Of a stretch of DNA of 64,000 nt, positions 1-64,000 are shown in pieces (positions within the stretch are counted from its first letter, which is position 1; the number at the start of each line of letters is the position of its first letter). Source of the DNA: Gemmatimonadetes bacterium T265 (GTDB lineage Bacteria; Gemmatimonadota; Gemmatimonadetes; Gemmatimonadales; Gemmatimonadaceae); the NCBI GenBank assembly GCA_019973575.1, contig BPUI01000001.1, positions 62,001-126,000 on the forward strand, written 5' to 3'. A program made the position numbers and the translations under genes. The notes beneath the pieces were generated by a model. That model saw only the letters and a list, made by a program, of their open reading frames with translations. It had not been told where the DNA came from and did no database searches.

Positions 1-290
1 CGCGCCCGGTCCTGCCGGCGCAGGCGGAGCACGTCGGTGTGCCCCGCCGTTGCGCAGAGCACGACGCGCGCGCCGGTCCGCTCGAGCAAGAGATTCGTGA
101 CGACCGTCGTGCCGTGGACGACGCGCCCGACCGCCGCCGGCGCGAGCCCGGAAGCGCCGAGCGCGTCGAGCACGCCCTCGCTCTGGTCAGCCGGGCGCGT
201 GAGCACCTTCGCGGTCGAGACGCGGCCGTCGGGCGCGACCGCCGCGAGGTCGGTGAACGTGCCCCCGACGTCGACCCCGACCGCGTGCAC
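1..290 (-). CDS. Hydantoinase/5-oxoprolinase family protein, N-terminal part, cut by window edge
   Basis: Only the first 96 codons lie in the window. A GTG at 288-290 opens a frame beginning VHAVGVDVGGTFTD, the phosphate-binding loop typical of the hydantoinase A/oxoprolinase N-terminal domain, followed by the family signature GRVVHGTTVVTN and a later RRQDR. Members hydrolyse hydantoins or 5-oxoproline with ATP in the cytosol; the substrate cannot be told from this fragment. The start lies 11 nt after the TAA of the upstream DUF4105 gene on the same strand, so the two are probably co-transcribed. The frame runs open to base 1. Confidence 0.85.
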   Translation of the reverse strand, partial: MHAVGVDVGGTFTDLAAVAPDGRVSTAKVLTRPADQSEGVLDALGASGLAPAAVGRVVHGTTVVTNLLLERTGARVVLCATAGHTDVLRLRRQDRA

Positions 291-301
291 GCGCGGTAAC
301 G

Positions 302-1609
302 TTAGGCGCTCGCGCGCCGCACCGCCCACGCGAGCGCGGCCGCGAGCGCGACGTTCGCGGGCACGAGCAGCGCGAACAACTCGCCACTCCGCTGTCCGAC
401 GCCCGGCAGGAGCACGAAGACCGCGCCGACGACGGTCAGCGTGGCGAGCGCCCACGCCGCCCCGGCCGCGCGCCGCAGCCGCCGGCGCCGCGCCTCGACC
501 CGCGGCGTCCCCATCGCCGCGACGACGAGGACCAGCACGACGAAGGCGAGCGTGTTGGCCGCGAGCAGGTTCCAGTTCCGCCCCATGTAGGGCGCGTGCT
601 TGGTGACCGTCCCGGCGAGCAGCAGTGCGGTCCCGAAGAATCCGAGGACGAGCGTCCAGACACCACCGAAGAACCCGAACGCGAGGCGCCCCACCCCGCC
701 CGCCGCCGCCGCGAGCCAGGCGACGAGCGCGAAAACGAGCGCCAGCACCGCGCCGGCCAGGCCGTACGCGAAGGCGTGCGACGGCGGCCCGGCCGGCTCC
801 GGCGGCCGGACCGCCGCGTACGCCGTGCGCTCCGCCGCGACGAGCGGGACGAGGCGCCCGTCGGCCCCGCGCACGCGCACCGTGCGCAGGTGCGCCATCA
901 TCCGCACTGGGAGGAAGCTCTCCTGCCACGCGTCGAGCGGCGCGTCGGCCGGCCGGCCTAACGCGAGCTGGATGCCGGTGTACGTCGCGGCGTCGCCGTC
1001 GGTGAGGCGCCGCGTGTGGGAGCGGTACGTCGTGCCGGTCGGCACGCCGGCGAGCTGCGCGCGGAGCTGCCCGCCGAGCGCCCGGTCGAGCACGTCGCGC
1101 ACGCGCGTGGAGCAGTTGTCGCGGTAGTAGTCGTAGCGGTAGTAGCGGTTCTCCTCGCGCGCGTTCCACTCCACGAAGTCGCGCACCGCCGCCCGCTCGG
1201 CGGGCGTGAGCGCGAGCTCCTGCACGTACACGCTCCGGTTCTCGACCCGCGCGTAGTGCTCGGCGAGGTCGCGCGCCGGGAAGCCCTGCATCCAGTAGCG
1301 CGTGTCGCCCGTGAGGAAGCGCCCGACGAAGTTCGGCTGGTTGAAGTCGAACATCCCCCAGTTGTAGGCGACCTCCTCCCCGGTCCGCCCATCGCGCACA
1401 ACGAGGGCGTTGTGCCCGAACCGCTCCCACACCTCGTCGCCCGCGCCGATCGTCATCAGCGACACGGTCAGGCTGTCGCCGGGCGCCGCCCCCGGCGTGC
1501 CGTACGGCGCGGGGGACTGCGCCCGCGCGGCCGCGGGCCCGACCGCGCCTAACGTCAGCAGGGTCGCGAGCACGGCGCGGACGAGCGTGCGGACCGCGGC
1601 GCGCGTCAC
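302..1609 (-). CDS. DUF4105 (Lnb N-terminal periplasmic-type) membrane protein
   Basis: A 435-aa protein. The GTG at 1607-1609 overlaps the TGA of the upstream gene as GTGA, which decides the start and suggests translational coupling. An Ala-rich signal segment (about residues 5-25) is followed by a DUF4105 domain with GMFDFNQPNF, ENRYYRYDYYRDNCSTR and a FLTGDTRYWM segment; the Asn-Cys-Ser core resembles the thiol centre of the NlpC/P60-like fold proposed for this family. The C-terminal third has about five hydrophobic helices, with loops containing KHAPYMGRNWN. Enzymatic role unknown. The stop codon TAA lies inside a GCCTAAC heptamer. Confidence 0.8.
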   Translation of the reverse strand: MTRAAVRTLVRAVLATLLTLGAVGPAAARAQSPAPYGTPGAAPGDSLTVSLMTIGAGDEVWERFGHNALVVRDGRTGEEVAYNWGMFDFNQPNFVGRFLTGDTRYWMQGFPARDLAEHYARVENRSVYVQELALTPAERAAVRDFVEWNAREENRYYRYDYYRDNCSTRVRDVLDRALGGQLRAQLAGVPTGTTYRSHTRRLTDGDAATYTGIQLALGRPADAPLDAWQESFLPVRMMAHLRTVRVRGADGRLVPLVAAERTAYAAVRPPEPAGPPSHAFAYGLAGAVLALVFALVAWLAAAAGGVGRLAFGFFGGVWTLVLGFFGTALLLAGTVTKHAPYMGRNWNLLAANTLAFVVLVLVVAAMGTPRVEARRRRLRRAAGAAWALATLTVVGAVFVLLPGVGQRSGELFALLVPANVALAAALAWAVRRASA

Positions 1610-2460
1610 CCGCCCCCCCGGCGCTCGAACGCGTAGCTGCCGCCCGCGCGCAGCGACCCGTAGCGCGCGCCGTTGAACAGGTCGTACCGCGCCTCGGCCG
1701 ACAGGTGCACCGCGCGCAGCGGCAGCAGGTCGACCCCGAGCGCGCCCGTGGGGCCGAACGCGACGCCGTCGAGCGCGCGCGAGACGAATGTGCCGTCGAT
1801 CGTCGGGTTCTGCACGTTCAGGAAGTGGGCGCCGGCGCCGAGCGCGACCCACGGACGGACGCGCTCGGCGGGCCGGTGCCCCCCGAGGACCCGCGGCCGC
1901 CAGCGGGTCTCCGCGTTGAGCGCCACGTCGGAACTCCGCACGCTCCCGACCTGCACGGGGGCGCCGCCCGCCCCGGCACCGCCCGCCTGCGGGCCGCGCC
2001 CCCCGCCGAGCGCGCGCCCGAGCGCCCGCTCGAACCCGGCGACCGCCTCGTCGGTGTAGCGCGACGTCCAGTACGTCACGCCGGCGACGACGCGGAAATT
2101 CGGCACGATCTCGCCGTAATCCGCGTGCAGCGCGTAGAGCGTGGTGCTCCGCACCTGGTCGGGGAACACGACCCCGCCGGCGAACCCGATCTCGGTCAGC
2201 CGCAGCCGGTCGAGGCGAAGTTGCTCGAAGATCGACCGCTCCGGGCGGCGCGCCGCGGCGCGCAGCTGGCCCGCGACGATGCTGTCGCGCGCCGTGGAAT
2301 CGGTCACCGGCCGCCGCGCGGTGTCGGCGTGCGTCGTGTCGCGCCGCGCGGTGTCGCGCGCGGCGGGCGTCTGCGCGCCGGCCGTGGCGGCGCCGAGCAC
2401 GACGCCGACGCACGCGACGCCGGCCGTCGCGGCGCGCGCGCGATCACTCCACCGCGTCAA
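1606..2460 (-). CDS. Putative outer-membrane beta-barrel protein
   Basis: A 284-aa protein with a TTG start at 2458-2460 that overlaps the end of the SpoIID-like gene by 17 bp; no better start precedes the signal peptide. Residues 1-29 form a signal peptide ending in AGAQ. A Thr/Arg/Asp-rich linker follows, then alternating hydrophobic/polar stretches with frequent Tyr, Gly and Trp (for example FRVVAGVTYWTSRY and LSAEARYDLFNG), as expected for antiparallel membrane strands. I recognise no specific family. It sits between a SpoIID homologue and a DUF4105 protein in a tightly overlapped cell-envelope operon. Confidence 0.65.
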   Translation of the reverse strand: MTRWSDRARAATAGVACVGVVLGAATAGAQTPAARDTARRDTTHADTARRPVTDSTARDSIVAGQLRAAARRPERSIFEQLRLDRLRLTEIGFAGGVVFPDQVRSTTLYALHADYGEIVPNFRVVAGVTYWTSRYTDEAVAGFERALGRALGGGRGPQAGGAGAGGAPVQVGSVRSSDVALNAETRWRPRVLGGHRPAERVRPWVALGAGAHFLNVQNPTIDGTFVSRALDGVAFGPTGALGVDLLPLRAVHLSAEARYDLFNGARYGSLRAGGSYAFERRGGG

Positions 2461-3841
2461 CGGTCGTCCCCGGGTAGTAGGTCTGGAGGATGCGGCGGAA
2501 GTCCTGCCCCGCGCGCGCGCGGCCGATGGCCCCCCACTGGCACATGCCGACGCCGTGGCCGTTGCCGCGCCCGCGCAGCACGAGCCGCAGCACGCGCCCG
2601 TCGTCGCCCGACGTCACCGCGGCCGAAAAATACGTGCTCGGCAGGATGTCCGTGCCCGGGGCGGACTCCCGGCCGAGCGGGCTGCGCATCACGAAGCGGA
2701 CCGCGTTGCCGCGGAGCACGAACCGGCCGGCGTCGGTCGTCACGGCCACCGAGGCGGTCCGCCCCGACCCGGTCCGCTCGCCGGCCTGCCACGCGCGCAC
2801 GACGCCTAACGCCCCCCCGCGCGCGTCGCCCGGCGCGGCGTACCGCCGCAGGTAGCGCGCGAGCACCGCGTCGAGCGCGTCCGCGTCCCAGGCGCGCTCC
2901 CAGTGGGCGCGCGGCGCGATGTCGCAGTACGCCCGGTCCTCGCCCGGCACCGAGTCGCTCACGCGCCCGAGGTACGGCGCGCGCTCCGCGCCCCACACTT
3001 CCGCCGGGTCGGCCGTGCTCCCGCCGCACGCGGAGAAGTACGGGGCCGAAACGACCGCGCCGTCGTAGCGGAGCACGAGCCCCACGGTCGCGAGCAGCGC
3101 GCGGTCGGCGGTCGGCTGCTCCGCGCCGACGCCGCCGTACAGTTGGTCCTCGACGGTCGCGCGCAGGTCGTACGGCGCGGCCGCGCGCGCGACCGCCGCG
3201 GCGCGCGGCATGAACTCCGCCACGCGCGTGTAGAGGTAGCTGCGGGCGGCCACCGCCTGCGCCTCGACCGCCGGGAGATCGCCGGGGCGCTCGGTCGGCA
3301 GCTCGAGCGGCAGCACGCCGCGCAGGTACTCCTCCGCCGGGACGCGGTTCACGACCGTCACGCCGCCTCCGGCCGCGTGCAACCAGAGCGCGCCGCGGTA
3401 GTGCCGCCCGGCGTACCGAACGAATCCGTCGTCCGCGCGCTCCGGGCGCGCGACGAGCGGGCCGTCGATCCACGGCGTCGCCGCGCCAGCGGCCCCGGTC
3501 GCGCGCACGCGCCCGCCGCGCGCCTCGACCGCCCACGCGCTTCCGGCGGCCGCATGCGCGAGTACCGCGCCCTGGGCGTCCGCGAGCACCCACGGCCCGG
3601 TCGCCGTGACCTCGGCGCCGCGCGCGCCGAACGCGAGGCCAACGCGCACGACGCGCCCGCCGCTCGGCACCGCGCGCGTCGCGCGCGCCGGCCCCGGCGT
3701 CGCGGGCGGCGCGCCGGCCGGCGCGCGGGTCGCCGCGCCTAACGGCGACGGGCCGGCGTGGCAGGCGAGGCCCGCGGCGACCGCGCACGCGGCCCCGGCC
3801 GCGACCGCCCGGCCGCGCCGGCGCGCGCCGCGCGGGCTCAC
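2444..3841 (-). CDS. SpoIID/LytB domain protein (putative lytic transglycosylase-like lipoprotein)
   Basis: A 465-aa protein starting with GTG at 3839-3841, which overlaps the rimO stop as GTGA. The N-terminus has an Arg-rich start, a hydrophobic Ala/Gly/Val stretch and a cysteine (GLACHAG) that could be lipidated, although the lipobox is imperfect. The SpoIID hallmarks are VPAEEYLRGVLPLELP, QAVAARSYLYTR, YFSACGGSTADPAEVWG and the C-terminal RGRGNGHGVGMCQWGA, followed by an ILQTYYPGT end. In Bacillus, SpoIID cleaves peptidoglycan glycan strands during engulfment; in non-sporulating diderms the family is widespread and probably acts in envelope remodelling. Length is usual for the family with an extra N-terminal domain. 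Confidence 0.88.
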   Translation of the reverse strand: MSPRGARRRGRAVAAGAACAVAAGLACHAGPSPLGAATRAPAGAPPATPGPARATRAVPSGGRVVRVGLAFGARGAEVTATGPWVLADAQGAVLAHAAAGSAWAVEARGGRVRATGAAGAATPWIDGPLVARPERADDGFVRYAGRHYRGALWLHAAGGGVTVVNRVPAEEYLRGVLPLELPTERPGDLPAVEAQAVAARSYLYTRVAEFMPRAAAVARAAAPYDLRATVEDQLYGGVGAEQPTADRALLATVGLVLRYDGAVVSAPYFSACGGSTADPAEVWGAERAPYLGRVSDSVPGEDRAYCDIAPRAHWERAWDADALDAVLARYLRRYAAPGDARGGALGVVRAWQAGERTGSGRTASVAVTTDAGRFVLRGNAVRFVMRSPLGRESAPGTDILPSTYFSAAVTSGDDGRVLRLVLRGRGNGHGVGMCQWGAIGRARAGQDFRRILQTYYPGTTVDAVE

Positions 3842-5262
3842 CGCCCGTAGCGGCCGACCGGCGCCGCCGGCCCCGGGCCGGCGCCCGCCACCGCGAGCGG
3901 CAGTACGCGCGGCGCCCGCCGGCGCGCGGCCGGCGGCGCCGGCGCGTCGTGCGCCGCGCCGGTGGCCGTGGCGCGGAAGTCGTAGTCGTCGACGACCTCG
4001 CGCACGACGACCTCGACGAAGCTGCCCGCCGGCGCGGCGGTCTCGACCCACGTCACGCCGTCGACGTCGTCGGCCTGCCACGCCGCGCGGGCCTGCGCCG
4101 CCCCGGCCCCGCCCGCCGCCGCGCGGTCGACGAGCACCGTCGCGCGCGCGCCGACGCGTTCCTCGTACCGCTCCGCCGTGATCGCGCGCTGCAGCTCGGT
4201 CAGCCGCTCCAGCCGGTCGCGCTTCACGACGTCCGGCACGTCGTCGGCGAGGTCGTACGCGCGCGTACCCTCCTGCGGCGAGTACGCGAACGCGCCCACG
4301 CGGTCGAAGCGCGCCTCCTCGAGAAAGTCGCAGAGCGCGAGGAAGTCGTCCTCGGCCTCCCCGGGGAACCCGACGATGCACGTCGTCCGGATGGCCACCC
4401 CCGGCACTGCGTCGCGGAAGCGCGCGAGCTTCTCCCGCATCGTCCGCTGGCGCTCCGGGCGCCGCATGCGCGCGAGCACCGCGTCGCTCGCGTGCTGGAT
4501 CGGCATGTCGAGGTAGCGCACCACGCGCGGGCTCGCCGCGACGACGTCGAGCAGCCGCGGGGTGATCCCGGTCGGGTACAGGTACAGGTTGCGGTACCAC
4601 GGCACGCCCGTCTCCGCCAGCAACAATTCCAGCAGGTCGGGGAGCCGCACGCCGTCGCCCCGGTCCCGGCCGTAGTGCGCGAGGTCCTGCGCGACCAGGT
4701 TGACCTCGCGCGCGCCCTGCAGCTCGAGCAGCTGCGCCTCGCGCACCACGTCGGCCGGCGCGAACGAGCGGTGCCGCCCGCGCATGAGCGGGATCGCGCA
4801 GAACGCACACCCGTGGTCGCACCCCTCGCTGATCTTCAGGTAGCGCACGTGCGGCAGGTCGCCGGTGTAGAGCCGCACGCCCGGGTGCGCCGAGAGCGCG
4901 TCCGACGCGACGAGGCCGCGCGCCGCGAGCCGCGGCACGAGCTGGTCGACTTCGCTCGCGCCGAGGAACAGGTCGACCTCGGGGAGCGCCTCGGCCAGCT
5001 CGTCCTTGTGCCGCTGGACCATGCAGCCGACCGCCACGACCGCCTGGCACGCGCCGTCGACCTTGAGCCGCCCCGCCCCAACGAGCGCGTCGATGCTCTC
5101 CTGCTTGGCCGCGTCGATGAACCCGCACGTGTTGACGAGGATCACCTCGGCCTCGCTCGCGTCGTCGGTCGGCGTCGCGCCGTGCGCGACGAGCTCGGCC
5201 AAGTAGCGCTCCGAGTCGACGGTGTTCTTGTCGCAGCCGAGCGTGAGCAGGGCGACCTTCAT
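3838..5262 (-). CDS. rimO: Ribosomal protein S12 methylthiotransferase RimO
   Basis: A 474-aa radical-SAM enzyme that adds a methylthio group to an Asp of ribosomal protein S12. The N-terminal UPF0004 domain starts MKVALLTLGCDKNTVDSE, the RimO rather than MiaB signature, with further cluster cysteines in NTCGF and VGCM. The radical-SAM cluster motif is CDHGCAFC, followed by RIMO/MiaB-type segments (MPIQHASD, TCIVGFPGE) and a C-terminal TRAM-like domain. The N-terminus could begin at ATG 5260-5262 or three codons earlier at 5269-5271 (MLGMKV); a TTAGGC separates the two ATGs and neither has a clear Shine-Dalgarno. I prefer 5262 because it matches family starts. Confidence 0.95.
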   Translation of the reverse strand: MKVALLTLGCDKNTVDSERYLAELVAHGATPTDDASEAEVILVNTCGFIDAAKQESIDALVGAGRLKVDGACQAVVAVGCMVQRHKDELAEALPEVDLFLGASEVDQLVPRLAARGLVASDALSAHPGVRLYTGDLPHVRYLKISEGCDHGCAFCAIPLMRGRHRSFAPADVVREAQLLELQGAREVNLVAQDLAHYGRDRGDGVRLPDLLELLLAETGVPWYRNLYLYPTGITPRLLDVVAASPRVVRYLDMPIQHASDAVLARMRRPERQRTMREKLARFRDAVPGVAIRTTCIVGFPGEAEDDFLALCDFLEEARFDRVGAFAYSPQEGTRAYDLADDVPDVVKRDRLERLTELQRAITAERYEERVGARATVLVDRAAAGGAGAAQARAAWQADDVDGVTWVETAAPAGSFVEVVVREVVDDYDFRATATGAAHDAPAPPAARRRAPRVLPLAVAGAGPGPAAPVGRYGR

Positions 5263-5312
5263 GCCTAACATATACGTGACGGGTGCGTATCGGTCCGGCG
5301 CCGCTCGGGCCC

Positions 5313-5813
5313 CTAGCGGTAGTTGCCGAACTTCAGCTCGACGCCGAAGTCGCCCGTGCGCAGCAGCTGGATCGCCGCCTGCAGTTCGTCCTTGTCCGGG
5401 GCGGTCACGCGCACCTGCTCGGCCTGGATGCTCGCCTGCACCTTTTTTAGCTTGGCCTCCTTCACCGCGGCGGCGACCTTCTTGGCCGTGTCGGAGTCGA
5501 GCGCCGTCTTGAGCTTCACCTCGCGCCGCACGGTGTCGCCGCCCGCCGCCTCGATCTTCCCGACGTCCAGGTTCTTCACCGGCACGCCGCGCTTGATGAG
5601 CTTGGCCTGCAGCACGTCGAACAGCGCGGTCATCTGGAAGTCGCTGTCGGCGACGAGGCCGAGCGCCGACTCGGCGCGCCGGAAGTCGATCGCCGCCTTC
5701 GACCCCTTGAAGTCGTAGCGCTGCGCGATCTCCTTCTGCGCCTGGTTTACCGCGTTGTCGACCTCTTGGAGGTCGACCCCCGTGGTCACGTCGAACGAGT
5801 ACGTCTGGGCCAT
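5313..5813 (-). CDS. yajQ: YajQ family nucleotide-binding protein
   Basis: A 166-aa protein matching the full YajQ/UPF0234 family length. It begins MAQTYSFDVTTGVDLQEVDNAV, a characteristic N-terminus, followed by QRYDFKGSKA and a C-terminal GDFGVELKFGNYR. The fold is two ferredoxin-like domains; the Xanthomonas member binds cyclic di-GMP and acts as a regulator, while the E. coli protein is only known to bind nucleotides. It precedes rimO on the same strand with about 50 bp between them. A perfect 20-bp palindrome lies 32 bp upstream of the ATG. Confidence 0.95.
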   Translation of the reverse strand: MAQTYSFDVTTGVDLQEVDNAVNQAQKEIAQRYDFKGSKAAIDFRRAESALGLVADSDFQMTALFDVLQAKLIKRGVPVKNLDVGKIEAAGGDTVRREVKLKTALDSDTAKKVAAAVKEAKLKKVQASIQAEQVRVTAPDKDELQAAIQLLRTGDFGVELKFGNYR

Positions 5814-5844
5814 GCGCGCCGGCAGGGGGCGGGAACGGAACGGG

Positions 5845-5864
5845 GCGCAGCAACGTTGCTGCGC
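5845..5864. promoter_or_regulatory. Perfect 20-bp palindrome between divergent yajQ and arylsulfotransferase genes
   Basis: Two 10-base half-sites, GCGCAGCAAC and GTTGCTGCGC, meet with no spacer. The site is 32 bp from the yajQ start codon and about 190 bp from the divergent lipoprotein start. A spacerless long palindrome is a typical operator for a dimeric regulator, or could form a hairpin in the yajQ leader. No regulator gene is adjacent, so its binding protein is unknown. Confidence 0.5.
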
Positions 5865-5934
5865 AGTCGGGCGGGACGGGCGCAAGCTAACGCGACCATC
5901 GCCCGTGTGCGGTCGGTCGGCGAGTCTGGCGCGT

Positions 5935-5998
5935 TCCGGTGGTGGTTGCAATATTCGCGACGGCTTCGTCGGGCAGTCGCGTACGGACGCGTCCTCGT
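5935..5998 (+). promoter_or_regulatory. Leader/promoter-like block conserved between two arylsulfotransferase paralogues (copy 1)
   Basis: CTGGCGCGTT, 13 bp, then CAATATT at 5948-5954, and further on TACGGACGCG followed by CCTCG and CGGGC. The same elements in the same order and spacing recur upstream of the second paralogue, where CAATATT is at 7744-7750. CAATATT is 100 bp from the ATG at 6055 and 99 bp at the second copy. This is the only AT-rich stretch in either upstream region, so it is a candidate promoter core. It is inferred from conservation, not from a consensus match. Confidence 0.4.
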
Positions 5999-6054
5999 CG
6001 GGCCGGCGGAGCGGAGCCCCGTCTCCGTCCAACCTCATCGCCGCGCCTCCCGTC

Positions 6055-7287
6055 ATGTCCGTCGCTCCTCCGAACCGTCGCGCGTGGGTCGCGCGCGGCA
6101 CCCGCGCCGGTGCCCTCGCCTCGACGCTCGCCATCCTCGCGGCCTGCGCCGACTCCATCACGCCGACGGCGCCCGTGACCGCGACGGGGCCGAGCCTCTC
6201 GTCGGGCACGGCGAGCACGGCCGCCGTCCCCGACGTGGTGCGCCGCGTCCGCATCCAGACGACGACGGGGAAGGCCAGCCCGGGGTACGTGCTCACCGCC
6301 GTGACGCTCGGCGACACGCTGTACGCCGTCGCGTTCGACACGACCGGGACGGTCGTGTACTACCGCTCGTTCCCCGGCGTGACCGGGAACGGCGACGCGT
6401 ACGTCCAGCCCAACGGCGACTTCACCCTCTTCCTCGGCGCGACCAACGGGTGGCAGCCGCTCCCCGGCGCGTACACGGAGTTCCGGACGTCGGGCGCGCT
6501 CGTCCGCCAGTGGTCCGCGCCGTCGGGCTACTACAACGACCAGCACGAGCTGCGCGTCGGCACGGGCTCGAACCCGACGTACCTGTTCGGCTACGACTAT
6601 AAGGCGATGGACTTCACGTCCCGCGGCGGGAAGCCGGACTCGGTCGTCGCCGGCCACACCATCTTCAGCGTCGACGCGGGCGGCAACGCGAAGCCCGTGT
6701 TCGTGTCGCGCGACCACTTCAGCGTGGCCGACTGGATCGACCCGCAGGTCGGCGTCGGTGACTACGATCACCCGAACTCGATCGACGTCGACACGGACAA
6801 CGACCTCCTCATCTCGTGGCGGAACTTCGACGAGGTCTCGAAGATCGACCCGAACACGGGCCAGTTCGTCTGGCGCCTCGGCGGCCGCCACAACCAGTTC
6901 ACGTTCGTCAACGACCCGCTCAACGGGTTCGGCGGCCAGCACTTCGTCCGGCGGCTCGCGAACGGCAACATTCTGCTCTACGACAACGGGACGACGCACA
7001 GCCCGCAGGAGTCGCGCGCGGCCGAGTACCGGGTCGACCCCGTCGCGCACACGGCGACGCTCGTCTGGCAGTACCGGCACAGCCCGCGGATCTACACCCC
7101 GTTCGTCGGCTCGGTGCAGCGGCTCGCCAGCGGGAATACGTTCATCGGCTACGCGTATGTGGGCACGATGGCGGAAGTCACGCCCGGGGGGTCGGTCGCG
7201 TGGGAGGGCAAGCTGACGGTCGACGGCAAGGTCACGCTCGCGTACCGGCTGCTCAAGTACACCACGCTCGGCCACTTCCGTCCGTAA
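6055..7287 (+). CDS. Arylsulfotransferase-family lipoprotein, paralogue 1
   Basis: A 410-aa protein starting MSVAPPNRR, with a lipoprotein signal ending ILAAC. The mature part is a beta-propeller-like arylsulfotransferase domain of the Arylsulfotran_2 type: HELRVGTGS, GDYDHPNSIDVD, SWRNFDEVSKIDPNTGQF, VWRLGGRHNQF and ANGNILLYDNG. Family members transfer sulfate between phenolic compounds in the periplasm or have unassigned propeller roles; this copy's substrate is unknown. I chose the ATG at 6055 because it places the signal peptide at the N-terminus. It is the first of three tandem paralogues, about 70% alike across the core by eye, and is divergent from yajQ. Confidence 0.8.
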   Translation: MSVAPPNRRAWVARGTRAGALASTLAILAACADSITPTAPVTATGPSLSSGTASTAAVPDVVRRVRIQTTTGKASPGYVLTAVTLGDTLYAVAFDTTGTVVYYRSFPGVTGNGDAYVQPNGDFTLFLGATNGWQPLPGAYTEFRTSGALVRQWSAPSGYYNDQHELRVGTGSNPTYLFGYDYKAMDFTSRGGKPDSVVAGHTIFSVDAGGNAKPVFVSRDHFSVADWIDPQVGVGDYDHPNSIDVDTDNDLLISWRNFDEVSKIDPNTGQFVWRLGGRHNQFTFVNDPLNGFGGQHFVRRLANGNILLYDNGTTHSPQESRAAEYRVDPVAHTATLVWQYRHSPRIYTPFVGSVQRLASGNTFIGYAYVGTMAEVTPGGSVAWEGKLTVDGKVTLAYRLLKYTTLGHFRP

Positions 7288-7371
7288 GCGCGCGGACGCG
7301 CGCCGCGCCCGCGACACCGTGCACGCGATTCGCCGGTGGCGCGGGTCGCGTCCGGGGTGTTCCCGCGCCGC

Positions 7372-7674
7372 GGCGCATCGCGGACGAGGTCTCGACGATC
7401 GAGCCCAACACGGGCCGGTTCGTCCGGCGGCCGGCGCGCATCACCGCCGGTTCGCGTCCGTCGACGACCCGGTCGACGGGTTCGACCGCGCCGGTACGTC
7501 GTGCGCCGTGTGCCTAACGGCACCCTGCTCGTCGCCGGCCACCGGACTACGCACGGTCCACGCGACGGCACGCCGAGCGGCGCCGTGCCGTAAGAAGGCG
7601 GCTTGATGGTGGACGGCACGGCGGTGACCGCGTGCCGCTCGCTCGAGGTCGCGACGACCGGACACCTCCGTCCC
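7372..7674 (+). pseudogene. Decayed fourth arylsulfotransferase paralogue (C-terminal remnant, frameshifted and internally deleted)
   Basis: Reading across frames gives DEVSTIEPNTGRFV, then HRRFASVDDPVDGFD, then YVVRRVPNGTLL followed by GHRTTHGP, and finally LMVDGTAVTACRSLE with TTGHLRP. These line up in order with the intact copies (DEVSKIDPNTGQFVWRL, HNQFTFVNDPLNGFG, HFVRRLANGNILL, NGTTHSPQ, LTVDGKVTLAYRLLK, TTLGHFRP). At least two frameshifts are needed, and about 60-70 residues between the TTH motif and the terminal LTVDG strand are missing. There is no start. The order and spacing make chance similarity very unlikely. Confidence 0.8.
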
Positions 7675-7730
7675 GGACGACGGGCCCAACGCGTAGCGGT
7701 TTTGCTCGGTCCGCGCCGGGCTGGCGCGTT

Positions 7731-7803
7731 GGGCGGCTTCGAACAATATTGGCGCGGCCCCCGTTAGCCGGGCGCATACGGACGCGCCCTCGGCGGGCTA
7801 CCG
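7731..7803 (+). promoter_or_regulatory. Leader/promoter-like block conserved between two arylsulfotransferase paralogues (copy 2)
   Basis: CTGGCGCGTT, 13 bp, CAATATT (7744-7750), then TACGGACGCG, CCTCG and CGGGC, matching the region upstream of paralogue 1 in order and spacing. The distance from CAATATT to the ATG is within one base of that in copy 1. It indicates that the duplication carried its own expression signals. The third paralogue lacks this block. Confidence 0.4.
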
Positions 7804-7849
7804 GCGCAGCACGCCGCACCCCGTCTCACCTTTCGCCGTGCAGCCCCCT

Positions 7850-9085
7850 ATGTCCGTCGTTCACCCGAGCCGTCGCGCGTGGACCGCGCGCGGCGCCCGC
7901 GTCGGTGCGCTCGCCGCCACCCTGGCCGTCCTCGGCGCCTGCGCGGACTCGATCACGCCGACCTCGCCCGTGGGCGGCGCCAACGCGAGCGTCGCGACGT
8001 CGGCGACCCCGAACGCGTCGGTTCCCGACGTCGTGCGTCGCGTCCACCTCAACATGACCGGCCGCCCGTACGGGGGCTACATCGTCACGTCGCTCACGCT
8101 CGGGGACACCGCGTACGCCGTCGCGTTCGACACGACGGGCAAGGTCGCGTGGTACCGCGCGTTCCCGGGTTACTCGGGGAGCAGCGACGCGTACCTCCAG
8201 CCGAACGGCGACATGACGCTCGGCCTCGGCGCGTCGCGCGGGTGGGAGCCGGTGCCCGGGTTCCACCAGGAGTTCCGGCCGGCGACGGGGGCTCCCGTCA
8301 AGCAGTGGGCCGCGCCGTCGGGCTACTACACGGACCTGCACGAAATCCGGGTCGGCTCGGGCTCCAAGCCGACGTACCTGTTCGGCTACGACATCAAGCC
8401 GATGGACCTCCGCCCGCGTGGCGGCGCGGACAACACCCCGACGGCCGGCCACACGATCTTCAGCGTCGACGCGAGCGGCAACGCGAAGCCCGTGTTCGTG
8501 TCGCGCGACCACTTCACGACGGCCGACTGGATCAACCCCGAGACGCTCATTCAGGACTACGACCACCCGAACTCGATCGACGTCGACACGGACGGCGGCC
8601 TGATCGTCTCGTGGCGGAACTTCGACGAGGTCTCGAAGATCGACCCGAACACCGGACAGTTCGTCTGGCGTCTGGGCGGGCGGCACAGCCAGTTCACGTT
8701 CGTCAACGACCCGTTCAACGGCTTCAGCGGCCAGCACTTCGCCCGCGTCCTGGCGAACGGCAACGTCCTGCTCTACGACGACGGCAACGCGCACGCGCCG
8801 AAGGAGTCGCGCGCGGCCGAGTACAAGCTCGACCCCGTCGCGCACACGGCGACGCTCGTCTGGCAGTACCGGCACAGCCCGGCGATCTACACCCCGTTCG
8901 TCGGCTCGGCCCAGCGACTGCCTAACGGCAACACCGTCGTCGGGTTCGGCAACGTGGGCGTCGTCACGGAGGTGACGTCCTCCGGCTCGGTGGTCTGGGA
9001 AGGCACGCTCTCCGTCGACGGCAAGACCGGCGTACTGGCGTACCGCCTCCTCAAGTACACGTCGCTCGGGCACTTCCAGCCGTAG
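7850..9085 (+). CDS. Arylsulfotransferase-family lipoprotein, paralogue 2
   Basis: A 411-aa protein beginning MSVVHPSRRAW with a lipoprotein signal ending VLGAC. It shares nearly all core motifs with paralogue 1: PDVVRRV, HEIRVGSGS, DHPNSIDVD, SWRNFDEVSKIDPNTGQF, VWRLGGRHSQF, LPNGNTVVGF and a C-terminal YTSLGHFQP. A GTG four codons upstream (7838) is possible, but the ATG at 7850 matches the start of paralogue 1. Pro-Asn in LPNGN is written CCT-AAC, a heptamer site. Two strong hairpins follow the stop, so it is probably transcribed separately from paralogue 3. Confidence 0.8.
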   Translation: MSVVHPSRRAWTARGARVGALAATLAVLGACADSITPTSPVGGANASVATSATPNASVPDVVRRVHLNMTGRPYGGYIVTSLTLGDTAYAVAFDTTGKVAWYRAFPGYSGSSDAYLQPNGDMTLGLGASRGWEPVPGFHQEFRPATGAPVKQWAAPSGYYTDLHEIRVGSGSKPTYLFGYDIKPMDLRPRGGADNTPTAGHTIFSVDASGNAKPVFVSRDHFTTADWINPETLIQDYDHPNSIDVDTDGGLIVSWRNFDEVSKIDPNTGQFVWRLGGRHSQFTFVNDPFNGFSGQHFARVLANGNVLLYDDGNAHAPKESRAAEYKLDPVAHTATLVWQYRHSPAIYTPFVGSAQRLPNGNTVVGFGNVGVVTEVTSSGSVVWEGTLSVDGKTGVLAYRLLKYTSLGHFQP

Positions 9086-9103
9086 GCGCCTCGACGTGGA
9101 CCG

Positions 9104-9132
9104 GGCGGCCGGCTCCATCGGAGCCGGCCGCC
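9104..9132 (+). terminator. Perfect 13-bp hairpin after paralogue 2
   Basis: GGCGGCCGGCTCC, a 3-nt ATC loop, then the exact complement GGAGCCGGCCGCC, 18 bp after the stop at 9085. The stem is very strong but only weakly followed by T (TAACGATC), so it may be a GC-rich intrinsic terminator or an mRNA 3' stabiliser. Confidence 0.55.
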
Positions 9133-9151
9133 TAACGATCGGCGATGTATT

Positions 9152-9187
9152 GTGACCCGCGATACCGTCCCAGGTGTCGCGGGTCAC
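9152..9187. repeat. Inverted repeat upstream of paralogue 3
   Basis: GTGACCCGCGA at 9152-9162 and its complement TCGCGGGTCAC at 9177-9187 flank a 14-bp spacer. It lies about 115 bp before the start of paralogue 3 and 20 bp after the preceding hairpin. It could be an operator or a second terminator arm; the sequence does not decide. Confidence 0.5.
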
Positions 9188-9300
9188 GTCGTCTTAACGC
9201 TCGTGCGCCGCTGTGCGTTTTCGGGACACGTCCCGGGCAGGGCGGCACTCCGTCGCCTTTGCCTCGTCCTCGGCACCCACCGATCGCTCCCGTGCTCGTC

Positions 9301-10767
9301 ATGCACCTCCGGCGCCTTTCGACCTCTCCGCGCCGCGCCCGTGCGGCCGCCGCCGTACTCGTCTCCGTCGCCGCGGCTGGCTGCACCGACAGCACCGCCC
9401 CGTCGTCGGCAGTGGCCGCGACCCGCCCGGCCGCGACGGCGATTACTATCGTCCCGGACACCGCCAACGCGCTCGCCGTCTTCGTCGCGTTTAGCGTCCA
9501 CAACGCCGATTCCGCGCGCGTGCTCTACCGTGCCGGTGCGAACGCCGAACAGGCGACGGCGACCGTCGCGGTGCACGATTCGGCGCAGGTCCCGATCCTC
9601 GGCCTCCCGGCTGGCGTCGCGGCGACCGTGCGCGTCGTCGCGATTAGCGGGACGCGTGCCGACACCTCGCGCTCCATGACCGGCCCGGTGCCACCCGTGC
9701 CCGACGTGGTGCGCCGCGTTCACCTGCAGACGACGTCGGGCAGTCCGAGCGGCGGGTACGTGCTCACCGCCGTGAGCCTCGGCGATACCGCGTACGCGGT
9801 GGCCTTCGACACGTCCGGACGCGTCGCGTGGTACCGCGCGTTCCCCGGCGGCGGCCAGGCGAGCGACGCGTATCAGCAGCCGAACGGCAACGTTTCGGTC
9901 TTCGTCGGCACGTCGACCGGATCCAGCCCCGCCAACGGCTACTTCGCCGAGCTCCGGCCGACCGGCGAACTGGTACGGGAATGGCGCACGCCGGCGGGCT
10001 ATTATATGGACGGACACGAGCTCCGCGTCGGCGACTCGGGAGCGGCTTCGTACTACTTCGGGTACGACTACAAGCCGACGGACTACACGTCGCGCGGCGG
10101 GCCGGCCGACTCGGTGGTCGCCGCCCACACGATATTCCGCGTCGACGCGGGCGGCACCGTGACGCCGGTCTTCGCGGCACGCGACCACTTCACCGTCCCC
10201 GACTACGTGATCCCGCCGTTCAACTTCGGCGACTACGACCACCCGAACTCGCTCGACGTCGACCGCGACGGCGGGCTGATCGTCTCGTGGCGCAACTTCG
10301 GCGAGGTGTCGAAGATCGATCCCGCCACCGGGCAGTTCGTCTGGCGACTCGGCGGGGCGCACAACCAGTTCACCTTCGTCAACGACCCGCTCAACGGGTT
10401 CGGCGGGCAGCACTACGCGCGCGTCTTGCCTAACGGGAACCTCCTCCTCTTCGACAACGGCTGGACGCACGCCCCGTACGAAACGCGGGCGGTCGAGTAC
10501 CGCCTCGACGTCGCCGCGCACACGGCGACGCTCGTCTGGCAGTTCCGACACCAGCCCGTACTGTTCACGCCGTTCGTCGGCTCCGTCCAGCGGCTCGCGA
10601 GCGGGCACACGTTCATCGGCTACGCGTACAGCAACGTCGCGACCGAAGTCGACGCCGCCGGCGCGGTCACGTGGGAGGGCGACATCTTCATCGACGGGGC
10701 CCTGTCGACGGAGACGGCGTACCGGCTGCTCAAGATCCCGTCGCTCTCGCAGTACGGACTGCCGTGA
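9301..10767 (+). CDS. Arylsulfotransferase-family lipoprotein with extra N-terminal beta domain, paralogue 3
   Basis: A 488-aa protein starting MHLRRLSTSPRR, with a lipobox region ending AAAGC. Between the lipidation site and the shared PDVVRRVHLQT segment it has about 90 extra residues with alternating hydrophobic strands (FVAFSVHNADSARVLY), like the small N-terminal beta domain that precedes the propeller in AssT-type enzymes. The core repeats the family motifs HELRVGDSG, GDYDHPNSLDVD, SWRNFGEVSKIDPATGQF and VWRLGGAHNQF. It is the most diverged of the three copies and has its own upstream region. Confidence 0.8.
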   Translation: MHLRRLSTSPRRARAAAAVLVSVAAAGCTDSTAPSSAVAATRPAATAITIVPDTANALAVFVAFSVHNADSARVLYRAGANAEQATATVAVHDSAQVPILGLPAGVAATVRVVAISGTRADTSRSMTGPVPPVPDVVRRVHLQTTSGSPSGGYVLTAVSLGDTAYAVAFDTSGRVAWYRAFPGGGQASDAYQQPNGNVSVFVGTSTGSSPANGYFAELRPTGELVREWRTPAGYYMDGHELRVGDSGAASYYFGYDYKPTDYTSRGGPADSVVAAHTIFRVDAGGTVTPVFAARDHFTVPDYVIPPFNFGDYDHPNSLDVDRDGGLIVSWRNFGEVSKIDPATGQFVWRLGGAHNQFTFVNDPLNGFGGQHYARVLPNGNLLLFDNGWTHAPYETRAVEYRLDVAAHTATLVWQFRHQPVLFTPFVGSVQRLASGHTFIGYAYSNVATEVDAAGAVTWEGDIFIDGALSTETAYRLLKIPSLSQYGLP

Positions 10768-10789
10768 CCGGGCCCGCCCGCCGGCCCGG
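10768..10789. terminator. Hairpin between convergent genes
   Basis: CCGGGCC at 10768-10774 pairs with GGCCCGG at 10783-10789 around an 8-nt loop. It lies directly after the stop of the plus-strand lipoprotein gene and 27 bp from the stop of the convergent TonB receptor gene, so it could end transcription in both directions. There is no T-tract. Confidence 0.4.
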
Positions 10790-10815
10790 CCCACGGGTGC
10801 GCGTGCGACGCCACC

Positions 10816-13689
10816 CTACCGCCCGAATCCGTACTTCACGCCGAGGATGAAGCTGCGCCCGTACGTTTCGCGCTGGACGCTGTAGGTCGCGCCCGGCGCG
10901 CCCTGGTAGAAGCCGAAGATCTCGTTATTGAGGTTGAGCCCCTGCAGTTGGACCGCGACGAGCGGCGTCACGTTCGCGATGATCGACGCGTCGACCTGCC
11001 CGTGCGGGTAGAAGTACGTGTCGCCGCCCGCCGTGCGCGTGCCGTCGCCGTAGCTGTAGATGCTGGCGCCCTGGTACTGCCACGACCCGCGCGCCGACAC
11101 CGGGCCGAGGTCGTACGTGAGAGCGAGGTTGGCGACGTTCGGCGACTGGCGCGCGAGCTGCGCGCGGCGCGCCACACTCCCGTCGCTGTTGAGCAGGGCG
11201 ACCTTCGACTCGACGTGCGTCCAGTTCACGTCGACGCCGACGCCCGCGAGCGCGCCGGGCAGGAACGCGAGGCGTTGCGTGTACTGCACCTCGGCGCCCG
11301 CGAGGTGGCCCGCGCCGCCGTTGGCCGGCCGGCGGCCGTAGTAGCCCTGGAAGTCGGTGACGGGTCCGCCGTAGATGAAGTTCTGGAGATAGATGAAGTC
11401 GGTGATCCGCTTGTAGAAGATTCCGCCCGACAGGACGCCGGCGCCGGGCAGGTAGCGTTCGCCGAGCAGGTCGTAGTTCCAGGCGTGCTGCGGCTTCAGG
11501 TCGGGGTTGCCGGCGGAGAGGTTGTTGTAGTTGGTCGCGCAGCTCGTGCAGACGTCGCCCTGCAGGTGCGGCGCGAGGTCGTAGTAGTTGGGGCGCGCGA
11601 TCGCGCGCGTGACCGCGAGGCGGAGGTTGCTCTGCGCGTCGAGCGCGTAGCGGAGCTGCGCGCTCGGGAAGAGGTCCACGTAGTTCTGCGAGCCCGGCGT
11701 GTTGGTGATCACGTACGCGCCCCCCTTCGGGCGGGTCGCGACGTTGCCGTCGTAGCTCGAATGCGTCGCCTCGAGGCGGAGACCGAGGTTGACGCGGAGC
11801 GGCCCGAAGTCGGTGGTGTTCATCCCGTAGCCGCTGTAGATCGTCTCGCCGCCGTTGAAGCTGCCGACCGCGTTGCGCGCCGCGTTCGTAGTGTTGGTGA
11901 ACAACCCCGCGTTCGCGTCCTCGTAGCGCGCGACCGCGCCGACCGCGGGCACGGGGCCGAGCGTGAAGCCGGGCGCGACGGCGCCGTAGTAGTCGGGGTC
12001 GGTGAAGCTGCTCTGGACCTGCGCGAGCGTGAGGCCGCCGGCGGCCGGGGCGTTGTAGCTGAACCGCTGGCCCGTGTTTACGTAGTCCTTGTGCTCGTCG
12101 CGCAGCTTGACGCCGAACTTGAACGTGCTGGGGTGCGCGTCGGCGCCGCCGAAGCCGTAGTGAAGCAGCGCGTTGACCTGCCCGCCGTCGTCGCGCCCCG
12201 TCGCGAGGCCGCTGTTGATCGAGTAGCCGGACAGCGCGTAGTTGGCCGGATCGAGCGACGCGACCGAGTCCGCCGCGTTGGTGAACCGGTAGCGCGGAGT
12301 GTTGATGTTCGACGCGTCGTAGACGAGCGGGACGCCGCTCCCGTCCGCGCCGGCGTAGGTGAAGTCGTTGAAGCGGTAGTTCGTTACCGACTGCCGCGTG
12401 CCGCTGAAATTCCCCGCGTAGTCGATCTCGAGGCGCCCGGCCGGGATCCGCCCGCCGGCGGTAAACCCGAACAGGCGTTCGATCGGCGTCCGGTTCGATA
12501 CCTCGCGCGTGAGCGTCGTGCCCGTGCCGATCCCGTCGGTCGTCGTCCCCGACGTCGGCGGGTTGCCGTCGGTCGCGAGGTCGTAGCGGTAGCGCGTGCC
12601 GAAGTTGCGGAAGTCGCTGTACAGCCCGCGCAGGTAGACGGAGCTGCCGCCCGCGAAGCGGTAGTCGACGGCGCCGCCCCCGCCGGCGCGCGTTCGACCG
12701 TAGACGTAGTCGCGCTGGTCCCATTCGACCGGGAACGAGCGCCCGCCGTCGTTGACGCCCCAGCCGCCCTCGAGGTCCTGGATCGAGCGGTTGTTGCGGT
12801 CGTAGGAGGCGCCGACCAGCACGCCCAACCGTTCCGCGTCGCCGAACCGGCCGCCGTATGTGAAGCTGGTCTGGCCCTGCTTCGCCGAGAGCTGGGTCTG
12901 CTGCCCGCCCTGGAGCGCGACGTAGCCGCGGGGCCGCCCCTCCGGCGTCTTCGTGACGAGGTTGACCGAGCCGCCGATCGCGTCCGCGTCCATGTCGGCC
13001 GTGAGCGTCTTCGAGATCTCGATCGCGCCTAACAAATCGCTCGGGACCGCGTCGAGCTTCGGGATGCGGTTGCCGGCCTCGGTGCCGGGGACGTGCGCGC
13101 CGTCGATCGTGACGTTGGACAGGCGCGGCTCCGTGCCGCGCACCTGCACGAACTTCCCCTCCCCCTCGTCGCGCTCGGTCGAGACGCCGGGCATGCGCGC
13201 GGCCGCCTCGGCCGCGTTCGCGTTGGGCAGGGCGCGGATGTCGTCGCCGGAGAGCGTGCTGACGATGTTGGCGGCCGTGTCGCGCCGCACGAGCGCCGCC
13301 TCGCGCGTCTCGCTCAGCCGCGGCGACGCGCGCACCACGACGGCGGCGAGGGTCGAGGCGGACGCCCGGAGCCGCAGGTCGCGCGCGGACGTCGCGCCGG
13401 CGGCGACGACGACGGTTGCGGAGTCGGACGCGTACCCGACGCGTCGTGCGACAAGCACGTAGTCGCCGGCCGGCACCGCCGCGATGCGGAACCGCCCCGT
13501 CGCGTCGCTGGTCGTGCCGAGTCGGGTGCCGCGGACGAACACGACCGCGTTGGGGAGGGCGACGCCGGCGGTGTCGACGACACGGCCGGTCACGGCGCCG
13601 GGAGCGGGCGCCTGCGCGACGAGGACCGGCGGAACGCAGAACAGCGCGGCGGCGAGCGCCGAGCCGGGGACGCGGGCAGAAGAACGCAT
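10816..13689 (-). CDS. TonB-dependent outer-membrane receptor with carboxypeptidase-regulatory-like N-domain
   Basis: A 957-aa protein. A signal peptide (residues 1-25) is followed by a carboxypeptidase-regulatory-like beta domain (about 31-115, GRVVDTAGVALPNAVVFV), a plug domain (about 135-260, with RMPGVSTERDEGEGKFVQVRG, NVTIDGAHVPGTEAG and ADMDADAIGGSVNLVTK) and a 22-strand-type barrel to the C-terminus. The DADAIGGSVNLVTK pattern resembles the TonB-Xanth-Caul subfamily, often linked to carbohydrate or oligomer uptake. No canonical TonB box was picked out. Substrate unknown. Its stop faces the arylsulfotransferase cluster; the promoter should lie in 13690-13915. Confidence 0.9.
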   Translation of the reverse strand: MRSSARVPGSALAAALFCVPPVLVAQAPAPGAVTGRVVDTAGVALPNAVVFVRGTRLGTTSDATGRFRIAAVPAGDYVLVARRVGYASDSATVVVAAGATSARDLRLRASASTLAAVVVRASPRLSETREAALVRRDTAANIVSTLSGDDIRALPNANAAEAAARMPGVSTERDEGEGKFVQVRGTEPRLSNVTIDGAHVPGTEAGNRIPKLDAVPSDLLGAIEISKTLTADMDADAIGGSVNLVTKTPEGRPRGYVALQGGQQTQLSAKQGQTSFTYGGRFGDAERLGVLVGASYDRNNRSIQDLEGGWGVNDGGRSFPVEWDQRDYVYGRTRAGGGGAVDYRFAGGSSVYLRGLYSDFRNFGTRYRYDLATDGNPPTSGTTTDGIGTGTTLTREVSNRTPIERLFGFTAGGRIPAGRLEIDYAGNFSGTRQSVTNYRFNDFTYAGADGSGVPLVYDASNINTPRYRFTNAADSVASLDPANYALSGYSINSGLATGRDDGGQVNALLHYGFGGADAHPSTFKFGVKLRDEHKDYVNTGQRFSYNAPAAGGLTLAQVQSSFTDPDYYGAVAPGFTLGPVPAVGAVARYEDANAGLFTNTTNAARNAVGSFNGGETIYSGYGMNTTDFGPLRVNLGLRLEATHSSYDGNVATRPKGGAYVITNTPGSQNYVDLFPSAQLRYALDAQSNLRLAVTRAIARPNYYDLAPHLQGDVCTSCATNYNNLSAGNPDLKPQHAWNYDLLGERYLPGAGVLSGGIFYKRITDFIYLQNFIYGGPVTDFQGYYGRRPANGGAGHLAGAEVQYTQRLAFLPGALAGVGVDVNWTHVESKVALLNSDGSVARRAQLARQSPNVANLALTYDLGPVSARGSWQYQGASIYSYGDGTRTAGGDTYFYPHGQVDASIIANVTPLVAVQLQGLNLNNEIFGFYQGAPGATYSVQRETYGRSFILGVKYGFGR

Positions 13690-13741
13690 GATGGCGGGGG
13701 ACGCGAGGGATCCGCGCGCGCGTCCGGCGACCGGGCGCGCG

Positions 13742-13759
13742 GGGCCCGAGAGCGGGCCC
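13742..13759 (-). promoter_or_regulatory. Short hairpin in the TonB receptor leader
   Basis: GGGCCCG and CGGGCCC pair around a 4-nt loop, about 53-70 nt upstream of the receptor ATG. The structure is stable and sits where an attenuator or leader structure would act, but no riboswitch class is recognisable. Confidence 0.3.
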
Positions 13760-13846
13760 AGTAACGTCCGTCCCGCACATCACTACCTCGCGTCGGTTCC
13801 GCGACGGATGCGTCACGGCCCGCCGTGCGAAGATCTCTTCGTCCCG

Positions 13847-13896
13847 CGGGCCGTCGCGACCGGGCCGTCGCGACCGGGCCGTCGCGACCGGGCCGT
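13847..13896. repeat. Tandem repeat of a 14-bp unit, about 3.6 copies
   Basis: The unit CGGGCCGTCGCGAC occurs at 13847-13860, 13861-13874 and 13875-13888 without change, followed by a partial fourth copy that turns to GTGG. It lies between the propeller gene's stop and the TonB receptor's upstream region. It is likely a slippage product; copy number may vary among strains. Confidence 0.85.
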
Positions 13897-13915
13897 GGCG
13901 GCGCCCGGGGTGCGC

Positions 13916-14953
13916 TCAGCGGTCGAGCACGAGCACGGTGAACGAGCCCGCGACCATCGCCGGCCGGGGGTGCGGCCGGGCCGCCGTGGACGCCGGCGCC
14001 GGGCCGTACCGCGCGACCGGCACGTACACCCGGTGCGTGCGCGCGTCGAGCGCTATCGTCTTCCCGCCCGGGCCGGTGGCGACCGTCGCGGGCGCGAGCG
14101 CGCCGTCGTCGGTGGCGACGACGGTCAGTGTGCCGTCACGCGCGGAGGCCAACGCGAGGTGCGTCGCCGGGTCGAACGCCGTCGCGTCGATGTCGTCGCC
14201 CGCGGGCACCGTGGTCACGACGCGCCCGGTGCGCGCGTCCACGACGGCCATCCGCCGGTTCGCACAGCCGACGTAGAGCCGCATCGCCGCGGGATCGAGC
14301 GCGAGCCCGGTCGGCCCTTCGCAGGGCGCGAGCGGGTAGCGCCCGAGGACCGCGAGCGTACGCGCGTCGAAGGCGACGACCTCGCTCCGGTCCTCGAGGT
14401 TGACGAAGACGCGCCCGGACCCGTCGGCCTGCGCGAACTCGGGCCGGCCGCCTAACACCAGCGTGCTGACGACGGTGTCGGCCGCGGCGTCGATCACGGT
14501 CGCGGTCGCGCTGCCGCCGTTGAACGCGAACACGCGCCGGGTGCTCGGCTCGTAGAGAATCGCGTCCGGGTTGCGCCCGGTCCCGCGGACGCGGGCGACG
14601 GTCGCGAGCGTCTTCAGGTCGAAGACCGTCACGGACGAGTCGCGGCCGTTGCTCACGTAGCCGCGGCCGAGGTCCGCGGCGACGGCGATCCCGTGGACAC
14701 CCGGCGTGTCGCCGACGTCGCCGACGACGCTGTCGCGGTCGGTGTCGATCACCATGACGTGCGTGGCGCGGCTGACGTAGAGCCGGTGCGCCGCGGTGTC
14801 GACGGTCAGGTAGTCCCAGCCGCCCTCGCCGCCCGCGGCGATTCGCCTCACAACGTGGTAGGCGCCGGTCGTCGGCGGCTGCGCGCGGGCCCCGCCGGAC
14901 GCGGAGGCCAGAGTCGCGGCGCAGACGAGTGCGGGAAATGTCGGACGGGGCAC
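13916..14953 (-). CDS. Secreted YncE-like beta-propeller (YVTN-repeat) protein
   Basis: A 345-aa protein. The GTG at 14951-14953 gives VPRPTFPALVCAATLA, a signal peptide ending near ARAQ; a longer frame to 15028 exists but would put non-signal sequence in front. The mature part has repeated propeller blades with the recurring pattern TxHRLYV...VIDT: HRLYVSRATHVMVIDTD, GRGYVSNGRDSSVTVFD, RRVFAFNGGSATATVID, MRLYVGCANRRMAVVD. This is the YncE/cytochrome-d1-like fold; such proteins bind ligands or DNA in the periplasm, often in metal or carbohydrate stress. It is transcribed in the same direction as the TonB receptor. Confidence 0.75.
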   Translation of the reverse strand: MPRPTFPALVCAATLASASGGARAQPPTTGAYHVVRRIAAGGEGGWDYLTVDTAAHRLYVSRATHVMVIDTDRDSVVGDVGDTPGVHGIAVAADLGRGYVSNGRDSSVTVFDLKTLATVARVRGTGRNPDAILYEPSTRRVFAFNGGSATATVIDAAADTVVSTLVLGGRPEFAQADGSGRVFVNLEDRSEVVAFDARTLAVLGRYPLAPCEGPTGLALDPAAMRLYVGCANRRMAVVDARTGRVVTTVPAGDDIDATAFDPATHLALASARDGTLTVVATDDGALAPATVATGPGGKTIALDARTHRVYVPVARYGPAPASTAARPHPRPAMVAGSFTVLVLDR

Positions 14954-15075
14954 GCGGCGGCTCCGGGTCGGGGCGGACGAGGGGTGGCGGACGGTGGGCG
15001 TCAGTGTAGCCGCCGCCCGCCCACCCACCGCCCCACGTGGCCGACTCGTGACCGCGAGGCGGCCGAGTCGTTACG

Positions 15076-15118
15076 GGCGCGCCGCTACCCGCCCGCCGCT
15101 ACCGGGCCGCCGCTACCC
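15076..15118. repeat. Imperfect tandem repeat, three copies of GCCGCTACC
   Basis: GCCGCTACCC, GCCGCTACCGG and GCCGCTACCCG follow each other at about 15-bp spacing just before and across the stop of the sigma-factor gene. It is a low-complexity run with no obvious function. Confidence 0.6.
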
Positions 15119-15976
15119 GAGGAAGCTCGCCAGCCCGCGCGCCTGCGCCTGGTGCCGGAGGCGCGAGATCGCCTTCTCCTTGATCTGCCGCACGCGCTCG
15201 CGCGTCACGCCTAACAGCACGCCGATGTCCTCGAGCGTCATCGGCTCGCCGCCGTCGAGGCCGAAGTAGAGGCGCAGGATCTTCGCCTCACGCTCCTTGA
15301 GCGAGGCGAGCGACTCCTCGACCGCCTCGGTGAGGGCGCGCTCGAACATCTGCTCATCGGGGGCGGCGCTCTCCTCGTCGGCGAGGTAGTCGAGCAGGCG
15401 CGTGTCGTCGCCCGGGGCGCGCGGCGCGTCGAGCGACACGTGTCCCTGCGAGATCGCCACCGTCTTCGCGACCTCGTCCTCGGTCAGGTCCATCCCCTCG
15501 GCGATCTCCGCGTGCGTCGCCTCGCGGCCCAGCTCCTGCTGCAGCGCATTCATGCGGCGGCCGACCCGGTGCAGCGCGCCGGCGCGGTTGAGCGGGACGC
15601 GCACGATCCGGCTCTGCTCGGCGAGCGCCTGGAGGATCGCCTGACGAATCCACCAGACGGCGTAGGAGATGAACTTGATCCCCTTCGTCTCGTCGAACTT
15701 GTGGGCCGCGCGGATGAGGCCGAGGTTGCCTTCGTTGATGAGGTCGGAGAGCGAGACGCCCTGGTTCTGGTACTTCTTCGCGACCGAGACCACGAAGCGC
15801 AGGTTGGAGCGCACGAGCGTCTCGAGCGCGCCCTGGTCGCCGTCGCGGATGCGACCCGCGAGCTCGGCCTCCTGCTCGCGCGAGATGAGCGGGAAGACGC
15901 TGATGTCGCGGAGGTAGTGGTCGAGGGATCCCTCGTCCGACGCGCGCGTCTTGCGGGGTATGGTCGCTACAGTCAT
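15113..15976 (-). CDS. RNA polymerase sigma-70 family factor (RpoD/SigA-type, short)
   Basis: A 287-aa protein starting MTVATIPRKTRASDEG at the ATG 15974-15976, preceded by an AGGAG Shine-Dalgarno. It has region 1.2 (SLDHYLRDISVFPLISREQE), region 2 (LIRAAHKFDETKGIKFISYAVWW and RQAILQAL), region 3 (LGREATHAEIAEGMDL) and region 4 (LEDIGVLLGVTRERVRQIKE). Region 1.1 is missing. Length fits the short primary-type or RpoS/group-2 sigma factors; whether it is the housekeeping factor cannot be decided here. Leu-Gly in region 4.2 is written TTA-GGC. Signal peptidase I lies upstream on the same strand, about 235 bp away. Confidence 0.93.
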   Translation of the reverse strand: MTVATIPRKTRASDEGSLDHYLRDISVFPLISREQEAELAGRIRDGDQGALETLVRSNLRFVVSVAKKYQNQGVSLSDLINEGNLGLIRAAHKFDETKGIKFISYAVWWIRQAILQALAEQSRIVRVPLNRAGALHRVGRRMNALQQELGREATHAEIAEGMDLTEDEVAKTVAISQGHVSLDAPRAPGDDTRLLDYLADEESAAPDEQMFERALTEAVEESLASLKEREAKILRLYFGLDGGEPMTLEDIGVLLGVTRERVRQIKEKAISRLRHQAQARGLASFLG

Positions 15977-16211
15977 CTGCTCGCTCCTGGCTACCGCGGT
16001 GCTCCGCCCTCGGCGCGCGGCGGGTGCGCGTGAGGGTGTCGTACGATGACGACCCGGCGCCCGGCCCCGCTGGACCGGGTGCCGGCACACCGCCGGGAAG
16101 GAGGACGGTGTGTGCGGCTGTGTGTGGCGGGATGCTGCGGTGTGACGAACCTGCTACTGCTAAATGCGCAAACCCCGCACAGACCGGCTCACGCGCGGGC
16201 CGGCCGTGCGG

Positions 16212-17102
16212 TTACTGGATGGGGCTGAAGATCCGCGCCCAGCGCACGCGCGTGGCCCACGCAAAGGGCGTCGCGGTGTCGGGGACGTAGCTGTAGTAGA
16301 CGAAGAGCGGACGGCCGATGACCAGGGAGTCGGCGACGAACCCCCAGTACCGGCTGTCGAGCGAGTTGTCGCGGTTGTCGCCGAGCACGAAGTACTGCCC
16401 CGGCGGCACGATGAGCGGCCCCCAGTTGTCGCGCGACGGGTGCGCCGCCGGCTCGGCGAGGGGCAGGAGCGGCGCGTGCCCGTCGCCCGACGGCGGCGCG
16501 GACTCGCCGGGCACCGGCGCCGCCGCGGCGGTGCGGACCGCGAAGTGGGTCTGCCACTCGAAGTCGGCGGCGGCGGGGTCCGAGCCGGGCTCCGTGTGCT
16601 CGACGTAGCTCTCGGTGCGCGGGACGTTGTTCACGAGGAGCGTGCCCGCGCGCATCGCGACCGTGTCGCCGGGCACGCCGATGACGCGCTTGACGAGGTT
16701 CTTGTCCGGATCCTTCGGCCACGTAAAGACGATGACCTGCCCGCGCGTCGGCGCGCGCAGTCGCGGCAGATGTCGCTTCGTGAACGGAAGCTCGGCGCCG
16801 TAGCCGAGCTTGTTGACGAGCAGGAAATCGCCAACGAGGATCGTCCGCTCCATGCTCCCGCTCGGGATCTTGTACGCCTCGACGAAAAAGGCGCGGACGA
16901 ACAGGAACAGCAGGACGGCGAGCGAGCAGACTCTCGCCCACTCGCCCAGAAAGCCGAAGATGCGAGGGCGGGGCCGCCGGTTGGCGCGCGCGAGCGCGTA
17001 GGCACGGTCGTCGTCGGAACACCACGCGCCCGCGCCGGCGGCCGGGGCGGCGGAGGGGAGCGCGGCGGCGAGCGGAAGGTCGGCCCCGGTCCCGAGATCC
17101 AT
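16212..17102 (-). CDS. lepB: Signal peptidase I
   Basis: A 296-aa inner-membrane protease that removes signal peptides from exported proteins. An Ala/Pro-rich cytosolic N-terminus of about 50 residues precedes one membrane helix (SLAVLLFLFVRAFFVEAY). The catalytic serine lies in IPSGSMERT and the general-base lysine in KRVIGVPGD; box E is GDNRDNSLDSRYWG. A 50-residue loop rich in Ala, Pro and Asp is inserted between boxes D and E. The ATG at 17100-17102 is the only sensible start. A promoter-like pair is upstream at 17180-17208. Confidence 0.95.
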   Translation of the reverse strand: MDLGTGADLPLAAALPSAAPAAGAGAWCSDDDRAYALARANRRPRPRIFGFLGEWARVCSLAVLLFLFVRAFFVEAYKIPSGSMERTILVGDFLLVNKLGYGAELPFTKRHLPRLRAPTRGQVIVFTWPKDPDKNLVKRVIGVPGDTVAMRAGTLLVNNVPRTESYVEHTEPGSDPAAADFEWQTHFAVRTAAAAPVPGESAPPSGDGHAPLLPLAEPAAHPSRDNWGPLIVPPGQYFVLGDNRDNSLDSRYWGFVADSLVIGRPLFVYYSYVPDTATPFAWATRVRWARIFSPIQ

Positions 17103-17179
17103 TACGACGTGGTGGGCGGGTGACAGGCGGGAGGCGAGCGTGCGACGCGCCAGAGCGCGCGCCGCAGCTCACACTAAGA

Positions 17180-17208
17180 ATAAAATCCCGGGGCTTGACA
17201 ACGTGCAA
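17180..17208 (-). promoter_or_regulatory. Candidate sigma-70 promoter for lepB
   Basis: On the minus strand TTGCAC (17203-17208), a 17-bp spacer and TTTTAT (17180-17185) lie about 78 bp upstream of the lepB ATG in the most AT-rich part of this intergenic region. The hexamers are imperfect but the spacing is ideal. Confidence 0.45.
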
Positions 17209-17306
17209 GCGGACAACCGAGCGCTATAATCAGCGCCCACGTTTTCGTCACGAATCGGTTACGCAGACCCCGCGCGGCAACGACCCGTCACCGACGGATG
17301 CCCGCG

Positions 17307-18803
17307 TCAGTCGGGTGTCCCGAGGTAGTTGTCGATCTGGGCGCGCTGCAGCGTCCCCGAATAGTCGACGTAGCCGACCTTCGTCTCGGAATAGAACTCG
17401 TAGACCTCCCAGCCGCCCTCGCGGTGGCCGTTGCCGGTCTGCTTCACGCCGCCGAACGGGAGGTGCGCCTCCGCGCCGATGGTCGGGGCGTTCACGTAGG
17501 TGATGCCGTTGTCGAGTTCCTGCAGCGCGCGGAACCCGAGCGCGAGGTCGCGCGTGTAGAGGCTCGACGACAGGCCGTACTTCACGTCGTTGTTGACCGC
17601 GAACGCCTCGTCAGCCGAGTCGACGCGGACGACGGAGAGCACGGGGCCGAAGATCTCTTCCTGTTCGAGCCGGCTGCCGGGCTTCACGCCGGTGAAGATG
17701 GTCGGCTCGAAGAACCACCCGTGCGCGAGCGCGTCGCCGTCGGCGCGACGGCCGCCCGTAACGAGCGTGGCGCCCTCCTCGTGCCCGATCGCGACGTAGC
17801 GCTCGACCTTCTCGCGCGAGGTCTCGTGGATCAGCGGGCCGACGTCAGTCCCCGGCCGCCGCCCGTCGCCGAGGACGAGCGTCTTCGCCCGTTCGGCGAG
17901 TCGTTCGACGAAGCGGTCGTGGATGCCGCGCTGAAGGACGAGCCGGCTGGTCGCCGTGCAGCGCTGGCCGGTGGTGCCGAACGCGCCCCAGAGGACGCCT
18001 TCGAGCGCGAGGTCGACGTCGGCGTCGTCGAGGACGATCTGCGCGTTCTTGCCGCCCATCTCGAGCGAGAGGCGCTTGTGGGTGCGCCCGCACGCCTCGC
18101 CGACGAGCGCGCCGGTTTCGGTCGAGCCGGTGAACGAGACGGCGTCGACGCCCGTGTGCGCGACGATCGCCGCGCCGACGTCGCCCTCGCCGTGCACGAG
18201 CTGGATGACTTCCGGCGGCAGGCCGGCCTCGAGCAGAACCTCGACGAACACGTGCCCGGTGTGCGGCACGTCCTCGGCCGGCTTGAACACGCACGCGTTC
18301 CCGCAGAGCAGCGCGGGGAACAGCTTCCAGGTCGGGATCGCGAGCGGGAAGTTGAACGGTGTGATGATCCCGCAAACGCCGATTGGGCGGCGGTACGTCA
18401 TCGCCCACTTGTTTCGCAGCTCGCTCGGCACCGTGTGGCCGAACAGGCGGCGACCCTCGGTCGCCGCGTAGTACGCGGTGTCGATGCCCTCCTGCACGTC
18501 GCCGCGCGTCTCGGTGAGCGGCTTGCCCATCTCGCGCGTCATCAGGTCGGCGATCTCGTCCTTGCGTGCGACGAGCAGGTCGCCGGCGCGGCGGAGGACG
18601 TCGCCGCGCGCGGGCGCGGGGGTGCGGCACCAATCCTCGAACCCGCGGCGCGCGCTCGCGACGGCACGGGCGACGTCATCGGCACCGGAGCGCGGGAAGC
18701 GGCCGATCAGGTCTCGCGTGTCGGCAGGGTTGCGGTTTTCGAAGTACGCGCCCGTCGACGGGGCGGTCCACTGGCCGGCGATGAAGTTTTGAAAGTCGGG
18801 CAT
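17307..18803 (-). CDS. NAD(P)-dependent aldehyde dehydrogenase
   Basis: A 498-aa enzyme beginning MPDFQNFIAGQW at ATG 18801-18803. The family motifs are all present: PFNFPLAIPTWKLFPAL, VSFTGSTETG (NAD fold), LEMGGKNAQIVL (general-base Glu), FGTTGQRCTATSR (catalytic Cys), EEIFGPVLSVV and FGGVKQTGNGHREGG. It oxidises an aldehyde to a carboxylate in the cytosol. The C-terminal GGWEVYEFYSETK is common in the GbsA/semialdehyde dehydrogenase group, but the substrate cannot be assigned. The gene stands alone, its stop next to the lepB upstream region, and is divergent from the plug-only protein gene. Confidence 0.92.
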   Translation of the reverse strand: MPDFQNFIAGQWTAPSTGAYFENRNPADTRDLIGRFPRSGADDVARAVASARRGFEDWCRTPAPARGDVLRRAGDLLVARKDEIADLMTREMGKPLTETRGDVQEGIDTAYYAATEGRRLFGHTVPSELRNKWAMTYRRPIGVCGIITPFNFPLAIPTWKLFPALLCGNACVFKPAEDVPHTGHVFVEVLLEAGLPPEVIQLVHGEGDVGAAIVAHTGVDAVSFTGSTETGALVGEACGRTHKRLSLEMGGKNAQIVLDDADVDLALEGVLWGAFGTTGQRCTATSRLVLQRGIHDRFVERLAERAKTLVLGDGRRPGTDVGPLIHETSREKVERYVAIGHEEGATLVTGGRRADGDALAHGWFFEPTIFTGVKPGSRLEQEEIFGPVLSVVRVDSADEAFAVNNDVKYGLSSSLYTRDLALGFRALQELDNGITYVNAPTIGAEAHLPFGGVKQTGNGHREGGWEVYEFYSETKVGYVDYSGTLQRAQIDNYLGTPD

Positions 18804-19024
18804 GGTGCTGGGCCGCGGAGGCGGCGAGGAGGCGACATATTCGGAGGCGCGGACGGCTGCGCGGCGCGGCAATCTACGTGGCGCCCCCGGCGGATCGCGG
18901 CGCGTCGAGCCCGCGCCCGACCGACACGCGGCCGCGCGGAACGAACGCGCCCGGACGCCAGTATCGAAGCCCGTCCGGTCTCCCCCCGCCTCCACCGCCT
19001 CGTCGTCTCGCTGTGCCTCGACCG

Positions 19025-20707
19025 ATGACATTTCTCAGCGCCGCGACGCGGCGTGTGCCCCGGGCTTCCACGGCCCGGCATGCCCTCGCGTGCCTCGCGG
19101 CGGCGATCGTTGCGGTCCCCGCGTTCGCGCAGGCGCGCCCCAAGGCGGGCGCGATCGGCGGCGCCGGCACGCCGGCCCGGGGGAGCGGGCGGCCGACGAG
19201 CGGTACCGACGCGCCGCCGCCGCCGGCCGCCGCGGCCCCGACCGGGCAGCGACCGATGGCCGTGTCCGGAGTCGTGTACGACTCGCTCGCCGACGCCCCG
19301 CTCGCGCGGGCAACCGTCCAGTTCGTGTCGGAGTCGGACCGCGCGCGCGCGTACAGCGTCGAGACCGACTCACTCGGGCGATACCGACTCCGCAGCGTGC
19401 TGCCGGGGCGCTACGTGGCCGGCTTCCTTCACCCCGACCTCGACGCGCTGGGCATCGAGTTGCGCCCCGTCCTCGTCGACTTGCTGCCCGACACCGCCGC
19501 GCAGTTCGATTTCGGGGTGCCGGGCTCGCGGACGTTGCTCCCCGCCCTCTGCGGCCCGAACAATCCCGCGGGGCGGAATCCGGCGACGAGCACGGACGAG
19601 AGCCTCAACGAGCTGCTGCAGCCCAAGGCGCCGGGCGCGCTTACGGGGTCGGTGCGCGACGCGGAAACGGGTGCGCCGCTGCCGGGCGCGAAGGTGGTGG
19701 TGACCTGGAAGGAGATCCGGAGCTCCGGCGGTACGCTCGTGAACGCGAGCCGGCGCGTGCCCGCCGTCGTGCGCGCCGACGGTGGGTTCGTTGCCTGTGG
19801 GCTGCCCGCTGACGTCGACCTCGTGGCGAGCGCGGAAGCCCGGGGGCGACACGCGGGGCTCATCGACGTGCGGCTCGGTGCCGGGCGGCTCGAGCGGCGT
19901 GACTTCGTCCTCGGTGACTCGGTCGACGCGACCGTCGTGACCATCCCGGACACCACGGCAGCGCGCGCAGGGCGGCTCGCGATCCCGGTGACCGTCGCGC
20001 GCGGGCGGGCGCGACTGACGGGCGTCGTTCGCACGCCAGACGGGCGGCCGGTGAACGGCGCGACGGTGTTGGTCTACGGCACCGAAGCGACCGGGAAGAC
20101 GTCAGAGAATGGCACGTTCGCGCTCTCCGGACTACCCGCGGGCACGTACAGCGCGGAGGTGCGCGCGATCGGCTACGCGCCGAAGCGCGTTGCGGTGAAC
20201 CTGTCGACCGCGCGCGCCGCGGCCGTGACGATCCCGCTCGACCGGCGCGTGCAGCAGATCCAGGGCGTCGTGGTCCGCGCGGAACGGACGAAGCTCGAGA
20301 AGGACTACACGGGCTTCCTCGACCGGATGAAGCACGGGATGGGGCACTACATCACCGAGGACCAGCTCACGATGCGTCAGGCGATCCAATTCACCGACGT
20401 GTTACGGACGACGCCTGGGCTTCAGGTCGTGCCGAACGGGTCGATGGGGTACTCCCTGCTCGGGCGCGGCAACTGCACGCCCGACATCTACGTCGACGGC
20501 ATGGCGATCATCGACGGGGCGTCGAGCATCAACGAGCTCGTGAACCCGAACGACGTATCGGGCGTCGAGATCTACAACGGCGGAGCGACGGTCCCGGTGC
20601 AGTTCCAGAGTGGGAGTGGCGGGAGCTGTGGGGCGGTGGTGGTGTGGAGCAAGCGCGGGAAGCCGAGGAGCGCCGATCGGAGTGCCGACCAGAGCGCGGC
20701 GCCGTAG
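19025..20707 (+). CDS. Secreted protein with three carboxypeptidase-regulatory-like domains and a TonB plug, no barrel
   Basis: A 560-aa protein. A signal peptide (MTFLSAATRR to about residue 36, AFAQ) is followed by three Ig-like regulatory domains: GVVYDSLADAPLARATVQF, GSVRDAETGAPLPGAKVVV, and GVVRTPDGRPVNGATVLV. It ends in a plug-like domain (MRQAIQFTDVLRTTPGLQVVP, CTPDIYVDGMAII, NPNDVSGVEIYNGGATVPVQF). It stops at CGAVVVWSKRG, where a receptor barrel would begin, and the stop codon follows soon after. The plug contains two cysteines. Such plug-only proteins recur in Gemmatimonadota in my recollection; their role is unknown. One Leu is TTA outside the heptamer context (TTA-CGG). Confidence 0.75.
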   Translation: MTFLSAATRRVPRASTARHALACLAAAIVAVPAFAQARPKAGAIGGAGTPARGSGRPTSGTDAPPPPAAAAPTGQRPMAVSGVVYDSLADAPLARATVQFVSESDRARAYSVETDSLGRYRLRSVLPGRYVAGFLHPDLDALGIELRPVLVDLLPDTAAQFDFGVPGSRTLLPALCGPNNPAGRNPATSTDESLNELLQPKAPGALTGSVRDAETGAPLPGAKVVVTWKEIRSSGGTLVNASRRVPAVVRADGGFVACGLPADVDLVASAEARGRHAGLIDVRLGAGRLERRDFVLGDSVDATVVTIPDTTAARAGRLAIPVTVARGRARLTGVVRTPDGRPVNGATVLVYGTEATGKTSENGTFALSGLPAGTYSAEVRAIGYAPKRVAVNLSTARAAAVTIPLDRRVQQIQGVVVRAERTKLEKDYTGFLDRMKHGMGHYITEDQLTMRQAIQFTDVLRTTPGLQVVPNGSMGYSLLGRGNCTPDIYVDGMAIIDGASSINELVNPNDVSGVEIYNGGATVPVQFQSGSGGSCGAVVVWSKRGKPRSADRSADQSAAP

Positions 20708-20751
20708 GCGTTCACCGCGTTGGCGCCGCCGTGGTCCGCACCGCGGAGCGG

Positions 20752-21264
20752 TTACGGCGTGCAGCTCCAGCTCGCCGGATGTGCAAGCGACGGGATGGCG
20801 TAGCCGACTTTTGGCAGGACCTCGCGGGCGGCGAGGGTGAGGGCGCCCGCGAGCATCGCGAGGCCGAGCAGGTGGACGACGCTGGAACGGTGTCGCCAGG
20901 CCGAAGTAGAGGTCGCGATGCCGACGAGCCCGAGCAGGGCGACGAGGCCGAGGTAGTATCCGAGTTCGACGCCGCAGCGGGTCGAGTAGGGCCAGTAGAT
21001 GAGAGCGGCGACGGCGGCGACGCCGAGGACGAGTCGGAAGAGGAGCGCGAATTGGGCGCGCCACGACCGCCGGCCGCTCGGCGCCACGCTGCCGACCGTG
21101 CGGGACGGTCCGGGGGTGGGCGTGGCGCCGCGCCGGCTGACGTCGGGCGGTGGCGCCGGTGCGGCCGGCGCGCGGACGGCGTCCGTCGGCGCGCCGGGAT
21201 CCGGGACGGCGGCGAGTCGCCGGTCGATGTCGGCGAGTTCTCGTTCCCAGTCGCGGTTGCTCAT
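20752..21264 (-). CDS. Hypothetical membrane protein with three hydrophobic segments
   Basis: A 170-aa protein. The N-terminal 60 residues are Pro/Ala/Arg-rich and start MSNRDWERELADIDRRL. Three hydrophobic helices follow (LLFRLVLGVAAVAALIYW, YYLGLVALLGLVGIA, VVHLLGLAMLAGALTLA), then a short tail ending in HPASWSCTP. No family recognised. Its ATG lies 4 nt after the stop of the NtrX-like regulator, so the two are likely one transcript. Confidence 0.7.
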   Translation of the reverse strand: MSNRDWERELADIDRRLAAVPDPGAPTDAVRAPAAPAPPPDVSRRGATPTPGPSRTVGSVAPSGRRSWRAQFALLFRLVLGVAAVAALIYWPYSTRCGVELGYYLGLVALLGLVGIATSTSAWRHRSSVVHLLGLAMLAGALTLAAREVLPKVGYAIPSLAHPASWSCTP

Positions 21265-21268
21265 CGGG

Positions 21269-22648
<1,380 letters not shown>

Positions 22649-22732
22649 GTCAGGTGCGGCGGGAGAGATCGTTCGCGGAGGTCGGGGCGGGCCTGGCGGC
22701 GCGCCGCCGGACGCCGCGACGCGGGCACGCGT

Positions 22733-23395
22733 TCACGGCGCGGCTTTATAGAGGGTGATGCGGCCGCGGCCGACGCGGACGTCGCCGATGTAAGCAGGAA
22801 GCGGGACGGCGATCGCGCTGGAGACCACGCCGGCGGGGGTGGGTCCCTGGCGAAATCGGGCGACGACGCGCGGCACGAGGGCCGCGGGAATTGGCACGGC
22901 GCCGATACGCACGTCCGCAACGTTGAACTGGGCGAGTCCGGGGCGGAGGACGTCGAACGTACCGCCGAATTGGAGCGTGTCGCGCGCCTGGAGGACGCGG
23001 CGGACGGGGCCGCCGAGTACGCCCGCGAAGTCGGCGGGTGAAACGACGGTGCGCACGTAGACCCGGTCGCCTCGCACCGTCGTTTGTGCCCCGCGCAAGC
23101 TGGCCGGGAGTGCGTCGGCGAGGGAGAGGAACGCGTACGACGCGAGCTCGCCGGGGCGCACGTTGACGTAGACCGGCCCGCGTCGAGTGGACAGGGCGCG
23201 CACGGCGCGCTCGCCGCGCGCGGCGCTCGCCTGGTCGACGGACTGCCAGACCGCCCCGGTGTCGGGCGTGACCGCGCGACGCTGGCGTGGCCCGAGGCGG
23301 CCGGCGAGCGGGCGCCAGGTGTCACGCGTGACGTACAGGGCGGCGGCGATGGCGAGGACGGCGAGGCAACCGAGCCGGCGGAGGCAGCCGAACAT
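22733..23395 (-). CDS. Hypothetical membrane-anchored periplasmic protein
   Basis: A 220-aa protein starting MFGCLRRLGCLAVLAIAAALY, a short N-terminal anchor. The rest is soluble with beta-rich character: two lipid-transfer-like or secretin-like strands (LSLADALPASL, VRVGRGRITLY) and a LQFGGTFDVLRPGLAQFNV segment. No catalytic signature or family recognised. It lies between ComM and the NtrX-like regulator on the same strand, with about 85-95 bp gaps on each side. An alternative GTG start two codons upstream is possible. Confidence 0.65.
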   Translation of the reverse strand: MFGCLRRLGCLAVLAIAAALYVTRDTWRPLAGRLGPRQRRAVTPDTGAVWQSVDQASAARGERAVRALSTRRGPVYVNVRPGELASYAFLSLADALPASLRGAQTTVRGDRVYVRTVVSPADFAGVLGGPVRRVLQARDTLQFGGTFDVLRPGLAQFNVADVRIGAVPIPAALVPRVVARFRQGPTPAGVVSSAIAVPLPAYIGDVRVGRGRITLYKAAP

Positions 23396-23487
23396 CAGCA
23401 CGCCTGAGCGGCGGCGGGATGACGTTGTGTGGTGTCCGTCGTCGGGGCGGCGAGCGGGGTCATGCGCTCCAACGTAGCAGCGCGGGG

Positions 23488-25068
23488 TTACGTCGCGGAG
23501 GCAGGTTCGGGCCCGCTCGAGTATCCGGCGGTGACGAGCGGCGGACGGGACGCGGCGGCGGTTCGACTGGGAATGCGGTAGCGGAGCGCTTCGGCAACGT
23601 GCGCGACCGCGATGTCGGCGGTGCCGTCGAGGTCGGCGATCGTGCGCGCGACCTTGAGCACGCGGAAGTAGGCACGGGCGGAGAGGCCGAGTCGGTCGGC
23701 GGCGGTGACGAGGAGATCGCGCGCGCCTTGGGCGACCGGCGTTTCGCGGTCGAGCCAGCGGCCGGCAATCCCGGCGTTGGTCGTAATGCCGGGTAGCTGG
23801 CGGTAGCGTGCCGTCTGTCGCGCGCGGGCGGCGTCGACGCGCGGGCGGATCGCAGCCGACGGTTCGCCCAGCGTGCGGGCGCCGATCGCGCGCGGGGGGA
23901 CGGCGCCGACGCGGACGTGCATGTCGATGCGGTCGGAGAGCGGACCGGAGAGGCGCGCACCGTAGCGTTCGACGTCGGCCGGCGTGCAGGTACAGACCGC
24001 GTCCGGTTCGCCGGCGCGACCGCACGGGCACGGGTTCATCGCGGCGACGAGCGTGAAGCGGGCGGGGTAGCCGATCGTGGCGGTCGCACGCGAGAGGACG
24101 ACGTGTCCGTCTTCGAGCGGCTGGCGCAGGCTGTCGAGGACGTGGCGCGGGAACTCGAGGAGTTCGTCGAGGAAGAGCACGCCGAGGTGGGCGAGGGAGA
24201 CCTCGCCCGGTCGGGGCGGGGAGCCCCCGCCGACGAGGCCCGCGGTCGAGATCGTGTGGTGTGGCGCGCGGAACGGGCGGTCCGGGGGGGCGTCCGTGTG
24301 CGACGTGAGTCCAGCGACGGAGCGGATCGCGAGCACGTCGAGCGCTTCGCGGTCGGTGAGCGGGGGGAGAATCGACGGGAGGCGGCGGGCGAGCATGGTC
24401 TTCCCCGCTCCGGGCGGTCCGACGAGCGCGAGGTTGTGGCCGCCCGCGGCGGCGATCTCGAGCGCGCGCTTCGCCGTCTCCTGGCCGACGACGTCGGCGA
24501 AGTCGTCGGTCGGTCGGAGTGGGGCGGCCGTCGTCGCGGACGGGGTGCTTTGGGGTAGCTGGCCCGCCGCGAGCGCGTCGAAGAACTCGCGGAGCGTGGC
24601 GGGGGAGTACACGCGGAGGCCGTCGACCCGGGCGGCTTCGGCGAGGTTGCCGGGCGGAGCGACGAGCGCGTGACCGGCGTCGGCCGCCCAGCGGGCGATG
24701 GGGAGCACGCCGCGCACCGGGCGCAGCGTGCCGTCGAGTGCGAGTTCGCCGATGACGACGAGGTCGGCGAGGGCGTGCTGATCGAGGCGGTCGGTCGCGG
24801 CGAGCGCGCCGAGTGCGATCGGCAGGTCGAACCCGGAGCCGCTCTTCGGGACGTCGGCTGGGGAGAGATTGACCGTCGTCCGCCGGGGCGGGAGCGGGAG
24901 GTCGCTGTTGGCGAGGGCGGCGACGACGCGCTCGCGCCCTTCCTTGACGGCGCCGGCGGCGAGGCCGACGACGGTGAGTTGAGGCAGGCCCAGTGCGGCG
25001 TGCACTTCGACCGTGACCTCGAAGGCGTCGATGCCGCAGACAGCGGCGGAGCGGACGGAGGCGAGCAC
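23488..25068 (-). CDS. comM: ComM/YifB family AAA+ ATPase (Mg-chelatase-like)
   Basis: A 526-aa protein matching full YifB/ComM length. The N-terminal Lon/ChlI-like domain has VEVHAALGLPQLTVVGL and VNLSPADVPKSGSGFDLPIALG. The AAA+ domain has Walker A GPPGAGKTML and Walker B GVLFLDELLEF, then SRATATIGYPARF and MNPCPCG with a nearby CTCTP. The C-terminal domain carries SARAYFRVLKVARTIADL. ComM is a DNA branch-migration helicase in natural transformation of Vibrio; many non-competent bacteria also carry it. The GTG start at 25066-25068 sits at the end of a 13-bp hairpin stem. Confidence 0.92.
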   Translation of the reverse strand: MLASVRSAAVCGIDAFEVTVEVHAALGLPQLTVVGLAAGAVKEGRERVVAALANSDLPLPPRRTTVNLSPADVPKSGSGFDLPIALGALAATDRLDQHALADLVVIGELALDGTLRPVRGVLPIARWAADAGHALVAPPGNLAEAARVDGLRVYSPATLREFFDALAAGQLPQSTPSATTAAPLRPTDDFADVVGQETAKRALEIAAAGGHNLALVGPPGAGKTMLARRLPSILPPLTDREALDVLAIRSVAGLTSHTDAPPDRPFRAPHHTISTAGLVGGGSPPRPGEVSLAHLGVLFLDELLEFPRHVLDSLRQPLEDGHVVLSRATATIGYPARFTLVAAMNPCPCGRAGEPDAVCTCTPADVERYGARLSGPLSDRIDMHVRVGAVPPRAIGARTLGEPSAAIRPRVDAARARQTARYRQLPGITTNAGIAGRWLDRETPVAQGARDLLVTAADRLGLSARAYFRVLKVARTIADLDGTADIAVAHVAEALRYRIPSRTAAASRPPLVTAGYSSGPEPASAT

Positions 25069-25096
25069 GCGCCCACGGTATGGCCGTGGGCGCGTG
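25066..25096 (-). promoter_or_regulatory. Perfect 13-bp hairpin ending in the comM start codon
   Basis: CACGCGCCCACGG pairs exactly with CCGTGGGCGCGTG around a 5-nt loop (25079-25083). In the minus-strand mRNA the GTG start codon is the last three bases of the stem, and the ribosome-binding region would be buried. This is a candidate translation-control element, or evidence that the real start is elsewhere. Confidence 0.55.
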
Positions 25097-25160
25097 TGCG
25101 GTGCATCACTTCGTTGCGCGGTGGGGCGGAACGTTGCCGCGTGCGCCCCACGTCGCCGCC

Positions 25161-25742
25161 TCAGGTTGGGGGCGGCGTGCTCGACGGCGCGGCGGACGCG
25201 GTGGTCGTCGGGAGCGTGACGGCCGGCACGTCGACGACAAAGACGAGGACCGAGCCGGCGGGGATCCCCGTGCCGTGCGATGTCTCGCCGTAGCCGAGCG
25301 ACGGCGGGATGATCAACCGGCGGCGCCCGCCGGCGCGGATGCCGAGCAGCCCGCGGTCGAACCCGCGGATCACTTCCCCGTTGCCGAGCACGAAGGTGAG
25401 CGGGGACGTCGAGGACGCGTTGGTGCCGAACGCGCGGCCGTTGGCGAGATAGCCCGTGTAGTAGTAGCTCAGCGTCGCGCCCTTGACCGCCTGGTTGCCG
25501 GAGCCGACGGCGAGATCCTGGTAGTACACGCCGGACGTATCCTTCGTAAACTCGCTGAGCCGGATGTTGAGCGAGTCGGAGTAGGCCACGGTGGCCGGAT
25601 TCTGGTCCGGGGACGTGATACTGCGGCACGCGCCGACCGACGCGCCGACGAGCGTGGCGATGCCGACGCCCGCGAAGCTCACGGTGCGGCGGGCGCGCGG
25701 CGTCGATTGAACGGATCGTGCGGAAGCGGCGGGGCGGAACAT
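25161..25742 (-). CDS. FKBP-type peptidyl-prolyl isomerase lipoprotein
   Basis: A 193-aa protein. A long signal peptide ends in ASVGAC, a lipobox-like site, so it is probably anchored to a membrane facing the periplasm. A linker (about 40-75) leads into a single FKBP domain with VKGATLSYYYTGYLANGRAF, FVLGNGEVIRGFDRGLLGIRAGG and RRLIIPPSLGYG; the hydrophobic-pocket residues Y, F, D, I and W/Y positions are mostly kept. It speeds cis-trans proline isomerisation during folding of exported proteins. A Pro/Thr tail ends the protein. It is divergent from the DUF983 gene. Confidence 0.9.
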   Translation of the reverse strand: MFRPAASARSVQSTPRARRTVSFAGVGIATLVGASVGACRSITSPDQNPATVAYSDSLNIRLSEFTKDTSGVYYQDLAVGSGNQAVKGATLSYYYTGYLANGRAFGTNASSTSPLTFVLGNGEVIRGFDRGLLGIRAGGRRRLIIPPSLGYGETSHGTGIPAGSVLVFVVDVPAVTLPTTTASAAPSSTPPPT

Positions 25743-25861
25743 CGGCTACGCTGAAGAGTGAGAGGTGGACCGCTCGTAAATGTAGGCTGACCGGCGCGCA
25801 CCTCGCGCGCGTGCGTTCGGCACGCGGCGGCTGCCAGCCACCCCCGTTTCGCCACGGCGTC

Positions 25862-26332
25862 ATGACCGCTCCGCCGACCTCGTCTTTGCCCGCGGAAACG
25901 CCCGGGTTTACCTGGCGGGAGTTGGGCACGCGTCTGCGCTGGGCGTTGCGACTGCGCTGTCCCTACTGCGGCGGCGGGCCGGTGCGGAGTTCGTGGCTCA
26001 AGCGGCTGCCCGGGTGCCCCGTGTGTGGGATCCGGCTCGACCGCGGTGAGCACGACTACTTCATCGGCGCGTACATGGTCAACCTGATCGCGGCGGAGGT
26101 GCTGCTCGCGGCCGGGTTGCTCATCGTCCTGCTGGCGACATGGCCCACGCCGCCGTGGGACTGGATCCAGTACGGCGGGGTGGCGTTGATGATCGTGCTG
26201 CCGCTCGTGACCTATCCGTTCACGGAGCTGTTGTGGCTCGCGTTCGACCTCGTCTTCCGCCCGGTGACGCCGGCGGAGCTGGCGTGGCACCGCGAGGGCA
26301 GCCTCGACGCGCGGGAACTGCCGCACCGCTAG
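25862..26332 (+). CDS. DUF983 family membrane protein with zinc ribbon
   Basis: A 156-aa protein starting MTAPPTSSLPAETPG. A zinc-ribbon pair, LRCPYCGGG and GCPVCGIRLDRGE, sits at residues 30-60, followed by HDYFIGAY and two membrane helices (LIAAEVLLAAGLLIVLL and GVALMIVLPLVTYPFTELL). This arrangement is the DUF983 signature. The family often lies near cytochrome oxidase genes in alphaproteobacteria, but not here. The aldehyde dehydrogenase gene begins 15 bp downstream. Confidence 0.88.
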   Translation: MTAPPTSSLPAETPGFTWRELGTRLRWALRLRCPYCGGGPVRSSWLKRLPGCPVCGIRLDRGEHDYFIGAYMVNLIAAEVLLAAGLLIVLLATWPTPPWDWIQYGGVALMIVLPLVTYPFTELLWLAFDLVFRPVTPAELAWHREGSLDARELPHR

Positions 26333-26347
26333 CCGCGCCGACGCTCG

Positions 26348-27778
26348 ATGGCCATCGCAACCGTGAACCCGGCGACCGGCGCGCTCGTCCGCGCGTTCGA
26401 GGCGGACGACGACGCGGCCGTCGAACGCGGGCTCGCGGCCGCGTCCGACGCGGCGCGGCGCTGGCGCGCGGTCGCGGTCGCCGAGCGCGCCGCGGTCGTC
26501 GCGCGCGCCGGCGAGCTGCTCGACGCGCGGCGCGACGCGTACGCGCGGCTCATGACGCTCGAGATGGGGAAGCCGATCCGGTCGGCGCGCGACGAGGCCG
26601 CGAAGTGCGCGCTCGCCTGCCGGTTCTACGCGGCGCACGGGCCCGACTTCGTCGCGGCCGAGACCCTGTTCGACGACGAGACCGGGACCGGGCGCGTGTT
26701 CTACCAGCCGTTAGGCGTCGTGCTCGCCGTGATGCCGTGGAACTTCCCGTTCTGGCAGGTCGTCCGCTTCGCCGCGCCGGCCCTCGTCGCCGGCAACGTC
26801 GGCGTGCTGAAGCACGCGTCCAACGTGCCGCAGTGTGCGCTCGCGCTCGCCGAGCTGTTCCGCGACGCGGGGGCGCCGGCCGGCGTGTTCCAGACGCTGC
26901 TCGTCGAGTCCGGGCGCGTCGCGGCGCTCGTGGCCGACCCGCGCGTCGCGGCGGTCACGCTCACCGGGAGCGAGGGCGCGGGCGCGTCGGTCGGCGCGAC
27001 GGCCGGGGCCGCGCTCAAGAAGACGGTCCTCGAACTCGGCGGGAGCGACCCGTTCGTCGTGCTCGCCGACGCGGACGTCGAGGCGGCGGCGCGCGCCGCG
27101 GTGACCGCGCGAACGATCAACAACGGCCAGTCGTGCATCGCGGCCAAGCGGTTCGTCGTCGAGGCGCCGGTCTACGAGGCCTTCGTCGAACGCCTCGCGT
27201 CGGGGATCGCGGCGCTCCGCGTCGGCGACCCGTCCGACGAGCAGACCGACGTCGGCCCGCTCGCGTCGGCGCAGATCCGCGACGACCTCGCCGACCAGGT
27301 GCGCCGGTCGGTCGACGCGGGGGCGCGGCTCGTCCGCGGCGGGTCGGCGCCTAACGGACCGGAGTTCGCCGGCGGCTTCTCCGCCGGTGGCTTTTACTAT
27401 CTGCCGACGGTGCTGGCCGACGTGCCGCGGGGCGCCGCGGCGGCGCAGGAAGAGACCTTCGGCCCGGTCGCGGCGGTGCTCCGCGCGCGCGACGCCGACG
27501 AGGCGCTCGAGGTCGCGAACGACACGCCGTACGGGCTCGGTGCCGCGGTCTGGACGCGCGACCCGGCGCGGGCGGAGCGCTTCGCGGCGGGGATCGACGC
27601 CGGCTCGGTGTTCGTGAACGGGATGGTCGTCTCGGACCCGCGCCTCCCGTTCGGCGGGATCAAGCGCTCGGGGTACGGGCGCGAGCTGAGCGCGGTCGGG
27701 CTACGCGAATTCACCAACGTGAAAACGGTGCGCGTCGCGTCGGGCGCGGCGGCCGCGCCGGGCCAGACGACCGAGTAG
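26348..27778 (+). CDS. Succinate-semialdehyde dehydrogenase-like aldehyde dehydrogenase
   Basis: A 476-aa enzyme starting MAIATVNPATG. It carries MPWNFPFWQVVRFAAPAL, TLTGSEGAGASVG, LELGGSDPFVVL (general-base Glu), NNGQSCIAAKR (catalytic Cys), EETFGPVAAVL and FGGIKRSGYGREL. The NPATG start and the PWNFPFWQV segment resemble the Sad/YneI succinate-semialdehyde dehydrogenases. It oxidises a short semialdehyde to an acid in the cytosol. Two heptamer sites fall in the gene: QPLGV (TTA-GGC) and APNG (CCT-AAC). It follows the DUF983 gene closely and converges on the protein kinase gene. Confidence 0.9.
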   Translation: MAIATVNPATGALVRAFEADDDAAVERGLAAASDAARRWRAVAVAERAAVVARAGELLDARRDAYARLMTLEMGKPIRSARDEAAKCALACRFYAAHGPDFVAAETLFDDETGTGRVFYQPLGVVLAVMPWNFPFWQVVRFAAPALVAGNVGVLKHASNVPQCALALAELFRDAGAPAGVFQTLLVESGRVAALVADPRVAAVTLTGSEGAGASVGATAGAALKKTVLELGGSDPFVVLADADVEAAARAAVTARTINNGQSCIAAKRFVVEAPVYEAFVERLASGIAALRVGDPSDEQTDVGPLASAQIRDDLADQVRRSVDAGARLVRGGSAPNGPEFAGGFSAGGFYYLPTVLADVPRGAAAAQEETFGPVAAVLRARDADEALEVANDTPYGLGAAVWTRDPARAERFAAGIDAGSVFVNGMVVSDPRLPFGGIKRSGYGRELSAVGLREFTNVKTVRVASGAAAAPGQTTE

Positions 27779-27828
27779 GGCGCGCGCCCTCCTCGAGTCG
27801 CCGCCGCACGCGCGCTACGGCGTGCCGC

Positions 27829-29559
27829 TCACGCCGACGCGCCGCCCAGCACGGGCTTCAGCACCCGCCGCCACCACCGCGCGCGCTGCTCGACGCGCTC
27901 GGCGGTCGTGCGGATCCGCCGCCACGCGTCGAGCATCGCGCCGGCGTCCGCGTACCGCTGCTCCGGCTCCGCGTGCAGCGCGCGGCGCAGGAACTCGGCG
28001 AGCGCCGCCGGGAAGCGCTCGAACGACGGCGCGCCGCGAATCTGCGACGCGAGCACCGCGGGCCCGTCCGCCCCCGCGAACGGCGGGTGCGCCTCGAGCG
28101 CGTAGTACAGGATCGCGCCGATCGCGAACACGTCCACCGGCGCCCCCTGCGGCTCACCGAGCAGCTGCTCGGGCGGCGCGAACGCGGGCGTGCCCGACGC
28201 GCCGGTGACTTCCTCGCCTAACGCGTTCGCGATCCCGAAGTCCGAGACGCGCCACCGCCGGTAGCGGTCGATCAGGAGGTTCTCGGGCTTGAGGTCCCGG
28301 TGCACGATGCCGATCGCGTGCGCGGCCGCGAGCCCCTCGAGCACGAACTCGAGCGGCGCCGCGACGTCGACGAGCGTGCGCGAGCCGGAGCGGCGCACGA
28401 GTTCCGCGAGCGACCCGCCGTCGGCGAGCTCCATCGTGTACCAGCTCACCCCGCCGCGCGAATCGAAGTCGAAGATCGGGACGAGCGCGGGGTGCGCGAG
28501 CTGCGCGGCGAGCGTGGCCTCGCGCCGGAAGCGCGCGACCGCGTCGGCGTCGCGCGCGACGTGCGGGTGCAGCATCTTGAGCGCGACCTCGCGGCCGAGC
28601 GAGAGGTCGCGCACGCGCCACACGGACCCGAAGGTGCCCGAGCCTAACGGCGCGAGCGTCTCGTAGTCGTCCTCCGTCGCCCAGCGGAGCCGCGCCTCCG
28701 CGGTCAGCGCGACGGCCTCGCCCGTCGCGCCCTCGGCCGCGACGATCGGCGACGGGCGGACGGAGACGCCGCGGTCGAGCGCGCGCACCATCGCGCCCAC
28801 CGAGCTGAAGCGGCGCGCGGGGTCGGGGTCGAGCGCGCGTTCGATCACGTCGGCGGCGCTCGCCGGGCACTCGGGGCGCAGCAGGCGCACCGGCGGGACG
28901 TCGCCCGTCGTCGGGAGCTCGCCGGTGAGCGCGAAGAAGGCGAGCGCGCCTAACTGCCACTGGTCGGTGGCGACCGTCGGCACCCACCGGTCCCGCTCCT
29001 CGGGGGCGCGCGGGACGTCGGCCGGGTCGGGCGCGATCCCCGGCGGCACGCGGTCGCGCGGCACGGCCCACTGCCACCCCAACACCCACAGTCGCCCCGA
29101 CGCGGTCAGCCACATCGTGCTCGGCGACACGGCCCCGTGCGGCCCGCCGCTGTCGTGCAGGTAGGCGAGCGCCGCGCCGAGGTCGCGCAGCAGCCGGAGC
29201 ACCGCGGGGATCCCCTCCGGCCCGTGGCGGGCGACGCGCGCCTGCAGCGGCTCGCCGCCGATCCAGCGACGCAGGTAGCCCGGGCCGCGGCGCGGCTCGC
29301 GCGCGGGCACCCAGTAGTGGTACGTCGTCGGGACCGAGGGGTGGCTCCGGTGCGCGAGCGCGCGCGCCTCCGCCAGCAGCCACGGCGCGTGCGCCGGGTC
29401 CGGCGCGGTCACGAGCGACAGCGACCGCCCGAGCGCGTCGATGATCTCCTGGTAGTGCCGGTAGTACTCGGCACGCGAGTCGCTGCCCCACGCCCAGCCC
29501 GGCGGGAGCTGCCACGCGGCCAGGTGCGGCGGCAGACGCGGGTTGGGAGCGGGAGGCAT
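27829..29559 (-). CDS. Tandem pseudokinase-serine/threonine protein kinase
   Basis: A 576-aa cytosolic protein with two kinase-like domains. The C-terminal one (about 300-560) is intact: glycine loop GSGTFGSV, VALK lysine (328), HRDLKPEN (420-427), DFG (440-442) and GTPAFAPPEQL. The N-terminal one (about 30-260) keeps the C-lobe architecture (LRDLGAALAYLHDSG, ATDQWQLGALAFFALTGELP) but has HGAVSPS where HRDLKPEN belongs, no VAIK lysine and VLGW in place of DFG, so it should be inactive. No transmembrane segment follows the kinase. It precedes nothing obvious; the NtrY-like kinase gene ends 30 bp upstream on the same strand. Confidence 0.88.
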   Translation of the reverse strand: MPPAPNPRLPPHLAAWQLPPGWAWGSDSRAEYYRHYQEIIDALGRSLSLVTAPDPAHAPWLLAEARALAHRSHPSVPTTYHYWVPAREPRRGPGYLRRWIGGEPLQARVARHGPEGIPAVLRLLRDLGAALAYLHDSGGPHGAVSPSTMWLTASGRLWVLGWQWAVPRDRVPPGIAPDPADVPRAPEERDRWVPTVATDQWQLGALAFFALTGELPTTGDVPPVRLLRPECPASAADVIERALDPDPARRFSSVGAMVRALDRGVSVRPSPIVAAEGATGEAVALTAEARLRWATEDDYETLAPLGSGTFGSVWRVRDLSLGREVALKMLHPHVARDADAVARFRREATLAAQLAHPALVPIFDFDSRGGVSWYTMELADGGSLAELVRRSGSRTLVDVAAPLEFVLEGLAAAHAIGIVHRDLKPENLLIDRYRRWRVSDFGIANALGEEVTGASGTPAFAPPEQLLGEPQGAPVDVFAIGAILYYALEAHPPFAGADGPAVLASQIRGAPSFERFPAALAEFLRRALHAEPEQRYADAGAMLDAWRRIRTTAERVEQRARWWRRVLKPVLGGASA

Positions 29560-29589
29560 CGTCGGGCGGTCGGGTCGGGCGCGGCTAGT

Positions 29590-32500
29590 CTAGGACGGCA
29601 CGTCCGTCGCACGCAACGTTACCGTGACCGTCGTCCCCTGTCCGACGACGCTCTCGGCGACAATGCGCCCACCCCAGCCGTCGACGAGTCGCCGGGCGAT
29701 CGCGAGGCCGAGTCCGCTACCGCTCGTGCGCGTCGAGAAGTGTGGGTCGAAGATGCGCGGCAACACGTCGGCCGCGATGCCGTGGCCGTCGTCGCGCACC
29801 GTGAGCGCGACGGCGGGTCCGGCGCCGTTCCCGTCCTCACACGCGACGGTCACGCCGACGTGCTCCGCGCCGGCGAGGCGGGCGTTTTCCAGGAGGTTGA
29901 GCACGACCTCGCGCAGTTCTCCGTCGCGCGCCCACGCGCTCGCGCGCGGAGGCGCGCCGAGCTCCCAGCGCACGTCGCCGCCGCCGAGCCGTTCGAGGGC
30001 GACGACGTCGCGCGCGATCGCGGCGACGTCCGTCGGTTCGGGCGGGGCAGCCTGCGTGGGCGCCGTACCGTACCGGCTGAACGCCCGCGCGATCTCGTCG
30101 AGCCGGTCGATCTCGGCGAGCACGCGGTCCGTCGTCAGCGCGAGCAACTCGGCGAAGTTGCTCCCGCGCCCGTCGTGGTACGCGCGACGGAGCAGCTGTA
30201 CGCCGAGCCGGATCGGCGTGAGCGGGTTCTTGATCTCGTGCGCGACCTGCCGCGCCATTTCGCCCCAGGCGAGCACGCGCTGCGCGTGCGCGAGGTCCGT
30301 GACGTCGTCGAGGGTGAGGACCGCGCCCGGCGCCGCGTCGGCGACGTCCGCGCCGTCGCCCGCCGCGGCGCGGGCGGCGCCGAGCGTCGTGAGCCGGGCG
30401 CGGAGCTGCCGGCCGCGCACGGTCACGTCGAACGCCACGTCGCGGCCGAGGGCTCGGCGGCGCGGTCCGCCCCCGGCCGCGGCGTCGGCGAGGAAGACGC
30501 CGACCGGGTCGGCGACCTCGGCGGGGACCACGGCCGCGAGCGGCTGGCCGACGACGAGCGGCCGGCCGAGCAGCGCCGCGGCGCGCGGGTTCGCGACGGT
30601 CACGCACGCCGCCGCGTCGACCGCGATCACGCCGCTCGCGACGTCGCGGAGGACGGCCGCGGTGCGCTGCCGCGCAGCTTCGAGCGCGACGTGGCTCGCG
30701 TCGAGTTCGACCGCCATGTGCCGGAACGCGCCGAACACCGGCCGGAACTCGGCCGGCGGCTCGCGCTCGAGCGCGGCCTCGACGTGATGCACGCCGCGCG
30801 CGGGGGTGAGGCGACCGGACGCGCCGGGCACTAACTCGCCGCGCGCGGACTCACCCCGCCCCGGCTCGACCGGTCCAGGGTGCCCGCGGGCGAGCGCGAT
30901 CGCCGCGCGCCGCAGCGAGCCGACCGGGCGCGCGAGCTGACGGGCGGCGACCCCGCTCAGCCAGAGCGCCGCGAGCGCGCCGGTCGTCGCCGCAAGCAGG
31001 ACGAGGAAGCCGAGGTCGCGGCTCTGCTCGTCGCGCGTGAAATCGTCGCTCCGGGCCGGCGCCGCGAGGATGACTCGGCGACCGTCGCCGGCGAGCGCGG
31101 CGCGAAAGCCGATCAGCGCGCCGCCTAACGCGGGCGGCGCGTCGAACGTCGCGGTCACCTCGTCCCCGGCGCCGACGCTGAGCATCTGGGCGCTGGGGAT
31201 CAGTCGCCCGAACGGAGCGAGCGGGAGCAGCGCGGGCTCGCTCGTCGCGGTGAGCACGCCGTGCTCGTAGGCGAGCAGCGGGGCCCCGAGACGTGCCGCG
31301 ACCTCCGCGAGCGCGCGCGGGTTGCCGGCGAGCGCGCCGTCGGCGACGGCCGCGCGGAGCGTTTCGCGGACCAGGAGCGCGCGCGACTCCCGCTGGTCGC
31401 GCTGCAGTTGGACGAACGTCCACGCGGCGAACGCCAGCGTGGGGACGGCGAAGAACGCGAACAGCGCGGCCGTGAGCCGCGTGCGGTAACTCCCGGTCCA
31501 GGAGCGCCAGCCGCGGCGAGGCCGCGGCCACCGCGACGCGTCGAGCGAGGGGAGCCACCACAGCAGGCCGACGCCGACGAGGTTCGCGAACACGAGCAGC
31601 GCGACGCGTTGCGCCAACACGTTGAGGGTGCCGAGCGCGATCTCGACGTGCGCGGACGCGGGCCCGTCGGGGAGGAGAACCCGCGCGTCTGCGTGCGCGA
31701 CCGACTCGCTGCGGGTCCAGCGCAGTACCGCCTCCGGCTCCGGCGGCGGCTGCGGGACGAGCGTCGCGACCGCTCCCGTGCGCGGGCGCGCCCCACCCTG
31801 CCTGAGCAGCGAGAGCAGGTACGGCGGCTCCTCGGCGCGCACGCGCCCACCGCCGAGCAGGACGCCGAGCGGGTCGACGGTGGCGAATTGCGCGCGGGGG
31901 AACAGGGTGACCGTCGCGACGCGGCCGTCGCGCTGCGGTACGGCGAGCAGCGTCGCCGCACCAGGATCGGCGGCGATCGCGCGCGTGACGGGTGCCTTCG
32001 TGGCCGCGGCGGCGCGGACGGCGCTCACAGTCGCGGCCGAATCCACGCCCCAGAGCACGAATCCGACGCGCTCGAGCGGTGACGTCTCGCGCGTCGACGC
32101 GGCGTCCCAGCGCGCGAGCGTCACCGGATAGCCCGCCGCCGCGAGGGGCGACGTCGCGTAACGTTGGAGGAGCGTGGCGCCGGCCGCGTCGCCTTCGGGC
32201 GCGGGATCCATCGCGAGCGACCGGCCGAAGCGGGCGAGCAGCGCGAGCGCGTCGGCGTCAGGCACGGCGAGCGCTCGCACGTCCCGTTCGGCGAGTGCAA
32301 CCTGGCGTTCGGTCGTCGCGCCCCAGACGAGCGTACTCGCGCCGAGGCCGGCGACCGCGATCGCGGCGGGCACCACCGCCCGCCCCGCGCGCGAGACGAT
32401 GACGAGCAGCGCCGGTGCCAGCCAGAGCGGCGGGTACCACGTCGGCCACCCGTCGGCCGCGGTCCACTGCGTGACGCCGACGAGGGCGACGACGGCGGCG

Positions 32501-34008
32501 AGCAGCGGCCCGGTGATCGCCGCGACGGAGGGGTAACGCGGCTCGCGCCCGCGCCCGAGCCGTTCGAGCGCGGGGCGCGCGAGCACGACGGCCCAGAGCA
32601 GCAGGGCCGCGATCACGAGGCAGAACGCGCCTTCCCACACGACGAAGAGGCCGACCGTCGAGCCCGAGGGCGGCGGACTGACGCCGCGCGCGAGCGCACG
32701 CACGAGCCGCGCGCCGACGGCGACCACGAGCGCCGCCGCGACGGCACCGCCCACGACTCGGAACGGCCCGTTCCATCGCGCAGCCCCGGCCGCCTCGGTC
32801 CCTCGCCACGCGGTCGCGACCGCGACGACGGCGACCGCGCCGGTCGCCGCGAGTGCCCCGAGCGTCGAGGTGAGCGCGCCACCGAGCGGCGAGAAGTAGA
32901 CGGACGGGTCGAACAGGCGCGTCGCGTTCGAGAGCGCGCCGAGCGGCGTGAGGGCGAGCACGGCAAGCGGCAGCAGCAGCGCGGCCGCCGACGCCGTCGC
33001 GCGCGCGAAGCGGGTGCCCGTCCCGAGCCGCCACAGCGCAACCGCGGCGAGCACCGTCATCAACGTCAAGCCGGGCGCGGCAACGCGCCGTGCGGCTTCG
33101 AGCAGTTGGGCACGCACCGCGGCCGGGGCCGGAGGGACCTCCCGCAGCGCGAGCCGCTCGGGCGAGCCCGGGACGGGCATCGTCCACCACCCCGGGCCGA
33201 TGACCGGCGGCCCGTCGGGCCCGAGCGCACGCACCTCCAACCCGCGCAGCCCGCTGTCCTCGAGCACGCCGGCGTCGAGCGCCCGGGCGAGCGCGTCGGC
33301 CGGCGGTTCGGCGTGGAGCACGGTCGCGGCGACCGCCCGGCGCGCGCCGCCGAGGCCGCTCATGCCGTCGTCGGCGGCCGCGGTGGCGTAGAGCACGACG
33401 TAAAAGGGCGAGCCCGCGGCACCGGTCCTCCGGCGGACGTCGAGCGAGTCGGGGCGCACGCGCCACGTCCCGGCCCAGGCCATCGGTGCGCCGGCGCCGT
33501 CGAACACGGCGACCGCACGCTCGCCGCGGTGCGCGTCGCCCGAGTCGGCGAGCGCGGCCAGCGCGGCAAACCGCTGCCGCGTCGAGAGGCGTGCGTCGAC
33601 CGTGCGGACGACCGCCGCCCGCGCCGTCTGCTCGAGCGCGCGCAGCGTCGGCGCGACCGCGCGCGCGACCGCCATGACGGCCGCGTTAGGCGCGGGGGTG
33701 GCGGGCGTCTTCGCGAGCCGGACCGCCGGCGCCGCGACGAGGAGCGCGGCGAGCGTGAAGAGTACGGCCGTGCCGCGGTCGAGCTCGCGCTGGTGCGCGG
33801 GCGACGGGCCCCGCTCCGCGCGCCGCCACCCGACGACGAGCGCCGCGGTGCTGGCGAGCACCGCGGCGATCGCATACCGTTCGACCGCGTCGCGGAACCA
33901 GAGCGCCGCCCCCGCCACGGCGACGGCCTGGAGCACCCCGACGCCGACGTCGGCCGGCCGCCGCTCGCGCGCCTCCTCGCCCGCGCGCCGTTCCTGCCGC
34001 TCGCTCAT
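29590..34008 (-). CDS. Very large NtrY-like sensor histidine kinase with many membrane helices
   Basis: A 1472-aa protein. The N-terminal 830 residues hold about ten or more hydrophobic helices with large intervening loops, unlike the two-helix sensors usual for NtrY. A second membrane block follows (RLTAALFAFFAVPTLAFAAW and LGFLVLLAATTGALAALWL), then a HAMP-like linker, a PAS domain (AVLRDVASGVIAVDAAACVT), the phospho-acceptor His1257 in QVAHEIKNPLTPIRL and an HATPase domain (NLLENARLAG, DDGHGIA, GSGLGLAIARRL). The EIKNPLTPIRL H-box is that of NtrY. It starts 11 nt from the divergent creatininase-like gene. Likely partner: the NtrX-like regulator at 21269-22648. Confidence 0.88.
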   Translation of the reverse strand: MSERQERRAGEEARERRPADVGVGVLQAVAVAGAALWFRDAVERYAIAAVLASTAALVVGWRRAERGPSPAHQRELDRGTAVLFTLAALLVAAPAVRLAKTPATPAPNAAVMAVARAVAPTLRALEQTARAAVVRTVDARLSTRQRFAALAALADSGDAHRGERAVAVFDGAGAPMAWAGTWRVRPDSLDVRRRTGAAGSPFYVVLYATAAADDGMSGLGGARRAVAATVLHAEPPADALARALDAGVLEDSGLRGLEVRALGPDGPPVIGPGWWTMPVPGSPERLALREVPPAPAAVRAQLLEAARRVAAPGLTLMTVLAAVALWRLGTGTRFARATASAAALLLPLAVLALTPLGALSNATRLFDPSVYFSPLGGALTSTLGALAATGAVAVVAVATAWRGTEAAGAARWNGPFRVVGGAVAAALVVAVGARLVRALARGVSPPPSGSTVGLFVVWEGAFCLVIAALLLWAVVLARPALERLGRGREPRYPSVAAITGPLLAAVVALVGVTQWTAADGWPTWYPPLWLAPALLVIVSRAGRAVVPAAIAVAGLGASTLVWGATTERQVALAERDVRALAVPDADALALLARFGRSLAMDPAPEGDAAGATLLQRYATSPLAAAGYPVTLARWDAASTRETSPLERVGFVLWGVDSAATVSAVRAAAATKAPVTRAIAADPGAATLLAVPQRDGRVATVTLFPRAQFATVDPLGVLLGGGRVRAEEPPYLLSLLRQGGARPRTGAVATLVPQPPPEPEAVLRWTRSESVAHADARVLLPDGPASAHVEIALGTLNVLAQRVALLVFANLVGVGLLWWLPSLDASRWPRPRRGWRSWTGSYRTRLTAALFAFFAVPTLAFAAWTFVQLQRDQRESRALLVRETLRAAVADGALAGNPRALAEVAARLGAPLLAYEHGVLTATSEPALLPLAPFGRLIPSAQMLSVGAGDEVTATFDAPPALGGALIGFRAALAGDGRRVILAAPARSDDFTRDEQSRDLGFLVLLAATTGALAALWLSGVAARQLARPVGSLRRAAIALARGHPGPVEPGRGESARGELVPGASGRLTPARGVHHVEAALEREPPAEFRPVFGAFRHMAVELDASHVALEAARQRTAAVLRDVASGVIAVDAAACVTVANPRAAALLGRPLVVGQPLAAVVPAEVADPVGVFLADAAAGGGPRRRALGRDVAFDVTVRGRQLRARLTTLGAARAAAGDGADVADAAPGAVLTLDDVTDLAHAQRVLAWGEMARQVAHEIKNPLTPIRLGVQLLRRAYHDGRGSNFAELLALTTDRVLAEIDRLDEIARAFSRYGTAPTQAAPPEPTDVAAIARDVVALERLGGGDVRWELGAPPRASAWARDGELREVVLNLLENARLAGAEHVGVTVACEDGNGAGPAVALTVRDDGHGIAADVLPRIFDPHFSTRTSGSGLGLAIARRLVDGWGGRIVAESVVGQGTTVTVTLRATDVPS

Positions 34009-34019
34009 TCGCCGCCCCG

Positions 34020-34700
34020 ATGAACGCCCCGACGGCGACCGCGCGCCACCTCGCCGCTCTCACCCCCGGGGAACTGCGCGACGCGCTCCGTGCCGACCCG
34101 CGTCTGCTCCTGCCCGTCGGCGCATTGGCGGTTCGCTGGCCGCATCTCCCCGTCGGCACCGACACGATCATCGTCGACCACCTCGCCGACGACCTCTCGG
34201 CGCGCTGCGGGGTGCTTCGCGCGCCGACCGTGAGCTATGGCGCGACCGCGCCCGCCCCCGCCACGGCACTCGGTGCCACCGCGGTGCGAAAGAAAACGCT
34301 GCATCGACTCCTGAACGATCTGCTCGGCGAGTGGGAAGCGCACGGCGTGGACGAGTTCGTACTCTTGACCGTGTACCGACACGACCCACACCTCGAGGCG
34401 CTGGCCACCGTGATCACCGCGCGCGCCCGCGTGCGCGTCGTCGACGCGCTCGCGGTCCGCTGCGACGACGTACTCGACGCGCCCGAGGGCGACGCGCGGG
34501 GCGAGGAACTCGCGACGTCCGTCCTGCTCCACCTCGCGCCCGGTCTCGTGCGCGACGTGCGCAATATCGCACCGGACGCTCCACCCGGCGCGCCCACGGC
34601 CGACAAGGGCGCTCGCGTCTACGGCCGGATACTCGACCGGATCGCGGACCGCGTCCTCGGAATCCCGGAATCCGGGGCGTCTTCGCCGGGTGGTCGCTGA
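34020..34700 (+). CDS. Creatininase-family protein lacking most metal-binding residues
   Basis: A 226-aa protein with the creatininase outline: LLLPVGALAVRWPHLPVGTDTIIVDHL corresponds to the family's VGSTEQHGPHLPLGTDT, and later segments FVLLTVYRHDPHLEAL and GEELATSVLLHLAPGLVRD match the NGHGGN and HAGE-ETS regions. The Glu and His of the first metal motif are replaced by Ala and Arg, NGHGGN is replaced by YRHDPH, and the HAGE histidine is gone; only the GTD aspartate is kept. Hydrolytic activity is therefore doubtful. The start ATG at 34020 is 11 nt from the divergent histidine kinase start. Confidence 0.7.
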   Translation: MNAPTATARHLAALTPGELRDALRADPRLLLPVGALAVRWPHLPVGTDTIIVDHLADDLSARCGVLRAPTVSYGATAPAPATALGATAVRKKTLHRLLNDLLGEWEAHGVDEFVLLTVYRHDPHLEALATVITARARVRVVDALAVRCDDVLDAPEGDARGEELATSVLLHLAPGLVRDVRNIAPDAPPGAPTADKGARVYGRILDRIADRVLGIPESGASSPGGR

Positions 34701-34854
34701 CCGACGCCCCGTCGGGACCGCCGTCGCGGATCGTCCCACACGCGGCCGCCGCGCACGCCGCCGCCCGCACGGGCGGCACTTCGCCGTACTCGGCATGGTA
34801 CGACGAGGGGCCGCGGCGAGGCATCAGTGCGTCCCGCCTCCCGTTTCGTGACCA

Positions 34855-35619
34855 ATGCCAACCACGGTAGATCCGTTCCCCCTTCCGCTGCGCGTCCGGA
34901 GCCCACTCGCGGCGGGCGTCGCGGCCGCGGCCGTTGCGGCGGCACTCGTTGCGGGCCCACTCGGCGCGGGCGCCGACGCCGCGCAGGCCCAGGTAGTGGC
35001 CGTCGACGAGGGCAGCTTCGTCGTCACGCGCGCCGGCGCCGTGGTGGGGCGCGAGGAATTCCGGATCGTCCGACAGCCGTCGGCGGGTGGGACCGCGTTC
35101 GTCGCACGCGCGGTGGGCGCCTACGGCGCGCGGCGCGTGCTCCCCGCACTGCAGGCCGGCCCCGATGGCGGACCGGTCCGCTACCAAGTCGACGTCCGCG
35201 GGGCGGGCGCCGAGGAGCGCGTCTCGGGACAGGGTAGCGCGTCGGGCCACTTCGCCGCACAGGTGCAGCGCGGCGGCCGGGAAGGCGCGCGCGAGTACCT
35301 GCTCGCGCCCGGTACCGTCGTCGCAGACGACGACGCGTACCACCAACTTTACTTCGTCGCGCGGCGCGCGATGGCGGGCGCGACGCGGGTCCCGGTCCTC
35401 GTACCGCGCACCGACGCGCAGCTCACCGTTGTCGTGACCCGCGCGGGCGCGGAGCCCGTCACGATCGCCGGGCGCGCGATCCCGGCCACGCACTTCGCGC
35501 TCGCCGACGCCGGCGCCGGCTGGCGGCGCGACGTGTGGGTCGACGGCGAAGGGCGCGTGCTTCGCGTGGTCGTGCCCGGGCTCGGACTCGACGCCACGCG
35601 CGAGGACCCGCCGCGCTGA
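34855..35619 (+). CDS. Hypothetical secreted protein
   Basis: A 254-aa protein with a hydrophobic signal segment at about residues 18-45 ending in DAAQAQ. The mature part is rich in short beta strands: FVVTRAGAVVGREEFRIVRQ, LLAPGTVVADDDAYHQLYFVARR, VTIAGRAIPATHFAL and DVWVDGEGRVLRVVVPGLG. The pattern, a strand-rich fold with a late DVWVD...GRVLR segment, resembles DUF3108/DUF6134-type secreted proteins, but I cannot confirm membership. The start (ATG 34855) is 154 bp downstream of the creatininase-like gene and about 100 bp upstream of tolC. Confidence 0.6.
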   Translation: MPTTVDPFPLPLRVRSPLAAGVAAAAVAAALVAGPLGAGADAAQAQVVAVDEGSFVVTRAGAVVGREEFRIVRQPSAGGTAFVARAVGAYGARRVLPALQAGPDGGPVRYQVDVRGAGAEERVSGQGSASGHFAAQVQRGGREGAREYLLAPGTVVADDDAYHQLYFVARRAMAGATRVPVLVPRTDAQLTVVVTRAGAEPVTIAGRAIPATHFALADAGAGWRRDVWVDGEGRVLRVVVPGLGLDATREDPPR

Positions 35620-35722
35620 CCTCCGGCGCGCCCTGGATACGCAACGCGCCGCCGCCGCGCTGAAACCCTGCGCCGGCCGCGGTCGTACACCCACGCGGTT
35701 CGTTCCCTCCGCCTCTTCCGCC

Positions 35723-37270
35723 ATGCTGCCTCTTCCCGCCCCCGGCCGCCCTGCGGCCGTCCGACGCGGGCGCCGGTCCGTCCTGCCCGTCGTCGGCGGC
35801 GCGCTCTTCCTCGGCGCCGCGGCGTCGGCCGCGCCGGCCGCGCTGCCCGCGCAGAACATCACCGCGACCCCGGCCGCGCCGAGCGCCCTCTCGCTCGAAG
35901 ACGCGGTCTCGCTCGCACGCAACAACGCGCCCGGGTACCTCGTCAACGTCAACGCCCGGCGCCGCGCCGACGCCCAGGTGCGGAGCGCGAGCGGCGGGCT
36001 CCTCCCGACGCTCTCGACGAGCCTCGGGTCGAGCTACCGCGAGGGACGCCAGCAGTACTACGCCGGCCAGGCGCTCGGCGCCACGGCCAGCCAGGTGTCC
36101 GGCAGCTATAGCCTCGACCTCACGGCCTCGTACAGCATTTCGTCGCTGACCGCACCGCGACTGCAGCGCGCGAGCCGCGAGGCGGTCGACGCCGACATCG
36201 GCGGGTCGACGCAGCAACTGCGGACGAGCGTGACGCAGCAATACCTGACCGCACTGCAGCAGCAGGCGCGCGCCGAGCTTGCCGACACGCTCGTCGCGAC
36301 CGCGCGCACGCAGCTCGAACTCGCGAAGGCGCGCGTCGCGGTCGGCGCCGCGACCGTGCTCGACGTGCGCCGCGCCGAGGTCACGCTCGGGCAGCAGCAG
36401 GTCGCCGGCATCCAGGCGCGCAACCAGGCCGAGGTCGAGCGGGTGCGCCTGCTCCAGCAGATCGGCGTCGAGCCGAGCCGGCCGGTGACGCTCACGTCGC
36501 GATTCGTCGTCGCCGACCCCGGCTTCGACCTCGAGTCGCTCCTCCGGCAGGCGCGCGCCGGCAACCCCGCGCTCAACGCGCTCCGCTCGCGCGAGCGCGT
36601 CGCGGGACTCGCCGTGCGCCAGGCGCACGGGGCGTACTACCCGTCGCTCAACCTCTCGGCGAACGTGAGCGGCTACAGCAGCCAGTTCACCAACACCGAC
36701 GCCCTCGTCGCGAGCTCGCTCAACTCGCAGGTCGCGCAGTGCGAGCAGTCGGCGGCGGTGCGCGCGATCGCGACCGGGCAGCCGGTCGACGCGTCGAACT
36801 GCGCCGCGATCACGCTCACGCCCGCGCAGATTGCGACGGCGCGCGCCGGCAACGGCAACTTCTTCAACTTCACGCGGCAGCCGTACACCGTCTCGGCGTA
36901 CCTGTCGTTCCCGATCTTCAACGGGTTCCAGCGCGAGGTCGGGGTGCAGCAGGCGCGCGCCGACCAGTACGACGCCGACGCCCGCGTGCGCGCGCAGGAA
37001 TTGCAGCTGACGGCCGACGTGACCGCCGCGTTCCGCACGCTCGAGTCGCAGCGGCAGGTCGTCGCGCAGCAGGAGCGCACGGTGGCCACGGCGAAGGAGG
37101 CGCTCTACCTCGCGCAGGAGCGCTACCGCGTCGGCGCGGGCGCGTTCCTCGACGTCTCGCAGGCGCAGGACGCGTACAACCAGGCCCAGACCGACTACGT
37201 CAACGCGGTCTACCAGTACCACAGCCAGTTCGCGGTGCTCGAGGCCGCGGTCGGCCGCCCGCTCCGCTGA
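35723..37270 (+). CDS. TolC family outer-membrane efflux protein
   Basis: A 515-aa protein. A signal peptide ends in AALPAQ, then two outer-membrane-factor repeats: LSLEDAVSLARNNAPGYL in the first half and LESLLRQARAGNPALNALR in the second, each with long coiled-coil stretches rich in Gln and Ala (QQYLTALQQQARAELADTL, VAQQERTVATAKEALYLAQERYRVGAG). It would form the trimeric outer-membrane channel of a tripartite exporter. An unusual insert of about 60 residues around 335-385 contains two cysteines (VAQCEQSAAVRAI and ASNCAAITL). It opens the export operon, 19 bp before the adaptor gene. Confidence 0.93.
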   Translation: MLPLPAPGRPAAVRRGRRSVLPVVGGALFLGAAASAAPAALPAQNITATPAAPSALSLEDAVSLARNNAPGYLVNVNARRRADAQVRSASGGLLPTLSTSLGSSYREGRQQYYAGQALGATASQVSGSYSLDLTASYSISSLTAPRLQRASREAVDADIGGSTQQLRTSVTQQYLTALQQQARAELADTLVATARTQLELAKARVAVGAATVLDVRRAEVTLGQQQVAGIQARNQAEVERVRLLQQIGVEPSRPVTLTSRFVVADPGFDLESLLRQARAGNPALNALRSRERVAGLAVRQAHGAYYPSLNLSANVSGYSSQFTNTDALVASSLNSQVAQCEQSAAVRAIATGQPVDASNCAAITLTPAQIATARAGNGNFFNFTRQPYTVSAYLSFPIFNGFQREVGVQQARADQYDADARVRAQELQLTADVTAAFRTLESQRQVVAQQERTVATAKEALYLAQERYRVGAGAFLDVSQAQDAYNQAQTDYVNAVYQYHSQFAVLEAAVGRPLR

Positions 37271-37289
37271 CATCCCACCCGCCCCGCCC

Positions 37290-38584
37290 ATGCGCAAGAG
37301 CGTCAAACTGACCATCGCCGGCGTCGCCGTCGCCTCGCTCGCCGGCGTCGCGGCGGCGAGCGCGAGCAAGCGGTCGGCCAAGGCCGTCGACGTCAAGACC
37401 GAGGCCGTCCAGCGCCGCGACCTCGTCGCCTCCGTGACGGCGAGCGGACAGGTCCGCCCGCACACGAAGGTCGACGTCGCCGCCGACATCAGCGGGCGCA
37501 TCGTGCGCCTCGCCGTCAAGGAGGGGCAGCTCGTCACGCGCGGACAGTTCCTCCTCCAGATCGACCCCGCGCAGTACGCGGCCACCGTGCAGAGCGCGCA
37601 AGCCGCGGTCTCGCAGGCGCGCGCGCAGCAGGCGCAGGCGCAGGCCAACCTGATCCAGGCCCAGCGCGCCTACGACCGCATGGCCGCGATCAAGAAGCAG
37701 AACGCGCAGCTCGTCTCCGAGTCCGAGCTCGACCAGCTCCACACGCAGGCCGACGCGGCGCGCGCCCTCGCCGACGCCGGCCGCTTCGCCGTCAACCAGG
37801 CGTTAGGCCAGCTCCAGAACGCGCAGCAGGCGCTCGACAAGACGACGATCGTCGCGCCGATGAGCGGGCGCGTGACGCGCCTCAACGTCGAGCAGGGCGA
37901 GACCGCCGTGCCCGGCACCTTCAACAAGGACGCGGCAACGCTGCTCACGATCAGCGACATGAGCGTGCTCGAGACGAAGATCAAGGTCGACGAGACCGAC
38001 GTCGCGCGCATCAAGCTCGGCGACTCGGCCGTCGTGCAGATCGACGCCTTCCCCGACTCGACGTTCACCGGCCGCGTGACGGAGATCTCGAACAGCGCGC
38101 TCAAGAGCACCACCGGACAGCAGGCCGCCGACCAGGCGGTCGACTACGAGGTGACGGTGCAACTCCTCAACCCCCCGACCGACACCCGCCCCGACTTCTC
38201 GGCGACCGCCAAGGTCGTCACCGCGGCGCGGCAGCGCGCCCTCGCGGTGCCGATCATCGCGCTCACCGTGCGCGAGAACCAGCCCGTCGGCGGCGACACC
38301 GCCGAGCAGGGGCTCGGCGCCAAGAAGCCGCAGAAGGAGGTCGGCAAGAAGGACGTCGAGGGCGTCTTCATCGTCGGCAAGGACAACAAGGTGCAGTTCC
38401 GCCCCGTGAAGGTCGGCATCGCGGGCGACAAGTACTTCGAAGTCACCGGCGGCGTGCGCGAGGGCGAGACGATCGTCGCGGGCACCTACCAGGCGATCCG
38501 CGAGCTCAAGGACGGCGCCGCGATCCGCGTCGCGCCAGACTCCGCCAAGGGCGGCAAGGTCGCGACGACGACGGGGGCGGCGAA

Positions 38585-38588
<4 letters not shown>
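37290..38588 (+). CDS. HlyD/MacA-type periplasmic adaptor of a tripartite exporter
   Basis: A 432-aa membrane-fusion protein. An N-terminal anchor ([18 protein letters not shown]) precedes lipoyl half-motifs ([21 protein letters not shown] and the matching [14 protein letters not shown]), a coiled coil (about 85-175) full of Ala/Gln, and beta-barrel and membrane-proximal domains ([17 protein letters not shown]-like segment; [20 protein letters not shown]). A Lys-rich insert near 335-355 is unusual. It links the inner-membrane ABC permease to TolC. It overlaps the ATPase start as GTGA at 38585-38588. Leu-Gly in QALGQLQ is TTA-GGC. Confidence 0.92.
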
Positions 38589-39391
<803 letters not shown>

Positions 39392-39430
39392 GGCGCAGGA
39401 GAGGGAGGCCGCGCACGTCTCGTCGCCAAC

Positions 39431-39535
39431 GTCATCCTGAGCCGGAGCGCAGCGCAGGCGAAGGATCGCTGTCCCGGCCGACCAACTGCGGTTCGGTCGC
39501 CTCGGACAGCGATCCTTCGCTCCGCTCAGGATGAC
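39431..39535. repeat. 105-bp interspersed palindrome (REP/MITE-like)
   Basis: The ends GTCATCCTGAG and CTCAGGATGAC are exact complements, and inner arms CGAAGGATCGCTGTCC / GGACAGCGATCCTTCG pair over 16 bp. The left arm carries about 12 extra bases between its two parts. The GTCATCCTGAGCGGAGCGAAGGAT pattern is familiar from dispersed palindromes in several GC-rich phyla. It sits between the ATPase stop and the first permease and would form a strong hairpin in the operon mRNA. No other copy is in this window. Confidence 0.75.
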
Positions 39536-39578
39536 ATCCTCGCCGCGTTAGGCCGCTGTACCCCCCGCCCCTCCGACC

Positions 39579-40823
39579 GTGCCCTTCCTCGACGCCGTCC
39601 GCCTCGCCTTCCAGCAGATCCGCGTGCAGAAGCTCAAGAGCTTCTTCACGCTGCTCGGCGTGACGATCGGTGTCATGTTCCTCATCGCGGTCGTCTCGGT
39701 CGTGAACGGGATGGGCCGCTACGTCGAGCGCGACTTCGCCGGCAAGTTCCTCGGCGTCAACACGTTCAACCTTCGCAAGAAGCCCGACGTCGGCGGCGAT
39801 TACAGCGAAGAAGAATGGAAGAAGATGGAGCGCCGCCCGGCGGTCACGATCGAGGACGCGTACGCGGTCCGCGACGCCCTCCCGCGGGGCGCGCACTGGG
39901 CCATCCAGGACTCGCGCTGGGGGCAGCCGACGACGCGCTACGCCAAGGGCGGCCCGCAGGTGCTCGTCGAGGCCGCGACGCCCGGCCTGTTCGCGATCAA
40001 GGACCTCGTCGTCCGGCGCGGCCGCGCGTTCGGCGACCAGGACGCGATGATCGGCGCCGACGTCGCCGTGATCGGGCAGGAGGTCGCCGAGCTGTACTTC
40101 CCCGGGGTCGACCCGGTGGGGCGCGACGTGCTCGTCGACCGCCAGCCGTTCCAGGTCATCGGCGTGCTCGAAAAGCAGGGCACCGTCTTCGGGCTGTCGC
40201 TCGACCGGCAGATCATCGCGCCGTTCTCGTCGTCGATGGCGCGGGTCACGCGCTCGCGCGACAACGGCCTGTACGGGGTGGTCGTGCAGGGCGCCAACCC
40301 CGCCGAGCAGGCGTCGTTGCAGGAGACCGTGCGCGAGGTCATGCGGCGGCGGCACAAGTTGCGCCCGGGCGCGCCGGACGACTTCACGCTCGAGAGCTCC
40401 GAGACCGCGCTCGCGCAGTGGCTCTCGCTCAAGCGGTACCTCGTGCTCGCCGGCATCGCCCTGCCGGCGATCGGACTCGTCGTCGGCGCGATCGTGATCA
40501 TGAACATCATGCTCGTCGCCGTCGCGGAGCGCACGCGCGAGATCGGCGTCCGCAAGTCGCTCGGCGCGCGCCGCCGCGACATCCTCGGCCAGTTCCTCGC
40601 CGAAAGCACTGCACTGAGCGTCGCCGGCGCGGCACTCGGCGTCGCGTTAGGCGTCGTCCTCGCGGCCGGCGTGCGCGCGGCGACGCCCCTCCCGACCGAG
40701 GTCGCGCTCTGGAGCGTGCTCGTCTCGGTGGGCCTCGGCGCGGGCGTCGGGATCGTCGCCGGCGTCTACCCCGCGAGTCGCGCCGCGCGCCTCGACCCGA
40801 TCGCCGCGCTGCGCTCCGAGTAG
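39579..40823 (+). CDS. MacB-type ABC transporter permease, type A, copy 1
   Basis: A 414-aa permease with the MacB fold: one N-terminal helix (FFTLLGVTIGVMFLIAVVSVV), a large periplasmic domain (about 45-290, MacB_PCD) and three C-terminal helices around LPAIGLVVGAIVIMNIMLVAVAERTREIGVRKSLGARRRDIL. GTG start. It begins MPFLDAVRLAFQQIRVQKLKSF, the same as type-A copy 2. It lacks its own ATPase domain and depends on the one upstream. The heptamer occurs in VALGVV. The region 40818-40841 at its end is a 12-bp tandem duplication containing the stop codon twice. Confidence 0.92.
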   Translation: MPFLDAVRLAFQQIRVQKLKSFFTLLGVTIGVMFLIAVVSVVNGMGRYVERDFAGKFLGVNTFNLRKKPDVGGDYSEEEWKKMERRPAVTIEDAYAVRDALPRGAHWAIQDSRWGQPTTRYAKGGPQVLVEAATPGLFAIKDLVVRRGRAFGDQDAMIGADVAVIGQEVAELYFPGVDPVGRDVLVDRQPFQVIGVLEKQGTVFGLSLDRQIIAPFSSSMARVTRSRDNGLYGVVVQGANPAEQASLQETVREVMRRRHKLRPGAPDDFTLESSETALAQWLSLKRYLVLAGIALPAIGLVVGAIVIMNIMLVAVAERTREIGVRKSLGARRRDILGQFLAESTALSVAGAALGVALGVVLAAGVRAATPLPTEVALWSVLVSVGLGAGVGIVAGVYPASRAARLDPIAALRSE

Positions 40824-40841
40824 CGCCGCGAGTAGCGCCGC
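40818..40841. repeat. 12-bp tandem duplication across a stop codon
   Basis: GAGTAGCGCCGC occurs twice head to tail. The first copy supplies the TAG of the type-A permease and the second places another TAG 12 bp on, in frame. It is a recent-looking slippage duplication. Confidence 0.8.
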
Positions 40842-40854
40842 CCCGCCCCCGCCC

Positions 40855-42105
40855 ATGCGCATCGTCGACCGGCTGCTCGCACTCGTCGAGGGCGTCGTCA
40901 TCGCCCTCGACGCCATCCGCACGAACAAGGTGCGCGCCGGACTCACGATCCTCGGCATCGCCGTGGGCGTGTTCGTCGTGACCGCGATGTCGGCCGCGGT
41001 CCACGGCATCAACAGCGGCGTGACGCGCACGATCGCCGCGGCCGGCCCGACGACGTTCTTCGTCACCAAGTGGCCGTCCGACATCCAGAGCTGCACGGGC
41101 GATGAGAACTCGTGCCCGTGGCGCCGCTTCCCGCCGCTCACCATCGCCGACGCGGACCGCATCGCGCGCGTGCCGAGCATCGGGCTCGTCGTCGCGCACG
41201 TGAGCAACACGAAGGAGATCCGCTACGCCGACCGGACGCTGCCGAGCGTCGACCTGTCCGCGTACACGCCGGGGTGGCTCGAGGTCACCGGCGGTGACCT
41301 GCTCGACGGGCGCGACTTCACCCCGCGCGAGAACACGACCGCCGCGCCCGTCGTGATCGTTAACGACAAGCTCGCGCAACGCTTGTTCGGCGGCGAGCAC
41401 GCGGTCGGCAAGGAGATCCGCGTCGGCGGCCAACTCATGACCGTCGTCGGCCTCTACCGCCAGCTCGGGAACGTCTTCGATTCGGGGGAGAAAGGCCGGG
41501 CCTTCCTCCCGTTCGAGACCGCGCGCCGCCGCCTCGACCAGGACGTGTCGTGGCTCGACCTCACCGTCAAGCCGCGCGACGGCGTCGGCCGCGACGCGGC
41601 GATGGACGAGGTACTCGCCCAGCTCCGCACCGAACGTCACCTGCGCCCAGCCGACGTCAACAACTTCTTCGTCGCGACGCCGGACAAAATCCTGCAGATC
41701 TACAACCAGGTCGTCGGCGCGTTCTTCCTCGTCATGCTCGTCCTCTCGGCCGTCGGACTGGTCGTCGGCGGCGTCGGCGTGGTCGCGATCATGATGATCT
41801 CGGTCACCGAGCGCACGCGCGAGATCGGCGTGCGGAAGGCGCTCGGCGCGTCGCGCGGGATCATCCTCTGGCAGTTTCTCGTTGAAGCCGCGACGCTGAC
41901 GACGATCGGCGCCGTGCTCGGGCTCGCGGCCGGCGGCGGTCTCGCCTTCGTCCTCCGGCGTCTCACGCCGATCGAGGCCGCGGTGCCCGCGGGCGCGGTC
42001 GCGACGGCGCTCGTCGCGAGTGCGCTGACCGGCGTCCTCTTCGGCATGCTCCCCGCCGTCCGCGCGGCGCGGCTCGACCCGGTCGAGGCCCTCCGCTACG
42101 AATGA
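40855..42105 (+). CDS. MacB-type ABC transporter permease, type B, copy 1
   Basis: A 416-aa permease starting MRIVDRLLALVEGVVIALDAI. The N-terminal helix (AGLTILGIAVGVFVVTAM) leads into a periplasmic domain with two cysteines in the segment QSCTGDENSCPW, not present in type A, and C-terminal helices with VVGGVGVVAIMMISVTERTREIGVRKALGASR. It ends RLDPVEALRYE. Sequence is clearly closer to type-B copy 2 than to either type A, so a working exporter may pair one A with one B. Confidence 0.92.
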   Translation: MRIVDRLLALVEGVVIALDAIRTNKVRAGLTILGIAVGVFVVTAMSAAVHGINSGVTRTIAAAGPTTFFVTKWPSDIQSCTGDENSCPWRRFPPLTIADADRIARVPSIGLVVAHVSNTKEIRYADRTLPSVDLSAYTPGWLEVTGGDLLDGRDFTPRENTTAAPVVIVNDKLAQRLFGGEHAVGKEIRVGGQLMTVVGLYRQLGNVFDSGEKGRAFLPFETARRRLDQDVSWLDLTVKPRDGVGRDAAMDEVLAQLRTERHLRPADVNNFFVATPDKILQIYNQVVGAFFLVMLVLSAVGLVVGGVGVVAIMMISVTERTREIGVRKALGASRGIILWQFLVEAATLTTIGAVLGLAAGGGLAFVLRRLTPIEAAVPAGAVATALVASALTGVLFGMLPAVRAARLDPVEALRYE

Positions 42106-42143
42106 CCAGCTTCACCTGACCGGTTCGTCCCCTCCGTCCGCCG

Positions 42144-43388
42144 ATGCCGCTCCTCGAAGCCGTCCGCCTCGCCCTGCAGCAGATCCGCGTGCAGAAGCTC
42201 AAGAGCTTCTTCACGACGCTCGGCGTGCTGATCGGCGTGATGTTCCTCATCGCCGTCATCTCGATCGTCCAGGGGATGACCAACTACATGGAGAACGACT
42301 TCGCCGGCAAGCTGATCGGCGGGAACACGTTCACCGTACGCCGCTTCCCGCAGAACAACGTCGGCAACGTCACCGAGGCGATGTGGCGCGAGTGGCAGCG
42401 CCGGCCGCGGCTCACGACCGTCGACGTCGACGTGCTGCGGAACGCGCTGCCGCCCGGCACGCAGTCGGCCATCGACAGCGAGAACCTCCTCTACGCGTCG
42501 ACGCTCTACGCGCGCCCGCGGCAGGTGTTCGCCGTCGCCACCGACGGCGACTACTTCCGCATCAAGAAGTACAACATGTCGAGCGGCCGCGCGTTCACGC
42601 CGCAGGAGGCCCAACTCGGACTCCCCGTGATCGTCATCGGCGACGAGGTGCGCGAGCGCATGTTCCCCGGGCTCGACCCGATCGGCCGCGCGCTGAAGAT
42701 CAACGGCATCCCGTACACGGTCGTGGGGGTCGTCGAAAAGCAGGGTAGCGTGTTCGGCTTCTCGCTCGACCGGCTCGCCGTCGCGCCGTTCAAGTCGCCG
42801 CTCTCGCGCCTCACGAACCCGCGCGCCGACGTCGACGGGCTGATCGTGAGCGCGCCGTCGCGCGAGGCGCTCGCCGACCTGCAGGAGCAGGCGCGCGAGA
42901 TCCTCCGCGGCCGCCGCCGCCTCGCCCCGACGCAGCCCGACAACTTCGAGTTCGAGACGTCCGAGTCGGCGCTCTCCTTCTTCAACGGCATCAAGAGCAA
43001 GATGTACGTGTTCGGCGCGGCGCTCCCCGCCATCGGGCTGATCGTCGGGTCGCTCGTGATCATGAACATCATGCTCGTCGCGGTCGCCGAGCGCACGCGC
43101 GAGATCGGCGTGCGGAAGGCGCTCGGCGCGCGACGGCGCGACATCATGAGCCAGTTCCTCGTCGAGGCCGCGATGCTCTCCCTTCTCGGCGCCGCGATCG
43201 GCATCGTCCTCGGCATCGTCGGCGCGAAGCTGCTCTCGCTCGCGTTCCCGTTCCTCCCGGCCGGCGTCGCGCCGTGGTCGATCGGCGCCGCGCTCGTGAT
43301 GGGCGCAGGCGTCGGCATCGTCGCCGGCGCGTACCCGGCGAGCCGCGCGTCGCGGCTCGACCCGATCGCGGCGCTCCGTGCCGACTGA
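42144..43388 (+). CDS. MacB-type ABC transporter permease, type A, copy 2
   Basis: A 414-aa permease starting MPLLEAVRLALQQIRVQKLKSF, nearly the same N-terminus as type-A copy 1. It has the N-terminal helix (FFTTLGVLIGVMFLIAVISI), a periplasmic domain with about half the residues changed relative to copy 1 (QNNVGNVTEAMWREWQRRP), and the C-terminal ERTREIGVRKALGARRRDIMS. The hinge-type RERAREIGVR motif is the coupling region that touches the ATPase. It lies 38 bp after type-B copy 1. Confidence 0.92.
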   Translation: MPLLEAVRLALQQIRVQKLKSFFTTLGVLIGVMFLIAVISIVQGMTNYMENDFAGKLIGGNTFTVRRFPQNNVGNVTEAMWREWQRRPRLTTVDVDVLRNALPPGTQSAIDSENLLYASTLYARPRQVFAVATDGDYFRIKKYNMSSGRAFTPQEAQLGLPVIVIGDEVRERMFPGLDPIGRALKINGIPYTVVGVVEKQGSVFGFSLDRLAVAPFKSPLSRLTNPRADVDGLIVSAPSREALADLQEQAREILRGRRRLAPTQPDNFEFETSESALSFFNGIKSKMYVFGAALPAIGLIVGSLVIMNIMLVAVAERTREIGVRKALGARRRDIMSQFLVEAAMLSLLGAAIGIVLGIVGAKLLSLAFPFLPAGVAPWSIGAALVMGAGVGIVAGAYPASRASRLDPIAALRAD

Positions 43389-43411
43389 CCGGGCCGACTA
43401 ACCGCCCCCGC

Positions 43412-44680
43412 ATGCGCCTCCTCGACCGCATCATCCAGCTGTTCGAGGGCGTCGTGATCGCCCTCGAGGCGATCCGCGCCAACAAGGTGCGCGCCGGCCT
43501 CACGATCGCCGGCGTGGCGATCGGCGTGTTCGTCGTCGTCGCGATGTCCGCGGCGGTGCACGGCATCACGATGAGTTTCCAGAGCGACGTCAACGACCTC
43601 GGCGCGACGACGTTCCAGGTCAGCCGCCGCGTGACCATCGGGCCGAGCGCGTGCGACGGCTCCGACGACGCGTGCCCGGACCGGAAAAACCCGGCGCTCT
43701 CGCCAGAAGACGCAGCCGCGATCCGTCGCCTGCCCAGCATCGGCGCGGTCGTCGAAATGCTCGGCGGGCAGAACGCGTTCGCCTACCGCGACAAGAGCCT
43801 CGCGAGCGTCGGCTTCGACGCGATGAGCGCCGACTGGCTCGAAACCGACGCGAGCGACGTCGGCCCGGGACGCAATTTCACGCCGCAGGAGGCCGCCGCC
43901 GGCGCACGCGTCGCCGTCATCAACGACTCGCTCAAGGTGCGGCTCTTCGGCGAGTCGGACCCGATCGGTAAGACGTTCACGGTCGCGAACCAGCAGTTCA
44001 CCGTCGTCGGCGTGTACCACCCGAAGGGCGGCTTCCTCAAGTCGCTCGGCGGGCGCGGCCCCGACAACCCGCGCGCGGTCATCCCGATCGACGCGTACCG
44101 CCGCAACTTCGACTACTGGCGCCGTGGGCTCTGGCTCGTCGTCAAACCGCACGACGGCGTCTCGCAGGGCGACGCGATGGACGAGGTGACCGCGCTCCTG
44201 CGGGCCCGCCGCGGCCTCCGGCCGACGCAGCCCAACAACTTCGGGCTCATCACGCAGGACCGCCTCACCGAGACGTTCGACAAGCTGTTCGGCACCCTCT
44301 TCGTGATCGGGATCGCGCTCTCCGCGGTCGGCCTGCTCGTCGGCGGCGTCGGCGTCGTCGCGATCATGATGATCTCGGTGACCGAGCGCACTCGCGAGAT
44401 CGGCGTGCGCAAGGCGTTAGGCGCGACGCGCGTGACGATCCTCTTCCAGTTCCTCGTCGAGGCCGCGACGCTGACGAGCATCGGCGCGGGCATCGGCCTC
44501 GTGCTCGGGGCCGGCGCGGCGTGGCTGATCCGCAGCAATTCGAGCGTGCCCGCGTCGGTGCCGGCGTCGGCGGTCGTCAGCGCGCTCGCGGCGAGCGCGC
44601 TGACGGGCGTACTCTTCGGGATGCTGCCCGCGCTGCGCGCGTCGCGGCTCGACCCGGTCGAGGCGCTGCGGTACGAGTAG
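43412..44680 (+). CDS. MacB-type ABC transporter permease, type B, copy 2
   Basis: A 422-aa permease starting MRLLDRIIQLFEGVVIALEAI at ATG 43412-43414. It has the N-terminal helix (AGLTIAGVAIGVFVVVAM), a periplasmic domain with a cysteine pair in PSACDGSDDACPDR, at the same place as in type-B copy 1, and C-terminal VGGVGVVAIMMISVTERTREIGVRKALGATR. It ends RLDPVEALRYE, as copy 1 does. A longer frame begins at 43274 but that would overlap the preceding gene. It closes the operon; KALGA is TTA-GGC. Confidence 0.92.
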   Translation: MRLLDRIIQLFEGVVIALEAIRANKVRAGLTIAGVAIGVFVVVAMSAAVHGITMSFQSDVNDLGATTFQVSRRVTIGPSACDGSDDACPDRKNPALSPEDAAAIRRLPSIGAVVEMLGGQNAFAYRDKSLASVGFDAMSADWLETDASDVGPGRNFTPQEAAAGARVAVINDSLKVRLFGESDPIGKTFTVANQQFTVVGVYHPKGGFLKSLGGRGPDNPRAVIPIDAYRRNFDYWRRGLWLVVKPHDGVSQGDAMDEVTALLRARRGLRPTQPNNFGLITQDRLTETFDKLFGTLFVIGIALSAVGLLVGGVGVVAIMMISVTERTREIGVRKALGATRVTILFQFLVEAATLTSIGAGIGLVLGAGAAWLIRSNSSVPASVPASAVVSALAASALTGVLFGMLPALRASRLDPVEALRYE

Positions 44681-44725
44681 CGCCGGTCGGTCCAGACGGT
44701 CGGGCCCGGTGGTATTTTGTCGCGC

Positions 44726-45469
44726 ATGTCCGAGCCCTCCGCCGCCGACGCGCCGCCCCTCGACCTCCTCGCCGTCGGCCCGCACCGCGACGACGTCGAA
44801 CTCCTCTGCGGCGGCACGATCCTCAACGCCGTCGCGCGCGGCCGGCGCGCCGGCATCCTCGATCTTACCCGCGGCGAGCTCGGCACGCGCGGCTCGGCCG
44901 GGCTGCGCGAGGCGGAGGCCGCGCGCGCGGCCGCGGTGTTAGGCGTTGTCACGCGCGAGAACCTCGGCCTCCCCGACGCAGGGATCACGAACACGGCCGA
45001 AACCCGCGCGGCGCTCGTACAGGTGCTCCGGCGGCTGCGCCCCGGCGTCGTGATCGGACCCGCCCCCACCGGCCGCCACCCCGACCACCGCGTCGCCTCG
45101 GCCCTCGTGCGCGACGCCTGCTTCCTCGCGGGAATCGTCAAGTTCGCGCCCGGACTCCCCGCCCACCGCCCGCGCAAGCTGCTCTACGCGATGGCCTACC
45201 GCGAAGACGCCGAGAAGCCGACGTTCGTCGTCGACGTGAGCGACGTGTTCGAGCGCAAGCTGGAGGCGATCCGCTGCTACGGCTCGCAGTTCGACGGGCT
45301 CACGCAGGCCGGCGAGGTCATGCCCAACGGCGAGCCGCTCTACGACGTCGTCCGCCACCATGCCGCGCACTACGGCTCACTCATCCGCGCCCGCTACGGC
45401 GAGCCGTTCGTCACGCTCGAAACGATGCGCGTCGACGACGTCACCACGCTCGAGGTCTCGACGTTCTGA
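44726..45469 (+). CDS. bshB1: Bacillithiol biosynthesis N-acetylglucosaminylmalate deacetylase BshB1-type
   Basis: A 247-aa PIG-L/LmbE-family zinc hydrolase that removes acetyl from GlcNAc-malate in bacillithiol synthesis. The N-terminal metal motif reads AVGPHRDDVELLCGGT (canonical AHPDD altered to GPHRDD), followed by LTRGELGTRGS, ENLGLPDAGI and TGRHPDHRVAS. These are the BshB1 signatures. ATG 44726 is preferred over a TTG three codons upstream. Its TGA overlaps the kynA ATG by one base. AAVLGVV carries TTA-GGC. The presence of bshB1 implies that the organism makes bacillithiol, but bshA and bshC are not in the window. Confidence 0.85.
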   Translation: MSEPSAADAPPLDLLAVGPHRDDVELLCGGTILNAVARGRRAGILDLTRGELGTRGSAGLREAEAARAAAVLGVVTRENLGLPDAGITNTAETRAALVQVLRRLRPGVVIGPAPTGRHPDHRVASALVRDACFLAGIVKFAPGLPAHRPRKLLYAMAYREDAEKPTFVVDVSDVFERKLEAIRCYGSQFDGLTQAGEVMPNGEPLYDVVRHHAAHYGSLIRARYGEPFVTLETMRVDDVTTLEVSTF

Positions 45470-46179
45470 TGGCCGGCGACTCCCCCGCGCACGAATCCGG
45501 CGCGCGCCCGCACGTGACGTACGGCTCGTACCTCGCCCTCGACGAGCTGCTCTCCCTCCAGCGCCCACGTTCCGCCGAGGGCGGCACCGAACACCCGGAC
45601 GAGCTGCTGTTCATCGTCGTCCACCAGACGAGCGAGCTGTGGTTCAAGGTGATCCTCCACGAGATCGCCGGCCTCGAGTCGGCGATGCGTGCGGCCGACG
45701 CGGGCCTCGCACTCTGGCGCGCGACGCGGGTGAACTCGCTCACCCGGATCGTCTCGGACCAGCTCTCGTCGCTCGACACGCTCCCGCCGCAGCGATTCCT
45801 CCAGTTTCGCGCCTACCTCGGCGCGTCGAGCGGCGCGCAGAGCGCGCAGTTCCGGACGATCGAACAGCGGTCGGCCGACCTCGAGGGTGCTTTTCTCGGG
45901 CTCGTCGCCGCGAACGCGACGACGGTCGAAGCGCTCTACACCGGCCCCGGTCCCGGGACGCTCTTCTTCGTCGCCGAGGCGCTGCTCGCCTACGACCAGC
46001 AGTTCGCGCGTTGGCGCTTCCAACACGTGCAGCTCGTCGAGCGCATCATCGGGCCGATGACCCAGGGCACCGGCGGGTCCCTCGGCGCGTCACACCTGAT
46101 GCGCACGGTCGGCCAGCGATTCTTCCCGGCGCTCTGGGACGCGCGCACGCGCCTGTACCGCGGCGGCTCGGCGGGGTGA
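45469..46179 (+). CDS. kynA: Tryptophan 2,3-dioxygenase
   Basis: A 236-aa haem enzyme opening the kynurenine pathway. It has TYGSYLALDELLSLQ, ELLFIVVHQTSELWFKVILHEI, RAYLGASSGAQSAQFRTIE, RFQHVQLVERIIGPMTQGTGGS and the C-terminal QRFFPALWDARTRLY, which match the TDO family closely, including the proximal haem His in the FQHVQLVERIIG segment. It is shorter than the usual 260-290 residues, chiefly in the middle. Its start overlaps the bshB1 stop (TGATG) and its stop overlaps kynB as GTGA, so the three are one translational unit. Confidence 0.9.
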   Translation: MAGDSPAHESGARPHVTYGSYLALDELLSLQRPRSAEGGTEHPDELLFIVVHQTSELWFKVILHEIAGLESAMRAADAGLALWRATRVNSLTRIVSDQLSSLDTLPPQRFLQFRAYLGASSGAQSAQFRTIEQRSADLEGAFLGLVAANATTVEALYTGPGPGTLFFVAEALLAYDQQFARWRFQHVQLVERIIGPMTQGTGGSLGASHLMRTVGQRFFPALWDARTRLYRGGSAG

Positions 46180-46856
46180 GTACCGCGGAGCACGACGCCG
46201 AACGCGACGCGACGCCGCTCCTCGACATCAGCGTCCGCGTCGCGGCAGGCACGCCCGAGTGGCCGGGCGACACGCCCTACGCCTGCGGCTGGACCGCGCG
46301 CCTCGCCGACGGCGCCGCGGTCAACCTCTCGGCCATCACGCTGAGCCCGCACGTCGGCACGCACGCCGACGCGCCGCTGCACGTGCGCGACGGCTGGCCG
46401 GGGTCGGACGCGCTGCCGCTCGCGGCCTTTCTCGGGCCCGCGACCGTCGTCGACCTCTCGGCGTCGGCCGGCGAGGTCGGGTTCGACGCGCTCGCCGCCA
46501 CCGCGGCCGGCCAGGGCGTCTCGTTAGACGCAAACCCGCGCCTGCTGCTCCGCACCGGCCGCACGATCGCCGACGGCCGCTTCCCCGCGGCGTGGCCCTG
46601 GCTCGCGCCGGCCTGCGTCGCGAGGCTGTGCGCGGCGGGACTCGTGCTGTTAGGCGTCGACGCACCGAGCGTCGACGGGCGCGAGAGCAAGGACCTCGCG
46701 ACGCACCACGCGCTCTTCGGCGCCGGCGCGTGGAACCTCGAGAACCTCGACCTGCACGCCGTCGCGCCGGGCAACTACGAGCTGCTCGCGCTCCCGCTGT
46801 CGTTGGACGGGCTCGACGCCGCCCCCGCACGCGCAGCACTCCGCCCGCTCCAGTAG
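46176..46856 (+). CDS. kynB: Kynurenine formamidase
   Basis: A 226-aa cyclase-family metal hydrolase that converts N-formylkynurenine to kynurenine, the step after kynA. The metal signature SPHVGTHADAPLH (HxGTHxDxPxH) and LLGVDAPSVDGRESKDLATHHALF are diagnostic. GTG start at 46176-46178 overlaps the kynA stop as GTGA. LLGVD is TTA-GGC. No kynureninase gene follows; the next gene is a cysteine desulfurase of the IscS type, not KynU. Confidence 0.92.
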   Translation: MSTAEHDAERDATPLLDISVRVAAGTPEWPGDTPYACGWTARLADGAAVNLSAITLSPHVGTHADAPLHVRDGWPGSDALPLAAFLGPATVVDLSASAGEVGFDALAATAAGQGVSLDANPRLLLRTGRTIADGRFPAAWPWLAPACVARLCAAGLVLLGVDAPSVDGRESKDLATHHALFGAGAWNLENLDLHAVAPGNYELLALPLSLDGLDAAPARAALRPLQ

Positions 46857-47083
46857 CGCAGTCGGCACGCTCGTGCGACCACGTCCGTCGCGGGCGGGGG
46901 CGCGGGGCCGAAGCGCGCGTCGACGTCGCGGCCCACCCATCACGCGTCTTTGCGATGCCCCACGGGCCGTGCGTCGTTGAGCGCGCGGGGCGCCCCGCGC
47001 CCCCGCCCGCGTGCACGACGATCGCATCGACCGCGCCCCGCCCCCGCGTGGCCTTTCCCTCCCGGCAGCGGGTACTTTTCACC

Positions 47084-48247
47084 ATGCCCGACCCGATCTA
47101 CCTCGACCACGCGGCCACCACGCCCGTCCGGCCCGAGGTGCGCGCGGCGATGGAGCCCTTCTTCGGCCCGACGTTCGGCAACCCGTCGAGCGCGCACCGC
47201 TGGGGCCGCGCCGCGCGCGCCGCCCTCGACGAGGCCCGCGAGCGCGTCGCCCGCACGCTCGGCGCACGCCCCGACGAACTCGTCTTCACCTCGGGCGGCA
47301 CCGAGTCGGACAACCTCGCGATCCTCGGCGCCTGGCGCGCCCGCCGCGATCCGGCGCGCCGCGCGGTCGTGAGCACGCCCATCGAGCACAAGGCCGTCCT
47401 CGCCGCCGTGCACCAGGCCGCCGACGAGGGCGCCGTCGAGTGCCTCTTCGCCGTCGACGCGGACGGACGCGTCGCCCCCGACGCGCCGGAGCTCGACGGG
47501 GACGCGGCGGTCTGCTCGGTGATGTGGATCAACAACGAGACCGGCGTCGTGCAGCCGGTGCGCGCGCTCGCCGACCGGGCGCATGCGTTAGGCGTCGTTT
47601 TCCACACCGACGCCGTGCAGGCGTTCGGCAAGGTCGCGATCGACGTCGCGTCGCTCCCGGTCGACCTGCTCACGGTGAGCGGCCACAAGATCGGCGCGCC
47701 CAAGGGCGTGGGCGCGATGTACGTGCGGCGCGGGACGCCTCTCGCGCCGCTCTTTCACGGCGGCGCGCAGGACCGCGGCCGCCGCCCCGGCACCGAGAAC
47801 GTCGCCTACGCCGTCGCCCTCGCCACCGCCGCGGAGCTGGCCGTCGCGGAGCGCGCGGCCGAGTGCGCCCGCTTGGTCGCGCTGCGCGACGAACTCGAGG
47901 CGCGCATCCTCGCCGGCGTGCCGGACGCCGTCGTGCACGGGCGCGGGGCCGAGCGCGCACCGCACGTGAGCAACGTCAGCGTGCCCGGTGCGGACGGCGC
48001 CGCGCTCCTGATGGCGTTCGACCTGCACGGCGTCGCGGCGTCCGGCGGGTCGGCGTGCCAGACCGGCAACGTCGAGCCCTCGCACGTGCTGCTCGCGATG
48101 GGCGTCGCCCCCGACCTCGCGGCGGGCGCAGTGCGCCTGAGCCTCGGCGCACTCACCACGCCTGCCTGCGTCGACCGCGTCGGCGCGCTCTTCCCAACGC
48201 TCGTGCGCAAGGCGCGCGCGGCGACCGCGGTCGGGGCCGCGTGGTGA
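47084..48247 (+). CDS. Cysteine desulfurase (IscS/NifS type)
   Basis: A 387-aa PLP enzyme that takes sulfur from cysteine. It starts MPDPIYLDHAATTPVRPEV. The PLP lysine is in SGHKIGAPKG, with HTDAVQAFGK before it, TSGGTESDNLAI for cofactor binding, RPGTENVAYA and the catalytic cysteine in SGGSACQTG. The overlap with mnmA (GTGA) indicates that the sulfur is passed to MnmA for tRNA thiolation, as with YrvO-MnmA pairs in Firmicutes. Start chosen at ATG 47084; the longer upstream frame has no homology. AHALGVV is TTA-GGC. Confidence 0.93.
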   Translation: MPDPIYLDHAATTPVRPEVRAAMEPFFGPTFGNPSSAHRWGRAARAALDEARERVARTLGARPDELVFTSGGTESDNLAILGAWRARRDPARRAVVSTPIEHKAVLAAVHQAADEGAVECLFAVDADGRVAPDAPELDGDAAVCSVMWINNETGVVQPVRALADRAHALGVVFHTDAVQAFGKVAIDVASLPVDLLTVSGHKIGAPKGVGAMYVRRGTPLAPLFHGGAQDRGRRPGTENVAYAVALATAAELAVAERAAECARLVALRDELEARILAGVPDAVVHGRGAERAPHVSNVSVPGADGAALLMAFDLHGVAASGGSACQTGNVEPSHVLLAMGVAPDLAAGAVRLSLGALTTPACVDRVGALFPTLVRKARAATAVGAAW

Positions 48248-49371
48248 GCGCGCCCGCGGTGATCTCCGGCAACGGCGAGCGCGTCCTCGTCGCGATGAGC
48301 GGCGGGGTCGACTCGTCCGTCGCGGCGGCGCTGCTCGTCGAGCAGGGCTACGACGTCGTCGGCGCGACGATGAAGCTCTTCTGCTATGGCGACGACGTGC
48401 CGGACCGGCCGTGCTGCTCGCTCGACTCGATCAACGACGCGCGCCGCGTCTGCGAGCGGCTGGGCGTGCCGCACTACGTCCTCAACCTCGAGGACCGCTT
48501 CGGCCACGACGTCGTGCGCGACTTCGTCGACGAGTACGCGCGCGGCCGCACGCCGATCCCGTGCGTCCGCTGCAACACGTTTACCAAGTTCCGCGACCTC
48601 CTCCGCACCGCCGACCTCGTCGACGCGCGCTGGATCGCGACCGGGCACTACGCCCGCGTGATCGACGGCGCGCTCTACCGCGGGCTCGACCCGGCAAAGG
48701 ACCAGAGCTACTTCCTCTGGGGGATCGACCGGCGCGTCGTCGGCCGCATGCTCCTCCCCGTCGGCGACCAGACCAAGCCCGAGACGCGCGCCCTCGCCCG
48801 CCGCCTCTGCCTGACCGTCGTCGCGGACAAGGTCGAGAGCCAGGATATCTGCTTCGTGCCCGACGGCGACCACACCAAGATCATCGGCAAGACGTTAGGC
48901 GCGGACGCCCCGTCGCTCCGCCCCGGACCGTTCGTCACGCTCGACGGGCGCGCGGCCGGCACGCACGACGGCCACGCGCGCTACACGGTTGGACAGCGCC
49001 GCGGGCTCCCGGGCGGGTTCGCCACGCCGATGTACGTCGTCGCGATCCGCCCCGCGGACCGTGCAGTCGTGATCGGCCCGCGCGAAGCGCTCCTCGGCCG
49101 CGGCGTGACGGTGCGCGAGGTGAACTGGCTCGGCGACGCGCCCGCCGTCGGCGCGCCGGTCGCCGTGCAGGTGCGCCACCGCGCGCGCGCGGTCGCGGCC
49201 GAGGTCGTCCGGGCGGGGGACGGCGAGGTTGAGGTCGCGCTCGACGAGCCCGTCGCGGCGATTACGCCCGGGCAGTCGCTCGTCTTCTACGATGGCACGC
49301 GCGTGCTCGGCGGCGGGGTGATTGAGGCCGCGGCGCCGGGCCGGGCCGCGCTCCCGGTACTCGCGGCGTAA
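48244..49371 (+). CDS. mnmA: tRNA-specific 2-thiouridylase MnmA
   Basis: A 375-aa enzyme that makes 2-thiouridine at the wobble position of tRNA-Lys, -Glu and -Gln. The PP-loop is MSGGVDSSVAA; the catalytic cysteines are in IPCVRCNTFTKF and ESQDICFVPDGD; ATGHYAR, KDQSYFLWG and YTVGQRRGLPGG complete the signature. GTG start at 48244-48246 overlaps the stop of the cysteine desulfurase gene as GTGA. KTLGADA is TTA-GGC. A T6-tailed hairpin follows about 35 bp after the stop. Confidence 0.95.
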   Translation: MSAPAVISGNGERVLVAMSGGVDSSVAAALLVEQGYDVVGATMKLFCYGDDVPDRPCCSLDSINDARRVCERLGVPHYVLNLEDRFGHDVVRDFVDEYARGRTPIPCVRCNTFTKFRDLLRTADLVDARWIATGHYARVIDGALYRGLDPAKDQSYFLWGIDRRVVGRMLLPVGDQTKPETRALARRLCLTVVADKVESQDICFVPDGDHTKIIGKTLGADAPSLRPGPFVTLDGRAAGTHDGHARYTVGQRRGLPGGFATPMYVVAIRPADRAVVIGPREALLGRGVTVREVNWLGDAPAVGAPVAVQVRHRARAVAAEVVRAGDGEVEVALDEPVAAITPGQSLVFYDGTRVLGGGVIEAAAPGRAALPVLAA

Positions 49372-49405
49372 CCCCGCCAACAGCGGCGACGACCCGCCAT
49401 TGCTT

Positions 49406-49437
49406 TCCGATCCGTGGTCGCGAACGGAATGTTTTTT
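49406..49437 (+). terminator. Intrinsic terminator after mnmA
   Basis: TTCCG (49406-49410) can pair with CGGAA (49425-49429), or TCCGT with ACGGA in an alternative register, followed within 2 nt by TTTTTT at 49432-49437. The stem is short, but a T6 run in this GC-rich sequence is notable. It lies 35 bp downstream of the mnmA stop. Confidence 0.5.
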
Positions 49438-49528
49438 GCGGATTGGGCATGTTTCCCTGTTCTCGACGACGACGGCGACGTCCGACACCGGGCATTGTCA
49501 GCTGACGCTCGCGACCGACCTATCGGCG

Positions 49529-49554
49529 GCCGGTCCGCCCAGGAGCGGCCCGGC
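49529..49554. terminator. Hairpin after dnaJ
   Basis: GCCGGTCCGC and GCGGCCCGGC pair with one mismatch around a 6-nt loop, about 20-45 bp downstream of the dnaJ stop on the minus strand. There is no T-tract, so it may stabilise rather than terminate. The rest of 49372-49574 shows no gene I can support. Confidence 0.35.
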
Positions 49555-49574
49555 ACGTCGCGCGGTGCGCCCGC

Positions 49575-50711
49575 TCAAAACTTCAGGTCCGCCGCCTCCG
49601 CGAACTCCCGCATCTTCGCCTGCTGCTCGTCGGTCAGGTGCTCCGGGACCGTCACGCGCAGCTCGACGATCATGTCGCCCCGCTGCTCGCCTTTGGCAAT
49701 CCCCTGCCCGCGCACGCGGAGCCGCCGCCCGCTTGACGTCCCCGCCGGGATCCGCAGCGCCACCCGCGTCCCGTCCAGCGTCCGCACCTGCATCTTCGAG
49801 CCTAACGTCGCCTGCGCGACGTTCACCGGAATCGTCGCGATCACGTCTAGCCCCTCGCGCCGGAACAGCCGGTCCGGCTGCACCTGGAACGTGATGACGA
49901 GGTCCCCGGGCGGCGCACCCTGGTCGCCGCGCCCGCCCTGCCCCTTCAGCCGCACCCGCGCGCCCGTGTCGGCGCCCGCGGGCACCGTCACGTTCACCGT
50001 CTTGCGCGTGCGCACCTGCCCCGCCCCGCCGCACGTCGGGCAGCGCTCGCTCGGGATCTGCCCGCGGCCCAGGCACATCGGACACGGCCGGTTCACCGCG
50101 AACCCGCCCTGCCCGAACGAGATCGTCCCGCGCCCGTTGCACTCCGGACACTGCTTGAGCGTCGCCCCGGGCGCCGCGCCGCTCCCGTGGCACGTCTCGC
50201 ACTCCTCGCTCACCTCGAGCTCGACCGGCACCTTGCCGCCTAACGCCGCGGTCCGGAACGGCACCTCGACCGTGAGCTCGACCGTCTGCCCCGGCTCCGG
50301 CCCGCGGCGCGCGCCCGCCGCGCCGCCGCGCGAGGCGCCGAAGATCGAGCTGAAGATGTCGCCGAAGCCGCCCATCCCGCCGACGTCGACGTTCGAAAAG
50401 TCGAACTGCGCGCCCGACGCGCCGCCCGGGAACCCCTGCGCGCCGAACCCGCCGGCACGCGCGCCGCCCGCCCGCCCGCCGCCGAACGCGCCGAGCCGCC
50501 GCATGTCGTCGTACTGCTTCCGCTTCTCCGCGTCCCCGACGACGTTGTACGCCTCCGAGATCTCCTTGAAGCGCTCGGCCGCCTTGGCGTCGTTGTTGTT
50601 CGCGTCGGGGTGGTACTGCTTCGCGAGCCGCCGGTACTGCTTCTTGATCTCCTTCGCGTCGGCCGTCGGCGACACGCCGAGCACGGCGTAGTAGTCGCTG
50701 GTCTGGGCCAT
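49575..50711 (-). CDS. dnaJ: Chaperone DnaJ
   Basis: A 378-aa Hsp40 cochaperone. The J-domain begins MAQTSDYYAVLGVSPTADAKEIKKQYR with the HPD triad in KQYHPDANN. A Gly/Phe-rich region spans about 72-120 and four zinc-binding repeats (CETCHGSG, CPECNGRG, CPMCLGRG, CPTCGGAG) lie at 160-235; the C-terminal substrate-binding domains contain GDLVITFQVQPDRLFRREG. It delivers substrates to DnaK, which is not in the window. ATG at 50709-50711 follows the grpE stop by 2 nt, so the two are translationally linked. Two Leu-Gly sites use TTA-GGC. Confidence 0.96.
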   Translation of the reverse strand: MAQTSDYYAVLGVSPTADAKEIKKQYRRLAKQYHPDANNNDAKAAERFKEISEAYNVVGDAEKRKQYDDMRRLGAFGGGRAGGARAGGFGAQGFPGGASGAQFDFSNVDVGGMGGFGDIFSSIFGASRGGAAGARRGPEPGQTVELTVEVPFRTAALGGKVPVELEVSEECETCHGSGAAPGATLKQCPECNGRGTISFGQGGFAVNRPCPMCLGRGQIPSERCPTCGGAGQVRTRKTVNVTVPAGADTGARVRLKGQGGRGDQGAPPGDLVITFQVQPDRLFRREGLDVIATIPVNVAQATLGSKMQVRTLDGTRVALRIPAGTSSGRRLRVRGQGIAKGEQRGDMIVELRVTVPEHLTDEQQAKMREFAEAADLKF

Positions 50712-50713
50712 CC

Positions 50714-51295
50714 TTACCCCTGCCACTGCCGCACGACGACGCGCGCCGGACGGAGCAGCTGCCCGCCGAAGCGGTAGCCGAGTTGGTACACGCGCGCGAC
50801 CTGGTGGTCCTGGTCGCGCGTCGTTGCCGGCTCCGTCGCCACCGCCTCGTGCAGCGCGGGGTCGAACGGCTGCGCGGTCGGGTCGATTACCTCGAGCCCG
50901 GCCGCGCCGAGCGACTTGATAAGCTTCTTCTCGACCATCGCCACGCCCTCGACGACGGTCGCCGCGTCGGTCGTCGCGGGGTCGACGTGCGCGAAGCGCG
51001 CGAGGTCGTCCATCGCATCGAGCAGGTGCTTCGTAAGGTCGGCCTGCGCACGCGCGCCCGCGTCGAGCCGCTCCTTCGCGGATCGACGGCGGTGGTTGTC
51101 GAACTCGGCCACCAGCCGCAGGTACCGGTCCTGGTGCTCGGCGAGTTGCCGCTGGAGATCGTCGCCCGAGACGACGCCCCCCGCCGCGGCGTCGAACGCG
51201 GGCGAGCTGGGCGGGTTCGTCTCGAAGCCGTCGCCCTGCGGGGTAGCTGCGGTCGCGGCGTCGGCGGCGGAAATGGTCGGGTCGGAAGAGGCCAT
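50714..51295 (-). CDS. grpE: Nucleotide exchange factor GrpE
   Basis: A 193-aa protein starting MASSDPTISAADAAT, with a disordered Ala/Pro N-terminus, a coiled coil (DLQRQLAEHQDRYLRLVAEFDNHRRRSAKER) and the beta-wing C-terminus with FDPALHEAVATEPATTRDQDH and VYQLGYRFGGQLLRPARVVV. It releases ADP from DnaK. It lies directly before dnaJ. An alternative TTG start three codons upstream is less likely. The upstream region 51296-51457 shows no CIRCE element, so heat control by HrcA is not evident here. Confidence 0.93.
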   Translation of the reverse strand: MASSDPTISAADAATAATPQGDGFETNPPSSPAFDAAAGGVVSGDDLQRQLAEHQDRYLRLVAEFDNHRRRSAKERLDAGARAQADLTKHLLDAMDDLARFAHVDPATTDAATVVEGVAMVEKKLIKSLGAAGLEVIDPTAQPFDPALHEAVATEPATTRDQDHQVARVYQLGYRFGGQLLRPARVVVRQWQG

Positions 51296-51457
51296 GGGTC
51301 GCAATCAGTGGGACACGATCTGTGCGCCTGGCGCGCGGCAAGCGCGGGCGAGGCGCGATCCGTCGGCCCTGGGTGCAACCGATATGCCCCCCGCGGCTGC
51401 CGGTGCGGCGCGGCCGCACGGAGGGGTCGTGCCGTGTGGGCGCGCCGGGCTGCCGCT

Positions 51458-52768
51458 TTAGCGCGCCGCGGCCGCGACCGCGTCGTTCGGCGTCGGCTCC
51501 GGTCGCGCGCCGGGCGTGAGCGCGCGCCGTACGAGGTCGAGCGCAAACTGCGCCGCGCGGTAGCGGATCTCCTCCCGGTCGCCGGTGAACACGTTGCGCA
51601 CGGTCCGGACGTCGCCGCCCACGTCGACGCCGATCCAGACGGTCCCGACCGGCTTCTCCTCCGACCCGCCGCCGGGCCCCGCGACGCCGGTGAGCGCGAC
51701 CCCGACGTCCGCACCGATCCGCGCCCGAGCCCCGGCCGCCATCTGCGCCGCGACCTTCTCGCTCACCGCCCCGTCCGACGCGATCGCGGCCGCGTCGACG
51801 CCGAGCTGCGCGGTCTTCACGTCGTTCGCGTAGGCGATGACCCCGCCGCGGACCACGTCACTCGACCCGGCGACGCTCGTCAGCCGCGCGCCGAGCAGGC
51901 CGCCAGTACAGCTCTCCGCGACGGCGATCGTCAGCCCGCGCGCGCGACAGTGGTCGAGCACGACGGCGGCCAGGTCCGTGTTCTCCTCGCCGTACACCCA
52001 GTCCGCGACGCGCGCGCGTACGAGGTCGCCCGCGCGCGCGAGCGCGGCGTCCGTCTCCTCCGCCGCGCGCCCGCGGGACGTGAGGCGCAGGTCGGTGCCC
52101 TCGCGCCCGGGAAGGTACGCGAGCGAGCACCCCTCCGCCCCGCGTGCGAGATCGCCGAGGCGGTCCGCGATCGCACTCTCCGCGATCGAGGTGGTGCGCA
52201 GCGTCCGCGAGCGCACCACAGTCGGCGCGCCGCCCGCGCCGGCCCTCGCGCGTTCGGCGATGATCGGACCCAATTCGTCGGCGAGCATCCCGCGCATCTC
52301 GCGCGGCACACCGGGGAGCATCGCGACCCAGCGCCCGCGCTCGTCTTCCAACCAGACGCCCGGCGCGGAGCCGTGGCGATTGACGAGCACCCGCGCGCCC
52401 GCGGGCAGCATGGCTTGCTGCCGGTTGCTCGCGGGCAGATCGCGCGCGAAGCGCGCCTTCCACCGCGCCTCGAGCGCCGCCAGGATCGACTCGTCGAGCA
52501 CCATCCCGCGCCCGAACAGGGCCGCGATGCTTGGCTTCGTGAGGTCGTCCGCCGTCGGCCCGAGTCCGCCGGTCGTGATCACCGCGCCCGTCCGGTCGAG
52601 CGACTCGCGCACGGCGGCCGCAATCTCATCCGCTCCGTCGCCGACACTCGACCGCCGCACGACCGTGACACCAACGTCGGCGAGCTCGCGCGCGAGGTGG
52701 GGACCGTTGGTGTCGATCGTCAGGCCGAGCAGGAGCTCATCGCCGATGGTGAGAATCTCAATCTGCAT
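51458..52768 (-). CDS. cinA: CinA family protein (NMN amidohydrolase/competence-damage-inducible)
   Basis: A 436-aa two-domain protein. The N-terminal MoCF-biosynth-like domain begins MQIEILTIGDELLLGLTIDTN and has TTGGLGPTADDLTK and MLPGVPREM. The C-terminal PncC domain contains AESCTGGLLGARLTSVAGSS, GGVIAYANDVK, and GVALTGVAGPGGG. The C-domain deamidates nicotinamide mononucleotide in NAD salvage; the N-domain hydrolyses ADP-ribose in some homologues. Length is usual (about 420). It lies 37 bp downstream of the adenylate-forming enzyme and upstream of grpE on the same strand. Confidence 0.93.
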   Translation of the reverse strand: MQIEILTIGDELLLGLTIDTNGPHLARELADVGVTVVRRSSVGDGADEIAAAVRESLDRTGAVITTGGLGPTADDLTKPSIAALFGRGMVLDESILAALEARWKARFARDLPASNRQQAMLPAGARVLVNRHGSAPGVWLEDERGRWVAMLPGVPREMRGMLADELGPIIAERARAGAGGAPTVVRSRTLRTTSIAESAIADRLGDLARGAEGCSLAYLPGREGTDLRLTSRGRAAEETDAALARAGDLVRARVADWVYGEENTDLAAVVLDHCRARGLTIAVAESCTGGLLGARLTSVAGSSDVVRGGVIAYANDVKTAQLGVDAAAIASDGAVSEKVAAQMAAGARARIGADVGVALTGVAGPGGGSEEKPVGTVWIGVDVGGDVRTVRNVFTGDREEIRYRAAQFALDLVRRALTPGARPEPTPNDAVAAAAR

Positions 52769-52805
52769 ACGACGCTCGCGTACGCGGACCGTGTGCCGCC
52801 GTCCC

Positions 52806-54191
52806 TCACGACGCGCGGCCGACCGGAAATCGCCGGTCGATCTCTCCTTTCGGCGTGCGGACCCACGCGTCGGCCGCCACCGGCACGACGCGCAGCGGAC
52901 GCTCGGCGAGCGGGCCGAGGAGCGGACGTACCGCGTCGACGGCCGGCAGATGTCCGTCCGCGGATACGGCCAGCACGAACGACACCCCGTCCGGCGAGGA
53001 GAGCACGGCCTCGCGCACCTGCGGGTGGCGCGCGCGCACGGCCGCCTCGATCGGGAGCGCGGCGACGTAGCGCCCGTTCTCGAGCTTGAAGCTCTCCGCG
53101 GCCCGACCGGCGAACGTGTACGTGCCGTCGTCCTCCGCGACCGCGAGGTCGCCCGTGCGCACCCAGCGGTCCGCCGGCAGGCGCTCGAGCGGCGACGCTC
53201 GACCGGCGTGCCACTCGCCGAGGCACGCATTCGGCCCGCGGAAGGCGAGCACGCCGTCGGGGTCGAGCCGCACCGCGCAGCCCACCGGTCTGCCTAACGC
53301 TGCCGCGCGCCACGCGCCGGGCGCGCCGAGGCAGACGCCGGGCGACGCCTCGGTCTGCCCGTACCCCACGCGCAGCCGCGTCCGCGCAAGCGCCGCCGCG
53401 AGCGCCGCGTCAACCGGCGCCCCGCCCACGAGCCCGCCGCGCAGCCCGCCGAGGAAGGTCTGACCCGCTTCGTCGGCGGCGAGCAGCCGCGTCGTGTACG
53501 GGACCGCATGCAGGTGCGTGATCGCCGACCCGCGGGCGGCCGCCCGCTCCGCAGTCGAGAGCATCTCGGCCGCGTCGCGGCCGCCGGAGGAGTCGCGGAC
53601 TACCATCGCCCCGTCGAGCAGCGCGGGAAGGAGCTCGAGCGCGAGCCCGAACGCATGATGCCAGGGCAGGACCGACAGCAGCACGCCGCCGTTCAGAGCG
53701 AGTGCATCGCGGTGGCTGTCGAGCACCGCGGCGAGATTCGCGTCCGACAGGGCGAGGCGCCGCGGCGCTCCCGTCGTCCCGCTCGTCGCGAGCAGGAACC
53801 GCACGTCCGGCGTCGGTGGGGTCGCCGCGCCGCGCACGCGCACGTCGCGGGTGGTCACGACGGCGCGCGCGTCGACTGCATCGGCCATCGCCGACGTGTC
53901 GGCGCTCGGCGGCACGGGGACGAGGGTCCACTCCGCCTCTAACGCGGCAAGCGACAGTTCGACGAACGCCGGCCCCGCCGCGAGTGCGCAGACGACGCGG
54001 TCGCCGCGGCGCACCCCCGCGCCGCACAGCTCGGCGAGCCGAGCGTTCGCCCCCGCAACCAGACGCGCGAGTCCGATCTCACCCTCTTCCGTCCAGACGA
54101 CCGGTCGCCCGCCGTCGCACTTACATCGGTCGTGCACGCGCCGCCACACGCGCTCGCGCATCGTGACTTGCCGCAGTCGCAAACCGTCCAT
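52806..54191 (-). CDS. Compact AMP-forming acyl/aryl-CoA synthetase-like enzyme
   Basis: A 461-aa ANL-superfamily enzyme starting MDGLRLRQVTMRERV. It has A3 LLATSGTTGAPRRLAL (the usual P-K is P-R), A5 GYGQTEAS, A7 DRWVRTGDLAV, A8 GRAAESFKLENGRYV and A10 with the catalytic lysine in TPKGEIDRRF. It is about 80-100 residues shorter than typical acyl-CoA synthetases, mainly in the N-terminal domain. It would activate a carboxylate as an adenylate; the substrate and acceptor are unknown. It is divergent from the HDOD gene. Confidence 0.8.
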   Translation of the reverse strand: MDGLRLRQVTMRERVWRRVHDRCKCDGGRPVVWTEEGEIGLARLVAGANARLAELCGAGVRRGDRVVCALAAGPAFVELSLAALEAEWTLVPVPPSADTSAMADAVDARAVVTTRDVRVRGAATPPTPDVRFLLATSGTTGAPRRLALSDANLAAVLDSHRDALALNGGVLLSVLPWHHAFGLALELLPALLDGAMVVRDSSGGRDAAEMLSTAERAAARGSAITHLHAVPYTTRLLAADEAGQTFLGGLRGGLVGGAPVDAALAAALARTRLRVGYGQTEASPGVCLGAPGAWRAAALGRPVGCAVRLDPDGVLAFRGPNACLGEWHAGRASPLERLPADRWVRTGDLAVAEDDGTYTFAGRAAESFKLENGRYVAALPIEAAVRARHPQVREAVLSSPDGVSFVLAVSADGHLPAVDAVRPLLGPLAERPLRVVPVAADAWVRTPKGEIDRRFPVGRAS

Positions 54192-54278
54192 GCGCCGAAC
54201 GATACGCCTCCGGCCGCCCGATACGACACCCCGTGCTCGCGGAGGTGTGCGGGGGCGGCACATCCCTCGTCCGCTCGC

Positions 54279-55415
54279 ATGCTCGCTCTTCTGCGTCGCT
54301 GGTTCGGACGCGACCGCCAGGCGACGGCAACCGCCACGCCCGCCGTCGTGACGCCGGCACGGGCTGCGACCGCCGCAGTCGCCCCATCGCCCGCGGCCGC
54401 GCTACCCGCGTCACCGCGCCCGTCCGTCGCGCCCGCGGTGCTCGACGAGCGGGCCGCGGGCGCACTCGCGGCCGCCGTTCGCGCGGGCGTCGACGCGCTT
54501 CACGCCGCGCCACCCCCGCCCAACGCGGATGCCGGCTACCGGGCCGGGCTACGCGCGCTCACCGCCGCGGTGGTCGACGCGCCGACCGACGCCGTCCGTC
54601 AGCTGCCGAGCGCGGCGCGCGAGGCGCTCGCGGTGTGCGACGACCCCGACGCGGGGGCGGCCGAGCTCGTGCGCGTCTGCGAGGGCGACCTCGCCGTGGC
54701 CCGCGCACTGTTGCGCGAGGCGAACTCGGTGTTCTACATGCGGCCGGGCCAGGCGCCCGCGGCGTCGCTCCGCGAGGCCATCGACCGGGTGGGCACGGGC
54801 GGCGTGCGCAACGTGCTCGTCGACGTCACGGTGTCGGCCCTTCTCTGCCCGCCCGGCTCGCGCCACGCGAGCATCACGGCCGCGATCTGGGCGCACGCCC
54901 AACGCACCGCCGCGCTCGCGCGCGCCGCGGCGCCGGCGTTCGGGGTCTCGGCCGAACGCGCCTACGCGGCGGGCCTCCTGCACGACGTCGGCAAGCTCGT
55001 CCTGCTCGACCGCGCGGCGGCGCTGGCGGAGGAGCGGAGCGCCGCGCCGGTCTCGTGGGCCGCGCTCCGCGCCGCGCTCGTCGCTCTGCACGAACCGCTC
55101 GGCGGGCTTGCCGTGCTGCGCTGGGGAATGGGCGTCGAGGCCGCAGGGGCGATCGCGGCGCACCACCGCGCACCCCCGCCGGAGACGCCGGACGCGATGA
55201 GCGAGGTGATCTACCTCGCCGAGCGGGTCGACCACGCGTCGACGCGGGGCGACACGCTCGACCTCGAGGCCCTCTGGGCCGACGCGGCGCTCGGCGGGGT
55301 GCGCGCGCGCGCCGCCGCCGCACTCGCACGCCAGCTCGGCCCCATCACGCCGTTCGCCGCCGACGCGGACGGCGCGCACGCCCCGTCGCGGCTGAGTCGG
55401 CTCGCCGGCAGGTAG
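54279..55415 (+). CDS. HDOD domain protein
   Basis: A 378-aa protein starting MLALLRRWFGRD. The first 75 residues are a low-complexity Ala/Pro/Thr stretch, followed by an HDOD domain (about 100-330) containing REANSVFYMRPGQAPAASLREAIDRVG, AIWAHAQRTAALARA and YAAGLLHDVGKLVLLD. The HD pair is present (LLHDVGK), unlike many HDOD proteins that have lost it, so phosphohydrolase activity is possible. HDOD proteins act in signalling networks with cyclic di-GMP and two-component systems; its partner is unknown. It converges with pgsA at a 13-bp gap. Confidence 0.85.
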   Translation: MLALLRRWFGRDRQATATATPAVVTPARAATAAVAPSPAAALPASPRPSVAPAVLDERAAGALAAAVRAGVDALHAAPPPPNADAGYRAGLRALTAAVVDAPTDAVRQLPSAAREALAVCDDPDAGAAELVRVCEGDLAVARALLREANSVFYMRPGQAPAASLREAIDRVGTGGVRNVLVDVTVSALLCPPGSRHASITAAIWAHAQRTAALARAAAPAFGVSAERAYAAGLLHDVGKLVLLDRAAALAEERSAAPVSWAALRAALVALHEPLGGLAVLRWGMGVEAAGAIAAHHRAPPPETPDAMSEVIYLAERVDHASTRGDTLDLEALWADAALGGVRARAAAALARQLGPITPFAADADGAHAPSRLSRLAGR

Positions 55416-55428
55416 GCGGCGCGCCCGC

Positions 55429-56133
55429 CTAGACGATGCGTTCGGGGGTCGCGCCCCCGCGCAGCACGCCCCCGTAGCGCCGCGCGTACAGCCAGAGCGA
55501 GTACAGCGTGAGCGCGACGGCAACGACCATCGTCGCCACGCCGACGACGCCGTTGAAGAGGGCGAACGCGCGCCACCACGCGTCGTCTGCCCACGAGCGG
55601 GCCCGCGCGAGTGAGGCCGCGAAGAACCAGAAGTAGGCCGCGCCGACCCACGTCGCCTGGAAGCCCGTCTTCCACTTCGCCGGACCGATCGCCGCGATGA
55701 CGACCCCGCGGCGCGCCGCGACCTGGCGGAACGCCGTCATCAGAGCCTCCCTCCCGAGCACGACGCCGACGACCCACCACGGCAGCGTCACCAGGCCTAA
55801 CGGCGTGACGAACGGCAGCGGCGGCCGCACGGGCGCGTCGGCGGGGAGCACGAGCGACGACACCCCGCCCATCAGCCAGTACATCGGGACGAACGTCGCG
55901 AGCAGCAGCAGCTTGTCGGCGAGCGGGTCGAGCAGCCGGCCGAGGTTCGTGACGAGGTTGCGGCTGCGGGCGAGGTAGCCGTCCCAGTAGTCGGTGACCG
56001 CCGCCGCGACGTAAAGAAGGAACGCCGCGAAGCGCGTGCCCGGGCCCGGCGCGAACGGCAGCCACGCGATGAAGGGCGCGGCGGCGATGCGGGCGACGGT
56101 GATCGCGTTCGGGAGGTTGACGGAGCGGGGCAC
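55429..56133 (-). CDS. pgsA: CDP-diacylglycerol-glycerol-3-phosphate 3-phosphatidyltransferase
   Basis: A 234-aa inner-membrane enzyme of phosphatidylglycerol synthesis. The CDP-alcohol phosphatidyltransferase signature DGYLARSRNLVTNLGRLLDPLAD fits DG(x)2AR(x)8G(x)3D(x)3D exactly. Several helices surround it (LLYVAAAVTDYW, WWVVGVVLGREALMTAF, VVGVATMVVAVALTLYS). The GTG at 56131-56133 gives VPRSVNLPNAIT, the usual PgsA start pattern; a TTG four codons upstream is the alternative. VTPLGLV is TTA-GGC. It follows the mglA gene on the same strand. Confidence 0.9.
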   Translation of the reverse strand: MPRSVNLPNAITVARIAAAPFIAWLPFAPGPGTRFAAFLLYVAAAVTDYWDGYLARSRNLVTNLGRLLDPLADKLLLLATFVPMYWLMGGVSSLVLPADAPVRPPLPFVTPLGLVTLPWWVVGVVLGREALMTAFRQVAARRGVVIAAIGPAKWKTGFQATWVGAAYFWFFAASLARARSWADDAWWRAFALFNGVVGVATMVVAVALTLYSLWLYARRYGGVLRGGATPERIV

Positions 56134-56152
56134 GAGGTCCCGCAAAGCTAAC

Positions 56153-56195
56153 GGACCGCGGGTCCGCCGCTAACCGCGCCGTCTGTTAACGGCGC
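56153..56195 (-). terminator. Pair of hairpins between mglA and pgsA
   Basis: GGACCGCGGGTCC (56153-56165) is a perfect small hairpin, and GCGCCGT / ACGGCGC (56176-56182 and 56189-56195) pair around a 6-nt loop. They occupy the 76-bp gap between mglA stop and pgsA start. No T-tract follows, so termination is uncertain and processing or attenuation is possible. Confidence 0.35.
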
Positions 56196-56209
56196 CGGCA
56201 GCCGTCCCG

Positions 56210-56887
56210 CTACCCGATCGCGCGCACGACCAGCTTCGAAACCGCCTTGAGCGTGTCGAACACGCCCGCGCCCGACGACGCGACCGCCTCGAACGTCGGC
56301 GCCTTTTCCCACCACTCGCCGGTGGGCAGCCGCTCGACGAGCAGCTCGCCGGGGCGGAATGGGTTCTCGACCGGCCGCTGCTTCGCCGGGTCGGTCACCT
56401 CCCACCCCGGGTTCAGCACGCCGTCCAGCTCGTCGGTGCGCGCCGCGTCGGGGAGGTCCCGCTTGTTGTACTGCACGACGAACGGGAGCTTCGTCAGGTC
56501 GTAGCCGTGCTCGGCGAGGTTGTCGTAGAGGTTCTGCATCGCCTCGACGTTGGCCTCGTGGCGGTCGGCCTGCGAGTCGGCGACGAACACCACGCCGTCG
56601 ACGCCGCGCAGGATGAGGCGGCGGCTCGCGTTGTAATACACCTGCCCCGGCACCGTATAGAGGTGGAACCGCGTGCGGAAGCCGCGGATCGTGCCGAGGT
56701 CGACCGGGAGGAAGTCGAAGAAGAGGGTGCGCTCGTTCTCGGTCGCGAGCGAGATGAGCTTGCCACGCGTCGCGGGGCTCACCTGCTCGTAGACGTACTC
56801 GAGGTTCGTCGTCTTGCCGCCCAGTCCGGGGCCGTAGTAGACGATCTTGCAGTTGATCTCGCGCGAGGCGTAGTTGACCATCGACAC
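56210..56887 (-). CDS. mglA: MglA-type small GTPase
   Basis: A 225-aa Ras-like GTPase starting [21 protein letters not shown] with a GTG at 56885-56887. The P-loop is GPGLGGKTT; switch regions include [12 protein letters not shown] and [15 protein letters not shown]; the specificity motif is VVQYNKRDL. MglA sets cell polarity in Myxococcus and Thermus with its activator MglB. It lies 25 bp after the Roadblock gene, which may be its MglB-like partner. The C-terminus has about 40 extra residues ([19 protein letters not shown] is the guanine-binding SAK-type segment). Confidence 0.93.
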
Positions 56888-56912
56888 GGGCGGTCTCCGC
56901 TTTCGGTGTGCG

Positions 56913-57470
56913 TTAGGAGAAGAGCCGGTCGATCTCGTCTTCCGCGCCGGCGAGCAGGTCGGTCAGGAACGGGGGGAGCGGCGCGGCGGACGCGGGCGCA
57001 CCGGGCGTTGTGTTAGGCGCGTGCGCTGGTGCGGCGGCCGCGGCCGGGGCCGGCGAGCGCTCGAACACCCGCTCGAAGCGGGCGGCGAGCGTCTCGACGA
57101 CGCCGCGCAGCTTCAGGCGCACGAGGCCGAGCGTCGTGCGGTTGTCGAAAAGCACGACGAGGATCACGCGGCGCGCGACGTCGGCGAGGTACATCGACTC
57201 GCGCTCGCCCTGGTGGAAGAGCGTCGTGAAATCGCGCTCGCCGATCAGCCGCGCGAGCTGGTCGTTGGCGCTGAAGTCGGCCGCGGTGAGCGACGCGAAC
57301 GCGACGGCGTCGAACGCGGGCGCCTCGCCCACCGTGGCGACGAGCTGCCCCGCGCGGTCGACGAGCAGCGCGGACCGCGCGCCGGTCTCCCGCAGGAAGC
57401 GCTGCACCGCCCCGCTGATGGCGTGCGCGTCGTCGTCGGTGAAGGTCCAGCTAACGGCGCCGGGGGGCAT
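56913..57470 (-). CDS. Roadblock/LC7 domain protein (MglB-like)
   Basis: A 185-aa protein whose residues 15-130 form a Roadblock/LC7 domain: [41 protein letters not shown] and [27 protein letters not shown]. The C-terminal 55 residues are Ala/Pro-rich and end [13 protein letters not shown]. MglB is a Roadblock protein that acts as GAP for MglA; the gene order Roadblock-mglA matches this pair. MglB homologues are usually shorter and lack the tail. Pro-Asn in HAPNTTPG is CCT-AAC. Confidence 0.88.
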
Positions 57471-57549
57471 GGCCGGGGGCTCGGGTTCTGCGCCCCCCGG
57501 CGGTGTGCGGCGCTCGGGCGCGCGCCCGGGCCGAGGCGACGCGGGAACC

Positions 57550-57960
57550 CTAGAGCGACGCCTCGACCGCGCGGAGGACGCGGCGCGCGCGGCGCCGCAG
57601 CAGCGGGTGCGTCTCCCAGCGCAGGTAGTCGCGCAGGAGTCTCGCCGTATCTACGCTCGGACGGGCCGCGAGGTAACTCAGCGCATGGTAGCGCCCCATC
57701 GGTTGCGGCGAGAATAGCCCGCGCCGGCTGCCGGCGATGAGCCGGTCCCACACGGCGGCGCCGACCGCGAGTCCGCCCGCGAAGCCCGCACTCAGCAGCA
57801 GACCCGCGGGAATCCGACCGAACGTGGGCCCCGCCTCGGCGGCGCGCTCCCAGTCGATCCGCCGCCGGCCGCCGCCGCCGCCACGCCGATCCCGTTCGTC
57901 ATCAGCGCGGCGGCGCTCCGGGGCGTTCACGGTGTCGTTCCACGGCAGGCGCACCGTCAC
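57550..57960 (-). CDS. Hypothetical single-pass membrane protein
   Basis: A 136-aa protein; the GTG at 57958-57960 overlaps the recR stop as GTGA. A Gly/Arg-rich N-terminus (about residues 15-45) is followed by one hydrophobic segment (AGLLLSAGFAGGLAVGAAVW) and a helical C-terminus (SPQPMGRYHALSYLAARPSVDTARLLRDYLRWE) that resembles a short HEAT-like pair. No family recognised. The overlap with recR suggests it is translated with it. Confidence 0.6.
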   Translation of the reverse strand: MTVRLPWNDTVNAPERRRADDERDRRGGGGGRRRIDWERAAEAGPTFGRIPAGLLLSAGFAGGLAVGAAVWDRLIAGSRRGLFSPQPMGRYHALSYLAARPSVDTARLLRDYLRWETHPLLRRRARRVLRAVEASL

Positions 57961-58550
57961 ATCTCCCGGCGTGCGGAGAGCGCCTGCGCGATCGTCACGC
58001 CGTCTGCGTACTCGAGGTCCCCCCCCACCGGCAACCCGCGCGCGATGCGCGTGACTTGTACGGCCGGCGCCTGCGCGGCGAGTTGGCGCTGCACGTAGAG
58101 CGCGGTCGCCTCGCCCTCCATGCTCGGGTTGGTGGCAAGGATGACTTCGCGCACGCCCCCGCCCTGCGCGCGGGCGACGAGCTGATCGATCGCGAGGTCC
58201 TCGGGCATCACGCCGTCGAGCGGGGAGAGCCGCCCGCCGAGCACGTGGTAGACGCCGCGGTACTCGCCCGTGCGCTCGATCGCGCCGATGTCGCTCGCCT
58301 CCTCGACGGCGCAGAGCACGGCCGCGTCGCGCCGCGGGTCGCGGCACACAGCGCAGCGCTCGTCCTCGGTGAGGTTCCCGCAGTCGGCGCACGGGTGCAC
58401 GCGTTCGGCGAGCGTCGTCAGCGCGTCGGCCAGCCGGCGGCTCTGCTCGGGCCGCTGGCGGAGCAGGTGGTACGTGAGGCGGAGGGCGGTCTTCCGCCCG
58501 ATGCCGGGCAGCTTGGCGAACTCGCCCGCCAGCTCGTCGATCGCGGACAC
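57957..58550 (-). CDS. recR: Recombination protein RecR
   Basis: A 197-aa DNA-repair protein with the HhH motif (FAKLPGIGRKTALRLTYHLL), the zinc-finger cysteines (CADCGNLTEDERCAVC) and the Toprim domain (AAVLCAVEEASDIGAIERTGEYRG, VYHVLGGRLSPLDGV, LATNPSMEGEATALYV). It loads RecA with RecO at gaps. The GTG at 58548-58550 is preceded by the ybaB gene on the same strand; ybaB-recR is a widely conserved pair downstream of dnaX. Confidence 0.96.
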   Translation of the reverse strand: MSAIDELAGEFAKLPGIGRKTALRLTYHLLRQRPEQSRRLADALTTLAERVHPCADCGNLTEDERCAVCRDPRRDAAVLCAVEEASDIGAIERTGEYRGVYHVLGGRLSPLDGVMPEDLAIDQLVARAQGGGVREVILATNPSMEGEATALYVQRQLAAQAPAVQVTRIARGLPVGGDLEYADGVTIAQALSARREM

Positions 58551-58586
58551 GCGTGCGGAGGGTCCCGGGAGGTGCCTAACGGATGG

Positions 58587-58901
58587 TCAGAAGGGCAGGT
58601 TGAACGGCAGGTCCATCCCGCCGGTCGCCTTGCCGAGCTCGGACTCCTGCAGCGCCTGCGCCTTGCGCTGTGCGTCGGCGACGGCGACGACGATCAGGTC
58701 CTCGAGCATCGCCACGTCCGCGGGGTCGACGACCTTGGGATCGAGCGTGACCTTGCGCACCGTGCCCTTGCCGTCGGCCTCGACGGTGACCATACCGCCA
58801 CCGGCGGTGCCCGTCACGGCGCGGTCGGCGAGCGCGTCCTGCGCTTCCTGCAGCCGGCTCTGCATCTGCTGCGCCTGCTGCATCAGTTGGGAGAGGTCCA
58901 T
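58587..58901 (-). CDS. ybaB: YbaB/EbfC family nucleoid-associated protein
   Basis: A 104-aa protein with the family signature MDLSQLMQQAQQMQSRLQEAQ and GTAGGGMVTVEADGKGTVRKVTLDP. It binds DNA as a dimer and is thought to help chromosome organisation or recombination repair with RecR. It lies between dnaX and recR. A GCCTAAC site lies in the 36-bp gap before recR. Confidence 0.95.
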   Translation of the reverse strand: MDLSQLMQQAQQMQSRLQEAQDALADRAVTGTAGGGMVTVEADGKGTVRKVTLDPKVVDPADVAMLEDLIVVAVADAQRKAQALQESELGKATGGMDLPFNLPF

Positions 58902-58958
58902 GGGCGGAACGTAACTGGGGCGTGGAAGTCGACGTGCGCGGGAGGGCCTACGGCGGGC

Positions 58959-60881
58959 TCACTCGAGCAGTTCCAGGTCGAGCGCCTCGATGGCGGCGCC
59001 GAGCACGGAGTCACGCCGCGCGAGTATCGCGAGCCGCTCCGCGCGTACCCCTTCGGCCGTGAGGCGTTGCGGCGCGGCGCCCGCGGCGGGGGTCGCGACA
59101 CCGCCGGACCGCAAGACGACGCGCACGGCGGTCGGGTGCACGTGGCGCACGGCGCCGAGCACGTCATCGTGGGCCGCGGTGATCGCCTGCGCGTAGGCGT
59201 CGTTCGCTTCGACGAGTTCGACCGTGACCACGCCCGCCGTGCTCATTCCGACCGGGCGCGCCGCGGCGAGCGCGCTCGCGACGAGCGGGCGCACGCTCCG
59301 CGCGGCGTCAACGACGGTGTCCCAGCGCTGGGCGAGCGTGCCGACGTCCGTCACCGCGGCCTCGATCGCCGCCGACTCGGCCGGCCGCGTCTCGACGTGC
59401 GGGGCCACGACGACGTGCGTGGGCGCGGTCGGGCGGGTGGCCGTTCGCGCGACCGGGCGCTCGAGGACGGCCGTGACAGGACCGTCCGGGTGGTCGGGGA
59501 GCGGCGCTTCGGAGTGCCATGCCGGGGGGCGCGCGTCATCGACGGCAGTCTCGTACGCGGCCCGGAGGCTCGCACCCGCGGGACGGGCCGACACGCGCCC
59601 CGGGGCCGGCGTACTCGCAGCGGCCTCCACCGTGGCTGCTGCCGCGGAATACCCGTTGGCTGCTACCGGCGGATCGACGGATCGAGCAGCCGGCACCGGC
59701 GCGGTCGAACCGGGCACGGGCGAACCGTCGAGCCCCCGTAGGACGGTCTCGAGGTCGACCGCGCGGTCGGCGAGCGCGAAGCGGACGAGCAGCGTCTCGA
59801 GCAGGAGCTGTTGCTGCCCGCTCTTGCGGATGCGCGGCTCGGCCTCGACGAGGAGCTGCAGCATGCGGACGAGGTCCGACGCGCCGAGGTGGCCCGGGTG
59901 GTCGGCCCGCGCGCGCTCTGCGAGGGCGGAGCGGAGCCGGGCCGACACGTCGGGCGCGTCCCCGCCGAGGGTGAGGGCGAGCAGCGCGCGCATCGCGTCG
60001 CCCAGCCCGGCGACGAAGAGCGCGAAGTCGACGCCGCCCTCGGCCAGCCGCGCGACCTGCGCGAACACGTCGCCCGCGCGGCGTTCGGCGACGAGGTCGA
60101 GCACGGCGACGTACTCGTCTTCGGGTACGAGGCCGAGCGCGTCGCGCACGCGCTCGGCGGTGACGCGCGCGTCGGCGCCTAACGAAAGGACCTGGTCGGT
60201 GAGCGAGAGCGCGTCGCGGAGCCCGCCGTCGGCCGCGCGGGCGATCGCGCCCAGCGCGTCGGCTTCGAAGGGGACGTGTTCGGCGTCGAGTACCGCGGCG
60301 AGGCGGGCGCGGATCTCCCCCGGCCCGATCCGCTTCAGGTCGAAACGCTGCAGCCGGCTCAGGATCGGCGCGGCCGCCTGCGCGATCTTCTGCGGCTCGG
60401 TCGTGCAGAAGACGAAGACGACGCGCGGCGGCGGCTCCTCGAGCACCTTGAGGAGCGCGTTCCACGCCTCGCGCGTGAGCATGTGCGCCTCGTCGACGAT
60501 GTAGACCTTGTAGCGGCCCTCGCCCGACGGCGCGTACATCGCGCGCTCGCGGAGGTCGCGCGCGTCGTCGACCGAGCGGTTGGACGCCGCGTCGATCTCG
60601 ACGACGTCGAGCGACGAGGCGCCGCTCCAGATCCGGCGACAGCTCTCACACTCGCCGCACGGCTCGCCGTCCGGGTGCTCCGCGCGGCGCTCGCAGTTGA
60701 GGGCCATGGCGAGCACGCGCGCGAGTGTCGTCTTCCCGGTCCCCCGTGGGCCGCAGAGCAGATAGCCGTGCGCGACGCGGCCGCGCGCGATCGCTCCCTT
60801 GAGCGTGTTCGAGACGTGCGACTGCACGGCGACGTCGGCGAACGACCTGGGGCGGTACTTCCGGGCGAGGGCGAGCGACAT
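58959..60881 (-). CDS. dnaX: DNA polymerase III subunit gamma/tau
   Basis: A 640-aa clamp-loader ATPase. Walker A is GPRGTGKTTLAR, Walker B YIVDEAHMLT, zinc-binding cysteines CGECESC with an upstream CERRAEHPDGEPC, and the SRC-like ILSRLQRFDLKRI. The C-terminal third is rich in Ala, Val and Pro (linker and domain IV/V). I found no obvious A-run for a programmed frameshift, so gamma may not be made separately. LSLGADA is TTA-GGC. The operon continues with ybaB and recR. Confidence 0.95.
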   Translation of the reverse strand: MSLALARKYRPRSFADVAVQSHVSNTLKGAIARGRVAHGYLLCGPRGTGKTTLARVLAMALNCERRAEHPDGEPCGECESCRRIWSGASSLDVVEIDAASNRSVDDARDLRERAMYAPSGEGRYKVYIVDEAHMLTREAWNALLKVLEEPPPRVVFVFCTTEPQKIAQAAAPILSRLQRFDLKRIGPGEIRARLAAVLDAEHVPFEADALGAIARAADGGLRDALSLTDQVLSLGADARVTAERVRDALGLVPEDEYVAVLDLVAERRAGDVFAQVARLAEGGVDFALFVAGLGDAMRALLALTLGGDAPDVSARLRSALAERARADHPGHLGASDLVRMLQLLVEAEPRIRKSGQQQLLLETLLVRFALADRAVDLETVLRGLDGSPVPGSTAPVPAARSVDPPVAANGYSAAAATVEAAASTPAPGRVSARPAGASLRAAYETAVDDARPPAWHSEAPLPDHPDGPVTAVLERPVARTATRPTAPTHVVVAPHVETRPAESAAIEAAVTDVGTLAQRWDTVVDAARSVRPLVASALAAARPVGMSTAGVVTVELVEANDAYAQAITAAHDDVLGAVRHVHPTAVRVVLRSGGVATPAAGAAPQRLTAEGVRAERLAILARRDSVLGAAIEALDLELLE

Positions 60882-61034
60882 GCGGGCGACGGGGGCGGGG
60901 GGCGCGCGGCGGCGGCGCGGCCGGGGTAATCTCGCGGCCGGCCGGAGGCGGTGCCAGCGCCGCCCGACCCCCGCGGCGCCGGTGTGGGTGCCGGTGCGAC
61001 GTACCGTGTAGCGCGTCGACGTCGTCGCGGTGAT

Positions 61035-61400
61035 TCAGACGGGCGGATCACCGGCGGCGACGGCCGCCCACCAGGCGGCGTAGGGCGTGTTCTTCGCCAG
61101 GTGCCGGTTCCAATCTGGAGCGCCATCGTCCCACCACACTGGCCCGCGTTCGCCGAGTGCGACCTTGGCGGCCTGAACGCCGGCACGCGCAGCCCTCAGC
61201 GCGCCCGTGTCCCCGAGCGCGAGTGCGTCGCGTACGCCGCGCCGCGCGTGCATGAGCGCGTGGACGAGCCGCTCGCGCTCGTCGGCCGCGAGCGCGGGAT
61301 TGCTGCGGCGCCAGAGCCGTCCGCGGACGACAAAATAGCGTTCGTCCGGCGTGACCGGCGCCGCCGCCGACGGTGCGCGACCGGAGCGACGGGCGCTCAC
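61035..61400 (-). CDS. Conserved small cytosolic protein (unnamed family)
   Basis: A 121-aa protein. GTG at 61398-61400 gives VSARRSGRAPS, then a conserved core: DERYFVVRGRLWRRSNPAL, ADERERLVHALMHARRG, QAAKVALGERGPVWW and DWNRHLAKNTPYAAWW. I know this motif set from unannotated proteobacterial proteins, but no function. A longer frame up to 61526 would run through the SRP RNA gene, which argues for the internal start. It lies between the SRP RNA and dnaX, on the same strand. Confidence 0.7.
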   Translation of the reverse strand: MSARRSGRAPSAAAPVTPDERYFVVRGRLWRRSNPALAADERERLVHALMHARRGVRDALALGDTGALRAARAGVQAAKVALGERGPVWWDDGAPDWNRHLAKNTPYAAWWAAVAAGDPPV

Positions 61401-61492
61401 ATGACGCAGCGGCACGGACGGAAACGCGAACCGGCCGGCGCGTCCGGGCGCGCGTGGGAACGCGTGTGCACTGGGACCGCGGCCGGCCGGAT

Positions 61493-61590
61493 ACTCCAGG
61501 TCTGACGGAGCAACGCAAGACACCACACGGCGCTGCTACCTGCGGGGTCCTGACGCGGTTAGCGGGCTTACGCCCTCCGGGACCTGGAGC
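61493..61590 (-). ncRNA. ffs: Small SRP RNA (4.5S type)
   Basis: On the minus strand the domain IV core GTCAGGACC-CCGCA-GGTAGCAGC matches the bacterial SRP signature (GTCAGG...AGCAGC). Flanking helices pair: CTCCAGGTC (61581-61589) with GACCTGGAG (61494-61502), and GGAG...CGTAAG with CTTGCG...CTCC. The length, about 98 nt, is usual for the small bacterial form. The apical loop CCGCA differs from the common GGAA tetraloop. The RNA directs Ffh-bound ribosomes to the membrane. It lies upstream of the dnaX-ybaB-recR block, the same neighbourhood as in Bacillus. Confidence 0.85.
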
Positions 61591-61594
61591 ACTG

Positions 61595-62665
61595 CTATGT
61601 ATACCGGCCTGCCAACGTCGGGGCAAGCGCCTCCTCGAGCGCGCGCCGGACGACATCGCCGGCGCGCCGTGCGCCCGCGTCGTCGACGTCGAGGTGCGTG
61701 ACTATGCGCACCCGCGACGGGGACCACACCGAGAGGCGGACGCCAGCCTCCGCGGCACGCTCGGCCACGTCGCCCGCGACCGGCGCGGGCAGGTCGACCA
61801 TGACGATGTTGGTGTCCGGACGAACCACGGTTGCGCCGCCCGCGCCGTCGACCGCGTCGGCGATGGCCCGGGCGCGGGCGTGATCGTCGGCGAGGCCGGG
61901 GTAATGGTGGTCGAGCCCGTGGAGCGCGGCGGCCGCGAGGATCCCCACCTGCCGCATCCCGCCGCCCATGCGCTTGCGCACGACCCACGCGTCGCGCATC
62001 GCGGCCGCGCTCCCCGCGAGCACCGCCCCGACAGGCGCGCCGAGCCCTTTCGAGAAGGCGACCATGACCGTGTCGGCGTGGGCGGCGAACGCGGCGGGCT
62101 CCGCGTTGGTCGCGACGGCGGCGTTCCAGAGGCGCGCGCCGTCGAGGTGGAACGGCAGCCCGGCCGCGCGTGCGACCGCGGCGATCCCCCCGAGGGCGTC
62201 GGGCGTGGTGACGACGCCGCCCGCGCCGTTGTGCGTGTCCTCTGCGCAGACGAGCGAAGCGCGGGGCGCGTGCGGGGACGTCGGGCGGACGGCGGCCGAG
62301 AGCGCGGCGGCGTCGAAGACGAGGCGACCGGCGGCGGGGGGGACGGGGCGGATCTGCACGCCCGCGAGCGCGGCGAGCCCCGCGTGCTCCCAATGCACGA
62401 GATGCGCGCCGGCGTCGAGCAGCACCTCGGTGCCGCGCTCCGCGAGGAGCCAGACGGCGGCTTGGTTGGCCATCGTGCCGCTCGGGAAGAAGAGCGCGCG
62501 CTCCTTGCCGAGCAACTCACACGTTCGCGCTTCGAGGCGGCGGACGGTCGGGTCGCCGTCGAGGACGTCGTCGCCGACCTCCGCGTCGGCCATCGCACGG
62601 CGCATCGCCGGGGTGGGACGCGTGACGGTGTCGCTACGCAGGTCGACCAGGTCGGGGTACGTCAT
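61595..62665 (-). CDS. ltaE: Low-specificity L-threonine aldolase
   Basis: A 356-aa PLP enzyme that splits L-threonine or allo-threonine to glycine and acetaldehyde. It starts MTYPDLVDLRSDTVTRPTP, the family N-terminus, with DDVLDGDPTVRRLE, FFPSGTMANQAA, HLDGARLWNA and the PLP lysine in VMVAFSKGLGAPVGA, then RKRMGGGMRQVGILAAAA. ATG at 62663-62665 is chosen over an upstream MLSG start, because that would overlap the terminator hairpin. Its 3' end contains the SRP RNA promoter. Confidence 0.93.
   Translation of the reverse strand: MTYPDLVDLRSDTVTRPTPAMRRAMADAEVGDDVLDGDPTVRRLEARTCELLGKERALFFPSGTMANQAAVWLLAERGTEVLLDAGAHLVHWEHAGLAALAGVQIRPVPPAAGRLVFDAAALSAAVRPTSPHAPRASLVCAEDTHNGAGGVVTTPDALGGIAAVARAAGLPFHLDGARLWNAAVATNAEPAAFAAHADTVMVAFSKGLGAPVGAVLAGSAAAMRDAWVVRKRMGGGMRQVGILAAAALHGLDHHYPGLADDHARARAIADAVDGAGGATVVRPDTNIVMVDLPAPVAGDVAERAAEAGVRLSVWSPSRVRIVTHLDVDDAGARRAGDVVRRALEEALAPTLAGRYT
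61598..61626 (-). promoter_or_regulatory. Sigma-70 promoter of the SRP RNA, inside the end of the threonine aldolase gene
   Basis: On the minus strand TTGCCC (61621-61626), a 17-bp spacer and TATACA (61598-61603) precede the RNA's first paired base by 8 nt. These bases also encode the last residues of the aldolase, PTLAGRYT. Near-consensus spacing and start distance support it strongly. Confidence 0.75.
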
Positions 62666-62670
62666 GCCCG

Positions 62671-62700
62671 AAAGCAAAGGGCGCCCACAAGGGGCGCCCC
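62671..62700 (-). terminator. Intrinsic terminator after the repeat lipoprotein gene
   Basis: On the minus strand the self-complementary GGGCGCCC (62692-62699) pairs with a second GGGCGCCC (62679-62686) around a short loop and is followed by TTTGCTTT (62671-62678). It lies 18 bp past the lipoprotein stop and just ahead of the ltaE start. Confidence 0.75.
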
Positions 62701-62717
62701 CGCGACGGACACGCGCC

Positions 62718-62996
62718 TTACGGGTTCTTCGGCGGGTTCACCGTCGGCACCTTCACCTCGGTCTTCTTCGTGCCGACCACCGGGCGGTCGACGACGAGCG
62801 TGTCCTTCTTGGTGCCGACGACCGGGGTGTTGATCGTGTCGGTCTTGGTCCCGACGGTCGGGGTGGTGACGGTCGTCGTGTTCGTGCCGACGCTCACGGC
62901 CGGCGTCTTGACCTGGTACTGCCCGTCGCCGGTCTTGCTGCACGCGCCGAGGACGGTGGCGGCGGCGACGGTCAGGGAAAACGCGAGTTTGCGCAT
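62718..62996 (-). CDS. Small lipoprotein with tandem VGTK-type repeats
   Basis: A 92-aa protein. The signal peptide MRKLAFSLTVAAATVLGAC ends in a lipobox; an excellent GGAGG lies 6 nt before the ATG at 62994-62996. The mature part is four tandem repeats of 12-14 residues, each starting VGT: VGTNTTTVTTPT, VGTKTDTINTPV, VGTKKDTLVVDRPV, VGTKKTEVKVPT. It ends VNPPKNP. Later repeats gain lysines. I recognise no family. The repeated Thr/Lys strands suggest an extended or beta-solenoid surface structure. A clear terminator follows. Confidence 0.75.
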   Translation of the reverse strand: MRKLAFSLTVAAATVLGACSKTGDGQYQVKTPAVSVGTNTTTVTTPTVGTKTDTINTPVVGTKKDTLVVDRPVVGTKKTEVKVPTVNPPKNP

Positions 62997-63103
62997 AGAA
63001 AGCCTCCGGGGGCTGGACGGTGGTGATGCCGCTCCCCCGGGCAACCTCCGGGCCAACGGCTCAGTTGCCTTGCGGGCGCGCCACATTCCCGGGTGCTGCG
63101 CGG

Positions 63104-64000
63104 TCAGTCCTCGAGTACCGCCCGCTGCGAGCGCCGCACGTGCCGCAGCTCGAACACCTGCGCGACCTCGCCGCCGAGAATAAAGACGATCGACGCGTAA
63201 TAGACCCAGAACACGACGATCACGAACGCGGCGAGCGTCCCCGTGTAGAGCGACCCCGGGTCGAACGAGCGCACGTAGACGGCGAACACCATCTTCGCCA
63301 CCTCGAGCAGCACGCCCCCCAGGGTCGCGGCGAGGAGCGCGGTCTGCCACCGGATGCGCCGGTTAGGCAACGTCTTGTACAGGCCGAAGAACATCGCCGT
63401 AATGAACGAGAACGCGACCGCGCGCCCGGCCCAGTACTCGAGGCCGCCCATCACGTCCTGCCGGACGCCGAGGTTGATGAGCACGCGCACGCCGGACGAC
63501 GTCGCGAGGCTGAGGTAGGCCGACAGGGCGGAGTAGGCGACGACGAGCACGGTCGAGACGACCGTGACCTGCACGTCGAACACCTTGCCGGCGACGATGC
63601 CGCGTTCCTGGTCGATGTCGAACACCGCGGCGAGCACCGACCGGAGCGAGCCGAAAAGACGCGTCGAGAACCAGACGAACGACACGGCCGACACGAGGCC
63701 GACGCGGCCGCGCGTACGGATCGCGTCGGCGATCACGTCGCGCAGGAGGCCGCTGCCGGAGCTGACGCCGCCGGGCAGCAGCCGGTCGAGCAGCACCGCG
63801 ACCTGCGCCGCCGACGCGTCGGGGGTCTGCCCGAGCACGTACGCCACGCCCGTGATGAGCAGCAGCGCGAACGGCAGGGCCGCGAGCAGGATGTTGAAGG
63901 AGATCCCGCCGGCGAGGAAGAAGATGTCATCCTCGCCGGAGTTGTCCCAGACGCGGCGCGCGTAGTCGCCGAGCGTGCGACGAACGCGGACCCTGAGCGG
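63104..64000 (-). CDS. YihY/virulence factor BrkB family membrane protein, N-terminus beyond window
   Basis: The reading frame is open to the window edge, so about 298 residues are seen and the start is missing. The visible N-part contains DDIFFLAGGISFNILLAALPFALLLITG, the first helix of the family, and the rest has the typical six-helix pattern with SFVWFSTRLFGSLRSVLAAVFDI, YKTLPNRRIRWQTALLAATLGG and a final VFWVYYASIVFILGGEVAQVFE. The family was once called ribonuclease BN but is a transport- or envelope-type membrane protein of uncertain function. The C-terminus is cytosolic and charged (RRSQRAVLED). LPNRRI is CCT-AAC. Confidence 0.88.
   Translation of the reverse strand, partial: PLRVRVRRTLGDYARRVWDNSGEDDIFFLAGGISFNILLAALPFALLLITGVAYVLGQTPDASAAQVAVLLDRLLPGGVSSGSGLLRDVIADAIRTRGRVGLVSAVSFVWFSTRLFGSLRSVLAAVFDIDQERGIVAGKVFDVQVTVVSTVLVVAYSALSAYLSLATSSGVRVLINLGVRQDVMGGLEYWAGRAVAFSFITAMFFGLYKTLPNRRIRWQTALLAATLGGVLLEVAKMVFAVYVRSFDPGSLYTGTLAAFVIVVFWVYYASIVFILGGEVAQVFELRHVRRSQRAVLED

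Follow-up and report, generated by a model that had tools for sequence, protein, structure and literature searches.

The window, a 64,000-nucleotide stretch of DNA from Gemmatimonadetes bacterium T265, contains a genuine array of genes from an enzyme family, already known, whose members pass sulfate groups from one small molecule to another. The array represents a local tandem expansion, specific to this lineage, of an established enzyme type. Its three intact members are probably active enzymes, and a putative role in the handling of sulfated compounds, proposed in a first-pass annotation, is plausible.

Three intact genes for arylsulfotransferase-family lipoproteins

Three intact open reading frames, all starting with ATG, follow one another on the forward strand. 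Copy 1 spans positions 6055 to 7287 (410 amino acids; recognized as an open reading frame and by profile), copy 2 positions 7850 to 9085 (411 amino acids; open reading frame, profile, structure model and fold search) and copy 3 positions 9301 to 10767 (488 amino acids; open reading frame, profile and model). Copy 3 carries a β-rich N-terminal domain that is missing from copies 1 and 2. Identity is 69% between copies 1 and 2, 63-64% between copies 1 and 3, and 59-60% between copies 2 and 3. The motifs DHPNS, SWRNF and VWRLGG are present in each, as expected from the first-pass description of three full-length paralogues in a row with a common motif set.

All three proteins score well above the cut-offs of PF05935 (82.8, 82.4 and 74.8 bits for copies 1, 2 and 3; cut-off 24.2) and PF14269 (70.9, 85.4 and 73.9 bits; cut-off 27), confirming the proposed assignment to the arylsulfotransferase family; NCBIfam gave no useful match for any of them. 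Each has a lipobox cysteine (Cys31 in copies 1 and 2, Cys28 in copy 3) that is the sole cysteine of the protein, in agreement with the lipoprotein signals initially noticed. Profile scores, residue conservation and models rule out that the reading frames are an artefact of DNA with 73.6% GC.

A stretch upstream from copy 1 (5949 to 6012, forward strand) is repeated ahead of copy 2 (7744 to 7810, forward strand), with 73% identity over 67 columns. Judging from this repeat, leader DNA seems to be part of the duplicated unit.

No other intact copy exists anywhere in the genome. Nucleotide comparisons place a degenerate fourth copy, overlooked by the first-pass annotation, between copies 1 and 2 (about 7372 to 7672, forward strand). 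The remnant consists of two pieces (about 7372 to 7559 and 7571 to 7672) with a deletion between them; its frame is disrupted and the catalytic QH motif is gone. It was detected with nhmmer (E values of 1.4e-25 and 2e-07) and with blastn (75% over 173 nt, E = 1.1e-26), and scores above 40 bits occurred in none of 200 mononucleotide shuffles used as a control for the latter. Repeats D5 and D6 occur in four copies, remnant included.

Conservation of the catalytic residues

Residue columns were matched to those of AssT by profile alignment to PDB 3elq. The equivalents of AssT His252, His356, Asn358, Arg374 and His436, listed as active-site residues in a 2026 review (PMC13426309), are retained in all three copies. 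The predicted catalytic positions are H164, H239, N241, R256 and H296 in both copy 1 and copy 2, and H239, H314, N316, R331 and H371 in copy 3, the last of each set corresponding to His436, the residue that is sulfurylated in AssT. The catalytic histidine, whose absence would have refuted the first-pass assignment, is thus in place.

The H, H, N and H positions are invariant in all 30 rows of alignment A1, from which duplicates from T265 itself (L001-L003 and L028-L033), two truncated duplicates from genome G014 and fragment L019 were excluded. They are likewise invariant in a wider set of 46 rows (44 of them different), where Arg is found in 41. This set comprises frames from L004-L027 and L034-L063 that are at least 300 amino acids long and matched over 280 amino acids or more. 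Near-identical rows were removed; some identical rows from T265 stayed, which explains why the "copies" group in the tree reads 3 changes.

AlphaFold models of copy 2 (pLDDT 81.0) and copy 3 (pLDDT 75.2) were compared with known structures. The closest match is Cpz4 (PDB 9kf6 for copy 2), with Z scores of 40.1 for copy 2 (339 residues, 2.6 Å) and 40.0 for copy 3 (347 residues, 2.7 Å), followed by AssT (PDB 3ets for copy 2), with 30.9 (334 residues, 2.9 Å) and 31.6 (336 residues, 3.0 Å), respectively. The next fold match, TolB, scores 20.3 and 20.4. As modelled, copies 2 and 3 are AssT/Cpz4-like β-propellers, standing far above other propellers (Z 31-40 versus 20).

We consider it likely that the three copies are lipid-anchored, exported sulfotransferases of the AssT/Cpz4 superfamily that work independently of PAPS through a ping-pong sulfohistidine mechanism, both catalysis and compartment being predicted. 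A sulfate ester would bind at the center of the propeller, and its sulfuryl group would be taken by the His436 equivalent and held by the equivalents of His252, His356, Asn358 and Arg374. The desulfated donor would then depart and a second hydroxyl compound would receive the sulfuryl group. The acceptor may differ among copies.

The following points count against an enzymatic role: the Thr501 position of AssT is occupied by Val in all three copies (profile alignment); an AssT-type disulfide is impossible, there being no second cysteine; no partner gene is conserved in the loci compared; and dN/dS is moderate, with one copy dead. As regards the first, Cpz4 has Gln at this position (alignment) and is active despite it, according to PMC13426309. 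As regards the second, the same review describes the disulfide as confirmed for the E. coli enzyme only.

Genomic context and sulfation pathway

The identified close neighbors of the array are YajQ (DUF520), a SpoIID-domain protein and, next to the array on the opposite strand as initially reported, a TonB-dependent receptor (10816 to 13689, reverse strand; profile TIGR01782) and a YncE-like β-propeller protein (13916 to 15028, reverse strand; beta_rpt_yvtn repeats, by profile). Their adjacency in the window would fit an uptake-and-modification module for sulfated compounds made up of array, receptor and propeller. However, the two genes lie on the other strand, and neither was seen next to the homologue in the 20 loci retrieved, at least five of which (L064, L066, L068, L070 and L073) stop at a contig end. 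The functional link is therefore not supported and we regard such a module as highly improbable.

Clustering the frames of the 20 loci revealed no gene family in more than three loci besides the arylsulfotransferase itself and the shadow frames that overlap it. Most of the three-locus families reflect synteny shared within one genus (L067, L069 and L071); a few span genera. L069 and L021, whose contigs are equally long, seem to represent one contig. No donor-making gene, sulfatase or transporter is conserved beside the homologues in these loci.

The genome contains no match to the PAPS sulfotransferase families PF00685 and PF13469. Matches to APS kinase are weak, mostly partial and barely over the cut-off, none of them convincing, and a single protein exceeds the cut-off of PF00884. 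A sulfation pathway is therefore not evident. In a Cpz-like relay, a PAPS sulfotransferase loads a type III polyketide carrier. Such a relay is unsupported here, given the sulfotransferase and APS kinase results and a type III polyketide synthase represented by one partial match barely over the cut-off, on a different contig.

The lack of an evident pathway or of a conserved partner gene and the Val at the Thr501 position would all suit a propeller whose histidines serve another job, namely binding or hydrolyzing sulfate esters, or binding other anions, at the surface without transfer. Yet a bare binding propeller need not retain the H/H/N/R/H set, which is complete in the three copies, nearly family-wide, and in Cpz4. 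We thus judge this explanation unlikely and favor sulfuryl transfer. One can picture sulfation without PAPS, in which several lipid-anchored enzymes with diverged acceptors would use scavenged environmental aryl sulfates to modify the cell's own surface or environmental phenolics; in this specific form, the scheme is distinctly unlikely. For most enzymes of this kind the natural substrates are unknown, according to PMC13426309.

A probable loss of the N-terminal domain from copies 1 and 2

In the model of copy 3, confidence is low for the N-terminal domain, and the FN3-like matches of this domain are weak. When the domain of the copy 3 group was compared with the N-terminal sandwich of AssT, the sequence match was non-significant (-2.3 bits). 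The first-pass annotation noted a β domain in copy 3 and regarded it as extra. A domain of this type is the usual state in the phylum. Since the alignment of homologues over the full length of copy 3, the start positions of profile matches and the tree all agree, the domain is better read as ancestral and lost in copies 1 and 2; on the same evidence a gain by copy 3 is rejected.

Expansion of the array

In a survey of 298 genomes of the phylum (five candidates scored in each, so that more than five copies would escape; 78 of the 298 listed by row), three copies were found in this genome alone. A tandem pair occurs in a single other surveyed genome, G014; tandem pairs have originated independently in at least three other lineages. 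In the tree, the array copies form one clade (support 100/99), within which copies 1 and 2 are sisters (100/100). Their dN/dS values are 0.45-0.60 with frames intact, and dS is about 0.4-0.7. Moderate dN/dS and a dead copy point to possible relaxation of constraint. The earlier suggestion of a tandem expansion under selection is thus sustained as to the expansion and weakly supported as to selection.

The dead copy within the array, the occurrence of three copies in just one of the 298 genomes and the dN/dS values are also compatible with redundant or decaying duplicates, generated by unequal recombination, of which one functional gene would suffice. This possibility, to which we give less credence than to its opposite, accommodates enzymatic activity and denies specialization. 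Pure redundancy does not predict long retention, however, and the latter is indicated by three intact frames at 59-69% identity, their dS and an unbroken catalytic set.

If the copies are sulfotransferases, as we favor, the array provides three natural paralogues, two without the N-terminal domain, for a clean comparison of the roles of domain and acceptor site, as well as new enzymes with which sulfated compounds could be made.

Comparison with known systems

The nearest relatives are other family lipoproteins of Gemmatimonadota. They share the architecture of copy 3, the closer ones (L004-L013, L020 and L021) being 35-43% identical over most of its length, and most have a lipobox; they differ in occurring mostly as one copy per genome. 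The enzyme of PMC12135136 is PAPS-dependent and was not considered further.

AssT, the arylsulfate sulfotransferase of E. coli CFT073 (PDB 3elq, 3ets, 3ett and 4p04-4p07), resembles the array members in its propeller fold (Z about 31) and in the five active-site residues, whereas identity is about 20% and the array copies are lipoproteins without Thr501 or a possible disulfide.

Cpz4, the caprazamycin sulfotransferase of Streptomyces sp. (PDB 9kf4 and 9kf6), is the top match both by sequence (profile E value 1.9e-63) and by model (Z 40). A reaction intermediate was crystallized, according to the title of entry 9kf6; a literature search on the two PDB codes returned no relevant paper. Identity with the array copies is about 22-24%, the Thr501 position holds Gln instead of Val, and Cpz4 acts in antibiotic biosynthesis (PMC13426309), a context not seen among the identified close neighbors of the array. 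Its H/H/N/R/H positions align with those of copies 1-3, and the aligned region begins near the Cpz4 N-terminus, as in the domain-less copies 1 and 2.

An array of three intact genes and a relic

The window carries three full-length paralogues in tandem on the plus strand, as the first-pass annotation had proposed: copy 1 (6055-7287, 410 aa), copy 2 (7850-9085, 411 aa) and copy 3 (9301-10767, 488 aa). Each has an ATG start and an intact frame, and identities are 69% (copies 1 and 2), 63-64% (1 and 3) and 59-60% (2 and 3). The lipoprotein signals ascribed to them were also borne out: each protein has a signal sequence with a terminal lipobox, whose cysteine is its only one. Protein, PF05935 and PF14269 searches gave no further intact member elsewhere in the host's genome, an assembly of 5.63 Mb in 6 contigs that is 97.6% complete.

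Searching with a profile built from all three genes shows that the DNA separating copies 1 and 2 contains two plus-strand pieces of another copy, one at about 7372-7559 (E 1.4e-25), the other at about 7571-7672 (E 2e-07). The relic matches copy 1 by blastn (75% identity, 173 nt, E 1.1e-26), with none of 200 mononucleotide-shuffled controls exceeding 40 bits, and a repeat finder (repeats D5, D6) returned four in-register copies. The relic lacks the segment that once joined its two pieces as well as the catalytic QH, and its frame is broken. By its sequence, 7372-7672 is a decayed fourth arylsulfotransferase copy. The stretches upstream of copies 1 and 2 are 73% identical over 67 columns, suggesting that leader DNA was probably part of the duplicated unit.

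In the tree, copies 1-3 form one clade (support 100/99), within which copies 1 and 2 are sisters (100/100). The N-terminal domain of copy 3 had been regarded as an addition. Closer homologues of related genomes, however, span most of copy 3, this domain included, and the family match starts at profile position 3-13 in most rows of a 298-genome Gemmatimonadota survey, as against 109 and 107 in copies 1 and 2. Most likely, then, a single loss removed the domain from the common ancestor of copies 1 and 2. In copy 3 the domain gives weak FN3-like matches and is modelled with low confidence. Taking every aligned codon, the dN/dS ratios (Nei-Gojobori, own script) are 0.49 (1-2), 0.60 (1-3) and 0.56 (2-3); restricted to the core, they are 0.45-0.53. 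The copies are under purifying selection that is not strong.

Distribution and genomic context

The copy-number survey found matches at E 1e-15 or better in 58 of the 298 genomes, host included, and three matches in the host alone. Six others have two: in tandem in G014, on different contigs in G149, G219 and G167, as pieces of one frame in G273, and in G240 as an inverted pair with identical scores (locus L079:7397-10654, G240:C140), probably an assembly palindrome. Among six loci viewed outside the phylum, not randomly drawn and so yielding no duplication rate, KSB1 loci L022 and L027 each have a pair of members side by side, and L024, from Limisphaerales, has three adjacent divergent family frames (6525-15360). 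The L022, L027 and G014 pairs are each sisters in the tree, so the family has undergone at least four independent tandem duplications. The KSB1 pairs (L022, 6025-11006; L027, 7611-13400) have frames extending 200-500 residues beyond the family match, the second L022 frame meeting the contig end. What is new here is how the genes are arranged, with a relic alongside three intact copies, two of which have apparently lost the N-terminal domain.

A TonB receptor (10816-13689) and a YncE-like propeller (13916-15028), both on the minus strand, adjoin the array, as had been noted. A functional link to them is not supported: across 20 loci retrieved around homologues, several truncated at a contig end, neither gene was found next to the family member, and the same holds for the neighbouring YajQ, RimO-like, SpoIID-domain, sigma factor and LepB genes. 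The single neighbour match is an aldehyde-dehydrogenase-like ORF (28%, locus L070); RimO, sigma factor, LepB and aldehyde dehydrogenase were named from translations rather than by family search. Also on the minus strand, the frame at 5313-6341 has a YajQ (DUF520) protein as its C-terminal part (E 3.8e-58), and that at 2444-5128 carries a SpoIID domain.

In family searches of the host genome, neither PF00685 nor PF13469 turned up a sulfotransferase, APS kinase gave no convincing match, and one PF00884 protein scored above cut-off. These searches thus yield no sign of a pathway that would make the donor internally; that a scavenged aryl sulfate may serve as donor would be an inference from this absence.

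Fold and active site

All copies exceed the cut-offs of PF05935 (82.8, 82.4 and 74.8 bits for copies 1, 2 and 3; cut-off 24.2) and PF14269 (70.9, 85.4 and 73.9; cut-off 27), confirming the family assignment. Against the PDB, a 30-row family profile matches the Streptomyces caprazamycin sulfotransferase Cpz4 at E 1.9e-63, and AssT of E. coli at E 7.7e-27. Models of copies 2 and 3 (pLDDT 81.0 and 75.2) superpose on Cpz4 (both Z 40; 339 residues at 2.6 Å and 347 at 2.7 Å) and AssT (Z 31-32; 334 at 2.9 Å and 336 at 3.0 Å), TolB ranking next for both (Z 20). The array is real: its tandem lipoproteins belong to the arylsulfotransferase superfamily and are probably functional.

In AssT, the sulfurylated residue is His436, surrounded by the active-site residues His252, His356, Asn358, Arg374 and Thr501 (PMC13426309). 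Counting along the profile alignment with the AssT chain, His252, His356, Asn358, Arg374 and His436 correspond to H164, H239, N241, R256 and H296 in copies 1 and 2, and to H239, H314, N316, R331 and H371 in copy 3, so the catalytic His and Arg positions are kept in all three copies. The three His and the Asn are invariant in 30/30 rows of the 30-row alignment and in 46/46 of a wider set (44 different), where the Arg is kept in 41. All copies have Val at the Thr501 position, where Cpz4 has Gln. The AssT disulfide is impossible in proteins whose one Cys lies in the lipobox; the review, though, gives a confirmed disulfide for the E. coli enzyme only (PMC13426309). The most likely mode of the array proteins would be a ping-pong sulfohistidine mechanism of the AssT/Cpz4 type.
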